64,000 nucleotides of DNA from assembly GCF_027943255.1 (NCBI RefSeq), contig NC_072893.1:115505784-115569783 (forward strand), given 5' to 3'. The translations under genes and the position numbers were made by a program. This stretch comes from Anastrepha obliqua. Taxonomy: Eukaryota; Arthropoda; Insecta; Diptera; Tephritidae. The notes below the pieces were generated by a model that was not told where the DNA came from, made no database searches, and worked only from the letters and a program-made list of their open reading frames with translations. Positions 1-64,000 of the stretch are shown piece after piece (the first letter of the stretch is position 1; every line of letters starts with the position of its first letter).

Positions 1-3000
1 GCTACACCAGCTGTCATTAACGCCTCTAAGCAGCCATCAGCGTCCGTTCTCCAACTAATATTCGGTACATCAGTTCAATTATTATTACAGTTATTCATGC
101 CACCGCTTCTATTTCATCAGTGACATCGGTCACATCATTATCCAATACCAAAGCACATACAGTCGCAGCCTACTTACATACATACCTATGAATCGTATGG
201 ATCCTACCATCCAATGTCGACCAGTCAATCACACTTGCACTCACACACCTTCGCTACTCATCCCTGTGCCCTTTGCTGTGCCGCTTTGATGACTGCCATT
301 TAATTTCTTATCACAGCGCAAAAACTACCACTACCAACACATAGTTGCACGTACTTATTAAGGTGTGTACATACGTAGGTACATAATGTACTACAGCCCC
401 AATCTGTGGCAGTTCATCGTGGCAGCATCATTCCATACATTTTGCTCATCTGCTTTTTTTTTTGCTTTTGTTTCTTTTTATAACTTTCTATATCTTCCAA
501 AGCTGCCTTCCTTTTTTCTATGTATAGCGAAAGTAATTTTTCGGGGTCTTATTTACTACTTATTTATTTATTTCTTTTTCCCATTACTCTGCCAGTTCCC
601 ACTGTAGAGGAATATTAATGCAATTCATTTCGGGCTTCTTTTCTCTCTTTTTGAATCAGTATATTTGTAACGGGTGCTGGAGGCGCCTTTAGATTTTGTA
701 GCTCAGTAAAGCGTTTCGTTGCTGTGTGCGAAGGAAACTCTCGAAAAATATGCACACATACATAGAAATCTACCGAATTCTGATATAAAAAAACAATATT
801 AACTCACACAGATTACCAGATTTTTTCTTCGTCGCTAGATTTCTTTCCTTTTACCATCGCAATTTATTGCTATTGCTTTCAATTTTTTCCGCTATTCGCT
901 TGCTTTTCTTGATTTCTGTTTTTCCATTTTTTTTAATATTTTTTTTCTGTTGCGCTGCCATATCCTACTTTATCCTTGAATTGCGTCCGTTCGTATATAC
1001 AACAACAATGTATAAGTAATCAGTTCAACGCTATGTACAAAGTAAATGTAATCAAGCACCAACAGCAGTGGCAGCGACATAGCAATATAGTTAGCCGCGG
1101 CTATAAAACAGGACCGTATATCTACACGCGTATGTATGTACATATATATACTTCTGTGTATATAGAAAAATAAAAATTGTAGGGAGCGCAAAATTTTTCT
1201 TTTCGCACGCCAGCCATTTTTCCATGCCTGGCTAACTGGCTTGGGCGGCACTCACACAGCCTGCCAGTTGAGCGACCCCACCACCGTCACATCCATCCAA
1301 CCACATTCAGTGTCATCCCCATCATCAGCGCTGCGGGATAGACATTTAAGGTTTGAAAGGACATTGTCCTCATACCAAATCACACCACAACGTACGAGTA
1401 TATAGAAGCAGCTCCTCGATAACGTCGAGCATCCAGCGTGCCAGCCAGTCAGTCACTTATTCGTTATGGCTGCTGCCTTTCTTTTTTTGTTGCTCCTATT
1501 TCACGCCTCCTTTTCCTACATTTAAAAACATTTCGTCGACTGAAGGTTGAGGTTGCAGCGCAATTTTTCGCCGTTTCTTTCTTCCACACTTATCTTTACA
1601 TATATTATTTTCTTCATTTCTGCGGTTAAAATTCTCGCTTAGCAAACGTTTTAGTGCTTCAAACTTTCGTAATATTTAGGCTGATGAGTTTAGGTATTTG
1701 TTAAAGTGGTCAAATATTGTAATAGAGTTGTGCTTTATGTGCTGTGAATGTAGAATAACTAGAAGAATGGTCTTTTTTTCTTTTTATTGCATTTTAATTT
1801 TTATGTTTTCACCCTTTGTTTATAAAATATATTTTCCCAAATACAAATATTAGTTTGCTCTTCCTTTTTAAATTCATTAAACTTGCTTTCAGCTCATTGT
1901 GAAATTGACTACGAACTTTTAGCTTCGCTTATTAAAAAATATTAGTTCTTCACAATAAATGAATTAATTAAAAATAAACTAATTAAAAATTAAAAAAAAA
2001 TATGTATGCATGCATGAGCGCGCTCCATGCAACCTTTCTTAGAACTAAAGTGCTCCAAATATTTGCTACTTGGCAAATTCATTCGTTGAACCTGTTTTTG
2101 ATTTCTATTTTTCTATGTAGTTTTCTATCCTCAAACCCCATTACTCATCAGAAGTCTCGCCACTTCGCTCGTGCCCTGGCTTCAGCCAACAACTTCTTCG
2201 CCTACTCCAATTCAACGCCAAGAGATTTGCAGAACTTTTTCCTAATTTGCCTTGCTTCTTTGTTTATTTTTTCCCCCAACTGTCCCTTGCGTTTTGGAAT
2301 TTTCAATCTAATGGTATATGTTTTAGTGCCCCAATATATATGAATTCATTCACATGCTCATATGCTTTCACCTCCCATATTTGTAGTTATTTCTGAGTAT
2401 AAGTGTATACTTATGTGTGTGTATGTGTATAGTTGTGTGTGGTCCATGGTATTACTCTTTTCGACATTCACTGCGCTCGTTTACTACTTCATGTTACGCT
2501 CACTCGATAGTTCGGTCGAACGGTCGGATGGTTGGTTAGCTGGCATCGTTATCGACCAATGATATTGGAAATATGTCAGATGCGCAAAGCATCCATCGGT
2601 TTGGCTCCGACTCTTCGACGACGACGATGACTACTACAACGGCAACGGTAGCAATACTACAGACTACCCTGCAATCGACTGTAGGTACTCAAACTGCTAC
2701 CGTCTTACGTCCCACAGTTCCTGCATGGCATCGAACTTTGATCGGGGCTGGACTGTTTCGTTGCACCACAATTCCCCAAATATGAATGTGTATGTATATA
2801 TGTTTGTAGATCTATGTAGAATTTATACGTATGTATGTACGTAGTGCGCGCCCATAGTACTTGCAATCCAAAGCTGTAGGAGCACATGTACATAAGTATG
2901 TATGTATGTTTGTACATATTTCAAGTGGGTCTTTGGAATGAGACTTGTTCATCGCTGCTATTTTCTATTGAAATTGAAATTGGTTCGTCCTTTGACTGGG

Positions 3001-3864
3001 TGGGGGATGCTGCTGGCATAGCCACAAATTGAGTTCGTGTGTATCGGTATGTGTGTGTATATTTTAAATACTTTGGGTTGTTTCCTCCATGTGATTTTGA
3101 GGTGAGTTAAAGTGGCGTTATCGATGGGCTAAAACTGTCGATGTACGAAATTCAGGGCGACGAGAGCTTTGCTTGCTGCCATGTAGGGAGTTCATGCCAA
3201 ATGCATTTCTTTGTTGTTATTGTGCTGGTGTCGTTATTCGTTTGTCGTCGTTACGCCAATGCCAATGTATGTATTTATTGAAAAAGGGATTATGGACTAG
3301 TGTTTTTCGTTTTTGCTATTGCTGTTGTTTTTATTGCTATTGCTTTTTGTGTGGTTTGAGATGTACTATGTGTGTGTATGTGTGTGGTCGTTCTGCTGAT
3401 TTACGGGAATTTTCGATTGGATGTTGAAGTTTTGGCAAATGATGCGAACTTCCATATGTATGTATGCGTGTGTATATAGCTGTAAAACCATATAAGCAAC
3501 GCTCTGTATATGTTACAGTAACAAAATCCCTTGGCTGGTTGGCTGATTTTGCCATTTCGTTGGACGATTGGTTCAAATATGTAATGAGATTTTTATAATT
3601 TTATTTTTTTAGGGAGGTCATATGAGAGCGAGCGTACAGTGTAATGTATCACGCAAGCATGCATGCAGTTTAGGAATGTGTGGTGAGGTTCGAGATGGAT
3701 CTTGGCAGGGATTTCTTTAAATATAAAGACAGGAACGATCCGTATTTGTGCTAAATATTTGAAATCCACATTTAAAAATTCGCAACATTATGTTTTCGTG
3801 TTTGTTTTTAAGTTTATACAAATATATTAATTTATGCCTGTATATTAATTTACACTATTAACAC
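1..3864. other. Gene-free AT-rich DNA with simple repeats
   Basis: No coding region I can support. The stretch has many poly-T and poly-A runs and scattered CATA/TATG-type microsatellite tracts, for example around 2790-2910 and 3440-3480. Open frames here (for example 2002-2343) translate to F-, L-, S- and Y-rich peptides with no recognisable domain and look like chance ORFs. Confidence 0.6.
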
Positions 3865-4063
3865 TTAATCCTCCATCGGGCACCCGGGTCTGGCAAGAAA
3901 AGTCTGATTTTTCGCCCGTGCACGTGAATTCAACATCGAGGTAGCTTCCCAAAATTTATCGATTAATCGATTTATGGATATAAACTTTAAAAAAGGATCC
4001 TCGAACAGGACAAAAAGGGCACACTGGGATGCCCAAACGAAGGTTTCAGAAAAGGAGGGTTAA
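3865..4063. mobile_element. Candidate TTAA-flanked MITE (piggyBac-like ends)
   Basis: About 199 bp bounded by TTAA at 3865-3868 and 4060-4063. Directly inside, the left end reads TCCTCC and the right end, on the opposite strand, reads CCCTCC, giving a 6-bp terminal inverted repeat with one mismatch. A second inverted pair lies further in: GGGCACCC near 3879 and GGGCATCC (reverse strand) near 4028. A TTAA duplication with short C-rich ends and subterminal inverted repeats is the pattern of piggyBac-type non-autonomous elements. There is no coding capacity. The short inverted repeat could be chance, so this needs family members elsewhere in the genome. Confidence 0.35.
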
Positions 4064-4338
4064 ATTTGTAATTGAACTATTTCTTTTTGATTTATTTCGT
4101 TTTTATTTTGCTAGAACTTACATTCGGATTTGGGTCTTCCGAAGACGGAGCAATTTATTAAAACTTACCTCAGAGTCACTTATATCGAATGTTTTTAAGA
4201 GATTGAGCACTTCAAATTATAAGGCAGAACAGAACTATTTTTGGAAAGAATTTTATTACTTTTTTAAAATTTGGTATATAATATTATGGCATTTATTTTT
4301 TGACTATGATTTTTGAATATATTCGCCGCGGCTACTAG

Positions 4339-4639
4339 TTACAAGGTCCAATCAATTAGTGCAATTTTTGGTTAATTTTTCCAACAAAACTTTGCCGTAT
4401 GACGTCAATAGTTGCTTGAATATTGCAATAAATCGACTGTTAAGCGCGCTTTATGGCAATCAGCATGACTCGATAGCGCTCGCCATTCGCCATAACGGTA
4501 GCTCCTTCTTCATTTCGAAAGAGATAAGGGTCGATGATACCGCCAGTGCTCTATGCACTTCGCGAACAGATTTTTTTTTTTTCCTTTGCAAAGTAAATTT
4601 CACAATTTGGAAGCGTTGTTCTGGCCTTAAATGATTCAT
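4339..4639 (-). pseudogene. Gutted Tc1/mariner-superfamily transposase remnant
   Basis: On the minus strand an ATG at 4639 starts MNHLRPEQR followed by QIVKF, the characteristic start of a large insect transposase family related to Tc1/mariner (N-terminal helix-turn-helix then a DDE/D domain). After an A-tract frameshift comes SVREVHRALA (the rest of the first helix-turn-helix). The sequence then jumps to NGERYR and to a CHKARLTVDLL block, which in full-length relatives lie just before and after the second catalytic Asp. Most of the DNA-binding and catalytic core is therefore deleted, and the pieces lie in different frames. The flank at 4640-4735 may be its 5' untranslated and terminal region. 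Assignment is from remembered family motifs. It is clearly dead. Confidence 0.6.
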
Positions 4640-4739
4640 GAAGACTTATCAAACCTTACTGAACAGATATGCCATCACAGTATGCCATTCTCAACTGTCA
4701 AGCCATAGTTATCGATATCGATAGTTCACTTGCAGCTAA

Positions 4740-5883
4740 AAAAACACTCGATTTTTTTAACTGCTTTGTTTTTTTGTTCTTTTTATTTCGTTTATTTCGA
4801 TTGAATTTGCTGAAACGCAAGGAGAAAAAAACTTCATAATTACTTACCAGTTTCCTGCGAAAACTTAAATCTGGCAACTTACCTACCTGTTGGGGTAATT
4901 TTTCTCTTTATTTTTGTATTTCTTCAAAAACTGTTCCCTCATACCCAGTTCAAGAGATTAGAATGACAAGTTTTGAATTGGAGAGTAGTATGACCTTAAA
5001 TTTTGGTCTAATAAAGTGAAAGTTTCACGTAGGTCAAAAAACGCACTGTCTTTTTAGATTTTTTTTTAACCCGGTCTTGTGCATTTTCTCCATTTAATGC
5101 TTACTATACATTTTCTTATATGGAAGAAAATATCCAAAAACCTAATTTTATTCGAAGTTCTCCTACGAATTCAATTTCTTACCTGTTTAAAATAAAAAGG
5201 CTGAGTCTCGTGTAGGTAAACTGAGTTCTGAACACTAAACTGCTACACTTTACTCTCCATTTATCTAATTTTCATCCTTTAAGTAGCGCCACACGTGCAC
5301 CAGAAGCTTCGACTATGTAGAAAAAAAATTATAATTTAATAAAGACCATAGTAAACATTATATTTTTTATGAAATTGAATTCCTTACCAATTAAGTGCAT
5401 CTAATCTTTCACATTTACACATCTCCCTGTAACACATTTAATTTGTTCTATTGATGCATATTTTAAATTCCACAACATTTATCAGCGCTTACTCACTCCC
5501 AGCACACTAATTTACATAGTTTTTGCGATAAACCGCTGCTTTAATTGCCAACTTTAAAGGTTGATTGCACTATTTTCCCCTTGCATATTTTCCCACACAA
5601 TTGAATTTATTTTTAGTTTTTGTGTTTTTATAATTTTTCCATGAAAGCAAAACAACACACATTTTTTCTGTTAAACAAAGGAAGCAACACACGCGAAACT
5701 AACGGCATGGCGAGCGCGAGCGCGAGCGAAAATTGGTGAGCGGCTTTCTTTAGCTGCATATTTATATATGTATGTACATATGTAGCTTGTACTCTCACGA
5801 GAGTAAAGCGTTCTCAATTTGACCGCGAACCGTGGTGAATTCTCTTGAAAGGTATTATTCAATTTGGGAACTAATTGACCTCT
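4740..5883. other. Gene-free DNA
   Basis: No coding, RNA or mobile element recognised. It is AT-rich, with several donor-like GTAAGT matches on the minus strand (around 4845-4890 and 5177). An alternating GCGAGC run at 5709-5726 is locally GC-rich. Confidence 0.5.
5175..5206 (-). promoter_or_regulatory. Candidate zero-length-exon (recursive) splice site
   Basis: Read on the minus strand, a pyrimidine-rich tract ends in AAACAG and is followed immediately by GTAAGAAAT, so a 3' splice site abuts a 5' splice site (junction between 5183 and 5182). This is the architecture of recursive splice sites in long fly introns. A match of this kind can arise by chance, and no host gene on this strand has been identified. 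Confidence 0.2.
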
Positions 5884-5963
5884 AAGGGCTAGTTTTTCAG
5901 TACTAGTTTTATTATTCAAAAACTTCACCCCAGTTAAACTAGCACTGAAAAACTGAGCCTAAA
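5884..5963. other. Imperfect hairpin, pre-miRNA-sized
   Basis: Inverted arms at about 5885-5910 and 5936-5960 pair over about 25 bp with two or three mismatches or bulges, enclosing a loop of about 25 nt. Each arm carries AGTTTTTCAGT or its complement. The overall length of about 80 nt suits either a small foldback transposon or a microRNA precursor. Nothing else distinguishes the two. Confidence 0.35.
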
Positions 5964-8900
5964 GCCATTTCAAAAAGGGTTCTAAGTCTGCAAAATTGGG
6001 CAATCAAACTTAGAGTAACTGGAAAGCAGAGTTAAATTTGATTAAATTTTTCAAAAATAATCGATACAAATATCAGTACAAAACTTGGAAATAGTATTAG
6101 AAAATTGTATAGCTCGAAACAAGCTCCAGTTGCTTAAAAAAACCTAATGTTTTGCTTTCTTACTTACTTAAAAATTACTGATTCCAAATTAAATAAAATT
6201 TATAAATATATTAGCCCAAATTTACTCTAGTAAAGTTTTTAAAACCTATAGTATAAATACAAAATTTTACTTTAGAAAATTTTTAAGTTATAAGGAGTGT
6301 ATTTACAGTAGAATTAAAATACATATTATGTGTATATATCGTTCTCTCTCGAGGAAAACTTTTAATAAAGAACTAGTGCTTGATACAAAATTTCGTCATC
6401 ATGTATGAAGCGCAATTATTGTATATATAGTATGAAGTATATTTTTTATTTATTTAATATTTTTAATTTATTACTTCAAGTCTACTAGAATAGCAGCAGC
6501 TAAACTCAAAAAAACGTAGCAAGTCCTTTAGTACTAAACTACACATAAGGTAGTAAATAAATCTCTTAAAAATAAGCAAACAAAAACCTTCACTGCATTT
6601 GCTCAGCACGTTGCACTGAGAACACAGGTCACATGCTCATATGCGCTCCAACTTGTATTGCATTCAACTACTGAGAGCTAACCTTTATAGGGATATAATA
6701 AAAACAACCAAAGGCAATACCGTTAACGCGAATGCAACGGTAATGCCAGTAGTGAGAGAGAGATGAAATGAAGCGCAGCGCATGCGAAGTTTTTTCAATG
6801 CATGAGAACGAGATGGATGGCGGCTATAAACAACATCAACAGCAACAAATATTACAAACAACAATAGTGAGAGCGGAAGAGAGTGCGCCCAAAACAAAAC
6901 CAAACACAACAGCAGAGTTGTGGCAATACCTTCATCACTGCTGCTCTGCTATGCTTGTGTATGCCTGTATGTACGAAACGCGCCACATAAAAAAAGAAAA
7001 AATTCACGAAACAACAACAATGCGCACAGCAGTCAATACAGCAACACAAGTGGCCATAAAAATCACAATTTTTTTTCCTATACCTTCGACGCTATTCAAT
7101 ACAATGGCGCAAAGAGCGAGAGAATAAAAATAAGCAATTGAGTATTAGGGACAGCGTGAGAGCGACATCAAACTGAAAGAGCCACTCACGAGCGCCACTT
7201 GGAGCAAACTCCAGTCTGTGCGCTTGCAGAGCAGACAGACAGCTCACAGAGATACGCGCTTACGGTTTGAGACAGCGGTAATAGCGACCGCAGCGATGAA
7301 ATGGCCGCACAGTAGATGAAGAAGGTGGTGACTGAGTGGCTGGCAGCTGGTGTGTTTCCTTCACTCACTCACATACATTCATATATATATATACGCTGGT
7401 GCTCAGCACAGAGCTAGTGGTGGTGCTGCTACTGCCACTGCTGATAGTATATGTATATGTGTGGATTGGTAACTTCGACAATGATGACAACAAATACAAT
7501 GCAATAACAAAAACAATATTGCTAGCACATATGTACGAGTATAGATAGATTTTTAACAAACCTGATTGGATGTTATTGACTGCGGTGCTAACGACATTTT
7601 TTGTTGTACTTGACTTTGTTGCTTTTGTTGTTGTTATTGGTAATTTTGTTGCTGCTGCTAGGCGAGCATTTACTGCGCACTCTGCGCAACGTCAATGGTT
7701 GGGTAGCTCTTGTTGAGCTAAACTGAGCTAAGTTGGCTGGATGGCTGACTAGCTGGCGAGGCGTGTTGTATTTAATAGCATCTGGTGGATGTATTGAATA
7801 TGGCAGATACATGTATGTATGTGCCAATATACAATATTTTTTATGCTTTTGTTGTAAATATTTATTTGTTGTAATTTTTCTTGCTTATCGGCGCTGCTAC
7901 GCCTGCCTGCCATTTTATATGGCGTTCGCGTGTATATAATAAAATTATGGCAAAATAGCGAACGAATTGAATCTCGCTTGATTGTGACGCTGATACGCTT
8001 GGTCAGGCAGGCGCATGGAGTGGCAGATATTTACACATATGACGTTCTCTATGTACATACATATGTATGTACGTGTACGTGTTTATATGCATGCATATGC
8101 AAATATTGAGTGCGGATAATTCTTTATAGATGTCAAGCGCTCGTATTAATTTCTTTTCTGATATCATTACTGCAAACTAAAGTTAATCAATTAATGATGA
8201 AAGCATATTTCCAATTGTAGAGCATTTTGCCGTTCAATATTGCACTAGGCTGTAATTTTTAATTATAATTTTAGGTTTTGATAAATAAAAGTGGCGAAAA
8301 TCAGTTTCGTTAAGTAACATTTATATAAAAAATACTACGATTTTTGCTGAAAATACTTACAATTTTACAAAAAATTATTCTATGCCTTTTATTACTATTT
8401 TCAACATAAAATTTCATATATATTTTTAGTCCCTCTGAAGAAGATCTTCAGTTTTATTAAAATTTATGTTATTTTTTACCTTTCACCACCCCAAAAAATT
8501 TCCCAGTTTTCATTTTGTTACCAAGCCATTAAGTTTTATTGTTTTAATTAAGAAAAAACGCATTGCCTCATTACAAAAATAACCAAAAAAGCCATAAACA
8601 TTCAAATCTCCACCTCATAAGCATTAAAATTATAAATTCAACTGAATTACACAACAAAAATTTGAAGTCCATGAAAACTAGCTAATTTTATTGTGCCCAG
8701 TTTCAACACTCAAACCAATTTAAAATAAACTTATTAACTTTCGGTAACCTTTTTGGCAGCCAGCAATTTATATGTAATATACATATTTACATTTTTATTT
8801 TCTTTTTAAATGCTTGCATAGGTAGTAAATACAAACACAATGCGCTTGGAAGTATTTGTATGCACGCAATTTAAAATTTATGAGCCCAAAGGTCATTAGT

Positions 8901-9269
8901 TTAAAACTCAAGTACAACTGAGGCAATAAATGATGGCTTGGCAGCTAAAGTTTAAAGAGCTTTAGACAAATCTGATTTTTATTTCAATTTTGCAAATGAG
9001 TTGTTGTAGATCTATTTAAAACCCAGTTTTCGCTATAAACCCTTATTGGCTCGAATAACAAGGCAAAGTATAACAGAATAGAGAGAATTATCATTAAAAT
9101 TATTAAAACCAAACTTAAATATGGAACAACTCCAAATATTGCAGTGAAACAGTTTGAGCGCTGTTTTTTTAAATACTCATTGCTCTGTTTTCACAATCAC
9201 CTCTCTAAGTTTTATATGAAATTTATATTTCACTACATATTCATTTACTGCATTTTCATCTTCATTTAA
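5964..9269. other. Gene-free DNA with simple repeats
   Basis: AT-rich with CATACATATGTATG tracts (for example 8050-8100). No coding exon was recognised; the short frames at 6768-7127 and 7336-7827 lack domain features. A GAGAG-rich interval is listed separately. Confidence 0.5.
6745..7310. promoter_or_regulatory. GAGAG/GCCAT-rich interval, possible regulatory DNA
   Basis: GAGAG or close variants recur at about 6754-6763, 6868-6882, 7112-7121 and 7156-7164, and GGCCAT/GGCCG sites occur near 7050 and 7300. In flies GAGAG is bound by GAGA factor and GCCAT is the core of Pho sites; clusters of both occur in promoters and Polycomb response elements. The interval is also less AT-rich than its surroundings. 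This is motif counting by eye, so it is a hint only. Confidence 0.2.
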
Positions 9270-10440
9270 CTAAAGTTTAACTCCGAAAGTATACTCCGAA
9301 TTCTTTTAGAAGCTCAAAAAAGTTTGCGCTTTGTGTTATTTTTTAGTTTGTATTTATAAATATATTTATATTTATATCAGCACTCCGAAAATTACTCCGA
9401 TTTCTTTAGAAACCTCAGTCACTTGATCTTTGGCTTATTTTTATTGGGTGTGCTCTTAAACGCACTGAAGTAAACAATTGGCACTCCGAAAATTACTCCG
9501 AAGCATATAACTACTTAATCTTATATTAGAGCGACACCATACCATTTTTAATTATTCCAAAATATTTGCGCTTTAAAACGTATTGAAGTAAGCAATCATC
9601 ACTTAGAAAATTACTTAGATTTCTTTAAAAACTTGAACGTTACTTGCTCTTTGTTTTATTTTTAATTTTTGTGCTTTAAAATGCACTGGCGTAGCAAATC
9701 AGCACTCCGAAAATTACTCCGAAAAATTATAACTCCCAAATCTGCAATAAATACGACGCCATATCATTTTTAGTTACTCCAAATTGTTGATTTAACTGAA
9801 ATTTAACTCCGAAAATTTACTCCGAATTTGAAAAAATACAAAATTACATGCCAATTAGCATCTGAAACATTTAAACTTGTTAAGGGATTTTAGGAAAGTT
9901 TAGCAGCTCATACTAGGCGTTTTCCCTCCGTGCTAATTGGCGCCAGTTGGACACGCCAATTGAAGCCAAGTCTTCCTCCACCTGATCTTTCCAACGCAAA
10001 AGAGGCATTTCTCTTCCACTGCTTCTACCAGCAGTTATCGCATCGAATCGACCTGACCTAAGCAGCAAAATTTAAACTATTAGCAGACAAATACGGCATT
10101 ATTAGTTATTCCGCATTGTTGGATTAACTGAATTTTAATTTCGAAAATGTAGCCGGATTCTAAAAAACCAGTATACATACATACATATGTATATGCCATT
10201 ATTAGTTACTCCGAATTGTGGGTTTAACTGAAATTTAACTCCGAAAATGTATCCGTATTCTAAAAAATATGTAAGGTTACCATATTTTCTTACGTATACC
10301 TCGAAACGCACTTAGCTAGAAAATCCAGACTCCCAAAATTACTCCCTACATTGAAAACCACCCCAATTTGGTTTCGCATATTTTTATTGCAGCAAAAATG
10401 AAAAAAAATACATTAAATAGGTACTCCGAAATTTTTCTAA
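9270..10440. repeat. Diverged tandem repeat array on ACTCCGAAAA, array 1
   Basis: The motif ACTCCGAAAATTACTCCGA and decayed versions occur at about 9282, 9384, 9481, 9601 (as ACTTAGAAAATTACTTAGA), 9703, 9806, 10136 and 10228, with shortened forms near 10330 and 10424. Spacing between early copies is about 100-120 bp. Wider context shows two alternating unit types: 9384 resembles 9601, and 9481 resembles 9703. The real period is therefore about 215-220 bp, each unit holding two motif copies. Interrupted near 9890-10065 by an RTE-like LINE tail. Confidence 0.75.
9913..10056 (-). pseudogene. RTE-like LINE reverse transcriptase C-terminal tail
   Basis: The minus strand translates without interruption to a peptide ending ...MPLLRWKDQVEEDLASIGV, then SNWRQLARRENA and a stop at 9915-9913. 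The pattern LRWKDQVEEDLAS..V.NWR.LA is the typical extreme C-terminus of insect RTE-like endonuclease/reverse transcriptases, just after the RGRP-type basic stretch (here decayed to GREMP). Only about 48 codons remain; the catalytic domain is absent. The fragment is GC-richer than its surroundings and sits inside the ACTCCGAAAA array, so it inserted into that array or was caught up in it. Confidence 0.7.
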
Positions 10441-13400
10441 ACGTCAATACTTTCTATAAATTAATGAGCATGCATAAGTTTTATTTAAAAACACACTCTG
10501 AAAACTAGAAAGTGACTTTATACTCATAAATATTTAATTTTTATAGTTTATGTTATAACACACAAATGTCAAACCGTTTGCCTAAGCGATTTCTACGAGG
10601 ATCACCCAAGCGCCACAAAGCAAAACATTCTCACTCTAAATTTTCAAACTCAATTATTTAATGAAATATGCAAATTTTATATTGGCTCGAAGGCAGAAAG
10701 TTTATTGTAGGAAATTACAGGCGGCATATAAAAGGACATATAAACATTTCCAAAGGGTTTTCATATATAAACAAAAAAGGCGTTCCAAATAATATTGAAT
10801 CCAATCCATAAGCTGAAAAACTCTGATCTCTTACATAATTATGCACATAGATATGTACATATGTATGTATGTGTGGGTGTATATAAAAAACATGTAATAC
10901 GCATATACAAAAAAAATGGCGTTAACTGGCGGAGAAAGCACCAGCACAAGTAACGCCATAAAATAAACTTTCCGTTTACATCTCCAAAAAAATTGTTCAT
11001 GAAGCTGTGCACCCAGGCTGTTGCAGCCTTAAAGTATGCTACAATTTGCTGCTGCACCGTACACGAAAGCAGCAACAAACCTACAACAACAACGCTAAGC
11101 GACAAAGTTAGCGACAATTTTCAGCAACAACAAGGACAACAGCCAGCTCCCTCGATTCACTTCTCCATCAGCTTTGTGTTGTTGTTGTCCCCGCCACTGT
11201 GTTGGCGTTCGTCCAATCGAATTCAATTGACTCTCCATTTTTTCGTTTTGCTTCTTGTCGCATGTTTTATTGTTAGCCATGCAACAAGCACACCCAACTG
11301 TATGAAAAATAAGTAAATAATAGCGCGCAGGTTGTGCGCCACCCAAAAACAAAAAACAAAAAAAAAATGTAATACTGTTGCTCTCTTTCCAATCGATTCA
11401 GCACATCGAAGCATACGCCCAGGCGCCAATAACACTCGATATCGGTATATACATACATATGTAGATACAGGTATATATGTGTGTGTGTATAATATGATAT
11501 AAAAATACTTAACAAATTTGTTGCTGGAGCTGAAATGTAATAAAAATCGTTTGTGTTATTTATTATTGAATTCCTTTTCATTTTTATTTTCGTGCGCTCA
11601 AATGCGCACAGAAAATGCGCCGGAACTGCTATGTCGAGTTCTACGCTCATATAGCATTCTTGCTACTGCTATGTACAGACATATACATGCATTGTGTGTA
11701 TGAATGTGCATCTGAATATGAATATGTATGTGTGCACCTGCTGCCAGTAGTTTGAAGCTTATACGATATATATGCAGTGCCTTTATTGGACCGATGAACC
11801 CAAATATTGGATATACATTGCCACATCTACAATTTCTGTTGCTCCTCATTCTAGCTACGCCCCCGCCACCCAATCTCTGTGAGCTGTCGATTTATGCTAT
11901 CAGCAACAGCAACAGCAAAAGTGTCTTGAAGCGGGTCCACCGCACTCACTCTTACCCCACTCTTGCCACACACGAGACAAGCAACTTGCAATGGAGCGAC
12001 CTATCAGCGTGTATAGCGCGCAGTACCCGAAATGTTGAGGAAATCAAAAGAAAAAAAAAATGAATCATTTATAAACCATATCCAGCAAGCTGCCTCTAAC
12101 CATTCGATTTCCGCCACCCAATCGTTAGCCCCAACTACCATATTGTATGCGCCAACCATTCATTTGCGCTATCAGCCAACCCACCCACTCGATGTTGAAG
12201 TGGATTTCATTAAGCATATGCCATGCCCTTTTTTCTATACAGCTCTACACATACATACATACATATATGATTTCCCACACTAACACATGCACCAGCAAGA
12301 CACTCACACTGCCATACTCACTCATACACTCAAAATATTTATGTATTGAAAGTTTTTGTATAGAAAAAATCGTAATTTTCTTTTTTACGATTTTATATTT
12401 CTTCATGGCTTTCCCTCACCATCTTCACCGTTGCCTCAAAAGCTACGAAATAGTATTGGAAAGTCTTTCACTCTCCGAACTTCCATAAGCTTGAACATTA
12501 GTGTGCTCTCATTCACTCACTCACTCACTCACACTCATTTGCTCACTCACTCAATCATCAATTCACGCGCTCTGGCTTATTCTCCCACTCCCAAATTTAA
12601 AGTAAGTTCCTTTTTTCTTTTCACATTTCTTTTTATTTCCTTTTATGCTTCGCTTTTTTCTTTTGGCGCCCGCCATTTTTTCTTTCTATTTACTACAACA
12701 TTTCACTTGTTCTTGCAGTTCGTTTCTGTGCTTTCTTTTATTATGTTGCTCGTCTCGATTTTTCAGCTCTTCGATTTGGGACACAAACACACGATGGCAC
12801 CCACATAAATTTCCAACTGTCGACAGCATTTTCTCTTACTTCGAGCCGTACTTATCATCCCTCTCGTATATCTCCAAATGTATGTACAAACATACATACA
12901 AACATTCGAGTAAGATATGTAAGCGCGGCGACAGCCTCTCAAATTAACGGAAGCCCCTTCTCCTCGCTCAAGGTAGCAGAAAAAATAGGAAAAAGTCCTA
13001 AATATACGAGTCCTTTTTATATATGTACATACTCTACACACACATACACAAATACCTATACGCTAAAATGGAACGAAGCGCAAAAAAACTCAGTAGTCGT
13101 ATACCTAAAACGAGTACTCGTACTTACATACGAACATCGATTTCGATTGGGAATCCATCTATAGCGACGAATGCGCTTGATTCGCGCGACACATAAGCAC
13201 ACAAACCCACACTTCAGCACAGCAGTACACTTGAGTGGGCTAGGCAATGTGTGTGAAGGAGTGTGAGAGAGCATATGGGTTTGAGTGTTGGGTTGTTTGG
13301 CTGTTCACCATTGATATGGTAGGTGCACACACTAAGGCGTAGGAGCTCTAGCATTAAGCAAGTGTGCATGTGTATGTATGAGTTACATTTGTGCCGTTTT

Positions 13401-14029
13401 CTTTTATTCTTCTTTCCTTTCCTGTGGGGGGTTGGGGTTGATATTTGCGAATTAAAGTAAGTGTATCTCACTTAAGTGACGATTGGGATTAGCGAAGACA
13501 TATGATGCTAAGATTTTTTTGGTGACAGCGGGTTTTTAATATAGCCAGATAACGAAGAAAAATTGTAAGTTGAGATAAGCAATTACTTTTTAATGAATAT
13601 TGTAAAAAGTCTGCAAAATGAAAATGTAGGAAGTATGAAGGCTCAAGGACTGAAGTATAAATTTAAATAGCGCAGTGCGAAAATGATCTATTGGCCTCAC
13701 AGGCACTATGAATAAATTTCTCACCCAAATTTCTATTCCAATAAAAATTTGTATTTTGTGCCTTATGTGCTTTCAAAACAAATGAAATCTCCTTTTTTTG
13801 TTTTGGGAGAAACTTCTCAAAGAGTATTCCGAAAAGTTAAAAATATCAAAATTTCAATTATTATTATAAAGCAATAAAATAAGTTCATATTTATACTCTT
13901 CTGAATACTTTAAGAAATAAACAAACCTACTCCTGCCCGTTATTTAACTTCAAAAAGTTAGTCCGTTTGATAGTAGTATTAAAATTATTTTTGAGCTATT
14001 ATATTAGCACAACAAAGGTATTTCAAATT
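10441..14029. other. Gene-free DNA with simple repeats
   Basis: No supported gene. It includes CAA/CAG-rich sequence at 11060-11150, a CATACATATGTA tract near 10855 and 11450, and a (TCAC)n tract at about 12508-12560. Frames such as 11273-11650, 11728-12063 and 12356-12808 are cysteine-, serine- and aromatic-rich translations of simple DNA and look spurious. Confidence 0.5.
12508..12560 (+). repeat. (TCAC)n microsatellite
   Basis: Runs of CACTCACTCACTCACTC interrupted by short variants, visible directly in the sequence. Confidence 0.8.
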
Positions 14030-14880
14030 GACTTAAAAATATTACTCCGAGCACTTAGAAGTATCAACAATTCATTTGTATTTCCGATTGTATCTTTGCA
14101 ATTACTTTCAATGTTCATGGATCTGCTTCTTGCTTTTCATTGATATTTAAGAGGCTACTTCGTTTATTTCTAGTATTACAATCACCTCAAAGCTTTGATA
14201 ACAGCACAATAGAAGTTATACCTAAAGTATTACTACAAGAAACTGAATAAAAAATTTAAAATTCCGTACTCCGAAAACTTTTCCGAATTTAGTTAGACTT
14301 ATTTTAGCGTTATAAGCCAGTTTTTCCATTGAAATTAATTTTCTTTCACTATTTTGTAAGAAAAACCGACTCCGAAAAATTTTATTTTCTATTATGTTAA
14401 AATGTTTTACACACAGAATTAATGCTAACGAGTTACCATAATACATTTTCATTCAATATTTTGAAACAATTACTCCGAAAATTTATCCGAAATAATTTGG
14501 GTTTTTTAGCGTTATAAGCCACTGAAATTATTTAGTTTTCAATATTTTGCAAGAAAAAGTTACCCCGAAAAATTGTATTAGCTGTTATGTTAAAATTTCG
14601 CGCAAAAAATTAATGCGAACGAGTTAGTGTTTTTTCTTTCAATATTTTGTAAGAAAAAATTACTCCGAAAATTTACCCGAAATTATTTGGATCTGTTTTA
14701 GCGTTATAAACCAGTTTTCCTATCGAAACTATTTTCTTTTCAATATTTTGAAAGTAAAAACTACTCCGAAAATTTGTATTAGCAATTACATTAAAATTCT
14801 CTTACACAGAGTTAATGCTTAGGAGATCTTCGGGAAGTTTATATTAAAGAAACTAAATCCGAATTAATACCGAAAACATT
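14030..14880. repeat. Diverged tandem repeat array on ACTCCGAAAA, array 2
   Basis: Three units of about 190-205 bp start near 14264, 14470 and 14659. Each begins ACTCCGAAAA followed by TTTATCCGAA or similar, then shares TTTTAGCGTTATAAGCCA, a TTCAATATTTTG(C/T)AAG block, a second ACTCCGAAAA about 100 bp in, then TTATGTTAAAAT and AATTAATGC(T/G)AACGAGTTA. A degenerate lead-in copy is at 14043. The unit body differs from array 1 except for the ACTCCGAAAA boxes, so the two arrays are related but separately evolved. Confidence 0.75.
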
Positions 14881-16950
14881 TGGTGTGTGCTAGAGTTTGT
14901 TTCTTTTACATATTTTAAAATATAAAATATTTGAAGAACTTATTTATTCATATATGATACATATATTTAGTGATATGTCTTGAAAGAGGTCTATTTCGAG
15001 AAAATACATTTTTTGACGGTTTCTTTACTGAAAATCACTTCATCCTTTCTTAGATATATGCAATTTAATTCTTCTTCATCGCACCATTAAGTGCAGCCAG
15101 TTTCCTACACCTTCCCCCTTCAGAAAATGCCCTTTTTCTACCTTATCTTGCGACCTCTTCGTAAATTCACCATGACTTTTGCGTCCTTTCACGCTCTAGA
15201 AGTGCATTCACGCCACCTTTATGCGCCCAGCACAATAAGTCATTGGATGGCGGCAAAGCACGAAGTACGTACCTACATATTCTGCTTATTGCCCCACCAC
15301 AAAATTTTCTTGATTTTCTCAAGTGCGCTTCAGTGAAGTGCAAAAGAAATAAATAATTTTTTTGCTTCACACTTTTTGTACATACATACATTCATATATA
15401 ATATGTACGTAGGTGCGAGTATGTGTGTTAACATTTTTATTCTTTGGTTTTTGTTTTCTGCTCCCAAGATGGCGTGGCGCGTTGGTAGCTTTCAGCATAA
15501 TTACATAGCTGGCGGCTGGCACGTAGGAGCGTGTAGAAAGCGCGCACATAAAGAACCTATGTATATTTTTATATGATAATCCTTGTGTGGCTGAACAGCA
15601 TATGTACATATGCAGTATACTTTTAGGTGCTCAAGCGTGTGCCGCCAACACGTTTGCCGCTGGTGTGATCGGTATGTGAGTTCGGTTGGTTGGTCGGTCG
15701 GTCGGTTGGCTGGTTCAACGCGCAAAATTGTTGGGAAGCGCACTGGCTACAGCATCCATCACATACGCGCACATGTAACGTATTTCAGCACATGTGTGGG
15801 TGCATGTACATATACATACATATGTATGTATGCATATAAGTATTATTTGTATATAGCCATGTATGTATTTGTTGTTGCTCTTCGCTTTTGTGTACATTCA
15901 ATAGCACATAAATACTCGTTATGTTTCCTTTATTCCACTTCTTTTTTTTGCTTTATACTTTCTCAATAGTCGTGTGCCTTCGTAGGTGCTCTTGTCCTTC
16001 CCTTACCAAATCGGCAGCTACTGATATACTTCTGTATATATACATATATATTTCCTTCTACAGAAGTATTTTTATTTGCTGCTTTTCACATCTTCTTTAA
16101 CATTCTTTTAATCTATAGCACCCACCCACCTGGGCTTGCCACTTCTGCGAGATTACCTTTTTCTTCATACATCCTTCTACAGTGCTCTACACCCAAACGC
16201 ACGCACACAGATACATAAAATCACACTTGAATAAATCTCAATACATGGCCGCCTGCTTCTTTATATACCATTTATATTATACATTTTTATTCGAACTCGT
16301 GTGTATGTAAATGCATACAAGTGTAGATGTGAGTGTGTATGTGCGTGCTCATATCTCCTATATACGTATATTTTATAGCTTTTATTGGAAATGCGTACAA
16401 ATACATACAAATAGTTATCCGCAAGCGAATATCTGCTCTCAACCAATGTGTGTGCTACATCTTGATTTTATTTTATAACTGTGTGTGTGTGTCTTCGGTG
16501 CTGCCGATGCATGGCACCTTCCCTACAGCGCCTACAGTAATAGCTCAAGAGTGCGCAAGTGGCATTTTTCTCGTTTTTTCATCAATTTCATTTTATTTTT
16601 ATTTATCTCCCCCAACGCAACGCCAAACGGACTGATGGCTTATGGAGATGTTTATATAGGTGTATGTAATAATATAAAATAAACTAAATAAAATATATAC
16701 CTATGTACATAAGTGCATATTTGTACATGAGTATTCGTGCAGTTGAAAAAGGCAATGATTTATATCGCGTCCATAATCCTTTCAATTAATGATTCGGTTT
16801 TTGTTTTTTTTTTTGGATCATCGTCTGATCATTTTGTTCCTTAATTTTATCCTTTTTTCTGCACTTCATTAGCATTCAAATTTTATTTCTCATTACCAAG
16901 CTTATTAATTTTCCAGCCTTTGTAATTAAATAGCAAAGCATTTTTTAATA
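14881..16950. other. Gene-free DNA with microsatellites
   Basis: No supported gene. It contains (GGTC/GGTT)n at 15683-15714, CATACATATGTATG tracts near 15815 and 16040, and (GT)n at 16481-16492. The open frame at 15610-15969 is a translation of this simple DNA. Confidence 0.5.
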
Positions 16951-17509
16951 TAAAGGGTTTTCTAATAAGAGGTGTTATTTTGATATTAAAAAAAAAATGC
17001 TATTTTTTAATATAAATGATCGGATGTTTATTTCATTATAAAAAGGATGGTATGCCGTTAATAGTGGAAAATAACATCATGCAAATGACCACCACGACCC
17101 CGCTTACAGGACATGAAATGTCCCATAACCGAATTGCAAAGTGGCTATCCTATGTCCTCGACAGCCTCATGAATTACATCTCTGAGGTCTCAAATCGACC
17201 CTGAGCTGCTGGCGTAGACCTTCTCTTTCACGTGGCTCAAAGAAAAAAGTCATAAGGTGTTAAATCCCTAGATTACCAAGATCACCTAAATGGCCAATTG
17301 TGATCACCTCTTCGAGAGATAACGCAGCACGGAAACTTTTCTCGTAAAAGATGAATGGTTTCGTTGCTTGTGTGGCACGCAGCGCCATCTTGTTGAAAAT
17401 AAACGTTGTCCAGATCACTACCATCCAATTCCGGCCATAAAAAATCGTTAATCATCTCTCGATAGCGCAATCCATTCATTCATAACACCTGTTATTGGAA
17501 AACGCTTAT
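16951..17509 (-). mobile_element. Internally deleted Tc1/mariner-type transposon
   Basis: About 555 bp with imperfect terminal inverted repeats: the left end from 16953 and the complement of the right end up to 17507 match over 24 bp with three mismatches (cores TTTTCTAATAA and TTTTCCAATAA, both leading into AGGTGTT). TA dinucleotides flank both ends, the target preference of this superfamily. The inside carries only the C-terminal half of a transposase on the minus strand, so the N-terminal half has been deleted. It is non-autonomous. Confidence 0.7.
17058..17479 (-). pseudogene. Transposase C-terminal half, with stops and a frameshift
   Basis: Minus-strand translation begins at the NGLRYREMINDFLWPEL block, then FQQDGAACHTSNETI (the second catalytic Asp region), then VISRRGDHNWP. 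Beyond a TGA come SRDLTPYDFFL (the third acidic position) with another stop where Trp is expected, then, in the next frame, VKEKVYA, an acidic helix and the family-typical end RGRGGHLHDVIFHY with a stop at 17058-17060. The same family as the elements at 4339 and 51524, judged by shared motifs. At least three stops and one frameshift make it inactive. Confidence 0.75.
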
Positions 17510-18285
17510 ATATTTTACTAAGTTTTTTGTATAAATTCTTTTAATATCTAAATATATTTTACTAATTTTTGAGTACACGTCGATTATTCAATCTCATTCT
17601 CACTCTACTTTCTGGCAACCTCCTCCTCACTTGCATCGCCTTCTTTCTTTATTTATTTATTGTTTTTATTTATTTATTTACTCTTTTTTTATTTGTGTTT
17701 TGTCAATACACCTCACCCGGTTGTCTGTAGCACATCTCAAATGTTTATTCCTTTAGACTTTAACTCTACCTCCAATCTTCGACGGCAGGTTCATTGAATT
17801 GTGCGTGAATTTTTTTAGCCAGAATTTCGACATTTTTACTGTTTACTGTAAATTATTTTTAGTTATTTTTTGTTCTTTTATTTGCTATTTAATCTTTTCC
17901 TTAGCACTTCCGTGCACGCACAGTTCCGCCCATAAGTATGGCATTGAATTTTGCAAACGACTTCATTTTTTAAAGATAACTCAGTTGGCTTTGGATTTTA
18001 ACAAGCACTACACGAAGTAACTCCTGTAATGAAACAAAAAGTCAGCGCCCAACACAACTCAGTTAACTTGCAAGCCAGTATAAAACTTGATAATAATCTC
18101 AATCTTGAAATCCAATGGTGCATTTTTCTTACCAATAAATGGTGTATTGAGCTGCGCAATCGATTGAGTTGTAAAGTCGTTTCCCGCCGAACGAGCAACA
18201 CACTTTATAGGTCTCAAGTCTCAAATCATGCCTAACCTGTTTCGTGGCGCATCAACACGGCCAAAGGCAATATACACCGAACCAG
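17510..18285. other. Gene-free AT-rich DNA
   Basis: TTTA-rich low-complexity sequence at 17640-17700; otherwise nothing recognised. The overlapping short frames at 17998-18235 on both strands are not similar to anything I know. Confidence 0.45.
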
Positions 18286-18470
18286 CGCTTGACGCGTTTG
18301 AAAGAAGGATTTATGGAGTTTTGCGTGCACACCGCTGGTGGTTGAAATTTGTAGCTAAATTAGATGTAAAGCGGTATAACGAGACATAACACAGCGAATT
18401 AAGATGCAGCGGTCCCTTGGCTAAACCATATCGTGCGGATGGATGCAAGCACTACAGCCTAGAACTTGAA
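18286..18470 (+). pseudogene. Probable RTE-like LINE tail fragment
   Basis: Plus-strand translation gives ALDAFERRIYGVLR, followed by KRYNE, then a stop-interrupted segment with PLAKPYRADGCKH. LR.FERRILR..YG and RYN.ELY are landmarks of the region after the reverse transcriptase domain of insect RTE-like elements. Divergence is high and stops are present, so this is an old fragment and only a tentative assignment. Confidence 0.35.
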
Positions 18471-19442
18471 TCAAAATGCCTGTTAGTGTCGCCGAAGTAA
18501 GAAAAAGTCACGCCGGTTTTTGCATATAACAAATGCAGAAGAGCTTGGCTTGGCATAGTGTTTGTGATTACTGTCAGTTAGCATGAAAAAAGAGAATTGG
18601 CTGATGAGATTTGCTTAGATCGTTGTAATGAGTTTTCTCAGGAGTTGCTTATTTGTTGCTTAATTTTTTGAAGCATACTTTTGAAAACGATTTTTTATTT
18701 TCAAAATTGTGCACCATCAAAAACAGCACGGTTTTTTGAAAGAAAGAACTGAACGCAGAGCCTTAACTTCCGAGAAGAGTTAGTGAAAAACTGCGATGAA
18801 AGAGCGGAAAGTTTACCTCAAAGAAGTCAATATGAATTTTCCCACAACAGATTTTTTAAAAAAGGTGTCATGAGAGATCATAAGTCATAAAAACGCTACT
18901 AAATACTAGAAGCACTCAGGGCTTCAAATCTATAGTAATCAATAGGGGAAGTCTAGAGTACGTTTTGCATGCTGAACTTTCAGCTGATTTACCATAAAAA
19001 AATCGGTCGTTGAGTGCGAAAATTTGCCTAATTTTGTTTTCTGTCATTTAGATTACGAAATATCGCTAAATAACGGTTTTGGGTTAAAAAAACAAAGGTG
19101 GGTCAAAAAAATGTCTAATATATGAAGATTAATGATTAAAAACAATGGGTAATTTCAAATTATAAGTGATAAAATTCGCTAGATTTAGTTCTCACTTCAG
19201 TTTTTATTAAAACGAAACAATTTCGAGATACTTGGTAAGTGAAAGCAAACATACGAGTATAGTTTTGTTTTGCAAGAATACGAAAAACCTCGATTTATAT
19301 TTCAAGAAATATCCAAGGAAACGATTTCCGCTGTAAGCTAATATTTTAGTACTTAGATGCAGGGAATAATTATAGTTAGAATTATATTCCGCTTATTAAT
19401 GTTCGGGGTGCGGTGACTGACATCTTTTGTATCTATACAATT
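18471..19442. other. Gene-free DNA
   Basis: No gene, RNA or repeat recognised beyond ordinary AT-rich sequence. Confidence 0.4.
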
Positions 19443-19703
19443 AGCGCAAAATTAATCACCCTATCCAAAGATTTATATTTTTTGCCCGCTTGTTAACTAG
19501 ACGACTGCATTGTACAAACGTACAAGCAATGGAGCGTGTGAAGGGCAAAACAAGATTTTTTATTTATTAAAATTTTTTTTATTTATTAATTTTTATTTTA
19601 TTTTTAAAATTTTTTTTATTTATTATATTTTTATTTATTTTAATACTTATATATTTTTATTTATTAAAAAATTGTCAAAAAAAGGATGATTAATTTTGCG
19701 CCT
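19443..19703. mobile_element. Short inverted-repeat element (MITE-like)
   Basis: About 260 bp whose ends are GCGCAAAATTAATCACCCT (from 19444) and its near-perfect complement AGGATGATTAATTTTGCGC (ending about 19702): 18 of 19 positions pair. The interior is a mixed-sequence half with GCAATGGAGCGTGTGAAGG (about 19527) and a TTTATT-rich half. The same end sequence, GCGCAAAATTAATCAC, recurs at 49881, and an interior-like stretch recurs at about 52595-52675, so this looks like a dispersed family. No coding capacity; superfamily unknown. Confidence 0.55.
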
Positions 19704-20038
19704 CCTTATATAATCACTTGACTAAGAGAGCAGTTAAACTTTCAAAAGAATAAATATGTTTGGGAATATATAATTAGTTGTAACACTTCTTAGCTCAGTC
19801 GGTGCATATTTAGTGGAAATTTTATAACAATATTATTTTTAACAATAATATCGAAGATAAATTTCTTCTGGGATACATAAAAATTTTGCTAGAGTGCCCA
19901 AATCATGTTTGATTTAAGCAACACAAAAGCTATTAAATATCTTCCAACGCTTCTAAAGGAATCGTTGAGACGCGAGTTTTGCCTTTTTTGTTCTGCGCCC
20001 AATAATAAAAAGGCAGTCAAATAATAATGGAAATGGCT

Positions 20039-20170
20039 TTATTGTTTTTCAAAATATTTTCCTTAGAAGTCAATACAGCTCTGCGTTCACTTTAACCAAT
20101 TTTCAAAGCACTTTTCCAACACAGAAACGGAAGCCTTCACTACGAGCTGTTTAAAGGCTTCAACATCTTC
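20039..20170 (-). pseudogene. Mariner-like transposase C-terminal remnant
   Basis: Minus-strand frame gives EDVEAFKQLVVKASVSVLEK, then CFENWLK, a stop, TQSCIDF, a stop, GKYFEKQ and a terminal stop at 20041-20039. The pattern CFE.W..R...CI...G.YFE is the normal C-terminus of mariner-related transposases, after the catalytic domain. Two internal stops show decay. Upstream (rightward) sequence could not be followed with confidence. Confidence 0.5.
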
Positions 20171-20389
20171 TTCAAGACAGATGACTCAGTAATTCGATCT
20201 TTTGAGTAACCTATGATATCTGAGAGCTCGCATTGCCTTCGGCTCGCAACCCTTTCTAGGTGTCAATTCCGCATCGATTCAAATATGGATTGACGCCTTC
20301 ATGATGTCTACCCATACAGGACGTTGGTCTGGGTTGAACGTGTGCAGAGTAGACAAGTGCTTTGTGAAAGAACTAAATAGGAAAATAGC

Positions 20390-20645
20390 GATCTAAAACT
20401 CAGCAGAAAGGTCCTGAGAGTATTGATGGGTGTAATCACAGGGCGCAACACATGTAGTCAGCATATGGCTGCCATAGGGGTCGCCGAAATGCCCGATATG
20501 CCAATCCTGTCTTGAGGATGACGACGTCGCAGAGCATTTTCTCTGTAGCTGTGCGGCGTTGCAAGTATGGATAAAGTTCATACTCTTCCTCTTCCGGATC
20601 TCTTAAGATTCATCAATGAATCCAAGAGATTTGTGGAAAAGTGAC
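20390..20645 (+). pseudogene. LINE pol C-terminus (Jockey-like, zinc-knuckle region)
   Basis: Plus-strand frame gives LSRKVLRVLMGVITG, then after a one-base frame change CQSCLEDDDVAEHFLCSC, which matches the C-x2-C...H...C tail that follows the reverse transcriptase/RNase H region in Jockey-type non-LTR elements (typical pattern: LTG....H....G......C..C.E..E...H.L..C). The segment continues into a hydrophobic stretch and stops near 20642. Frameshifted and 5'-truncated, hence dead. The same domain appears at 41414-41682. Confidence 0.65.
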
Positions 20646-23600
20646 CTCAAACTAATTTATCCATCTTACCACCCACTTTTTATCTATCTGCTAAAAAAAT
20701 ATCGAAAAAATATCGAATTAAAATATTAAAAGACAACCCCCGTATTTACAGTGCACTGTATTTTATATTGGTGCTAGGGCAATCACTATTGAGCAGCCAA
20801 GCTAACCTAACTTAAACTAAAAATAAAAAACAAAAAACCATTACTTGCTTTACCCTGAAGCTCCTGCGGTACGATAGCACTTCCTAGCGATTTCCGAATG
20901 TGGCTTAGCTGGCTTGAGTCTGTATTTTTCCACTCATTGAGCGATAAAGCCGAAAAGTGCCTGAAAAATGTGCCAATACACGCAAGCAAGTGACTTGTGA
21001 AATTCTGTGCCTCCATAAAAAAATATCTTAGCCGCCTTATAAATCAATTTTTTGTGCTGTGATCAACTAAGCTAACCTCACTTAAGCTAAATATGAGTAT
21101 TAAAAAACAAAAATTTATTTTAATTTTTTGTTTTTTTTAATAAAAACTGCCATTGCGCAATTTCAGCTATACAAACAAATAAAGCAATAAATTCCTATAA
21201 ATTAACACATGCATACTAAAAATTCTTGAAGTGAACTGATTATTTAATTAAAGCGATGATTTTGATATGCCCCATTTGTAGAGCGGACGCACATACACAC
21301 ATACACGAGTACACACAACCAAAGAAGCTGTGCACAATAATGGCTACCCAATTACACACAGTGTCTCTCACTCTTTTTTGCCGCCTCAATCAATACAATT
21401 GTGTGGAAGAATGTACTCGCAAGGCAGCTTAGTATTCACTCACTCACTCACAGGCAACTGCGCAAAGCTACAAAAACGAAAAAAAAAACTGAAATAAAAG
21501 TGAAAAAACTAAAACACAGCAACAAAATTTGATAATAATGAAGACGAAAAGTAATAATTTTTAATGATTGCGCGCTAATACTTGTACGCCATTAATATCT
21601 TTTTATTGTTTTTGGTTTTTTCTATTTGCTCAACTTTCTGCTTTTTGGAACGCCATTATGGCGTCATAAATCTTTCAAAATTGTTTATAATTATTGCCAT
21701 GGACTAGGTTAGATAACAGCATTTTCTCCTGTGTATATATTTATGTGTGCATATGTATGTATGTAACTACGTTTATTTGTAATACACGCTGACAGTTGCT
21801 TGTATCTAATCAGCGTTTAGATATCTATACCTTTAGCTGTATCTCTATTTGCATTATCTGTAATCTTCCAGCCCATTTAATGAAGTCTAATTAAGTGGAG
21901 CAGTAAGCAATAACAATAATAATCATACTAATATTCAGCTAATAATACTTGCCTACAATCAACCGAAATAATCTATCATCAAAAAATAGCGGGGCAAAAA
22001 AAAAAATTTTTACGTGAGCGCTTGGACGCGCTGGCGTATACGTTATCTTATCGCGCGCGCGCAAGTGAAGTGAGGTGTCACCCGACAGCGTTGGTAGTAG
22101 GCGCATTTTTATTGTTGTTTTCGGTTTAGGTATTTTCCAGCTTGCAGCCAATAAGTGCGCGCGTTTAAATAGGCGTTTAATATGCGGTATTCAATTTTTT
22201 TTTTGTTGGTAATGAATTTTTTCGAGCATTTAGCCAGCAAGCCAGTGGTAGGAGGCGCATAATCGGCACTTTTTAGTGCGAAGCAGTAGAAAACTTAGGT
22301 GCAAACATACAAGCGTACTGGTTTGCTTGATTGAAAGCAATGCCTGCAATGCACAAAAATACGAGGCTCTTCACACATATATACCTATATATGTATATGT
22401 ATGTGTGCGCTTATATTTATCTTCTTCAAAAAGTATGCAGATAAAACAATTGCTTATTTAAATCAAATCCACTTACTTAGTTGCTTGCTTAAGCTTTTTA
22501 TTTGTCGTTATAAATAAATACGTTCTTCGTTCTTCGCTCTTCGTTTTTTGTGTTGGTGTTTTTGTTGCTGCTTTTTTGTTTTTGTTGTTTTTGTCAACGT
22601 CTCAAACGTTTTATCGAGCAATTTAAGCAATAAAAATCTTATAATATCATTTGTACTTACGTGGCTATACATACATACTCGTACATACATATGTATGTAA
22701 GCAATTTTGTGTGCTTTGTAAGTGATTTAGCTGGAAAGCTGCTCAAATTTATGACCAATCCAAATTCATGACAGTCATGCAATCAGAGCCCTATATAAGC
22801 AGTTCAACAGAGCAGAGCAATTTAAGCAAGTGACTGCATATATATAAATTTATAAATTTATATTCATGTATGTATGCATGTATATGTAAGAAGTCAAATA
22901 TATGCGTAGATTTCCACAAAAAAAATCTTGCTTTAAACAAATAACAATGTTTTTTTCGGTCATTCCTACTGCCGACTTCTGATCGCTCACTGCTCGATTG
23001 TCACCGTTGCTTATTCACCACGCATGTATGTACATATATACTTGCCAGCACACATACATATCTACATAAATATATTTTATCTGCAACACATTTACTTTAT
23101 TATTTTCGACTTGAGCTTCTTTATTATTGCATACAAATAAAATTGATAATAATTTTTAACATTTTTCTCTAACATACACACACACGCGTATTCAACGGCA
23201 ATACTTAAACACATGACTAAGTATTTGTCTATAACTAAAAATAACTGTTTTTGTATTAGTAGCCGCCACTTTTTGTTTGTATTGACTTATTTTATTTCCC
23301 TTTTATTTTTATTTAATTTTTTTTATATTTTTTTATATTTTTTTTTTGTATATTTTTTAATTTTTTTCTCTTTTTTTTGTGTTGTTCAACACTCATCAGC
23401 TCTACTGCCTGTCAACTGGCTGTGTAGTAGTAGCAGCTAGTAGTCGAGCGTCTTATATATCCATACATACCTACGTACATTGCATATGTGTAGGTAATGC
23501 GTATCGGGTATCGCTGCCGCCGCCTGCTCGATGAAATATCATTATCTGCATCAGTTGTTAATTGCTATTTGACGAGTTAAATACCCAACACCATGCACGA

Positions 23601-24360
23601 CACAGAGATCACATCATCACTTCATATCACACCACAGTGCGTTCGCAGCTAAGCGTTTTTGCCGCAGATCAGACGATTTAACGAGTCACCGCGACCCGTG
23701 TGTGTGCATAATTCGAGTTTAAGTTATTCTTTTTTTTCAACATTTTTTATGTGTTTCATTTGTTGCAGCGTCGAAACTGATTTAAGGAAATTAAGTTTCT
23801 CACACAAGTGCAGTGCGGTTATACACACAAACACATGCAAAACGGCAACTTTATATGCTACAGCTGCTTAAAAATAATACGCGGAAATGCGATCATAAGC
23901 CATATAAACATATGGACGTATGTATATATATATATACAAATACATACATACATATATACCAATGCTTAAAATATGATTTTCGATTTGTTGTTGTTTTTTT
24001 GAGTGTGAAATACTGCAAATGTATTTAAATCTGCGTTCGTACTTCTCGTCGCGCTAAATGTGATTTTTAAGTGTTTTATGACAAATTTTCGCAGGCAAGT
24101 TTTCAGCACGTGCATTTTAAGTAGCACCATTAATTTCTAAAAATACTTATAAATACCTACACGCCATTTTATAAGCGAAAAATTAAAAACATGAATTTAA
24201 AAATTTCAATATTTTTTTTCATAAATTTGTGTATCCATACGAACCGTATCCAACAAATTTCAAATTCAAAAAAAGTTTGTAGGCATAACACCCTTCATCT
24301 TTGGAAAATTTTACAATTTTATCTCCTTTATAATTTTGTATGTTAATTAACTAATTCCTA
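20646..24360. other. Gene-free DNA; small repeated AAGCTAACCT motif
   Basis: AAGCTAACCTAACTTAAACTAAA at about 20799 and a near copy at about 21069 lie 270 bp apart and may be LINE 3' tails. Otherwise the stretch holds CATACATATGTATG tracts (21745, 22680, 23930), long T runs (23300-23370) and a locally GC-richer segment at 23470-23720. No exon could be assigned. Confidence 0.45.
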
Positions 24361-24440
24361 TTATCTTCTTTATCTTTGCAGGTAAATAATTTTAAAATTT
24401 CTAAAAAAATATCCCACTTCCACTGGCGTTTTGGTAAGTA
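24361..24440 (+). promoter_or_regulatory. Candidate recursive splice site / cryptic 52-nt exon
   Basis: A branch-point-like CTAAT (about 24350), a pyrimidine tract TTATCTTCTTTATCTTTGCAG and an immediate GTAAAT form a 3'/5' splice-site fusion at 24381/24382. A strong donor, TTGGTAAGTA, follows at 24434, which would define a 52-nt segment (24382-24433). Juxtaposed acceptor-donor pairs with a nearby second donor are known from recursive splicing in long introns. This is sequence pattern only; no transcript evidence is available here. Confidence 0.3.
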
Positions 24441-24745
24441 ATAAGTTCTGTTGGTATATGCCACAAAAAGTACTCATTTATTATAAAAGAGTAGTACACC
24501 CAAAAAAATTAAAAATTTCTGCTAAGCATTTAAACACGAAAGCGGAAAGCTCAAATCGTTGGTAACCCTAAGGATGTTCAAATAAGAAGCAAAAAGAATA
24601 ATTTCTTGCCAATGTTTTATTCTGACAGCTGTCACTACTCGACAGCATCTCCTTTGATAGATTTTAAGGGTGAAACCGGCTTAGGAGGCCGAAATTTTGG
24701 TGTTTTTCGTGAATTTTTTGAACAAGGAAGGAATAATCAGAAATT

Positions 24746-24880
24746 GTTTAAACTTAGAGAATATTTTAATCATATTTTTAAGTACACTTTTAAATTTTTT
24801 AAGACCATTTTTATTGTTTAAACTTGGAGGGTATTTTATTCATATTTTTAAGTATACTTTTAAATTTTTTCAAGCCTTTT
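24746..24880. repeat. 70-bp tandem duplication
   Basis: Copies at 24746-24815 and 24816-24880 both begin GTTTAAACTT and share ATATTTTTAAGTA and CTTTTAAATTTTTT with a few substitutions (for example TACACTT against TATACTT). Confidence 0.8.
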
Positions 24881-25117
24881 CCGTCGGAAATAGTGGCGTT
24901 AATGCGGCTGTCCATGGACGATCGGCATCCGAGTATCTTTCTGATGGGCGTTCCTGAAGTTGTAATTTTCCTCTGTAATCAATAACACTTTTTTTTCGTT
25001 AGCAACATATGTCCCGAGAATACGAATCTAATTGTGATAAAATAATATAGAAAATTGCATGTTTGAACACAATATCATTTTTTCATACCATATTTTCTCA
25101 TCTATTTGGCTTTTTTA

Positions 25118-26402
25118 ATAATAATATGAATAAGTTCGTGCGGGTTTTTTCGAAATTTGAAACTTTATTGACGTAAAATGGTTACAAATTTAATATTCAA
25201 AGTATTGTCCATCGCTTACTACTACTTTTTCCCATCTTTCTGGCAATTCACGGATTCCCTTTGTGAAAAATTCGGTCGGTTTTGCCGCAATCCACGAATC
25301 GATCCATTTTTTGACTTCATCGTAATTACGGAAGTGCTGGTCAGCCAGGCCATGTTGCATCGATCGGAAGAGATAGTAATCGGATGGCGCAAGGTCTGGA
25401 CTATACGGCGGGTGGGGTAGGACATCCCATTTGAGCGTTTCTAAGTATGTTTTGACCACTTGTGCAACATGTGGCCGAGCATTATCATGTTGCAAAATAA
25501 CTTTGTCGTGTCTATCGGCGTATTGCGGCCGTTTTTCTCGCAGTGCTCGGCTCAAACGCATCAATTGTCGTCGGTAGACATCCCCCGTAATCGTTTCATT
25601 CGGTTTCAGTAGCTCATAATACACAACACCCAGCTTGTCCCACCAGATACACAGCATAACCTTCAGGCCATGAATATTCTGCGCCGACGTCGATGTTGAA
25701 GCATGGCCAGGGTATCCATACGTTGCCCGACGTTTTGGATTGTCGTAATGGACCCACTTTTCATCGCCAGTCACAATTCGATGCAAAAAACCCTTTCTTT
25801 TGTGCCGTTGAAGCAGTTGTTCGCATGCCATAAAACGGCGTTCAACGTCTCTTGGCTTCAATTCATACGGCACCCAATGGCCTACCTTTCGGATCATTCC
25901 CATGGCTTTTAAACGTTTGAAAATGGTTGATTGATCAACTCCCAAAGTTTTTGCAACCTCTTCTTGCGTTTGAGGCGGATCTTGATCGAGCAATTCCTCC
26001 AATTCGGTATCCATGAACTTTGGCGGCGCACCCTCGCGTTCTTCGTCTTCCAAGCCAAAATCACCACTTTTAAAGCGTGCAAACCACTTCTGGCACGTTC
26101 GCTCAGCTAGAGCATGCTCACCATAAACTTCCACCAAGATACGATGACTTTCGGCTGCTTTTTTCTTCATATTAAAATAATGAAGAAGAATTCCCCGCAA
26201 AAACACATTATTTGGCACGAAATTCGACATTTTCAAGTGTGGTAAAAATATTGTTGTTTACGCTTCAAATAAAAAACTTATACTGACGTTTGTGCCTTAC
26301 GACAGTAGCTCTCCAATGAATGTTTGGAAATGTGGATCGATGGAATAATAATCAAGTTACGCCATCTGTTGTAAAACCGCACGAACTTATTCATAGTCCT
26401 AT
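25118..26402 (-). mobile_element. Full-length mariner transposon, copy 1
   Basis: About 1285 bp. The right end reads (on the minus strand) ATAGGACTATGAATAAG then TTCGTGCGGTTTT; the left end matches over TATGAATAAGTTCGTGCGG with three changes in the outermost bases, which could weaken transposase binding. TIRs of about 28-30 bp with a ...TAAGTnnnTGCGG core resemble those of mellifera-type mariners (from memory). It contains one uninterrupted transposase gene. It is almost identical to copy 2 at 50230-51513, differing there by one deleted base and a few substitutions, so both moved recently. TA-rich sequence lies outside the ends as expected for TA target duplication, but the exact boundary is ambiguous. 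Confidence 0.9.
25190..26230 (-). CDS. Mariner transposase, intact ORF (346 aa)
   Basis: Catalyses cut-and-paste transposition of the surrounding mariner element at TA sites. I chose the ATG at 26230 (MSNFVPN...), giving 346 residues, the usual mariner length. Order: first helix-turn-helix about residues 5-55; second about 87-112; linker motif WVPYEL at 119-124 (canonical WVPHEL); catalytic Asp156 in IVTGDEKW, Asp249 in LQHDNARPH and Asp284 in YSPDLAPSDYYLF. Asp249 and Asp284 are separated by 34 residues, so this is the DD34D signature. All catalytic residues are present and there is no stop or frameshift. Compared with copy 2 it has F104 where copy 2 has Ser in the second helix-turn-helix, and P86 where copy 2 has Ala; F104 might affect DNA binding. 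Activity is inference. Confidence 0.93.
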   Translation of the reverse strand: MSNFVPNNVFLRGILLHYFNMKKKAAESHRILVEVYGEHALAERTCQKWFARFKSGDFGLEDEEREGAPPKFMDTELEELLDQDPPQTQEEVAKTLGVDQSTIFKRLKAMGMIRKVGHWVPYELKPRDVERRFMACEQLLQRHKRKGFLHRIVTGDEKWVHYDNPKRRATYGYPGHASTSTSAQNIHGLKVMLCIWWDKLGVVYYELLKPNETITGDVYRRQLMRLSRALREKRPQYADRHDKVILQHDNARPHVAQVVKTYLETLKWDVLPHPPYSPDLAPSDYYLFRSMQHGLADQHFRNYDEVKKWIDSWIAAKPTEFFTKGIRELPERWEKVVVSDGQYFEY

Positions 26403-29158
26403 TATAATCACAGAATTAGGTTCATATGAATTAGAATTGCATAAAGAATATTTCGAAAAAATTTCATAACGATTGTCGATAACTTTTTGAGCTAGAGTGC
26501 CCACCAGTTGAAAAAGTCGATTCGAGAAAAACGCGTTTGAAATAAAATGTATCGTAAGCACCGACAGGCGCTCACTCAAGTGCTCATAGAATCGGGAATA
26601 AACCGAATTTCGCTTTAAAATTTTTACCCCATATTCTTGAGTAGTTATACTAACAATTCATGCAATAAAAAGAACGTTGATTTTTTGATCAGTCCAAACT
26701 TATTTCCCTCCTTAAGTCTAAAATCTGCAGTTTTCTAAAATCACTTCAATTTCGTTCAGGTACCGCAGAAAAAGTACTAAAATTCTCTACGAAAATAGCA
26801 AGTATGTAAAAGCTATAAACTTTGAAAGAATTCTGAATATTTTCGGTCGTTGTAATTGTCCAGAAGAATACGGAATATAAGAGTTAATCCAAAAATGTGT
26901 AGCGACTGTCTCGGTACAAGATATAGAACTACCAGCGCAGATGCGACCCGATTGTTCAATTGAAATAATTGCTGCTGCTTGGAAAATATTTGGAGAAGTT
27001 CAAACACTGTCCATTGATGGCATTCACAGCATCTTAATTTATGTATCAGCTATTCTTTTGACAGCTACTTTTTTGTGTAGTGATTATCCAGACAAGTTTG
27101 TGGCTTTCAAAAGACCATTCGTCATGCTTTACAGCTAAGGAAAATTCAATTGATTACAAACGAAATTCCCAAGGAGAGCAATTTTATGATATAAAGGCCG
27201 ATATAAGAAATTTGGACAATTTTTAGTAGGACCATCTCAAAGATGGGGTTTATGTGAATAAGCGAATTTTAGTATTAGGGGCTAGAAAGAGATTTAGTTA
27301 GGGCTAATAAAAGAAATAATAAAAAAATTTAGCGCACTTGTCAAAATAATAGCCCATCTGCAAAAAGCATAGCTCATAATAATATAATATAGCTCATATA
27401 CCTATAATAAAAATAGAGTAGAATAGCAAAAATCATAAAAATACAAATTTCGCAATTTGTACAAAAATTTAAAAAAATCAAAGAGTTTGCTTAGAATCTG
27501 AAGTTTTCAATTAGATTTTCTAGAGAAAAGTTTAGTATTCATTTTAACAACCTATTTATTTTTTTATATGGAACAAAGTGCAGAACACAATCAGGAAAAA
27601 ATCAACGGAATTTTTAGCAGCATAAAACTTTCTTCACGCAATGACCGGTCACTGCACAGCCCTCACGAAAATAGCATTGCAAAAAGCACATGTTCCGTTA
27701 GAATGGTAGTTATTATCGGTAATTGCAAAGCAAATGCACAGAAACTAAGTTCACTATAACTGCCGATTATTTTTTTTCTTGCGATTTGTTAGTTAGAATG
27801 TCACAGTTTGCTACTTTTTTTCTGTATTTCTGTGTTAACATAATCATTGAAATTTTGACAATTTAACTACTGAACTTCTAGGGATTCTCCTTGGATAATA
27901 GCTTATATTTTGATTAGTAAAAGTATGCGGTCATGAAAGATTTAAAATATCGAATAAAAACAAGATTTATCCATGGTGTAAATATTTTCGCAGGTGTACT
28001 ACCTAGCAGACCGTTATTCGGGACTGAGCGAATTCGACAGATATGCCGACGTCATTCGTTTTGTGTTTCACAAAATTTAGCTTTAGCTTAATGAAATCCA
28101 AAGTACCTCTCAAAAAATTTTGTTTTCACCATACCTAACGAGCAAACCTGGTATCAATCTCGGCTTTGCTAGCCGAATTCTGCACGATCATTTCATCAAC
28201 GAAGTGAAATTGTGTTACTTTTTTCATATACCACCAACATATTTTGAAAGCTTACGCAGGACAGGTGGAAACAATGAAAACAATTCGGTACTGAAAATTA
28301 CCAGAACGGACGGTCACCGCACTAATATTCGAACAGCAATTCTCCCAAAAACTGTATGATTTTCATTTCACTTTTTTTCTACAATGAGTGGAATCCGGCA
28401 AGGAAATTCTCTGTCTCATTCTAAGAATGCCACACTAAACGAAGGCAACAAGACAAATTTTCTCTCTTGAGAAGCTTTTTCAGAGGTGTTGGCTGCCTTG
28501 AAAATCAGCTGACTACTTAAAACATAATATTAATAAATGCGTGTGCCAGACAAAGATACATACGCGCAGTGTTTTTTGTTCTTTTCTGAGTAGGTAATAA
28601 TTCCACGATGGAAGGTGGAAGGGCAAAATGTTTACATAGAAACTCAAACACTTCTCTGGATCATGGTTTTTTACAGGGTTGAGTAGAACATTGAACAATT
28701 TGTAAACCGTGGAAGGGCAGGATTTTTTTTTTTGTGGAGACGAAAACACCACAAGTGCTAGTGATATCAATGCAGTTGCGCCAACTTAGGTTTCTAGATG
28801 AAAAATTCTAATGATGAAAAAATTCCTTTTTTAATACTCCAAAAGTTTCCCACAATTCTACATACAGTACAAGAAGACTAACTGAGTACATTTAAGCTCA
28901 AACTCCTAGCTTTTAAAGAACATTTTTTTGTAATCTTAAAATAAAAACAGCACTAAACCCCCGGCAGCCCTAAATGCACCATAACTCAACTCGAAAAATA
29001 TATGGAAAAGTTCACTACACCTTCCTGAGCCCTACCAGCACAACACGCACAGTTACACTCTGCGCTCTTCAAACCCCAATGGACGTTGCTCTCAAATAAA
29101 GACAAAAGCAAAAAAATAGAAGATTTGCACACCAGTAATAAAGCAACAATGAATAAAA
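26403..29158. other. Gene-free DNA
   Basis: No supported gene. The stretch around 26510-26545 (GAGAAAAACGCGTTTGAAA) resembles about 47152-47175 (GAGAGAAACGCATTTAAAG), each followed by a segment mentioning short GC-rich patches, and is probably an old shared repeat. Frames at 26941-27138 and 28120-28359 are unrecognised and not supported as genes. Confidence 0.45.
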
Positions 29159-29402
29159 AAGTAACAACAAATAGAAAGCAACAACTACTGAAAAAAGAAC
29201 AACAAGTACAAAAGAACAACTATTTTAAAAGCAACAACAAATAAAAAGCAACAACTACTGAAAAAGTAACAATAAATAGAAAGCAACAACTATTGGAAAA
29301 TCAACAACAAATAAAAAGCAACACCTATTGAAAAAACAACAACAAATAAAAATCAGCATTTATTGAAAAAACAACAATAACTAAAAAGCACTGAAAACTA
29401 CA
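29159..29402. repeat. 35-bp tandem repeat, about seven units
   Basis: Units of 35 bp of the form AACAACAAATAAAAAGCAAC plus AACTACTGAAAA start near 29159, 29195, 29230, 29265, 29300, 29335 and 29370. The central units align without gaps; the outer ones are more diverged. A-, C-rich on this strand with almost no T except in ACTATTG. Confidence 0.8.
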
Positions 29403-29819
29403 ACAACTAATAATACAAAAGCAGTGTCAACTGCACTGAAACAAGAGCAAGTAATAAGCTAAAACAAAAATCACAATGACTTAGCATTCGCTACAGCAGT
29501 AACAAAAAAAGTGTCACCTTTATAAGAGGAGAAGACAATGAAACAACAACAGCTGGCCAAACCCATGCAGCTGAGTGGATTTTGTAGCTGCATTGAGTCG
29601 CGTGCCTTTTTTCATTTTTATTCGCTGTACACGCAGGAGAGCATAAAATGTTGCTCAGGTTGCTTGGTATAACACAGAGTGGTGCAGATTATTTGAGATT
29701 TCCAGCGACAAGGTTTAAAGGATATTTTTTTGTTTGTTTTACTTTCTGTATAGTAGGAAACGTGGTCGGAGAGCAAGCAAAATAATTTTTGCAGGGAAAT
29801 TGTAAACTGTAATTAACAA

Positions 29820-29930
29820 CTAAAATAAAAATAAATAATTATTCATAAATAAATAAATAAATAATAAAAATAAATAATAAATAAATAAAGAAATTTATTT
29901 AAAAAAATAAATAAATAAATTACTATAAAA
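29820..29930. repeat. (ATAA)n-rich microsatellite region
   Basis: ATAAATAAATAAATAAATAA runs with short interruptions, visible directly. Confidence 0.85.
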
Positions 29931-31799
29931 GTATAATTAAAAATTGAATATAAACCAGTTCTACAATTTTCAAATGTTTAATTTGGCAAGAAAAAATTTG
30001 AAAGCCAGCAACTTAATTTTTTTTGTTTTTGGTTTTATTTACCAATATAAAATATGAACTCAGCACCCCTCATGTTTTTGTTTTTTGGTTTTTGTTCTGT
30101 GGTGTTATTTAGTGTGCACCATAACTGCTTTAAATCACTTCCTCGCCTTCGTCGTAGCTTGCCTTGCTTTCATAATTACCTCTCCTCTTTCACCTTCAAC
30201 TTGCTTTTGCACTCTTGCTTTGGCCGCTGCTTCGCCGTCGCTGCTGGTGTTGCTGGTGCTGCAACACATTTCATTATTCGCTCATTGTCATTGCACTAAT
30301 GATGCTCATTTTCATGCGGCGGCTGGCAACAACAAAAAATGTGCGAGTTCAAAAAAATATAAACAAATCGCATGGCATTCATTCATGAAAAGGCCAGCCA
30401 GCCAGCCAGCCAAGGCAGCCATACAGCCAGTCTGTCAGCTAGCAACAACAAACCAACAGCCAGCCAACACACTGTTGCAATCAGCAAGGCATGCAACAGT
30501 CGAGAAACTCAAAAAACAAACAAAATACAAAACATAAACCCAAAGATAGCAACAAAAAAAAAATCATGTCAAAATTCAGCTAAGGGAGACAGTGTAAGGC
30601 AGCAAAAGAAACTACATTCATAACAAAAAATACAATAACAACGCATGCAAAAATTTTAATATTATAACAACTAACAACAACAATATTGTTAGCGTTGTTT
30701 TTTCTTGATTTTTTTTAGCTAGCAAGAAAACACAAACAACATTTTGAGTGTAGCCGTGCTTCGTGCCACAAAACACAAAAACAAATTATAAGCGCGCGAC
30801 AAGCCGCCCACGCGTCTACCAAATCCAGCTACAACGCCAGCAAAGCTAACCAGCCAGCCAGCCGAAAAGTAGGTGCGTTGCGCCTCTAAAAACGGCTGTT
30901 GAAATTTTTTCAAACTACATGTTTTGCACTTTGTTGTTATTTTAGGTTTGTTTTTTGCATAACTTACCTTTTTGGTAGTTTTGTGCGCGTCACTGTGCCC
31001 TTTCAGATTTACTGACTGTTTTTTTCCTTAGCCTGTTTTATTTTTCTGCCTCACTTTTTTTGTGGCTCCCACCTTTGTCGCCGCAGATTTGTAACGCATT
31101 GTTAGTACCTTTTTGGACTTTTCGAAAAAAGGGAAACTTTTAAAGGTGACGCGTTGTCGTCATCGTCATATGTTGTAGGCGCCGCTGCAACAACAATAAC
31201 AACAACAAGTATTTATGCATATTTAGTATAGGGCTCGAAGTGAGAACCTGCTCTAAATTCAAGGCTATGCTGTAGGTCTGCGCCACACTTACAATCCATT
31301 TGTAGTCACACACACATATATGGACACATACATATAAACACTCATATGTATACTCTGCTGAACAAAGAACAGAGTCTGGACTTATGAATGGGCACCATTT
31401 AGGAGGCTGTTGAATGCGAAGAGGCCGCAATGGCAATGCTGATGAATGGCACTGCGCGCATAATCAGCGTTTAAAGTCAGCAAGAAATAAGTGGAACGGG
31501 AAGAAATATTATAAGAAAGCTTTAGGTTGTACCAAAGGTGCCAACAAAGTGAGCAGCAATACGTAACGGGTTACCCATTAATCGCAAATGATACGAGGAG
31601 GCGCAGAAAGGTCGCAACAGAAAATGAATTGAAAAATGACTTTAAATGGCAAAAAATTCGTTCACGGCTAGACATTTATGGTGGTGCTGTAGATACAGGA
31701 GTTATGTAAAGAAATTCAGTCGTGCATTGTTGGCTGATTACGAACAGCCAAGAGTGGCCGTCAAAATGAGTCTGAGTCTGAGTCAGAGCTGAGCATTTG
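29931..31799. other. Gene-free DNA with CCAG and CAA tracts
   Basis: Contains (GCCA)n at 30391-30412 and 30850-30862, CAACAA tracts around 30660-30680 and 31195, and a CATATATGGACACATAC tract near 31315. The 150-codon frame at 30085-30537 is made of these tracts and has no domain. Confidence 0.45.
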
Positions 31800-33060
31800 G
31801 TCAAATGCCGATTACTGAGTATTTCTATTTTTTCTTTAGAACTTTCTTTGGAAATGATTTTTGTACAAAGAAAAGTTAATAAGAATGGAGTTCAAAAGTA
31901 AGGTCTTGCTAGTATAAGGATTTCTAGTAACTTCAAGCGTTTTTCAATTAAAAAAAAATTTAATAAAAGATAAAAATTTATTATAATTTTGAATCGAATG
32001 CGGGTTGTAAGAGTGTGAAATTTTTTAAGAACTTTAAAATACAATTTAGGATAATTTTGAATGGAATGCCGATTGAACGAGTCTTAAAATTTTTTTTAGA
32101 TTTTTTTTTTGGGAAATAAAAAGGAAGCTTTCATATATAAGTATAAGTTAATTTTTGGGATTTTCAGTAACTCTGTGCTTTCTGATATTAAAATCAAAAT
32201 AAAATTTTCAAAAAAGAAAGTTTAAGCATCATTTTTAGTTAAAAAAGTTGATAAAATGCTGTTCAAAAATAAAGAAGTTTTACTAATTAAAGTATTTTTC
32301 TTAACTTCGTGCATTTTTAAATCAAAACTAAAAATTATATATCCCAAAAAAAAGTTTAATCATAATTTTTAATCAAATGTCGTTGAACGCTTCTGCAATT
32401 TCTTTTTCCATTTTTAGAAATAATTTAAAAATAATGCAATTCAAATCTAAGCTTTTCCTAATTTTTAGGATATCCAGTAATTTTGTGCATTTTTAAGTTA
32501 AAAATTGGAATGAAATTTTCACACTTAATTTTTTAAGTCTAGGTTTTTGTTTAATTACGTTGGATTTCGCACATATGTAACAGAAAAAAATCAGTTAAAC
32601 AAAATGTAGTTCAAAATTATGACTTCACCAGTTTATTTTAGGGTACCTAAAGATTCGTTTTTTTTAATTTTATTTTTTACTTTTTTACTAAGGATTTCTA
32701 GTAAATTCATGCACCTTTAAATCAAATAAAAAAATTTAAGTTCTCCAAAAAAAAAAACAAAATGTATGCTTAACTTTAAGACAAATGCCGATTACTGAGT
32801 TTTGGAATAATCTTCGTACAAAAAAATTAAAAACTAATGCAGTTTAAAAATAAGCTTCACTAATTTTTGGAATATCTAGTAATTTTATGCCTTTTTGAAT
32901 TAAAAATAAAAATGAAATTCTCCAAAAAAATGTTAATGTAATTTTCAGTTTAATTACATTCGATTTTATAAATCTGTAACAGAAAAATTTCAGTTCAACC
33001 AAATGCATTGGATAATATTTTTGTACTAAATTAAAAAAAAAAGAAATGGGAAAAATTTTT
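31800..33060. repeat. Highly diverged tandem repeats, period about 140-240 bp
   Basis: A block of the type GGATTTCTAGTAACTT.(G)TGCATTTTTAAAT recurs near 31917, 32156, 32295, 32467, 32691 and 32868, followed each time by AAAAT(G)AAATT(T/C)TC.AAAAAA. A second block, AAATGCCGATTACTGAG, occurs at 31802 and 32782 with decayed versions near 31999, 32064 and 32376. Order and spacing imply repeated local duplication followed by heavy divergence. Confidence 0.6.
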
Positions 33061-33740
33061 TAAACATTTTCTTCGCCAAAATTATGTCCCTTCCTATACT
33101 AAAACTTAATTTTTATTTCAAAAATACAAAAATCTCATTAACGTGCACATTTCAAGCAAATGGATATCAAGTAAAACTTATCCTTTATGCAATTACAACT
33201 GATTTACGTGCAGCCCACATACAATTTATTACCCCTTTTAACAATTTCCTGCACTCAGTTAAATCAAATTAGTAAAAAGTGTTGTTGTAGGAAAAGAAAT
33301 TTTGCAAAATCCTTTAACTGGCCCACGCAAGGGCTCACATGTCGCGCATGTTGTTGTAATTTTGTGCCAAAAGTTGCTGCTGGCATTGGTGTCGTTCACT
33401 GCGTGGGCTGCTTACCAGCCTATCATCCGTTTGCAATTTGCGCGCGTAAGTCGAGCAGTTGACAGCGCATACGCGCAGGCATTGAATTAAATGCGATTGA
33501 ATTGAGTGCGATTGTTAAGCGAAGCCTAATGAGAAGCGGAAATCATGAAGGGCAGCTACACACACATATAAATATGTATAGCTGCATGTGGATATGAAAC
33601 GATGGTTATAATATTGAAATGTGGGGATAATAAATAAAAAAAAATCGAAAAATACAGAAAAAAAAATTATATATAAATTGAAACAAAAAATACAAAACTG
33701 GAACACTCAATTATACAGGTACACAGAAAATTTAAAATAT
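33061..33740. other. Gene-free DNA
   Basis: Nothing recognised. It is slightly GC-richer at 33315-33480, where overlapping short frames exist but show no domain. Confidence 0.4.
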
Positions 33741-34040
33741 CAACTAAAAATTTGGAGCATAAAAATAATGTATTCTGAAGCACAAACAAACACAACTTCA
33801 AAACATGCAAATTTAAAAAGAATGAGAAAAAATTAAAAATATAAACTCATAAAAATTTTTTTTTTGCATACAGAAATTATAAAAATGCAACTAAAAATTT
33901 GGAGAATAAAAAATTACGCTTAAGTATAGGCCAAAATAACTTCAAAACAAAGTTGAAAAGAAATAGAAAAAAAATTAAAATATTGACATATAATTTTTTT
34001 TTTGTTTTTAATAATATTATTTTCGGTGTTTTTTTATTGT
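33741..34040. repeat. Tandem duplication, period about 149 bp
   Basis: AACTAAAAATTTGGAG at 33741 and 33889 starts two related segments that share AACTTCAAAAC, an A-rich block (AGAAAAAAATTAAAA) and a poly-T tract near their ends. Confidence 0.6.
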
Positions 34041-34264
34041 TTTTGTATATATTTTTCTTTGATTTTTCGAACACACTTCACATATTAAGGCTTATAGAAA
34101 AACGTGATTTGAAAGTATTAAAAAATTATGCAAAATTTAGAAACATTTTAAAATCGGCAGCTGACAAAACTTTCTATTCATTTTGTTTTAAATTTTGGTA
34201 AATTGCCTAAATTATCCATATTTACTTTGAGAGCAAGCAAGAATTTTATAAAAGTAAATACATT

Positions 34265-34475
34265 TTTTTTTTGCTTTACTGTTAAATTTCGTCAGTTATT
34301 CAACCAATATTATCAAATTCCCAAATATTTGAAATTTTGCAAAGAAAATTTCAGGAACGAAAAATTTTACAAAAACAAATCAAATTATTTTGTGCTTCAC
34401 CGTTAAATTTCCGCAATTATTTAACCAAGATTAGCAAATCCAAAAATATTTAAAATTTTGCAAACTTTCAATTAT
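34265..34475. repeat. Tandem duplication, period about 120 bp
   Basis: TGCTTTACTGTTAAATTTC (34272) and TGCTTCACCGTTAAATTTC (34393) begin two copies that share TTATT(C/T)AACCAA.ATTA and AAATATTT(G/A)AAATTTTGCAAA. Confidence 0.7.
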
Positions 34476-35099
34476 TCCCTTTTTAAATTTTATCTTCTCA
34501 TAAGCACCAGACTTGATTTTACGATCTTTATCGTCATTTAACGCCCACTTAATATTTTTCAATATAACAACAACACTTATTTTCCTTTCATAATTTCAAC
34601 AACCACTTATCTTATGCAAATTTTTTATTTGCATCAACACAATTTTGTATCTACTTTACATTTTCTTGTATTTTGCCATATTGTCTCCACACAGTTCAAT
34701 TAACTTCGATAATCAACGCCGCAACAATAGCAGACATAGCGTCTGGCAACAAGCTGATCTTGATCCATTTTATCACAGGCATAGCGCGAATTTCGAGATG
34801 TGCCTTTTAGCATTCATAATCTACCAAGGCAGACAATCCCAAGCAACACCTCAAGCTCAAACGCAGCCTGAGTGCAAAAGTACATAGACTCAATATGAAG
34901 CTGTTGCATATGCCATTGTGTGTATGTGTGCTCGATTGTGTACATTTTTGTGACTTAAATCATGCGCCGCATCCCACTCTCAGGTTTGTGTTCTAGTTGG
35001 CTGTGCCGTTGCCTTCATCAACGCTTGCGCTTAGCATTTGGGGTATAAGTTGAGCTGCGATCAGGCCGTTTATAAGGGGTTTTCTTTTGCTTTTTATAC

Positions 35100-36480
35100 A
35101 AAGAATTTATTTTTAATTTTCTGAAACACGCTTTTACAATTTAGAACACATTTTTTATTTAATTTTTTGAGCATTTTAATTATTTTATTTAATTTTTTAT
35201 ATAATTTATTTTATTAGATTTTTTTTTATGTCATTGTAATGGTTACTTAAATGCTGATTTGATTTAATTTATTTAACTAAATATTTAAATTTTCTTAAAT
35301 GTTTTCATATAATTATATTAATTTATTTTATTACTTTTTTGTTTTATATACATATATATTTATATATATATATATATTTTTTTTTTGTTATAACATTTCA
35401 TTTTATTTTTATTTTATATTTGATTATAATTTATTTTATTTATTTTATTCAATTAAATTTTTAATTTTTTTAAGATGCTTTCTATTTCAATTCAACCGGG
35501 CTATTTGGGTCATGTTCTTCGATTTCGATGTAACTCAAATCCCAAACCCAAAATCATTAAAATCGATTCTTTTTTGACTAAGTTATGAGCATTTAAAAAA
35601 AAAATTCGTATATAATTAAAAACAATTGATTTTGAGCCGAAAAACAAAATTGCCTATAAATCTTGAAAAAAATGTTTTTCTGGCGAACAAAAAAATACGT
35701 GTCTCATTATTTTGACCAGAGAGCAATATATTTGAGTTACATCGAAATCGAAGAACCTGACCCGAATAGCACGGTTGAATTGAAATGGAAAGCACCTTAA
35801 ATTTTGTATTTAATTACGTTACATTTTTTCATTATTTTTTTTTTATTTATTTATTTTTATTATATTTTATTTATTTCATTTTGGTATAAAATTTCACATT
35901 TTATTTTTTACTTTATTTATTCCAATTTATTTAATTTCAGTTTTTGCTCATTAAATAAATTTTTTTTTTAGTTTTTGTTATTTATTTATTTCTATTTTAT
36001 TTTGTTATATTTTATTTACTTACTTTTATATATATTTTTTTATTTAAATTACATTTGGTTTTATTTTTAATTTTTTAATTTAACTCAATTTATTTAATTT
36101 TCTTTTTTTTTTTTTAATTTTAGTTACTTCACTTTATTTACTTCTAGTTTTTGCTGATTTAATTTAGTTTATTTTAATTTGTTTGTTTTTTAAATTTTAT
36201 TCTACAATATTATATATTATCTATTTATTTCTTTACTTTTTATATTTTTTATTCTATTTAATTAATTTAATTTATTTATTTTTTTAATTTCTTCTGTAGT
36301 TTAGTCTATTTATATGATTTTAGTTAATTTTATTTTAATTTTTATTATTTTTAGTTTTGGTTTATTTTATTTTTCATTTTTATTTAATTTAATTTAGTTA
36401 ATTTTATTTTTGTTTTAATTAAACTTATTTTACTTTATTTACTTTTATTTTATTTTTCTCTTAATTTAGTTTAATTAATA
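35100..36480. repeat. Extremely AT-rich low-complexity sequence
   Basis: Almost continuous TTTATTTTATTTAATTT-type sequence with (TA)n at about 35355-35378. It is interrupted only by the inverted-repeat element at 35470-35800, whose arms are conspicuously GC-richer. Confidence 0.85.
35470..35800. mobile_element. TTAA-flanked foldback element
   Basis: TTAA at 35470-35473 and 35797-35800 bounds about 323 bp. The arms, roughly 35471-35540 and 35730-35799, are inverted copies with only about five mismatches over 70 bp; both contain TCGATTTCGATGTAACTC or its complement. The interior of about 190 bp is unique and AT-rich, without coding capacity. The TTAA duplication suggests mobilisation by a piggyBac-like transposase, though long inverted arms are unusual for that group. 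The alternative is a foldback or hairpin of another origin with TTAA by chance, which is easier in this AT-rich setting. Confidence 0.65.
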
Positions 36481-37586
36481 TTTTCTTTTTTTTTGGTTTC
36501 TTATTTTTCCGCCCCACTGTGTCGCTTCATCCGTTTATCTCCATTTGTATTTACCCCTACTCAATATTGCATTTTTTCTGTCGCCACTTTTCGTACGTTT
36601 TCAATCACTATTCCCAGTTTTTATGTTGTAGTTGTTTACTGTTGTTTTTGTGTTTTTCTTTTGTTTTTTGCATTTGAATTATGGAAGCATTATCAGCAAA
36701 CAGGAAGAGCAATAATATAATTTATTGTGTATTAAATATCATATCGAGCAACGAGGCAGAGCCGATCGTGCAGCAAATTTACTGAAACGCTTCGCCTGCG
36801 CAAACTTTTTCCCTTTTTTTATCTTTCTTTCAACATATGCGTATTTCTGCTTGACGACTGCTAGGCAGCGAAATCGCAAAACAAAATTTCATTGTCCGCG
36901 TTATTGTGCAAAATGCTTTTTCATACAAATACAAAGCCGCTGATTTCATTCATTTCAATACGCCACTAGTGGCCTCCAAAATTTTGTCGGGTTAGTGCAA
37001 AATATTCGCCAGGCATTGACAATGCAGCATCATTTCGAAGCTGGGTATGCCGTGTTTTTGTTTTTTTTTCTACTTTGTCAATTATTCGTATTTATATATT
37101 ATTTTGCTGTTCGTTTTTGATTTATTTTCGTTTTTATTAATTCTTATTCTTACTACGGCCGACGCTGTCAATCCCCAAAATGATTTCCTGTCTCTACTCT
37201 GCGTTGGCGTATGTAGGTTTGAACTTGGCGTCTCAACGCCGATCAGTGCGCATCTTCGAACAATTGATATGCTGGCATTTAATTATGATTTTCGATCGAA
37301 TTTCAGCAACCACGAAAAAAAATAGCAGAAAAATACAGCGCATCGCTTATGGAATGAATGAATGCCCAAAGCTTAAACATGCGGACGAGTATATATGTAT
37401 GTAATTATGCTGCGGTTTGCTGAATACCAGAAATAAAAATTTGCTTCGAAAATATAAAGGAAATTGAATTGAATTGAATGGCGTGGGAGAATCTGCATCC
37501 GCTGAGTTGATAATAATTTCTTAATTTTTTTAGCTTTTTTGGCAGCTGATGCTTGAAGCTATGATTTTTACCATATTGTAAAAGAT

Positions 37587-37700
37587 TTTGATTTAAATGT
37601 TTGATTATAAAAAATTTTTATTTGCATTTTTAATTATACAAAATTTTAATTTAAATTTTTGATTATAAAAAATTCTAATTTTTGATTATAAAAAATTTAA
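37587..37700. repeat. Short tandem repeat of TTTGATTATAAAAAATT
   Basis: Three copies of TTTGATTATAAAAAATT plus one TTTAATTATACAAAATTTT variant at 20-50 bp spacing. Confidence 0.7.
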
Positions 37701-39139
37701 AAAGGCAGCTTACTTATTAATTATCATTTGCGTGCTTCCTCTGCGCTTGCGCCTGTTTATTTTTACTCAGAAATTATAAAAATTAAATATTATAAATTAT
37801 CAGCTAGAGATCTAATGAAATTTTAGTTCTAATCTGAATTCCTAATAAGTAAATTTATGTGTCCGCAGTCATAAGCAATAAGCACTTTAGTTGATTTGAG
37901 AAAGTAATGGGCTATGATTGTTATCGTAATAACAAAACTCTAGAGCTACTTAGAATCCCTGCTTTTATGACAAAAGGTTCTCCCCCTTATACTTTTCAAT
38001 TATTCATTTCAGTGTTTTAAAAATTGAAATTTCCCACCCCAAATACCGAACCAGTGATTTCAACGCCTTAAATTCTGCTTTATAGAAATTTGTCAGCTAA
38101 TAATTACGAATTTTTTTCCTACTCGCTTTAGTTTTCCAATTTAAAGTTAGCAAACCATCAAAGGTTGGCTCTATTCACTTTATTCACTTCATACAACATT
38201 TGCAACCTCTTCTCAGATCCATCACTTTAAACGTCACTTATTCCATACATTATCAAAGTTTTATACCGCAAAATGCGAACTATTTATTAGGATATTTTAT
38301 TTGATTTTATTTTTGGCGAAAAAGTAGCAAATTTTTTACATAGCATAACGATACTTCATATGCAACCACGAACGCGCACATAAAAACCATGCGCATAAAT
38401 ATATTTGCGTATAAGAGTTCACAGTCATATGTACATACACACATACAAATGCATAAGTGTATGAAAAATATAGTTTTGTATTTTTCATATTTTTTTGCCA
38501 CAACATCTTACGAACTTTGCAAAGATTTGGTTTTTGCATTTGCTCTGAAAACAAAGTTCAAGCTGCAAACTTTGCTGGCAAATGCAAGTGAACCCGGCGA
38601 TTATTTGTAGGAAATGCGCATATGTAATATACATATAATACATATGTGTATGTGTGCGGGTATCTGAAGTACTCACTAGCAATGCCACCACAAATTCATG
38701 CACATCTCCCGACTCCGACCATTTTACAGCAACAAGCATTGTATTGCAGTAGCGCTGGAAAATTATACGTATTTTCAATCTTTCTCTCTCGGCAACTGGC
38801 ACTTCATCAGTGCAAGGATATGTTTGTGGCGGACACTTCAAAGTGCACTACGTGCAAACATACATGAATGCATACATACGTACGTGTATACATACATGCA
38901 TACATACATACACTCATGGAGAAAATAATAAATACAGTAAATTTTGATTATTTTGTTTTTATTTTTTCATTTTTTTTATATTTTTTTTAATATATTTCAT
39001 TTGACAACAAATGCCCCACTGTAAATCAAAGTTTGAGATTTGTGAAAGATCTATAAATAAAAAAAAAACTTTTTATATTAAAAACATAAATTTAAAAAAA
39101 TTGGGCACACAGGTTTTTAGCCCATTAAATTTTATCATG

Positions 39140-39890
39140 ATAAACGGCAAATATTAAGTTGCTCGGAGTTCTCGTTGTATTTTGATAATTTTTTTCGCTG
39201 AACGCGGGGTTTCTTCACATAAAAAATTTCTGGCATCGTTTTCTTTCACATAAAACGGAAATGGAAAAGGTTTTCCACTTTGTTTATTTTATTTATTTTT
39301 TATTTATTTTTCTTATTGTATTTAGTATTTTCTTTTTTTTTTTTTAAGGTTCGTTTAAAACGTTGTCAGCCTTCTTCCAAAACAGGTATGTCGCTGGCAA
39401 CACGAATTCCGGGACTCACAGGAGTCTGAAATTAAAAAGACGGTAATGTTCTTATTCAGTATGAAGCGTTATCGCTTGAAAAATTGGCATAATGGCGGAC
39501 AGTCAAAGATCTAAAGCCGTTTTTTGACCCTTTTTTTGACTTTAAAGGTCCGAAAAAAAATACTAAAAAATTGTTTCGCCCAAATTATCGAGTTCACACG
39601 ATAACGACATCAATTCTACGTCATTTAAATTTTATTTCATCAAAATCGGTTTGTTAGAACCGGCTATGTGTGTGCCCATTGTTCACGTAAAGACCATTTT
39701 TTGAAGCCTGACAACTATTTATTTGAAGGAATCTCACATGGCCAAAAAAAATTGTTTTTTTGACAAAATTTTTAATTTTTTTTTGTTAAATATTCGTTGG
39801 TTTTTCATCATTTTTTTCGCTCGTCGTGTTAGGCAAATTCTGCATATAAAAAAATTTCGCGCATCGTTATATTCATAAAAAAGCTTAAAA
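39140..39890. repeat. Diverged direct repeat pair, about 620 bp apart
   Basis: Segments at about 39187-39252 and 39810-39880 share TTTTTTTCGCT, a CACATAAAAAATTTC / ATATAAAAAAATTTC block, GCATCGTT and CATAAAA in the same order and spacing. They could be ends of an old element or a decayed duplication. Confidence 0.35.
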
Positions 39891-41413
39891 AAAATAAAAA
39901 ACAAAAAAAATATATAAGTAGTTGAAACTGGTCAGAATATAATGTATTTATTATTTTAACCATGAATGTACATATATACACACATATGCATGTACATACA
40001 CACATCTACGCTGTTAAGCGCAGCAGCGCCACATTTACAGGATGTGTATGAGTGCGCGTATGCACTTGCACTTATATTTTAGTATTTATATTTTTGTATA
40101 TGAGTGTGTGTGTGCAGCATAGTCGTACATGCATTTTCCAACATCCGATTTCCGTTTCCTGCCCAAAGCAGTCAGGCAGCCGGGCAGCCAGTCACACAGC
40201 TGCTAAGCATAAGAAAATAAGACTTTTGTATTTTATTTATATTTAGTTTGCTCTGCATGAGCTCTTAGCCTTACATATCTACTATTATCCACCACATACA
40301 CATGCACACACACACACACACATGTATGCGAGTATGCGCTTGAAGTGCAGCTTAGCCGCAGAGCAGTAGCATCTCCTGCCATACCATTTCTTTTAACAAA
40401 GTATTGTCAGTTTGTCTGCCATATTTCATTTTTGAACTGCTACCGTTTACCTATACTTACATACACACATTTCTTGCTCTTCTATTTCTATTCTTAATAT
40501 TATATGTGCACTTTTTTCTTAATTTTTACACTCTCGCATGCGGTTATAGCTTACATTTATATGCTCGCATGGATTTATCTGAAAAGCTTTGCATTTATTT
40601 AGTATTTCGGTTTATATAAATTTTCCATTTATCTTTTTTTTTCTTGTCGTTTTTTTTTTTTTGTTTCTTGGTTTGGTAGTGCTGCACAATCTCCGGCTTG
40701 CAAATAACAACAACATTGCACTTACTCATTCAAGTGCGCCTGGTTTTGGCATTTTTGCATTTTAGCTGCACGAAATGGGAAGCTTTTCCACACTGCTTCC
40801 TCTTCCTTTTCTTCGAATACAGCTCTGCAGGTTTCTTCTCCCTATTTTCACTTATACATGGACATACATGACACATCGAGATTTCAGCTCAGCTGTTGCA
40901 GCTTTTGTTTGGGCCACACAACAGTCGATTGCCGTTGCCGCCAATCATGCAACACAGCCCTCCTACTCCTCTTTTGGCGCGCTTAGCTCAGCAACCGCAG
41001 CCATTTGCGGTTTTGTAGCAACGACAAAAGTTCCCCAACAACAATATTAGTGCTTGGGTACAGCGCATTGTTTGTTTGTATGCGTCGAAAACCAAGCGCA
41101 TCTTCTAGCAAATCTAACAATTGAAGCAGTATACATCATTTTTGCAGTACAAAAACAAAGTAAAGTTGCTACGAGTACTTGGAAGAAATTGCAAATCAGC
41201 TGCATATGTATGTAGGTATGTATGTTAGTATGTGTTAGTGGAAAAATCTATAAATGCTTTGGAAAGCAAAATCAAGTAGCGTTAACGCTAAGTTTGTCTC
41301 CTAACTAAGTGCAAATATATATGTATGTATATACATTAGGGTGGGTCTTATTTTTCAACTTTCGAAAATTGGTTGCCATTTTCTATCGCTTAACAAATGC
41401 GTTATTTTTTTTT

Positions 41414-41682
41414 ATTTAGAGAAAATACTCAGTGCTATCTGCCTCCTCTAAGCAAGGAAAGCAAATTGGGTCCTCAATGGTTCCAATGGTGGACATATGC
41501 TGACCCCATCGGTTGTGTCCTGTAATAATACCGACCATCAACCGAACATCTTTTCTTTCAAGTTTTAGAAGAAAGTTCGAATGTTTTCTGTTCGGGCTTG
41601 TCACAAAGCACTTGGCAGTTCTGCAGCGTTCTAGACTGGACTCTTTATGTAAATTGCATACATAATCGCTGGTGCAATTCAT
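41414..41682 (-). pseudogene. LINE pol C-terminus (Jockey-like, zinc-knuckle region)
   Basis: Minus-strand frame includes SNFLLKLERKDVRLMVGIIT, GHNRWGQHMSTIG, then EDPICFPCLEEADSTEYFL before a stop at 41414. The order Lxx.RKD.R.LVG..TGH...GxH...G...DP.C..C.EE.....H.L is the extreme C-terminal region of Jockey-type elements. The usual His is Tyr here and the final Cys is lost to the stop, so the knuckle is broken. There is no catalytic domain nearby. Related by domain, not by close sequence, to 20390-20645. Confidence 0.65.
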
Positions 41683-43485
41683 AATTCCTTTAGAACTAAT
41701 TCCGATTATTGGCGCTGATCACCTGTAAGGTAACCGCTGATACGCAGTTGGCATAGGCAATTTCACTTCCACCAGTACCTTAATTGAGTTCAAAAAAATC
41801 AAAAATATGTCCAGATTGACTTATTCGGTGTCCAAAAAACAATTCTTCATGGATTCTATGAATCTCAAATAAAAGTTAAACTTTCTATTATTTTTACCAG
41901 TATACAAGGATTTCTTATATTGTATCCTCATCCTCATGCTATATTTTTTCTTAGTTTATTAATAAAAATCTTAAGAAAATAACACTTTATTATATTTTTC
42001 ACTTGCTGGTAGTCCCTAGATATTACTTCAAAACATGTGAAAAAATACTCAACACTTTTTAATGTTTCATAATAGAATAAAAGTACATATGACACGTGAC
42101 AAAACTTAAAAAACAAATTATTTTTTTGGTAAAATAACCAGCAGCCTAATACACATACATATATTCATGCATTAAGCTGTATTTGTCTTCGCCATTGTGC
42201 ATTGTTTTCGCTATTGTTTGTTCGTGTTTAGTTTTTATTTGCTTTTGACTTCATTGCATAGCTTGACAAAGGTTGTGTTGGTTAGAGTGCAGCTCATATG
42301 CTGTTTATTCATCTCGCTTCCTTCATATGTATACTTTTACATAGATACATATGACTTTGACTTTTCCCTTTAAACCAATATTACATAGTTAGTTTTTTTT
42401 TAATCTCCTGGTAGCTATTTTGCTTGCTGCACTGTTTCTGCACATGTAAAGCGACCAGACAGCGCAATTGACTCACACCACATAACTGCTGTCCACAGCT
42501 GCAGTTTGCTACAGAGCGCCTGAAAGCCGACTATCATACTAATGTAATCTGCCGTCACTGAGTGCCTTGGCTGAGAGAACCTCTATCAGTTAGTCAATTC
42601 ATCAGTTGTATGAAGTAAAGAAAAACGTGTATTTGTCATTGTTGTTGCTACTGGATGACAAATGCAGGCTTTCTGTAGTAGCGCTTATCCTAGCGGATGG
42701 GTTAGCATTCATTCGCCGCATATGCTTCGTGAAAGAGGGTGAGGTGGCTTTGCTATTAAGGTTGAGTAAAGCCATGTAGGTATACATAATTTCATAGATA
42801 TGTCGCGCATGTGAATGATTTTTAAGAGCATCATTGGTTGGATGCATTGTTTTTTCATTTCATTAAAGAAATTTGTTTGCTTTTCTGCTTAACCTGAGCT
42901 GTACGGAACGAGTTGTATTTGTTTTTTATCTAGAAATTTTCTACTTTCTTAAAACAATTTTTTCCACGTTGCAATTTTTTTATTAAAAACTTTCACCAAG
43001 CTTTTTCCTTCTTGAAATCCTTCCTGTATAACCACCGCCTCTGTGAACTCAAGTTCCTCTCAAAGAAACTGTTTTAAGTATCGTACACTCTTAAGCTAAT
43101 TGTTTTGAAATTACCACAATTACGCTTTAAATATATGCAAATTTTTAAATTTTTAACAAAGTAAGTGCAAGCTAGTTTCAGCTGAGCTAATTTTGAATTA
43201 TTGCGTCTTTATTTTGTTCACTGAAGGTGGTGGTGGCCTATTGCTATATTTTCGCCGGTACGCACGCTGAGTTAAGATATTCGAAGAGTTATTTGCAAAA
43301 GAAAATTGCTCGAGGTCTCTGCTTTCTATGGGGGCTGTGTTCCACTGCATGTTTATAATTGTGATCCACAGACATTTCTTAAACGCTATAGAAGAGAAAA
43401 AGTCCAGCAGCAACTGTCAAAGTTTTTCGGAGTTTATCAAAGTTCTCATTTTTCAGACATAGATGGAACACTCTGCACTTGAAGG
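41683..43485. other. Gene-free DNA; two short frames of ordinary composition
   Basis: Mostly AT-rich. Minus-strand frames at 42602-42847 (81 codons) and 43198-43413 (71 codons) have more normal amino-acid composition than other frames in the window but no recognisable domain, and no splice context I can defend. Confidence 0.4.
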
Positions 43486-43580
43486 TTATGTTATGTTATG
43501 TTATGTTATGTTATGTTATGTTATGTTATGTTATGTTATGTTATGTTATGTTATGTTATGTTATGTTATGTTATGTTATG
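43486..43580 (+). repeat. Perfect (TTATG)19 microsatellite
   Basis: Nineteen uninterrupted TTATG units, 95 bp, no mismatch. Perfect long pentanucleotide tracts are usually young and length-variable. Confidence 0.98.
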
Positions 43581-45749
43581 TGATTCATATATGATTCATG
43601 AACTAAGGCCAACTTTTATTAACGGAGGAAACTTATTTGTACCTCTAATACCCATTAGAATCATATATTTGAATGCTATAATTTTTTATAAATGACAAGT
43701 ATTGTAATTGTATATACTGCACTCACCCATACTTAATGGCCCTCCCTTTCTATACTCGTATACGTCCATATATATTATTTCTTCTAACTCATTAAGTTTT
43801 AGCCCTCGTCAGTAATTCTGCACAAATCGCAGTAATCACATTTCAAATACACTTTCACTTTTCGCAAATAATGCAAATTTAATCACCGCTCAATTCATTC
43901 CGTCCAACTCGTACCCCTCCAGCTTTTGCACACTTGCAAATATATGGAAGTACGAGTAATAGACGAAAATTTTCCCACATTAATAATCATTTGGCGTGTT
44001 AAGTCTATAAATTCAATTAAATACGGCGGCAAATGCAATTTTAATTGAAACACAAACATGTGCGCCAACATCAGCCATAGGGCAAACACACACACAAATA
44101 CCAAATAACACAAATACAATGAGTTTGAGCGCCCCATACGTCGCATCAGCCAGTAAATCATAGCAGGAACCTTGACGCATCTCTCAACCAAACAGGCGGC
44201 ATACGAAAAATTGACATTGAAATCGGCGTAAATGCGTGCAAATACCATGTTGCTGTCACTTGCCGCCCACCAAACGCCTACCTATACACACAAACATAGA
44301 CAAACATAAACATACATAGGTATGTATAGGCATACATAAGCACACAGAGCCAAACATAGACATACATGCATGTTCGGCATGGCACAGCGGGCGTGTTGCA
44401 TGCAATTGACACAATTTTGTTGTGCCACCTCATCATCTCATATACGTACGTACATACACACACACATATTATAAGTACTCGAGTAATGGTGGCGTGCATG
44501 CCACAAAAGCCGCGCCACAACAAACCCGCAAATTGTATCAATGACCGCGAAATTTCGCAAACCCAGCAACAAAAACAAGCTGACAAGCAAACAAAAGCGC
44601 CAACCACCCACTGACCCAGCCACCAAAATGAGACAAGCAGCCAGTCGAAATCAATGCAGCCAAAAGGCAAAGTCCAGGCGTAACCGTAACAACACCACAA
44701 ACGTAAGCGCATCCAGACAACGCCGCGTTACGCATTTTATTTGGTGTGAATTGTAAGAGACAGAGAGTGGGAGAGACAGAGTTTGAGTTAGAATGCGAAT
44801 GTTGTTGGTGTTGATGTTGATATTGCGCCAAACCTGCAATTGATATGAAGTGGACAACAGGCAGCAGGCGTTAATAGCAGCAAAAGCAAATACAACAGTA
44901 ACAATCCGCCAACTGTTCGCATGTATGTTGCACGCTTGTATGTACATACACATATGAGGCATGCGTCGGAAGCAATGCGATTTTCACACCAGTCGCACAC
45001 ACTGGCGCAATAGCTCATCATCATAAGGCCCCTCGCCTACAAACAAGCATACATATGGCAGCCATCAACACCACAACCAGCAACATCTGCCTCTGTAGCA
45101 TTTGCAACAGTTTGTTGTCCATTGCCGCCAAAGTTAATGACAGCCACGGCGCGTTTTTGCATTTTAACTCACTGTCTGTTATCAGCGTGGCAGGGAGTTC
45201 AAGGGCGTGCATGTGTTGTTGGTGTTGTACGCAAATCGGCAGTCAGTCGAAATTCGCTGGCAAACAAACACAACAAGCAAACAAACAAATAAACCGCAAC
45301 AACTACAACAAATAACGGTTATATATAGTCTATGTAGTTATGTGATATAAATAGGTGGATTTTTTCTGCATATCAGTATGTATAGTATGTATGTATATGA
45401 GCTTATAAGGAGGATACACTTTAGTTACAAATATAAATATTTGTATAAATGTGAAATTATGAAAACGTGAAAAGGAGTAGATGAAGTCATATTAGTCTTT
45501 TCTGCTCATTATTGTTCTTGATAGCTTTAGTTTCATGTTGCAATTTGGTCTTTATACTTAATTTTAACTTACATTTTTGTCATGCATTCTGTACCAGAGG
45601 CCAGATTATAGCATAAGTAAATCAATTTTTTTCGGTCATTTTGCCAAAAACTCAACTCATCTACTTGTAGCTCAACAGCCAACCTCTGCGACTAGCTCTT
45701 AGCTTTTGCTACGCACTTGGTTTTTGCCTATGCAATAAGAGAAAAAAGA
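43581..45749. other. Gene-free DNA
   Basis: Slightly GC-richer between 44360 and 45300, with CATACATAGGTATG tracts (44300-44370). Minus-strand frames at 43895-44248 (117 codons) and 44278-44712 (144 codons) are Cys/Tyr/Val-rich without domain and read through the microsatellite tracts, so they are not called. Confidence 0.45.
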
Positions 45750-45860
45750 CATGAAAGATATTCACCCTCAAGCGCTAACTGAGCTGAACATCGCTTTCGC
45801 CACCCAATATTCAGAAGTATATTTTATTAGTGGGGAATTATTTTGAAAGAGTCGAAACAC
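45750..45860 (-). repeat. Isolated tRNA-like SINE head fragment
   Basis: GATATTCACCCTCAAGCGC to about 45857 aligns with 46214-46320, the head of the neighbouring SINE. On the minus strand it carries an A-box-like CAGCTCAGTTAGCGC (about 45771-45785). The B-box half seen in the neighbour is missing. Hence either a truncated SINE or half of a duplicated head. Confidence 0.55.
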
Positions 45861-45875
45861 GTCTAAGAAAATGTA

Positions 45876-46320
45876 TAAATAATTGGCGCATACACTTTTG
45901 TTAGGTGTTTGGCCGAGCTCCTGCTTCTATTTGTGTTCTGCGTCTTGATGTTGTTCCACAAATGGAGGGACCTACAGTTTTAAGCCGACTTTGAACGGCA
46001 GATATCTTTTCATGAGGAGCTTTTTCATGGCGGAAATGCACTCGGCGGCTTGCCATTGCCTTCCGAACACTGCTGGATATGGATAAACAGAAAAACTAAA
46101 CTTATTTGCTCATAGCGCAATAACCACCCAAAGCGCTTATCTCAGCTTAGTGTAACTTTTGACTGTGCAACAAAAGAAGAAGTCCCTACAGGTGCAGAGT
46201 TTCGAACCCATAAAAGATATTCACCTTCAAGCGCTAGCTGATCTGAAGATCGCTGCGAAAATTGAGTTCAGAAACTCAAGAATCGGAAGTATATTTTATT
46301 GGTAAGAAATTATTTCGAAA
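45876..46320 (-). repeat. tRNA-derived SINE, variant head, minus strand
   Basis: Reading the minus strand from about 46260: A-box-like sequence at 46247-46230 (CAGATCAGCTAGCGC), then a B box, GGGTTCGAAACTC, at 46209-46197. The roughly 35-nt separation is tRNA-like. After an AT-rich insert comes the SINE body shared with the copies at 49911, 60584 and 62993: GGCAATGGCAAGCCGCCGAG, GCCATGAAAAAGCTCCTCAT, CCATTTGTGGAACAACATC and the terminal CCAATTATTTATAC near 45880. The head differs from the other copies, so this may be a distinct subfamily. SINEs are transcribed by RNA polymerase III and copied by LINE machinery in trans; no coding capacity. Confidence 0.75.
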
Positions 46321-46425
46321 AGAAAGTGAATTTCTATATATGGATAATCGTACAAATATTACATAATTTATAAAAAAATCACCTTTCAATTTGGGCACAG
46401 CTGTGTGCAAGTATTCTTATCATAA

Positions 46426-46553
46426 GAGCTGCGTTAGACTGGAATCCCCAAAGGAGCCATAGGCGCGGGAGACCAGTCAACACTTGGAGACGACAGATTG
46501 AAGAGGAGGCGCAGAAATCAAGCCAGAAAGCATTTTTCCTGGAGGCAAATTAA
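46426..46553 (+). pseudogene. LINE reverse transcriptase C-terminal tail
   Basis: Plus-strand frame gives RAALDWNPQRSHRRGRPVNT, then WRRQIEEEAQKSSQKAFFLE and a stop at 46551-46553. ALDWNPQG.R.RGRP..TWRR.VEEE is the standard extreme C-terminus of insect LINE endonuclease/reverse transcriptases. About 42 codons remain, in frame to the stop. The fragment at 56041-56212 shows the same motif, but with a frameshift. Confidence 0.75.
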
Positions 46554-49500
46554 ATTTGTATCTTTAAATCATATTATAATATACATATTTGTCGAGGCCC
46601 TATGCCATAACTAGGAACTACGGGAAAATATTTATTTATTCATACTCAGACGCTATTGAACATAATTTTTGTTTGCTAGTCAATTGCTTTATTTTACAAA
46701 AGTAAAAATATAGCATTAATACATCATGTCTCGACTTGACTTTAGCAAAATTTCAAAAAAAAAATTATAATTGTAAAAGTTGTCACTGCTTCTGTGGAGC
46801 CCGTTTCTCCAGAAGTCACTTGCGGTGATCATCACAAGTCCTTGAAGATGCATCTATAGTAAAATCAATCGGGCAAGAGAAATTAGTTTAATTAATAGAT
46901 AATCTTGTGCTTGATCGAAACTTTTTTTTTTTTTTTTTCAAAATTAACAATATGGCGGCCTCAGTAAGTATTTTTCAGCTTTTTGAGAAAAAAACCGACA
47001 ATTAATTGTTTAAAAAACATCGAAATTTTTGAACAAAAAAATTCTTCGATCAGGCACGAGTTTTTATGTTTTTCAAATCAGTATAAATTTTTTTTAAATT
47101 TACCAAGCAGTAGATCAGTAGAGCGGTGATCACGAGTTCAAAACACATAGTTTTGAGAGAAACGCATTTAAAGTTTTGCTATCAGCACCGGAGCGCCCTT
47201 TTTAATTGTTGAATAACTCGAAAAGTATTTGTCGGATTCATTTAAAATTTTCACACAATATTTTTAAGATATTATACTTTAAGAAAATGCAAAACACAGA
47301 AATTCTATTTTTTGAAATTTCTGACTACCCCTAACACCTTAAAGACAAAAAAATTCATATTTACTAAAATTTTCCCTTTACATTAATAATTTGTTTTCAT
47401 AACTTTCAGCTGCCGCTTGCATAATTTATTTATTGCTACCAATAATGCATTCCACTAAATTTTGTTGAGCTTTCCCACACATTGCACAGCCATTAGGCAA
47501 ACGGCTCACACCATAAAACAGACATCTATCACATTTCGAAGTGCATGCATTTGTACATAAGTTTCGAAAACATTTTGAAACTATTGTCAATTTATGATTG
47601 ACATGCGCGGCTGTATGAGAGGCTGCCACTGCATTGGATTACGCATCAAATTTGCTACTAAATAAAATTTCGTCTATCAACATATCGGGCAAGCCGAATA
47701 CGAATACAAATGAATACTAATACAAATACAAATGCATACAAATACACACAAATAGACGTACTAAAATTACTCAATCCGTTAGTTTCGAGGCGTTCTTTTG
47801 CCCTACAGCGCGCTTTGTACTTTAAATTTAGTTATGCAAATGTCTTTGCGTGTGTGTGTGTATGTGCCATATAACCGCGCAGCTGATGTGAACTTTTTGT
47901 TTGCTGCTTTGTTTTTATTTATGCACTCTAGTTTACTATACTTTTTTCAACATTTTATGAATTTTATTAAGCGTTGCGTTGCATTTGTCATCGACAATTT
48001 ATTGGGCCAGACATTTTTGTTGCACGCTTTTGTTATTGCCTTCCTTGTATACGCACATGTGTGCGTGTGCGTGCTGTGCGCCCCTTTCACTATTCTTTGG
48101 CATAACTATAAATTTATAGTCGGCCACCACAATAACAACTTTGTAGTTTGCATTCTACGTTTAGCCACAATTAAGCTGCTGCGACATGAATCCGCCGAAC
48201 AATAACCGAAAATGTATTTAGTTAATTTTTGCTTTTTTTTGCTGCTTTTTATTACTTTTAATTATGCGCTGTTGCTGCTGCCGCGCTCCCTCTCACTCTT
48301 CTTCACACTCTTCCTCACACTCACCCTCGCTCTTTCATCTTCGCTCTCTTCTTTATCTGTCCTGCCTTGCCAATAAAGTGATTTGCGGTAAGTAAGTATT
48401 TTTAAACATGAGTTTCTTACGCGCTAATAAAGTGCAATACAATGTTACTTATTGTGTCGCATGCTTACATACACACACACACACACACATAGATGTGCAC
48501 ATATTTACATACCTCCAACTCGATACTAATATTCTCTTACTCGGCGATTTGTTATCCCTGCTCTTGCGCTCGCTCCCGCGTCCGCCTGCGTATTTAGCGA
48601 GTTTTCACAAAATCCATCGCCATCAACACCGGCACACGGGCACCGGCATCGGCACCGCGCTACTATACACAGTTCATTAATTAATTTTGTGCATATTATT
48701 ACACGCAGTCGGCGCGCGTTGTTGTGTTGTTGGTGCAAAAGACAATTCATATAAAAATCTTTGTTGTCTGCTGTTGCTACATTTTTCCACACTCTTTGTT
48801 ACACTTTCTCCTCCACGCCCATTGTGGTTTACTTGTAAATGGTTTGCCCCCTCATAGCGTTGGCCAGCCAGCTAAGTATAGCTTTAGTATGGATGTCTCG
48901 CACGCCTCATCTATATGTAATGCTCCATATAGCGTGAATATCTGAATATCCTGAGAATCACTTCATTGCTTTATTCACGGCGAGCCTGCGCCTCACTCTG
49001 CCTTTCTCACTTGATCTCTCTCTCTCTCTCTCTCCCTGCCTCTGTCTATTACCACTCCAACTGCATATAAAACAATTGCATGTAAGTTTTGCATTGTCTT
49101 GTTGTTGTTGTTTTGGTATCTTGTACCGCTTGTCTGTCGACTAATAAAAATAGACAAATAATTATTTAAGAATTTCTTGATTAATTGGCAGTGTAGCGCA
49201 AACGCTGGCAAGCGTTTTAGTTTTGTCAGGCACCCGTCGCCACCGCCAGTACCTTTCTAAGCGCAAACGCTTAGTGGCACTACAGATATTTGTGTCTATA
49301 GTGATTTGCCTATACATACGCGCATATATTACATACATACATATTTTTTCTAACTATGCCACCGGTTCGGCGCAATGACTTTTACTATGCAAAATTTTTG
49401 CTAGATTTTTGATTCTACGCCGCTGCTTCTCTACAATTGCCATTTTATGGCATGTATTTGTTGTCTATAGTGTTTATTGAAACGCTTGCCACATACCCAT

Positions 49501-49900
49501 ACGTGTAGTTGTTGTCAACGTTCATTGCAATTCAATTGTTTTTCGTTGCGCTGCTTTTATTTTGGCACCAGTAAAGTTCTATTCTTTTTTGTTTCTTTTT
49601 GTGAATTTTTTTCTTTAGCAACTGTAAAGTTTTTATGATTTCTATTTTGCATTCAAAATTCGCACCCCAATGCGTGCATGGATTTTTATTGTTGCACAAA
49701 TTATTTGTAACGCCTTTATGGCATAGTTTGCGCCATGAATGTTGCTTTTTTTAATTGTTGCCATATATCACTGAATTATTTTTGCGCATACCCATCAGTT
49801 ACTTTCCATAAAATGTATAAAAATTTCAAAAATTTGGCAAATATTTTTGTGCGCACATGATTTGTTTATTGTAAAAGATGGCGCAAAATTAATCACGCTA
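46554..49900. other. Gene-free DNA with microsatellites
   Basis: Includes poly-T at 46922-46939, (AC)n at about 48470-48489 and (TC)n at about 49014-49035. A donor-like GCGGTAAGTAAGT lies at 48386. The 135-codon frame at 47798-48205 is hydrophobic and unrecognised. GCGCAAAATTAATCAC at 49881 matches the end of the element at 19443. Confidence 0.45.
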
Positions 49901-49910
49901 TAGGAAAATG

Positions 49911-50229
49911 GCGCCCGCCTTAGCTCAATGGGTTGGTGCGTCACTACCATTCGGAATTCACAGAGAGAACGTCGATTCGAATCTCGGTGAAACACCAAAA
50001 TTAAGAAAAACATTTTTCTAATAGCGGTCGCCCCTCGGCAGGCAATGGCAAACCTCCGAGTGTATTTCTGCCATGAAAAAGCTCCTCATAAAAATATCTG
50101 CCGTTCGGAGTCGGCTTCAAACTGTAGGTTCCTTCATTTGTGGAACAACATCAAGACGCACACCACAAATAGGAGGAGAAGCTCGGCCAAACACCCAGAA
50201 AGGGTGTACGCGCCAATTATACATATATA
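49911..50229 (+). repeat. tRNA-derived SINE, full head and body
   Basis: The head carries an A box (TAGCTCAATGGGTTGG, 49921-49936) and a B box (CGATTCGAATC, 49973-49983), i.e. an internal RNA polymerase III promoter derived from a tRNA. A junction follows (GAAACACCAAAATTAAG), then the tRNA-unrelated body: GGTCGCCCCTCGGCAGGCAA (about 50027), TGCCATGAAAAAGCTCCTCA, TTGTGGAACAACATCAAGAC, AAGCTCGGCCAAACACCC and CGCCAATTATACATATATA. Other copies: 45876, 56885, 60584 and 62993. There is no poly-A tail; the 3' end is TA-rich. Short reading frames over it are not real. Confidence 0.85.
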
Positions 50230-51513
50230 ATAGGGCTATGAATAAGTTCGTGCGGTTTTACAACAGATGGCGTAACTTGATTATTATTCCATCGATCCAC
50301 ATTTCCAAACATTCATTGGAGAGCTACTGTCGTAAGGCACAAACGTCAGTATAAGTTTTTTATTTGAAGCGTAAACAACAATATTTTTACCACACTTGAA
50401 AATGTCGAATTTCGTGCCAAATAATGTGTTTTTGCGGGGAATTCTTCTTCATTATTTTAATATGAAGAAAAAAGCAGCCGAAAGTCATCGTATCTTGGTG
50501 GAAGTTTATGGTGAGCATGCTCTAGCTGAGCGAACGTGCCAGAAGTGGTTTGCACGCTTTAAAAGTGGTGATTTTGGCTTGGAAGACGAAGAACGCGAGG
50601 GTGCGCCGCCAAAGTTCATGGATACCGAATTGGAGGAATTGCTCGATCAAGATCCGGCTCAAACGCAAGAAGAGGTTGCAAAAACTTTGGGAGTTGATCA
50701 ATCAACCATTTCCAAACGTTTAAAAGCCATGGGAATGATCCGAAAGGTAGGCCATTGGGTGCCGTATGAATTGAAGCCAAGAGACGTTGAACGCCGTTTT
50801 ATGGCATGCGAACAACTGCTTCAACGGCACAAAAGAAAGGGTTTTTTGCATCGAATTGTGACTGGCGATGAAAAGTGGGTCCATTACGACAATCCAAAAC
50901 GTCGGGCAACGTATGGATACCCTGGCCATGCTTCAACATCGACGTCGGCGCAGAATATTCATGGCCTGAAGGTTATGCTGTGTATCTGGTGGGACCAGCT
51001 GGGTGTTGTGTATTAGAGCTACTGAAACCGAATGAAACGATTACGGGGGATGTCTACCGACGACAATTGATGCGTTTGAGCCGAGCACTGCGAGAAAAAC
51101 GGCCGCAATACGCCGATAGACACGACAAAGTTATTTTGCAACATGACAATGCTCGGCCACATGTTGCACAAGTGGTCAAAACATACTTAGAAACGCTCAA
51201 ATGGGATGTCCTACCCCACCCGCCGTATAGTCCAGACCTTGCGCCATCCGATTACTATCTCTTCCGATCGATGCAACATGGCCTGGCTGACCAGCACTTC
51301 CGTAATTACGATGAAGTCAAAAAATGGATCGATTCGTGGATTGCGGCAAAACCGACCGAATTTTTCACAAAGGGAATCCGTGAATTGCCAGAAAGATGGG
51401 AAAAAGTAGTAGTAAGCGATGGACAATACTTTGAATATTAAATTTGTAACCATTTTACGTCAATAAAGTTTCAAATTTCGAAAAAAACCGCACGAACTTA
51501 TTCATAGTCCTAT
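50230..51513 (+). mobile_element. Mariner transposon, copy 2 (frameshifted)
   Basis: About 1284 bp. Both ends carry the TIR: ATAGGGCTATGAATAAG at the left and its complement (with A for G at one position) at 51497-51513, extending through TTCGTGCGGTTTT. Length is one base less than copy 1, which is explained by the single deletion in the transposase gene. Better preserved TIRs than copy 1. Flanked by TA repeats from the SINE tail. Confidence 0.92.
50402..51441 (+). pseudogene. Mariner transposase, killed by one-base deletion
   Basis: Same 346-codon gene as 25190-26230. Translation is intact from ATG 50402 through GVVY (codon 204); there, at about 51014-51016, a T missing from TATTATGAG creates an in-frame TAG. 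The remainder, from ELLKPNE through the second and third catalytic Asp motifs to GQYFEY, is intact in the shifted frame to the stop at 51441. Catalytic residues corresponding to Asp156, Asp249 and Asp284 are all still encoded. The residue at position 104 is Ser (Phe in copy 1), matching the expected helix-turn-helix pattern. Confidence 0.92.
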
Positions 51514-51523
51514 TATATATATA

Positions 51524-52441
51524 CAGGGTAGGCCATTTAAAGCGGGCCCATTTGTTTCTGAAAAAAAACATTGAAAAAAACATTTTTTTTGTGTTGATAT
51601 GAAAAATCATTTATTTTGATTCAAGGAGATTTGTTCCAGCTAGTTTTTGAAAATGATATCCTTCAAATGTTTGCCTCTGGCCTTGATGGCCAAATGTGTC
51701 CTTTTTTCGGCGTTTTCCATCGTTTTGGCCAATATTTCGGCCGGTATGGCGGCGATTTCGCGTCGGATATTGTTTTTAAGTTGAGTTAGAGTCCTTGGCT
51801 TGTTGATGTATACCTTGGATTTCAGATAACCCCACAAATAAAAGTCCGGTGGCGTCAAATCTGGTGATCTCGGTGGCCACGGAAAATCACCATTTTTCGA
51901 AATCAACCTTCCAGGCATAATCAAGCCGTTTCGGGTAATCAGCCGGGTTTAATTTTTGTGCCATTTGAATTTTGTACGGAAACATTTTCAAATCGATGCG
52001 AATTATGCGCCTGAGTGTTGTCCTGGCGATGCCTAATTCCTGAGAACGACGATAACTCGATGTTCGCGGAGCCTCCTCAACACTGGCTCGTACAGCCTCG
52101 ATATTTTCAGCAGAACGTCGTGTACGTTGTCTGGATGCGTGGCTGGTATTGCTGAGACTACCGTGGTTAATAAATTTTGCGTATAAACGCTGTAAAGTGC
52201 TTTTGGATGGCGCACTTTTAACTTTATTTTTTTTTTTAAACGCACGTTGAGTTTTCACAATTGAGAAGTTATTTTGGATGTAAAGCTGAATTATTTCAGC
52301 GCGTTCTTTTGGAGTGTACTGCTCCATGGTAAAAATTGTCTTGGACTGACGCTTCCAACGCGCTATGTCATTAGTCGATCTGACGTTCCTGTCAAAAGTT
52401 ATAGGGTTGCCCGATGGGCCCGCTTTAAATGGCCTACCCTG
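51524..52441 (-). mobile_element. 918-bp Tc1/mariner-type element with perfect TIRs
   Basis: Terminal inverted repeats of 28 bp are perfect, each starting CAGGGTAGGCCATTTAAAGC and continuing GGGCCCAT. TA flanks both ends (51522-51523 and 52442-52443). The inside carries a transposase whose catalytic middle is deleted, so the element is non-autonomous, yet perfect TIRs suggest recent mobilisation by an intact relative elsewhere. Inserted in the TA-rich tail of the SINE, 10 bp from the mariner. Confidence 0.92.
51640..52327 (-). pseudogene. Transposase with deleted catalytic core
   Basis: From ATG at 52327: MEQYTPKERAEIIQLYIQN begins an N-terminal DNA-binding region with TLQRLYAKFINHGSL, RRSAENIEAVRASVEEAPRT, then RRSQELGIARTTLRRI (second helix-turn-helix) and KLNPADYPKRLDYAWKV. 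Here about 150 residues expected in full-length relatives, including the first two catalytic Asp residues, are missing, and the frame shifts. The rest, LISKNGDFPWPPRSPDLTPP then DFYLWGYLKSKVYINKP to KHLKDIIFKN, holds the third acidic position and the C-terminus, ending at 51640. Same family as 4339-4639 and 17058-17479. The junction lies around 51900-51915. Confidence 0.85.
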
Positions 52442-52463
52442 TATATATATATGTAGGAAAATG

Positions 52464-52731
52464 TAGCGGCGGGCTAATCACCTACCCTGTCAGAAATCAA
52501 ACTAGATTAACGAAACCAACGCAAGACTGAGTCTTGGGGGGGCCCTATGCTCCCAAGAGGAGTGAACAAGAAAAGAAACTTAACATTTATAATTTTTGCA
52601 CACTCGTGAACTGAACAGCGGCAGCATCAAACAGACAAATAATGGAACGCGTAAAGGTCAACAGAAAGATTTCCAATGCTCAAATTACTTTTTTTTAGTT
52701 TAGTAAAATATTTATTTAATAGCAAAATTGG
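52464..52731. other. Former target locus of the SINE; unidentified repeat
   Basis: Joins in the pre-insertion state to 49880-49900. It includes a GC-richer block with GAGTCTTGGGGGGGCCCTA (about 52529-52547). From about 52595, TTTTTGCACACTCGTGAACT ... ATGGAACGCGTAAAGG aligns gaplessly, at modest identity, with 19482-19560, the interior of the inverted-repeat element. Together with GCGCAAAATTAATCAC at 49881 this suggests a second, larger copy of that family. Confidence 0.4.
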
Positions 52732-53337
52732 GTGATTGTACTCAGCATAAATGAGGATCCGTCCTTATCAGCACAAGACCGTATTCAGGCAGCTAACAGA
52801 GCCTACTTTGACCATATCAAACTTATGAAGTCTGCATTGATATCAAAGGAACAAAAGCTCCAGATGTACAAAACTATAAGACCGGTTCTTACCTATGGTT
52901 GTGAAACATGGGTTCTTAAAGTTATTAACGTGAATTTACTGAGGCAATTTGAAAGAAAAATTCTCAGAAAAATATTCGGCCCTATGCGATTAGAAGGCGG
53001 TACAGCCACGAGTATATAGTATAACGATGAGCTCAGTGTTTCAAACGCGGGTCAAAATGGAAGGCAGTTTTTAAAGCCGCAGAGATTACGCTGGTACGGA
53101 CGCTTCCTAAGAATGAGCAGCGAAAGAGCGATCAAAAAAGTGTTTGAAGCAAATCCTATAGGAGCAAGAAGCAGACGCCGCCCAAGGCGACGATAGCTAC
53201 AAGACGTAGAAAACGATAGGCGAAAGATGAGAATCTCAAAATATAGAACGAAAGCGGTCTGTTGAAAAGAATGGAGGCGTATTATAGAGGAGTCAAAGAT
53301 CCACGCCGGACTGTAATGCCAATGTGATGATGATAGA
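52732..53337 (+). pseudogene. RTE-like LINE, 3' part of reverse transcriptase
   Basis: Frame reads RIQAANRAYFDHIKLMKSAL, then SKEQKLQMYKTIRPVLTYGC, ETWVLKV and LLRQFERKILRKIFGP, the thumb-like region after the RTE reverse transcriptase catalytic core. A stop follows near 53017, but coding similarity continues: KPQRLRWYGRFLRMSSERAI, KKVFEANPIGARSRRRPRRR, a stop, and WRRIIEESKIHAGL near 53267-53313. The tail ends in TGATGATGATAGAATACC, the kind of short-repeat 3' end typical of RTE elements. 5'-truncated and stop-containing. Endonuclease and catalytic motifs are absent. Confidence 0.8.
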
Positions 53338-53365
53338 ATACCTTTGTAATTTATAAAAATCATGA

Positions 53366-53700
53366 GCATCACTTGGTTTTTTGACTGAAAATGTCGTGAT
53401 TTTTTTGGTATTGGTTCATTCGGCGCTTACCTGATGTCTGGATTGCGTGTCGTACTCTTAAAACCACATCTCGTTTCCAGTAATGATGTCTTTAGCGATA
53501 TAAATACGGACTCAATTTTGCATGAACTTCAGTTCATTTGGGACCAACTTTGAAGGAACACAGCACAATTCCAAATCATTAACTACAAAATGTCCTGCAT
53601 GCATCCATAAGCAATTTTCAAGTTCTCTACCAGCTCGCTGATGTTTAACGGAGAGTTTAACTACATAACCCTTTACCTTATTCTATTGTCATTCTAAATC
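53366..53700 (-). pseudogene. Mariner-like transposase remnant (middle)
   Basis: Minus-strand frames give YGCMQDILVNDLELC, VPSKLVPNELKFMQN, then KDIITGNEMWF, QTSGKRRMNQYQKN and FSQKTK. The order (second helix-turn-helix, LVP.EL.F.Q, IITGDETW, QTS..S.W, P.PKK) is that of a mariner-related transposase around its first catalytic Asp, which here is Asn. Several stops and frame changes are present. Adjacent to the LINE fragment at 52732, so two elements abut here. Confidence 0.6.
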
Positions 53701-56040
53701 GGATTGTCATCTTCCAGACAAGCAGAATTCTGGAAAATAACGCCAGACTAAACACCGGACTGTTTACAAAGTTTAGGAATTTCTAGGGTGGCATATTTCG
53801 AAAGTGTTATGGGCTTCATATGATCACTCTCTGCACATAGCAGCTGTCTAGGTAGGTGGGTTAGGTAGTGAATTTAGAGTTGTGATTTGGAAAGGCTTAA
53901 GCTTACTTATTGTTCAAATTTAAATTGTTTTTGTGCTTTCTGTACTAAGATGATGACTTTAGTTCGGTATTTTTTGTGTATAGCTGCAAAATTTGCACCT
54001 TCAAATGTTTTCTATATCTTCGCTTCGCTACTCCACTTCATTTTAATACATTTTTCTGCGCTATGCTGTTGCTCTAATACTTGGAACATAAGACCATCTA
54101 AGCTAAAAATCAAAACAAAAAAATACAAATTCGTCTAGCAAAAGTTTTCAGTTTTTGTTACATTACCAGCTTTTTGCGGTATAAAAATCTTGGTTTTTAA
54201 AGCGAAATACTTTAACTCTATTTTACTAAATATCTCTTTAAGAAATTGTAATCTAATTGCCATTTGCCGATCTCTAACTTTTTTTTGTGCCCGCTCATTT
54301 GTTGCACCCATTTGGCATCCATTTCATGCTCCAACATTTGGCCTACCCTTTTCATTTGTCATTCATTTGACATAGCAAATTGATGTGACAATCTTTTACA
54401 TTTCGATTTTTGAGCGGCGCATTGCCAACACACAACAACAGACTGCTTGCTAGCGTCAACCCCCTATCAATACTGCGGGCATGAGTAGTGAAAAAGCCCA
54501 TAGCAAATGTCACTTACCACTTGTTAGCAGCACACAACGCAACCCCTTCCATTGAACGCAACGATGGCATATATACGAACTTGAAGTATATTTCAGCTTT
54601 TGCTTTGGCATCGGAAATTTGTTGCTTTATAATCAAAAAGTCCTTAAGGAGTGTTTGCTAGCATCAACTAATACAGTCACATTCCCAGGCAGGACGTTCG
54701 AGTGAGTGTGTCATGGTAGGTGAGGTTAGATGGAGAAAGTTTGGCACGAATTTTGTCGTAACGTTTTGTAAATAACAAATCAGGCATTTATAAATGATGT
54801 GCGCATACAATTTGCTTGTATTGAAAGAAATGCCCGTACATATATACACACACACACGCACAGATAACACGAAGCACTCAAGGAAATTTGTTGTTATTCG
54901 AATGATTCGTGAGTTCCCTTCTCCACCGCCTATTTTCTATAACTCTTTGACGTGACGTAAGTACTTTTGGTGGCAGTTGAGCTTAAGTAGTGGCACAAAC
55001 ACGCATGCACACTCGTACACAATTTAGGGTTACAAATCGAAGACGACGTCTTTCAATCTAATAAGACATGATTGTAATTAATTTAATTAATTCGTTTCGG
55101 TTTTAATACATGAAATGTTTTTCGTTTGCTGCACACGTTTGAATGAGCTGAGGGTCTCACGCTCTCTCTTTCCCTATACATTAATAACTTTACTTGATAT
55201 ACATATCTGCTTTTAGGCGCACAAGTCTACACTACAGCTTAAACTAAAGATTTATTATGTCCCAGTGAGTAAATAAATATCGACCTGAAGTAGTATTTGT
55301 GTGTGCGTGCGTATATATTTGCATGCAAGTATTTGAGAAATATTTAAATGCTTGTAGAGATTTGAGGAATGTCGATTTTGATTACACCGCTACACGTAAA
55401 GACTTGGTATGGGATAAGTTGCAAAATACCTTATCTTGAGGGTTGCTAGTTAGCAGAGGCAATGGCGTGGTAAAATGCTGGGCGTTCTTGGGATGCGCTG
55501 TCTAATGAATTGACATTGATTGGAAATTCTGATTGAAATTTCTCTTGCTTACGGGAAGCTCTTGTTGGCTTGAAGATGTTGGCGTTGGCGGCCAAAAAAT
55601 TGAGCAGATAAATTGGAAGTAGTTGCAAATAAAAGCTGGCAGGGAGAAGAGTGAGGTAGAAAGACACAGCAGTGCAATCGGGACGGAAGAAATAATCGAA
55701 GTGGAGTAGGATTGTAGATAAACTGAGTAAAATTCAAGCTGGCTTAGGTTTACTATGCGTCGGAAATGGGGCTTTAGAAATGAGCGTGAGTATATAGAAG
55801 AGAGTAATTCAAAGAGAGTATTGGTATGAAGAGCTAAAGGAACGGCTACAGTATGTTTGTAAAACATCACAATAAAAGGTGATTTTTTTCTTACTCAAGC
55901 TGCAAATTTGATTCAAAAAAGTTGGGACTTAGGTGAAACTATAAAATTGGCTAAAAATTGTGTTGTTCTTGAGCAAGACTGAGCCCAATAGTAACATTAT
56001 AACTCTACTTAAACAATATACTTACATAATAATATTATAC
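53701..56040. other. Gene-free DNA
   Basis: Nothing supported as a gene. The minus-strand frame at 55502-55870 (122 codons) is unrecognised. (AC)n-type short tracts lie at 54844-54860. Confidence 0.4.
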
Positions 56041-56212
56041 AATAAGAGGAAGTGGGCATGGACTGGTCACACCTTCAGAAAACCAGCCCAAGAAATACCA
56101 ACAATGGCCTTCGATTGGAATCCACAAGGGTATAGACGCGCGCAAGGCAAGACCAAGAAGATCCTGGCGACGCTGCCTGCATGACGAAATAATTCGCAGC
56201 GATCTCGCCTAA
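56041..56212 (+). pseudogene. LINE reverse transcriptase C-terminal tail
   Basis: NKRKWAWTGHTFRKPAQEIP, then TMAFDWNPQGYRRAQGK; a frame change near 56150 brings RPRRSWRRCLHDEIIRSDLA and a stop at 56210-56212. W.W.GH..R.P...I...A.DWNPQG.R..GRP..SWRR...E is the familiar LINE C-terminal signature. 5'-truncated and frameshifted. Confidence 0.75.
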
Positions 56213-56884
56213 ACTCAATTGAGGCAAAATGCAAGCGATGGAAATATGCAGAAATCGTGAACTTTGGCACTACGCGCCAAATAATCAGCGCTTAAGCAAA
56301 TGATTATAATATTATACAATAAAAGCCAGATTTTTTCACGCAAGATCCAAATTTGGTTAAAAATTTTCAAAGAAGGCAAAGAAAAAACTTAATATTTTTA
56401 TATAAATTTAATATAAACTTTTATATTTTCTGTTTCTCAAAACTTCTATACATTAATTTGCGCCATGGCAACTTTATAACTCTACAAATGAGCGATAATT
56501 CTTCGTACTCGAGCTTCAAATTTTGTTAAAAAATTTCGGTGGTCAAAAACTACTATTAAATTTTCTAAGAACTCTCAAACTTTTGTTATACAAAAATTTC
56601 CAAGTTTGATTTACTACTTTAGCAACTTTATAACTTTACAAATGAAAGATAATTTTTTGTGGGGGATTAATAGAAAGGACTATTTATTTATGGACAAAAT
56701 ATTAGCTTTAATAATTTTTGTTTTATTTACTTAATTAAATTTTGTTTTTTTTTTTGTTTCACAAAATATAATTTTCTTTTTAATTTATTTAAAATAATTT
56801 CAAATATTTTCCCAAAGATCTGTTAGTAGCAATCACAGCCATTTTACCAATTTTGTTGTAAACATTTTTTTGTTTTTGTTGTAA
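56213..56884. other. Gene-free AT-rich DNA
   Basis: AT-rich, with two related blocks near 56459-56490 and 56620-56652 (CAACTTTATAACT(C/T)TACAAATGA), about 160 bp apart, suggesting an old local duplication. Nothing else seen. Confidence 0.5.
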
Positions 56885-57012
56885 AAAACTTGCCTTTGCC
56901 TACCGATAGGTAACCGCTATTAGAAATAAACTCATACTCGTATTCTGCTCCGTCCCTCAGAATGGTAGTCAGGCACAAGCCCACTCGGCTACGGTGACCG
57001 AAAACATTCTAC
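56885..57012 (-). repeat. SINE, 3'-truncated, minus strand
   Basis: On the minus strand CACCGTAGCCGAGTGGGC, then GACTACCATTCTGAGG matches the head of the SINE at 62993 (A-box region). Then AATAGCGGTTACCTATCGG, TAGGCAAAGGCAAG matches the start of the body. The B-box region is short or decayed and the copy ends near 56885. Confidence 0.7.
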
Positions 57013-59861
57013 CGTCTATAAAAATTCTACCTTTCCCATTTTTACTCATTCACATATAAAAATTGCATATACTTTTAAAAATCGTTGAAATACAATCATT
57101 TTTTTCGCAGTGCTAAAAAAGTTTTAGCATCGTCTCTTCCTTACTTCTACTACTGAACTGAAGATAACTCAAGATTTTATTCTAGCAGCGAAGAAAATCT
57201 TTCAGCTTTTGATTATTCACAAAAATCTTCCTCTTTCAAGATGAATTTCCAACCGTTTCCAGACTCCGTTTTCTCAAAAATGCTCACTTCCTGCAATTAC
57301 TACCACAACTCCACATGCGTTTTTTTCTTTTCATTTGCATCTACGCACATCACTGCTCATTTTAGAACGCTATAATCATAATATTCCAAAATATAATCTC
57401 TATGTCACCTGGTCTTTGTAAAAATCTGTACATTTTACTCGAAATCTGCTGAAACAAAAGCAATAACTTTAAATATTACTCATACGCAGTGTAAGTCCCT
57501 GCGTAATCTCACGCCAACAAATGATCAATGCACCCCAACCATTCATACAATTAGAGGCACTCGCATGCTTATAGCAACCACCCTTTTGCCTACCCCTTTA
57601 GTAGGGTGGCGGCATACCTTTATAGTATAGCCGTTCATAACAAATATACTAATCATCAATTCCATTTTTGTTACCTTAATCAAGTTGATGTGTACCTTTT
57701 ATGCCCGTTTTCTGTTTTTTGTTTTTCGTTTCGTTTTGCATTTGAAATTTTCTAATAAGCTTGGAAACACAACAAAAATTTTAAAATGTATATTCTAAAC
57801 TGCCCAAAATTTTTGCCATTTTTCCTTGACCACATATTCATAAGCTCTTGGAGGGGTGTGTGTGTGAGTGTGTATTGGTTGGTTAATTCACCCTTTACAC
57901 GTTCTAGCTTTTAAGCAAATGAAAAAAGGTTCACATGTGTGCGCGTTAATTTTTGATTTATTCCCACACAACAGCAACAACAACAAAAGTAGCTATTGTT
58001 TTGCTAAAATAACAATAAGCGTAGGTGTGAGAGAGGAAGAGGGTCCGCAAAAGAAATGGTCAAAAAATGGCGTCTGAAATATTTTTGAAATGATTCAAGC
58101 TTACATGCATAAATACACACATGCATACATACACACATACATACATGTATACATGCATACATACATACACACATACATACATACATGCATATGTAATAAC
58201 AAGGATTAGCCGAAAAATTATTATAACATTTTTCAGCATCTGGGTGGATGATGTGGTGGATGGGGTTATCTTGCTTTTCCATTGGCATGAAAAGGGTTAC
58301 ATCATACATATCGTATGCGCTTTGTTTTTGACAAGGTAATGGCACAATTCAACTAATAAATGAAAATGGTCTTTTATTTTTTGACAGCGAGGCGAGGGTT
58401 AATGCACGGAGCGCAGAGAACGAGTGATAAAACTGATGCCTCATTCTTTTTAAAAGCCTAGAAAAATTATATGAAAAATTAGACTTTATTATCTTGCCTA
58501 TTTTCGGGCGTTGTGCAAAATTAAGCCAACATGAGCTTTTAAAGCTTTTTTGCGCTTAAAAGTCAACCGGACGCGCTTCTTATTACAAAAAGGTGCATTT
58601 TAAGCTACTAACAGAAGCATTTCAGTTAAAATATTGTAGAAAATGAAAGTTACTATGATTACGTGGTAATTTATGATATGCAGTAAAACAAAAGCGTTTG
58701 CTTTTTGTAGAATTCATTAAAATTACCAATTAAATTTGCCGCTTTTGCACTACCCCTTGCGGTAAGAGAGTAATTATGATACACATCCGCTTTCTCAGAA
58801 AAAAGCTGTGCAGCTAAAACCAACTCGAGCAACTAGCCCGCCCTGCCGCTATGGCTATTGTTTGCTTTTAACCAATTTGCATTGCATAATTATAGGCGCG
58901 GTACGGTATGCGAGTCATTACGTTTAACGCCAGCATAGAATCAACACAAGCGTAGAGTGAATACAAACATACCCAAACACATTCAGGTATGGATGCTGCA
59001 CTGCTCCAACTCCACGCCACACTAAACTATCGCCACCTTCTGCCTTGCCTCCTACGTTGCATGCATCTTATTAGCAAATATCTACTAACATTATTATCAC
59101 TACTAATACCATGATTAGCTGTTGTTCCTTACCACTGCTGTTGGCCGCTAGTGTTCGTTAGTCCGGCCACCTGTCACTCACCCAGGCACATCTTCGTTTA
59201 CCTTTACTCACAAATTAAACGCTACTGCGTATGTGTGCTTAACAGTGCTCATATGCGCATATGCATGTGGTTGGATGTGAGTCTGTGTGTGTGTATGTGT
59301 TTGTACTTGGTCGAGTTTTAGCCTTTAGGTTAATTAGTACTAATTAAATATGCATTATTATTAGCTGGTGAAAAGCATTGAAGGAATGTGTGGCTGAAAG
59401 GATTTTTCCTGCAAAGGATTACAAAATGAATGCAGAAAAAAATTTGGAATTAATAGAAATTTATAATAAGTGACCTTTTTCTGTTGATTCATGAAGTTTA
59501 TTTGATTTTTGGTTTTTCTTCTTGTTCGGGTGCTTGTGTTAATTTTTTTGTGTGGGTAGTAAAGATAATTTTCAAGTGAAAAATAAAGGTAGAGAATTTG
59601 CGGAGAAACTAAAAATTATTATTACTCGTAGTGATTTGCTAACAAAGAAAGTTCTCGAAAGCAGTTTATTAAGACATTTTATGTGGTCCTGATTTAGTAT
59701 TGCAATCTGTACCTATATAAAAGTTTTCCAGTCATTAAAATTTTCTCAAATATGCCGCTAAATTTGTATATATAACCCGGTCCGCCAAAAGCGCGCTCAC
59801 GTGTGAAAATAAGTTTACGAGAAAACAGCTGTTAAAGAGAAACCATTCGTTTCATCAGTTT
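57013..59861. other. Gene-free DNA with microsatellites
   Basis: No supported gene. Contains the CATA tract listed separately and (GT)n near 57857-57872 and 59283-59298. Confidence 0.45.
58119..58196. repeat. (CATA)n microsatellite
   Basis: CATACATACACACATACATA-type run with CATG and CACA variants over about 78 bp; its complement gives the cysteine/methionine-rich false ORF on the minus strand. Confidence 0.9.
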
Positions 59862-59911
59862 ATTCTTCTTCTTATTATTATTATTCTTCTACTTCTTCTT
59901 CTTCTTCTTCG
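59862..59911 (+). repeat. (CTT)n/(ATT)n trinucleotide tract
   Basis: TTCTTCTTCTTATTATTATT followed by ATTCTTCTACTTCTTCTTCT, visible directly. Confidence 0.9.
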
Positions 59912-59958
59912 CTTTTAATAAACTTTTCAGCAAATTATGACTTTTTGACTTTCACACT

Positions 59959-60290
59959 GTGAAAGAGCGTCTCAAGCTCTATCCGAATTGGAAAGAAGTG
60001 GAAAACATTTGTTTGCCACCTAAGCTTCCCTTTCATAGGCGAGGTCGTATATTATTTTGCAGTAGATCACCGTCTTTTTTCAACAATGAAACCACATTCC
60101 CACAACAGTTGGTTCTGCGTCGCCGAAACGATCTGAATTTATATCTGGCCAAGGACTGTCACTTCAGCACTCCGTCACTTCCACCCCAAACAAATACATA
60201 GTACTTATAGCACAATGGACCTTAGAGATCTAAGTGAGATCTTTTAACAGATCAGCCTAACCTAGCCTACAAAACAACAACAAAGAAAGC
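59959..60290 (+). other. Possible LINE 3' end
   Basis: An 80-codon frame (59959-60201) of ordinary composition with no recognised domain is followed by CACAATGGACCTTAGAGATC and CAGCCTAACCTAGCCTAC, a phrase resembling the 3' ends of Jockey-like elements in flies. The link is from memory and weak. It could also be a fragment of unrelated origin. Confidence 0.25.
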
Positions 60291-60583
60291 ACAGAGAATT
60301 GCGTTCAAATAAATCTTTTTCAACTGCCAAACAATTTTTCATAATTCATCCGATGTAAATCTTCCCACATATACAACTTTTCTTAAAAATTATCTCTAGC
60401 ACGTATTTCTATTAATGAATGAGGTTTCGCTGAAAATTATTGCACTGCGACAAACACCAGACAAGTCAAAGACGATTTAAGAAATCTAGCATTGCAAATA
60501 AAACTCAGCTATCTAACAATTGTTTGAAAGCAAACTCTAAATTGATAAGATTTTGTTAAAAAGTATTAATGATTTTAATTCGT

Positions 60584-60892
60584 GGTGGTTACCGTAGGCT
60601 AATGGGTTGATGCGTGACTACCCTTCAGTAATGCACAGATTCGAAACTCCGGGCATGAAACACCAAATTATAGCAAAAGTTCTTTTATATTAGTGGCCGT
60701 CCCTCGGCAAACAACGGCAAACTTTCGCGTGTATTTCTGCCATGAAAAAAAGCTCTCCATAAAAAATGATCTGCTGTTCGTAGTCGACTTAAAATTGTAG
60801 GTGCCTCCATTTGTGGAACAACACCAAGACGCCAGCCACCCACAAATAAGAAAAGAAGCCCAGCCAACTTCCAAAAGGTGTAAGAGCTCAAG
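60584..60892 (+). repeat. tRNA-derived SINE copy
   Basis: A-box region TAGGCTAATGGGTTGATG (from about 60596), B box AGATTCGAAACTCC (about 60638-60651), then body blocks GGCCGTCCCTCGGCAAAC, TCTGCCATGAAAAAAAGC, CATTTGTGGAACAACACC and GCCAACTTCCAAAAGGTG. More diverged than the 49911 copy (for example decayed ends, no clear target duplication). Confidence 0.85.
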
Positions 60893-61079
60893 GCGGGTTT
60901 AACAATAAAACTACGAAATAAATTGTTCTTTTGCTTCAGTAATGCAAGCTTCATTTAATTTAACGCCTTTTTACATTTCATAAGGGATTTTTCTCCGGCG
61001 GCAAGAACACTACTTTCACCAGTCCTTAGACTGTTTGATCCAAATAATTTTTCTAATATACCATAATCAATATCTTTCT

Positions 61080-61290
61080 AGTATCGATACTGGTGAGCTT
61101 GACAGCCCAGGCGCTGATGGCTTTCGGGGTAAAAGAGGCCTTTTGAGCCGAGTTCCTTCCTCTCCTGGTGGATTTCAATCGCCTCTTATGACAGAAATGA
61201 CTTACCGCGGATGTCAACTTTTCTTCGGCACGCTGGAAACTTTACCCAGATCCGCTGAGAGACTTTTCCTAGACCCACTGGGATAGTTCT
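61080..61290. other. GC-rich island, probable repeat fragment
   Basis: The composition changes sharply from about 30% to about 50% GC. On the minus strand it contains CCCAGTGGGTCTAG, AAAGTTTCCAGCGTGCCG and CCGCGGTAAG, TCATAAGAGGCGATTGAA. Similar phrases occur in 5' regions of insect non-LTR elements as I remember them, but I cannot name the family. The plus-strand 83-codon frame is glycine/serine/leucine-rich with no domain. Confidence 0.3.
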
Positions 61291-62673
61291 CGTTCTTTCA
61301 ACCTCAATTAGAAGTTATGTTCAGGTACTCCTAAATATACGAGAAAAAAACGTTAAGTGGTATTATTACGCAAAAAAAATGGAAAAATGTAGAAAAATTA
61401 TTGCAGAATATAACTTTTTTATGCAGCAAGTTTCGATAAAACATATATTTTCCAATACCAAAACATGTTTTCCAAAAATACCCATACATTTTAACTCCTT
61501 TTAACCGTCAAAAGTTTTGAGCTACTACAAACAGTTTCCGAGTTAGGCTCAACGCAGCAAATTGTTTGATTGAAGCGATGCTCAATATACTAGCGCATAA
61601 AAAATACCATGCGCAAAAATCAAATATATACATTTTTTAGTAAACAAATTGTATTTTGGGAACTTAACAACACAAACTTACTACTTATCGCAACAAACTA
61701 CACTGCATTCCTTTTACAATCTCCAACGCCAACACGCACATACCTATGCGAGTAGGATGCAATATTTTTACCTTAACATATCCCAGTGTCTCACTTTTAA
61801 TTACGAAACGACGTTATGCCCATACTTACCCCAGAAAATAAATTCCATATTTTTACGACTGAAGCACGAACGGTAAAATCTTTTCCGGCGCTTCACAAGC
61901 GACTCCCACACACACCCACACGCATATTTTCGTAACGCAACCATCTCGATGTATGTGCTTACTATGTTTTTAATTCATCCTTTTTACAACATTTGCTTTT
62001 TGAATTTCAAACATCATTAACATTTCTTTGCACACTCATACATCCACACACACACGCAGGTGTAGGGAGTTATACTTAGATGTATGTACGTAGTACGGAA
62101 AAAATACTTAATAGAGCATACATGTTTTGCCCAGACCCACTCACTCACACATACATGCACGAGAGTGTGTGTGCATATATCCATCATGAACTCATGCGAA
62201 TGACAAGGCGGCAAGGAGGGAACAAATTCTCTTCTGTTTTTTGGCCAACTCATCTTCTACGGTACTAATTATTTATTTAGATAGTAAACAAATGCTTTGA
62301 AAAACGAAATGATTGGAGAGCAAAAAGGATACAGATTTATAAGTACACATATGCATACATATGTATGTGTGCATGTACAGTGTGTATGTAAATATAGTAT
62401 GCATGTTCAAGGATACTCACATATGTAGCAGGTGTATTGAAAGAAATCCAATTGGTTGGTTTTTGATAAAAGTGGCGGACACTTTTATGCTTCGTTTTTG
62501 TGGTATGCGCTTAAATGTATGCTTCAATTTTTATAAATAAGTTTTATATATATATATGATACATAGATATATACGAGGGAACTAACAAAAATTCGGTAAA
62601 TTGAATTGAAAAACAAGATCAATTTTTATTTAATTTTTTTTTTGTATTTTTTTAATTTTTTTTATTTATTTTG
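61291..62673. other. Gene-free DNA
   Basis: AT-rich, with CATACATATGTATG tracts (62350-62375), (TA)n near 62551, and T-rich sequence at 62620-62690 next to the mariner remnant. No gene seen. Confidence 0.45.
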
Positions 62674-63860
62674 TTATATTTTTACTTTTTTTATCTTCTC
62701 CACGTGATCACCATTAATTTCAATACATTTTTTAATCTGTAAATCCACTGTTGAAAACAGTCCTTAAAATCGTGTTTTTGCAGCTTCTTATTATCTCTTC
62801 ATTTATTATCTTTTCATTCCTACCAAAGACTTCACTTCTCAAATTTTTCGTAATTTATGGAAATAACCAGGAATTACACGACACCAGATCCGGGGGAAAC
62901 GACGGTGGACGAATTTCTCCAAAAAGCGCAATGAAATTACTTTTCATTTCAGTAGCGTGAGCTGGCGCATCATCGTGGTGTAAGAAGTAGCGGCCGCCGT
63001 AGCCGAATGGGTTGGTGCGTGACTACCATTCATAACTACGTAGGTTTGAATCTCCGTGCATGAACATCAAATAATAGAAAAAGTTTTTTCCAATAGCGAT
63101 CGCCCCTCAGCAGGCAATGGTCTCCTCCGAGTGTATTTCTACTATGAAAAAGTTCCTCATAAAAACCATTTACCGTTCGAACTCGGCTGAAAACTGCAGG
63201 ACCCTCCATTTGACGACCACCAATGGTAAAGAGATAAGCTCGGCGAAACACATAACAGAAGTGTATGCACCAATTATGTATTTATATTATTTTATTAAAT
63301 TTTTTTTGTTTTATTATGTAGCGATGAATTCCACATATTCCATATTTTCAAGTAAATTTTTGAACATTTTTGTTAGACAGTTTTCAGCATTTAATTTGGC
63401 AGTTGCTGTCTGAGTAGAATCTAATGGAATAGCAGCAACTATTTCTGTTCCGGTGCAGTAAACCGAGATCATCACTTTTGTTGCTGACATTTGCTGCCTG
63501 GCTTTTACAGGTGGATTTGCTCCTTTCGGGCTCCATACAGTGGACTGCTATTTAGTTTCCGGATCATATCTAAAAACCAAGGTGCGTCAACTATTAAGAT
63601 CATATTAAAGTTGCTAGACTCCCTGTTTTCGAGTTTTCTTAAAAAATATTAAACAAAACTGGCCCTAGTTTCTTTTAAGCTTTGATTTAATAGTCGTGTA
63701 ACACATTGAGCAAATTTCTTTGAGAATTGCAAATCATTATGCAATATGCGCAAAATCTACGGCATACAAACCCAATTGACTACATATCATTTCCTATGTC
63801 AACTTTTCTTCCGCCCGCCAATTTTTCGCTTCATCAGTGCCCCATTTATCGATTTTGGTC
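62674..63860 (-). pseudogene. Mariner-like transposase, split by a SINE
   Basis: Minus strand, right to left: a GRPKSINGALM-like linker (about 63830), FSKKFAQCVTRLLNQSLKET (second DNA-binding region), VDAPW near 63575-63590 (first catalytic Asp region, decayed), YDPETK, WSPKGANPPVKARQQMSATK and VMISVYCTGTEIVAAIPLD. The SINE at 62993-63317 interrupts. Then FLHHDDAPAHATEMKSNFIA (second Asp), PPSFPPDL and, at the end, CIEINGDHVEKIK with a stop at 62674-62676. Several stops and frame changes. It differs from the DD34D copies at 25.1 and 50.2 kb and belongs to another mariner lineage. The 5' end may continue past the window edge. Confidence 0.75.
62993..63317 (+). repeat. tRNA-derived SINE inserted in mariner remnant
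   Basis: A box TAGCCGAATGGGTTGG (63000-63015) and B box GGTTTGAATCTCC (63043-63055) define the tRNA-like head. The body shares GATCGCCCCTCAGCAGGCAA, TATGAAAAAGTTCCTCAT, AGATAAGCTCGGCGAAACAC and GCACCAATTATGTAT with other copies, then an AT-rich tail to about 63317. GTAGCG at 62987-62992 recurs at 63318-63323 as a short target duplication. Removing the SINE rejoins the mariner reading frame around the second catalytic Asp. Confidence 0.85.
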
Positions 63861-64000
63861 GTCCATTTTGAGGCTTGTGCTCCACAGAAAAAATGTTTAG
63901 TATGGAATCCATTAAATAGTTTTAAGAGTTGAAGTGTCCGTTTTATTTGCAGTTTGTCACCCACTGAAAGTTTTCCACAGGCTTAAGTTGACGTTGAAAA

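Follow-up and report, generated by a model that had tools for sequence, protein, structure and literature searches.

The window, the whole stretch of 64,000 bases analysed here, contains a nest of three mobile elements at positions 49901-52463 (Table 1). The nest is bounded by two copies of TAGGAAAATG, which occur nowhere else in the window on either strand. The left copy abuts the start of a SINE, and the right copy abuts the end of that SINE's residual tail. The pair encloses the SINE, a mariner of 1284 bp and a DD41D-type element of 918 bp with an internal deletion, hereafter called element 2. A TA dinucleotide flanks the mariner and element 2 on each side, and both sit inside the split TA tail of the SINE. 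Of that tail, 10 nt remain before the mariner, TATATATATA separates the mariner from element 2, and TATATATATATG precedes the second duplication. The preliminary description had claimed that the TAGGAAAATG pair encloses a SINE, a mariner and a second Tc1/mariner-type element, and that both DNA transposons landed in the SINE's TA-rich 3' tail. The uniqueness of the pair confirms the former, and the flanking TAs and the division of the tail into three pieces bear out the latter.

Table 1. Coordinates of the nested elements and of the second mariner copy in the window
Feature	Position	Strand	Remark
Left copy, SINE target-site duplication (TSD) TAGGAAAATG	49901..49910	+	Exact, one of only two in window
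SINE body, 3' end CGCCAATTA	49911..50219	+	A/B-box-like motifs in head, by eye
SINE TA-rich tail, piece 1	50220..50229	+	Its TA at 50228-50229 serves as left TSD of the mariner
Mariner (DD34D type), 1284 bp (copy A)	50230..51513	+	Transposase frame broken, one base missing near 51015
Mariner transposase gene, frameshifted	50402..51441	+	Pieces match HTH_48 and Transposase_1 (Pfam)
Tail piece 2, TATATATATA	51514..51523	+	Contains right mariner TSD and left TSD of element 2
Element 2, 918-bp non-autonomous DD41D/rosa-type	51524..52441	-	Perfect 28-bp inverted ends
Element 2 N-terminal transposase piece (DUF4817 HTH)	51890..52327	-	PF16087, E=2.9e-12
Element 2 C-terminal transposase piece	51640..51924	-	Stretch with first two catalytic D deleted
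Tail piece 3, TATATATATATG	52442..52453	+	Starts with right TSD of element 2
Right copy, SINE target-site duplication TAGGAAAATG	52454..52463	+	Exact match
Second mariner copy (copy B), ends approximate	25116..26402	-	Intact 346-aa frame; outside SINE tails

The right flank of the nest (52464-53400) resembles a broken non-LTR retrotransposon; the reverse-transcriptase-like frame there (52732-53019) had no Pfam match. Elsewhere in the window are a perfect GTTAT repeat of 19 copies (43485-43581) and a 333-bp inverted-repeat element (35469-35801) with 72-bp arms that are 93% complementary, possibly flanked by TTAA.

A relation of the SINE to tRNA is suggested by the A- and B-box-like motifs read by eye in its head. 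ARAGORN and Rfam matched no tRNA there, and at their thresholds neither detected any tRNA or RNA family anywhere in the 64,000-base window; when the SINE was searched against Rfam at relaxed settings, the one match was at chance level. The window spans 115505784-115569783 of contig C2 in the host genome (836 Mb, 204 contigs). Searching that genome, with 40 of 4036 first-look candidates scored, yielded 39 copies besides that of the window, at 93-96% identity. Their tails, all 39 of which were read, are mostly (TA)n, and the family shows both the variable-length target duplication and the 3' simple-repeat tail of tRNA-derived SINEs. Exact SINE patterns had no occurrence in viral contig or genome contig collections. 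Within the SINE, ~100 bases from its start, five T in a row (50013-50017) might serve to terminate Pol III transcription, and runs of T stand at the same place in SINE copies near 60.6 and 63.0 kb of the window. Two sampled copies 3.7 kb apart (L002 and L003) share the same flanks and probably represent a tandem segmental duplication.

One guest in the tail is a Mos1-like mariner of the Tc1/mariner superfamily (DD34D). The inverted ends of copy A are 30 bp long and differ at one position; over its length this copy is 99.2% identical to copy B (~25.1-26.4 kb), whose intact frame matches Mos1 over its whole length (PDB 3hos, residues 1-345, 451 bits) and places 34 residues between the second and third D by eye count. 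The TA duplication, inverted ends of ~28-30 bp, length of ~1.3 kb (~1.28 kb here) and Mos1-type transposase are those of a DD34D mariner; unlike Mos1, the window's copy A is frameshifted. TA immediately precedes 55 of 60 other mariner ends. The mariner protein had no confirmed relative in genome contig or viral contig collections.

Element 2, whose 28-bp inverted ends match without mismatch, is an internally deleted member of another family. Alignment with its relatives shows that the stretch bearing the first two catalytic D is missing, and its C-terminal transposase piece has no Pfam match of its own. In one relative (P0121, 361 aa), 41 residues separate the second from the third D by eye count, and the corresponding stretch is deleted in the window copy. 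The host genome contains 544 element 2 ends, the first 100 of which, on one contig (C1), resolve into 49 pairs and 2 single ends. Since 40 of these 49 pairs are spaced at 896-940 bp, and the other 9 at 1284-1318 bp, the 918-bp window element fits an amplified deletion class. Two relatives from other sources (P0129 and P0136) also carry internal deletions ending near the same places as the window's. Three aphid rosa elements are reported, in an excerpt of the source, as DD41D with 361-362 aa and 27-32-bp inverted ends (PMC5490172). P0121 shares with rosa the D spacing of 41 and the length of 361 aa, and element 2 shares the TA duplication and short inverted ends; unlike rosa, element 2 lacks the part carrying the first two D, and rosa is a candidate placement for it among the DD41D groups.

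The layers of the nest differ in age. Divergence from the family majority is 10 of 307 bases (3.3%) for the window's SINE and 1 of 1285 for mariner A. The medians are 3.26% for SINE segments (n=63) and 0.31% for 19 mariner copies (range 0.08-0.73%), with minimum lengths of 180 bp for the former and 1000 bp for the latter and without two loci that repeat the window (L001 and L051). SINE bodies in other nests lie 2.7-14% from the majority (12 of 16 nests were long enough to measure). Because its duplication encloses everything else, and because it is the more diverged, the SINE came first; the far lower divergence of the mariner makes the mariner much younger. The insertion order, which had been called readable, is thus readable for the SINE before the DNA transposons but not between the mariner and element 2, since each lies in tail sequence.

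The arrangement recurs at other SINE copies. In the host genome, CGCCAATTA is followed by a mariner end within 30 nt at 17 places, against 0 for a reversed-pattern control. A SINE match was found by blastn at 16 of the 17 and none at the other (L048). Both mariner orientations occur among these nests, and element 2 follows the mariner, within the 90 nt looked at, only in the window. At three nests (L044, L045 and L055) the sequence that borders the SINE on the left recurs, over 14, 11 and 13 nt respectively, past the distal mariner end and what is left of the TA tail, and these enclosing direct repeats show the TAGGAAAATG duplication to be genuine in kind.

Tail insertions exceed what TA density predicts, the check that the preliminary description had proposed. 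Because the total of CGCCAATTA sites is only a sample estimate (6 further sites in 200 kb), the formal test used a longer anchor, CGCCAATTATA, with 13,546 sites (reversed control 286). This anchor is present at 12 of the 17 mariner-in-tail places, dropping 5 of 17 mariner cases and 1 of 3 element 2 cases. The expectation was half of the ends, since an inserted element turns just one of them towards the SINE, multiplied by the share of genomic TAs in 33 nt of SINE tails; its inputs, 9.0-10.3 TA per tail and 0.0765-0.0836 TA per base, come from samples, and all P values for this test treat these estimates as exact. With 2205 mariner ends in the genome (control 0), 12 mariners were seen in CGCCAATTATA tails against about 2.2 (1.9-2.4) expected, a 5.0-6.2-fold excess (P 9e-7 to 9e-6), and removing the window leaves 11 against 2.2 (5.1-fold, P=1.7e-5). 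Element 2 occurs in SINE tails 3 times among its 544 ends; with the longer anchor this becomes 2 against 0.53 expected, which is not significant alone (P=0.10). Mariner and element 2 together, without the window, give 13 against 2.7 (4.8-fold, 95% interval 2.6-8.2, P=5e-6).

A sample chosen without regard to tails points the same way. Among the 39 SINE copies, picked blind to the tail, 3 carry other TA-flanked inverted-repeat elements there (~465 bp in L006, ~610 bp in L027 and ~360 bp in L034), and one more is ambiguous. Counting the shared tails of L002 and L003 once leaves 38 independent copies. The background comprised 12 TA-flanked elements, or 14 with two fold-back elements whose target is unclear, among 20,649 TAs in 264 kb; these were chosen by eye because a de novo scan for flanked inverted repeats was noisy, returning 99 for TA and 50-89 for nine other dinucleotides tried. 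The 38 tails should then hold 0.21-0.25 insertions, compared with the 3 seen (P 0.0014-0.0022), and a pessimistic background of 30 elements raises the expectation to 0.54 (P=0.017). The suggestion that each SINE copy may become an insertion hot spot therefore stands insofar as tails are hit above TA expectation, but not as a strong hot spot at each copy, since most of the 39 tails hold no insert.

Two further candidate tail insertions were not counted. At L011, the 6 bases TAGATA that precede the element also precede the SINE, so the element may already have been there when the SINE inserted next to it. The case at L019 is an old mariner remnant and was rejected. The sampled loci also contain other associations of these elements. 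A SINE copy lies within a TA-flanked element in a converse nest (L013, 3977-5240), and the ends of that element, CAGGGTGGGCC, have a tip similar to element 2. A fold-back element with inverted arms of ~190 bp occurs twice (L009, 4466-5747; L023, 7888-8826), with a SINE inside it in L009. Four elements of 727-773 bp have AGGGG ends adjoining TTAA (L013 at 6500, L020 at 8076, L023 at 1283 and 3286) and appear piggyBac-like in their target site.

Tc1/mariner elements join their ends to TA. We read 60 mariner ends in genome order, from 0 to 42 Mb of C1, one per element, skipping only the element of a known tail case (L041). Their flanks hold 3.8 TA per 30 nt compared with 3.47 at any TA, and TATA stands at 6 of 60 against a background of 10%. 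From the side that was read, a single one of these ends falls within a SINE tail; another 1 or 2 touch SINE bodies (L084, and L089 weakly). Because TA richness at these sites is barely above background, the mariner family is not simply seeking TA-rich DNA, and the excess in tails has to be put down either to the strictly alternating pattern of (TA)n or to something else.

SINE tails are a real, several-fold hot spot relative to their TA count, and in the window the SINE came first and the two DNA transposons followed in its tail. The account that we consider likely is that a putatively tRNA-like SINE retroposed, creating a 10-bp duplication and a (TA)n tail, and that the mariner and the non-autonomous DD41D-type element later integrated, each at a TA within that tail, leaving it in three pieces. 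By spreading, the SINE family supplies thousands of TA-rich tails, in which the two TA-targeting families together occur at ~5x the expectation from TA content. Flexible, palindromic alternating TA may be favoured at strand transfer, and a (TA)n tail would offer many overlapping sites. In a structure of Mos1 with its target, the target is bent ~147 degrees and adenines are flipped, a bend that its authors consider, in the excerpt available, consistent with a bias of mariner/Tc1 elements to bendable, palindromic AT-rich sites (PMC5481204). Against a role of bendability, an excerpt of another study reports no correlation for Mos1 or Hsmar1 targets, the Hsmar1 comparison having little power (PMC3544897).

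The closest alternative, towards which we lean somewhat, is that all (TA)n runs serve equally well as targets and the SINE matters only as a spreader of such runs. It gains weight from pineapple MITEs, described in part of the source as aimed at (TA)n, with cluster intervals of almost pure (TA)n (PMC8449440), and from the consensus sites reported in an excerpt for Mos1 (TATA) and Sleeping Beauty (ATATATAT) (PMC3544897); the 10 runs of (TA) with at least five units outside SINE tails in our sample are too few for a comparison. This alternative is a refinement of the hot-spot reading more than an opposition to it. An explanation that dispenses with target preference places the tails in dispensable DNA or in mariner compartments, where insertions survive or co-occur more. 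The 60 flanks, which were not selected for context, do show little general TA-context preference; against this, the young mariner copies have had little time for selection, and a five-fold excess would seem to require the loss of most other insertions, which makes this explanation unlikely. We infer that the excess probably stems from target choice, rather than from insertions surviving better in tails or from tails and mariners occupying the same compartments.

Thousands of SINEs and more than 1000 mariner copies must produce some nests by chance, and the nest in the window was selected for being one, so that two hits in one tail might be coincidence without any hot spot; the excess that persists without the window and the 3 of 39 blind copies make that very improbable. 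Least credible of all is a single event, the retroposition of a SINE transcript already carrying both DNA transposons. The duplication does surround all three elements, as this would have it, but both DNA transposons have their own inverted ends, TA on both sides and pieces of tail on either side, and the SINE greatly predates the mariner; moreover, mariner orientation varies among the other nests, none of which has element 2 in the 90 nt beyond the mariner.

Transposon targeting of (TA)n is already known in plants (PMC8449440, in excerpt). The pineapple Ac-mMITE elements described there share with the nest a preference for alternating TA and neighbours separated by almost pure (TA)n, and Micron and MuTAnT are cited in the same excerpt as (TA)n-targeting MITEs; unlike these Mutator-like pineapple MITEs, the nested elements are Tc1/mariner and the targets are SINE tails. 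AT-rich targets are reported for Bari in part of another source (PMC4877112). A SINE-mariner joint is described, again in excerpt, for HaSE2 of Helicoverpa armigera, which matches a mariner at 98% identity over its 154-bp 3' region (PMC3272025); in HaSE2 the joint is itself a SINE family, whereas in the nest the mariner entered a tail that already existed. A literature search of partial coverage found, among the papers listed, no title or abstract that describes SINE tails as Tc1/mariner hot spots.

With these observations a single curious locus becomes an interaction that can be measured, in which two classes of mobile DNA meet and one parasite lays targets for another. Thousands of tails form a natural experiment, and because the layers are dated, both target choice and what becomes of nested elements can be put to the test. 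A bolder and rather doubtful extension is that the SINE family builds a habitat for DNA transposons, its tails being preferred even to (TA)n runs elsewhere, and that the resulting composites can feed new chimeric SINEs. If so, each retroposition would add a harmless (TA)n landing pad, and bursts of SINE activity would raise the carrying capacity of the genome for Tc1/mariner elements.
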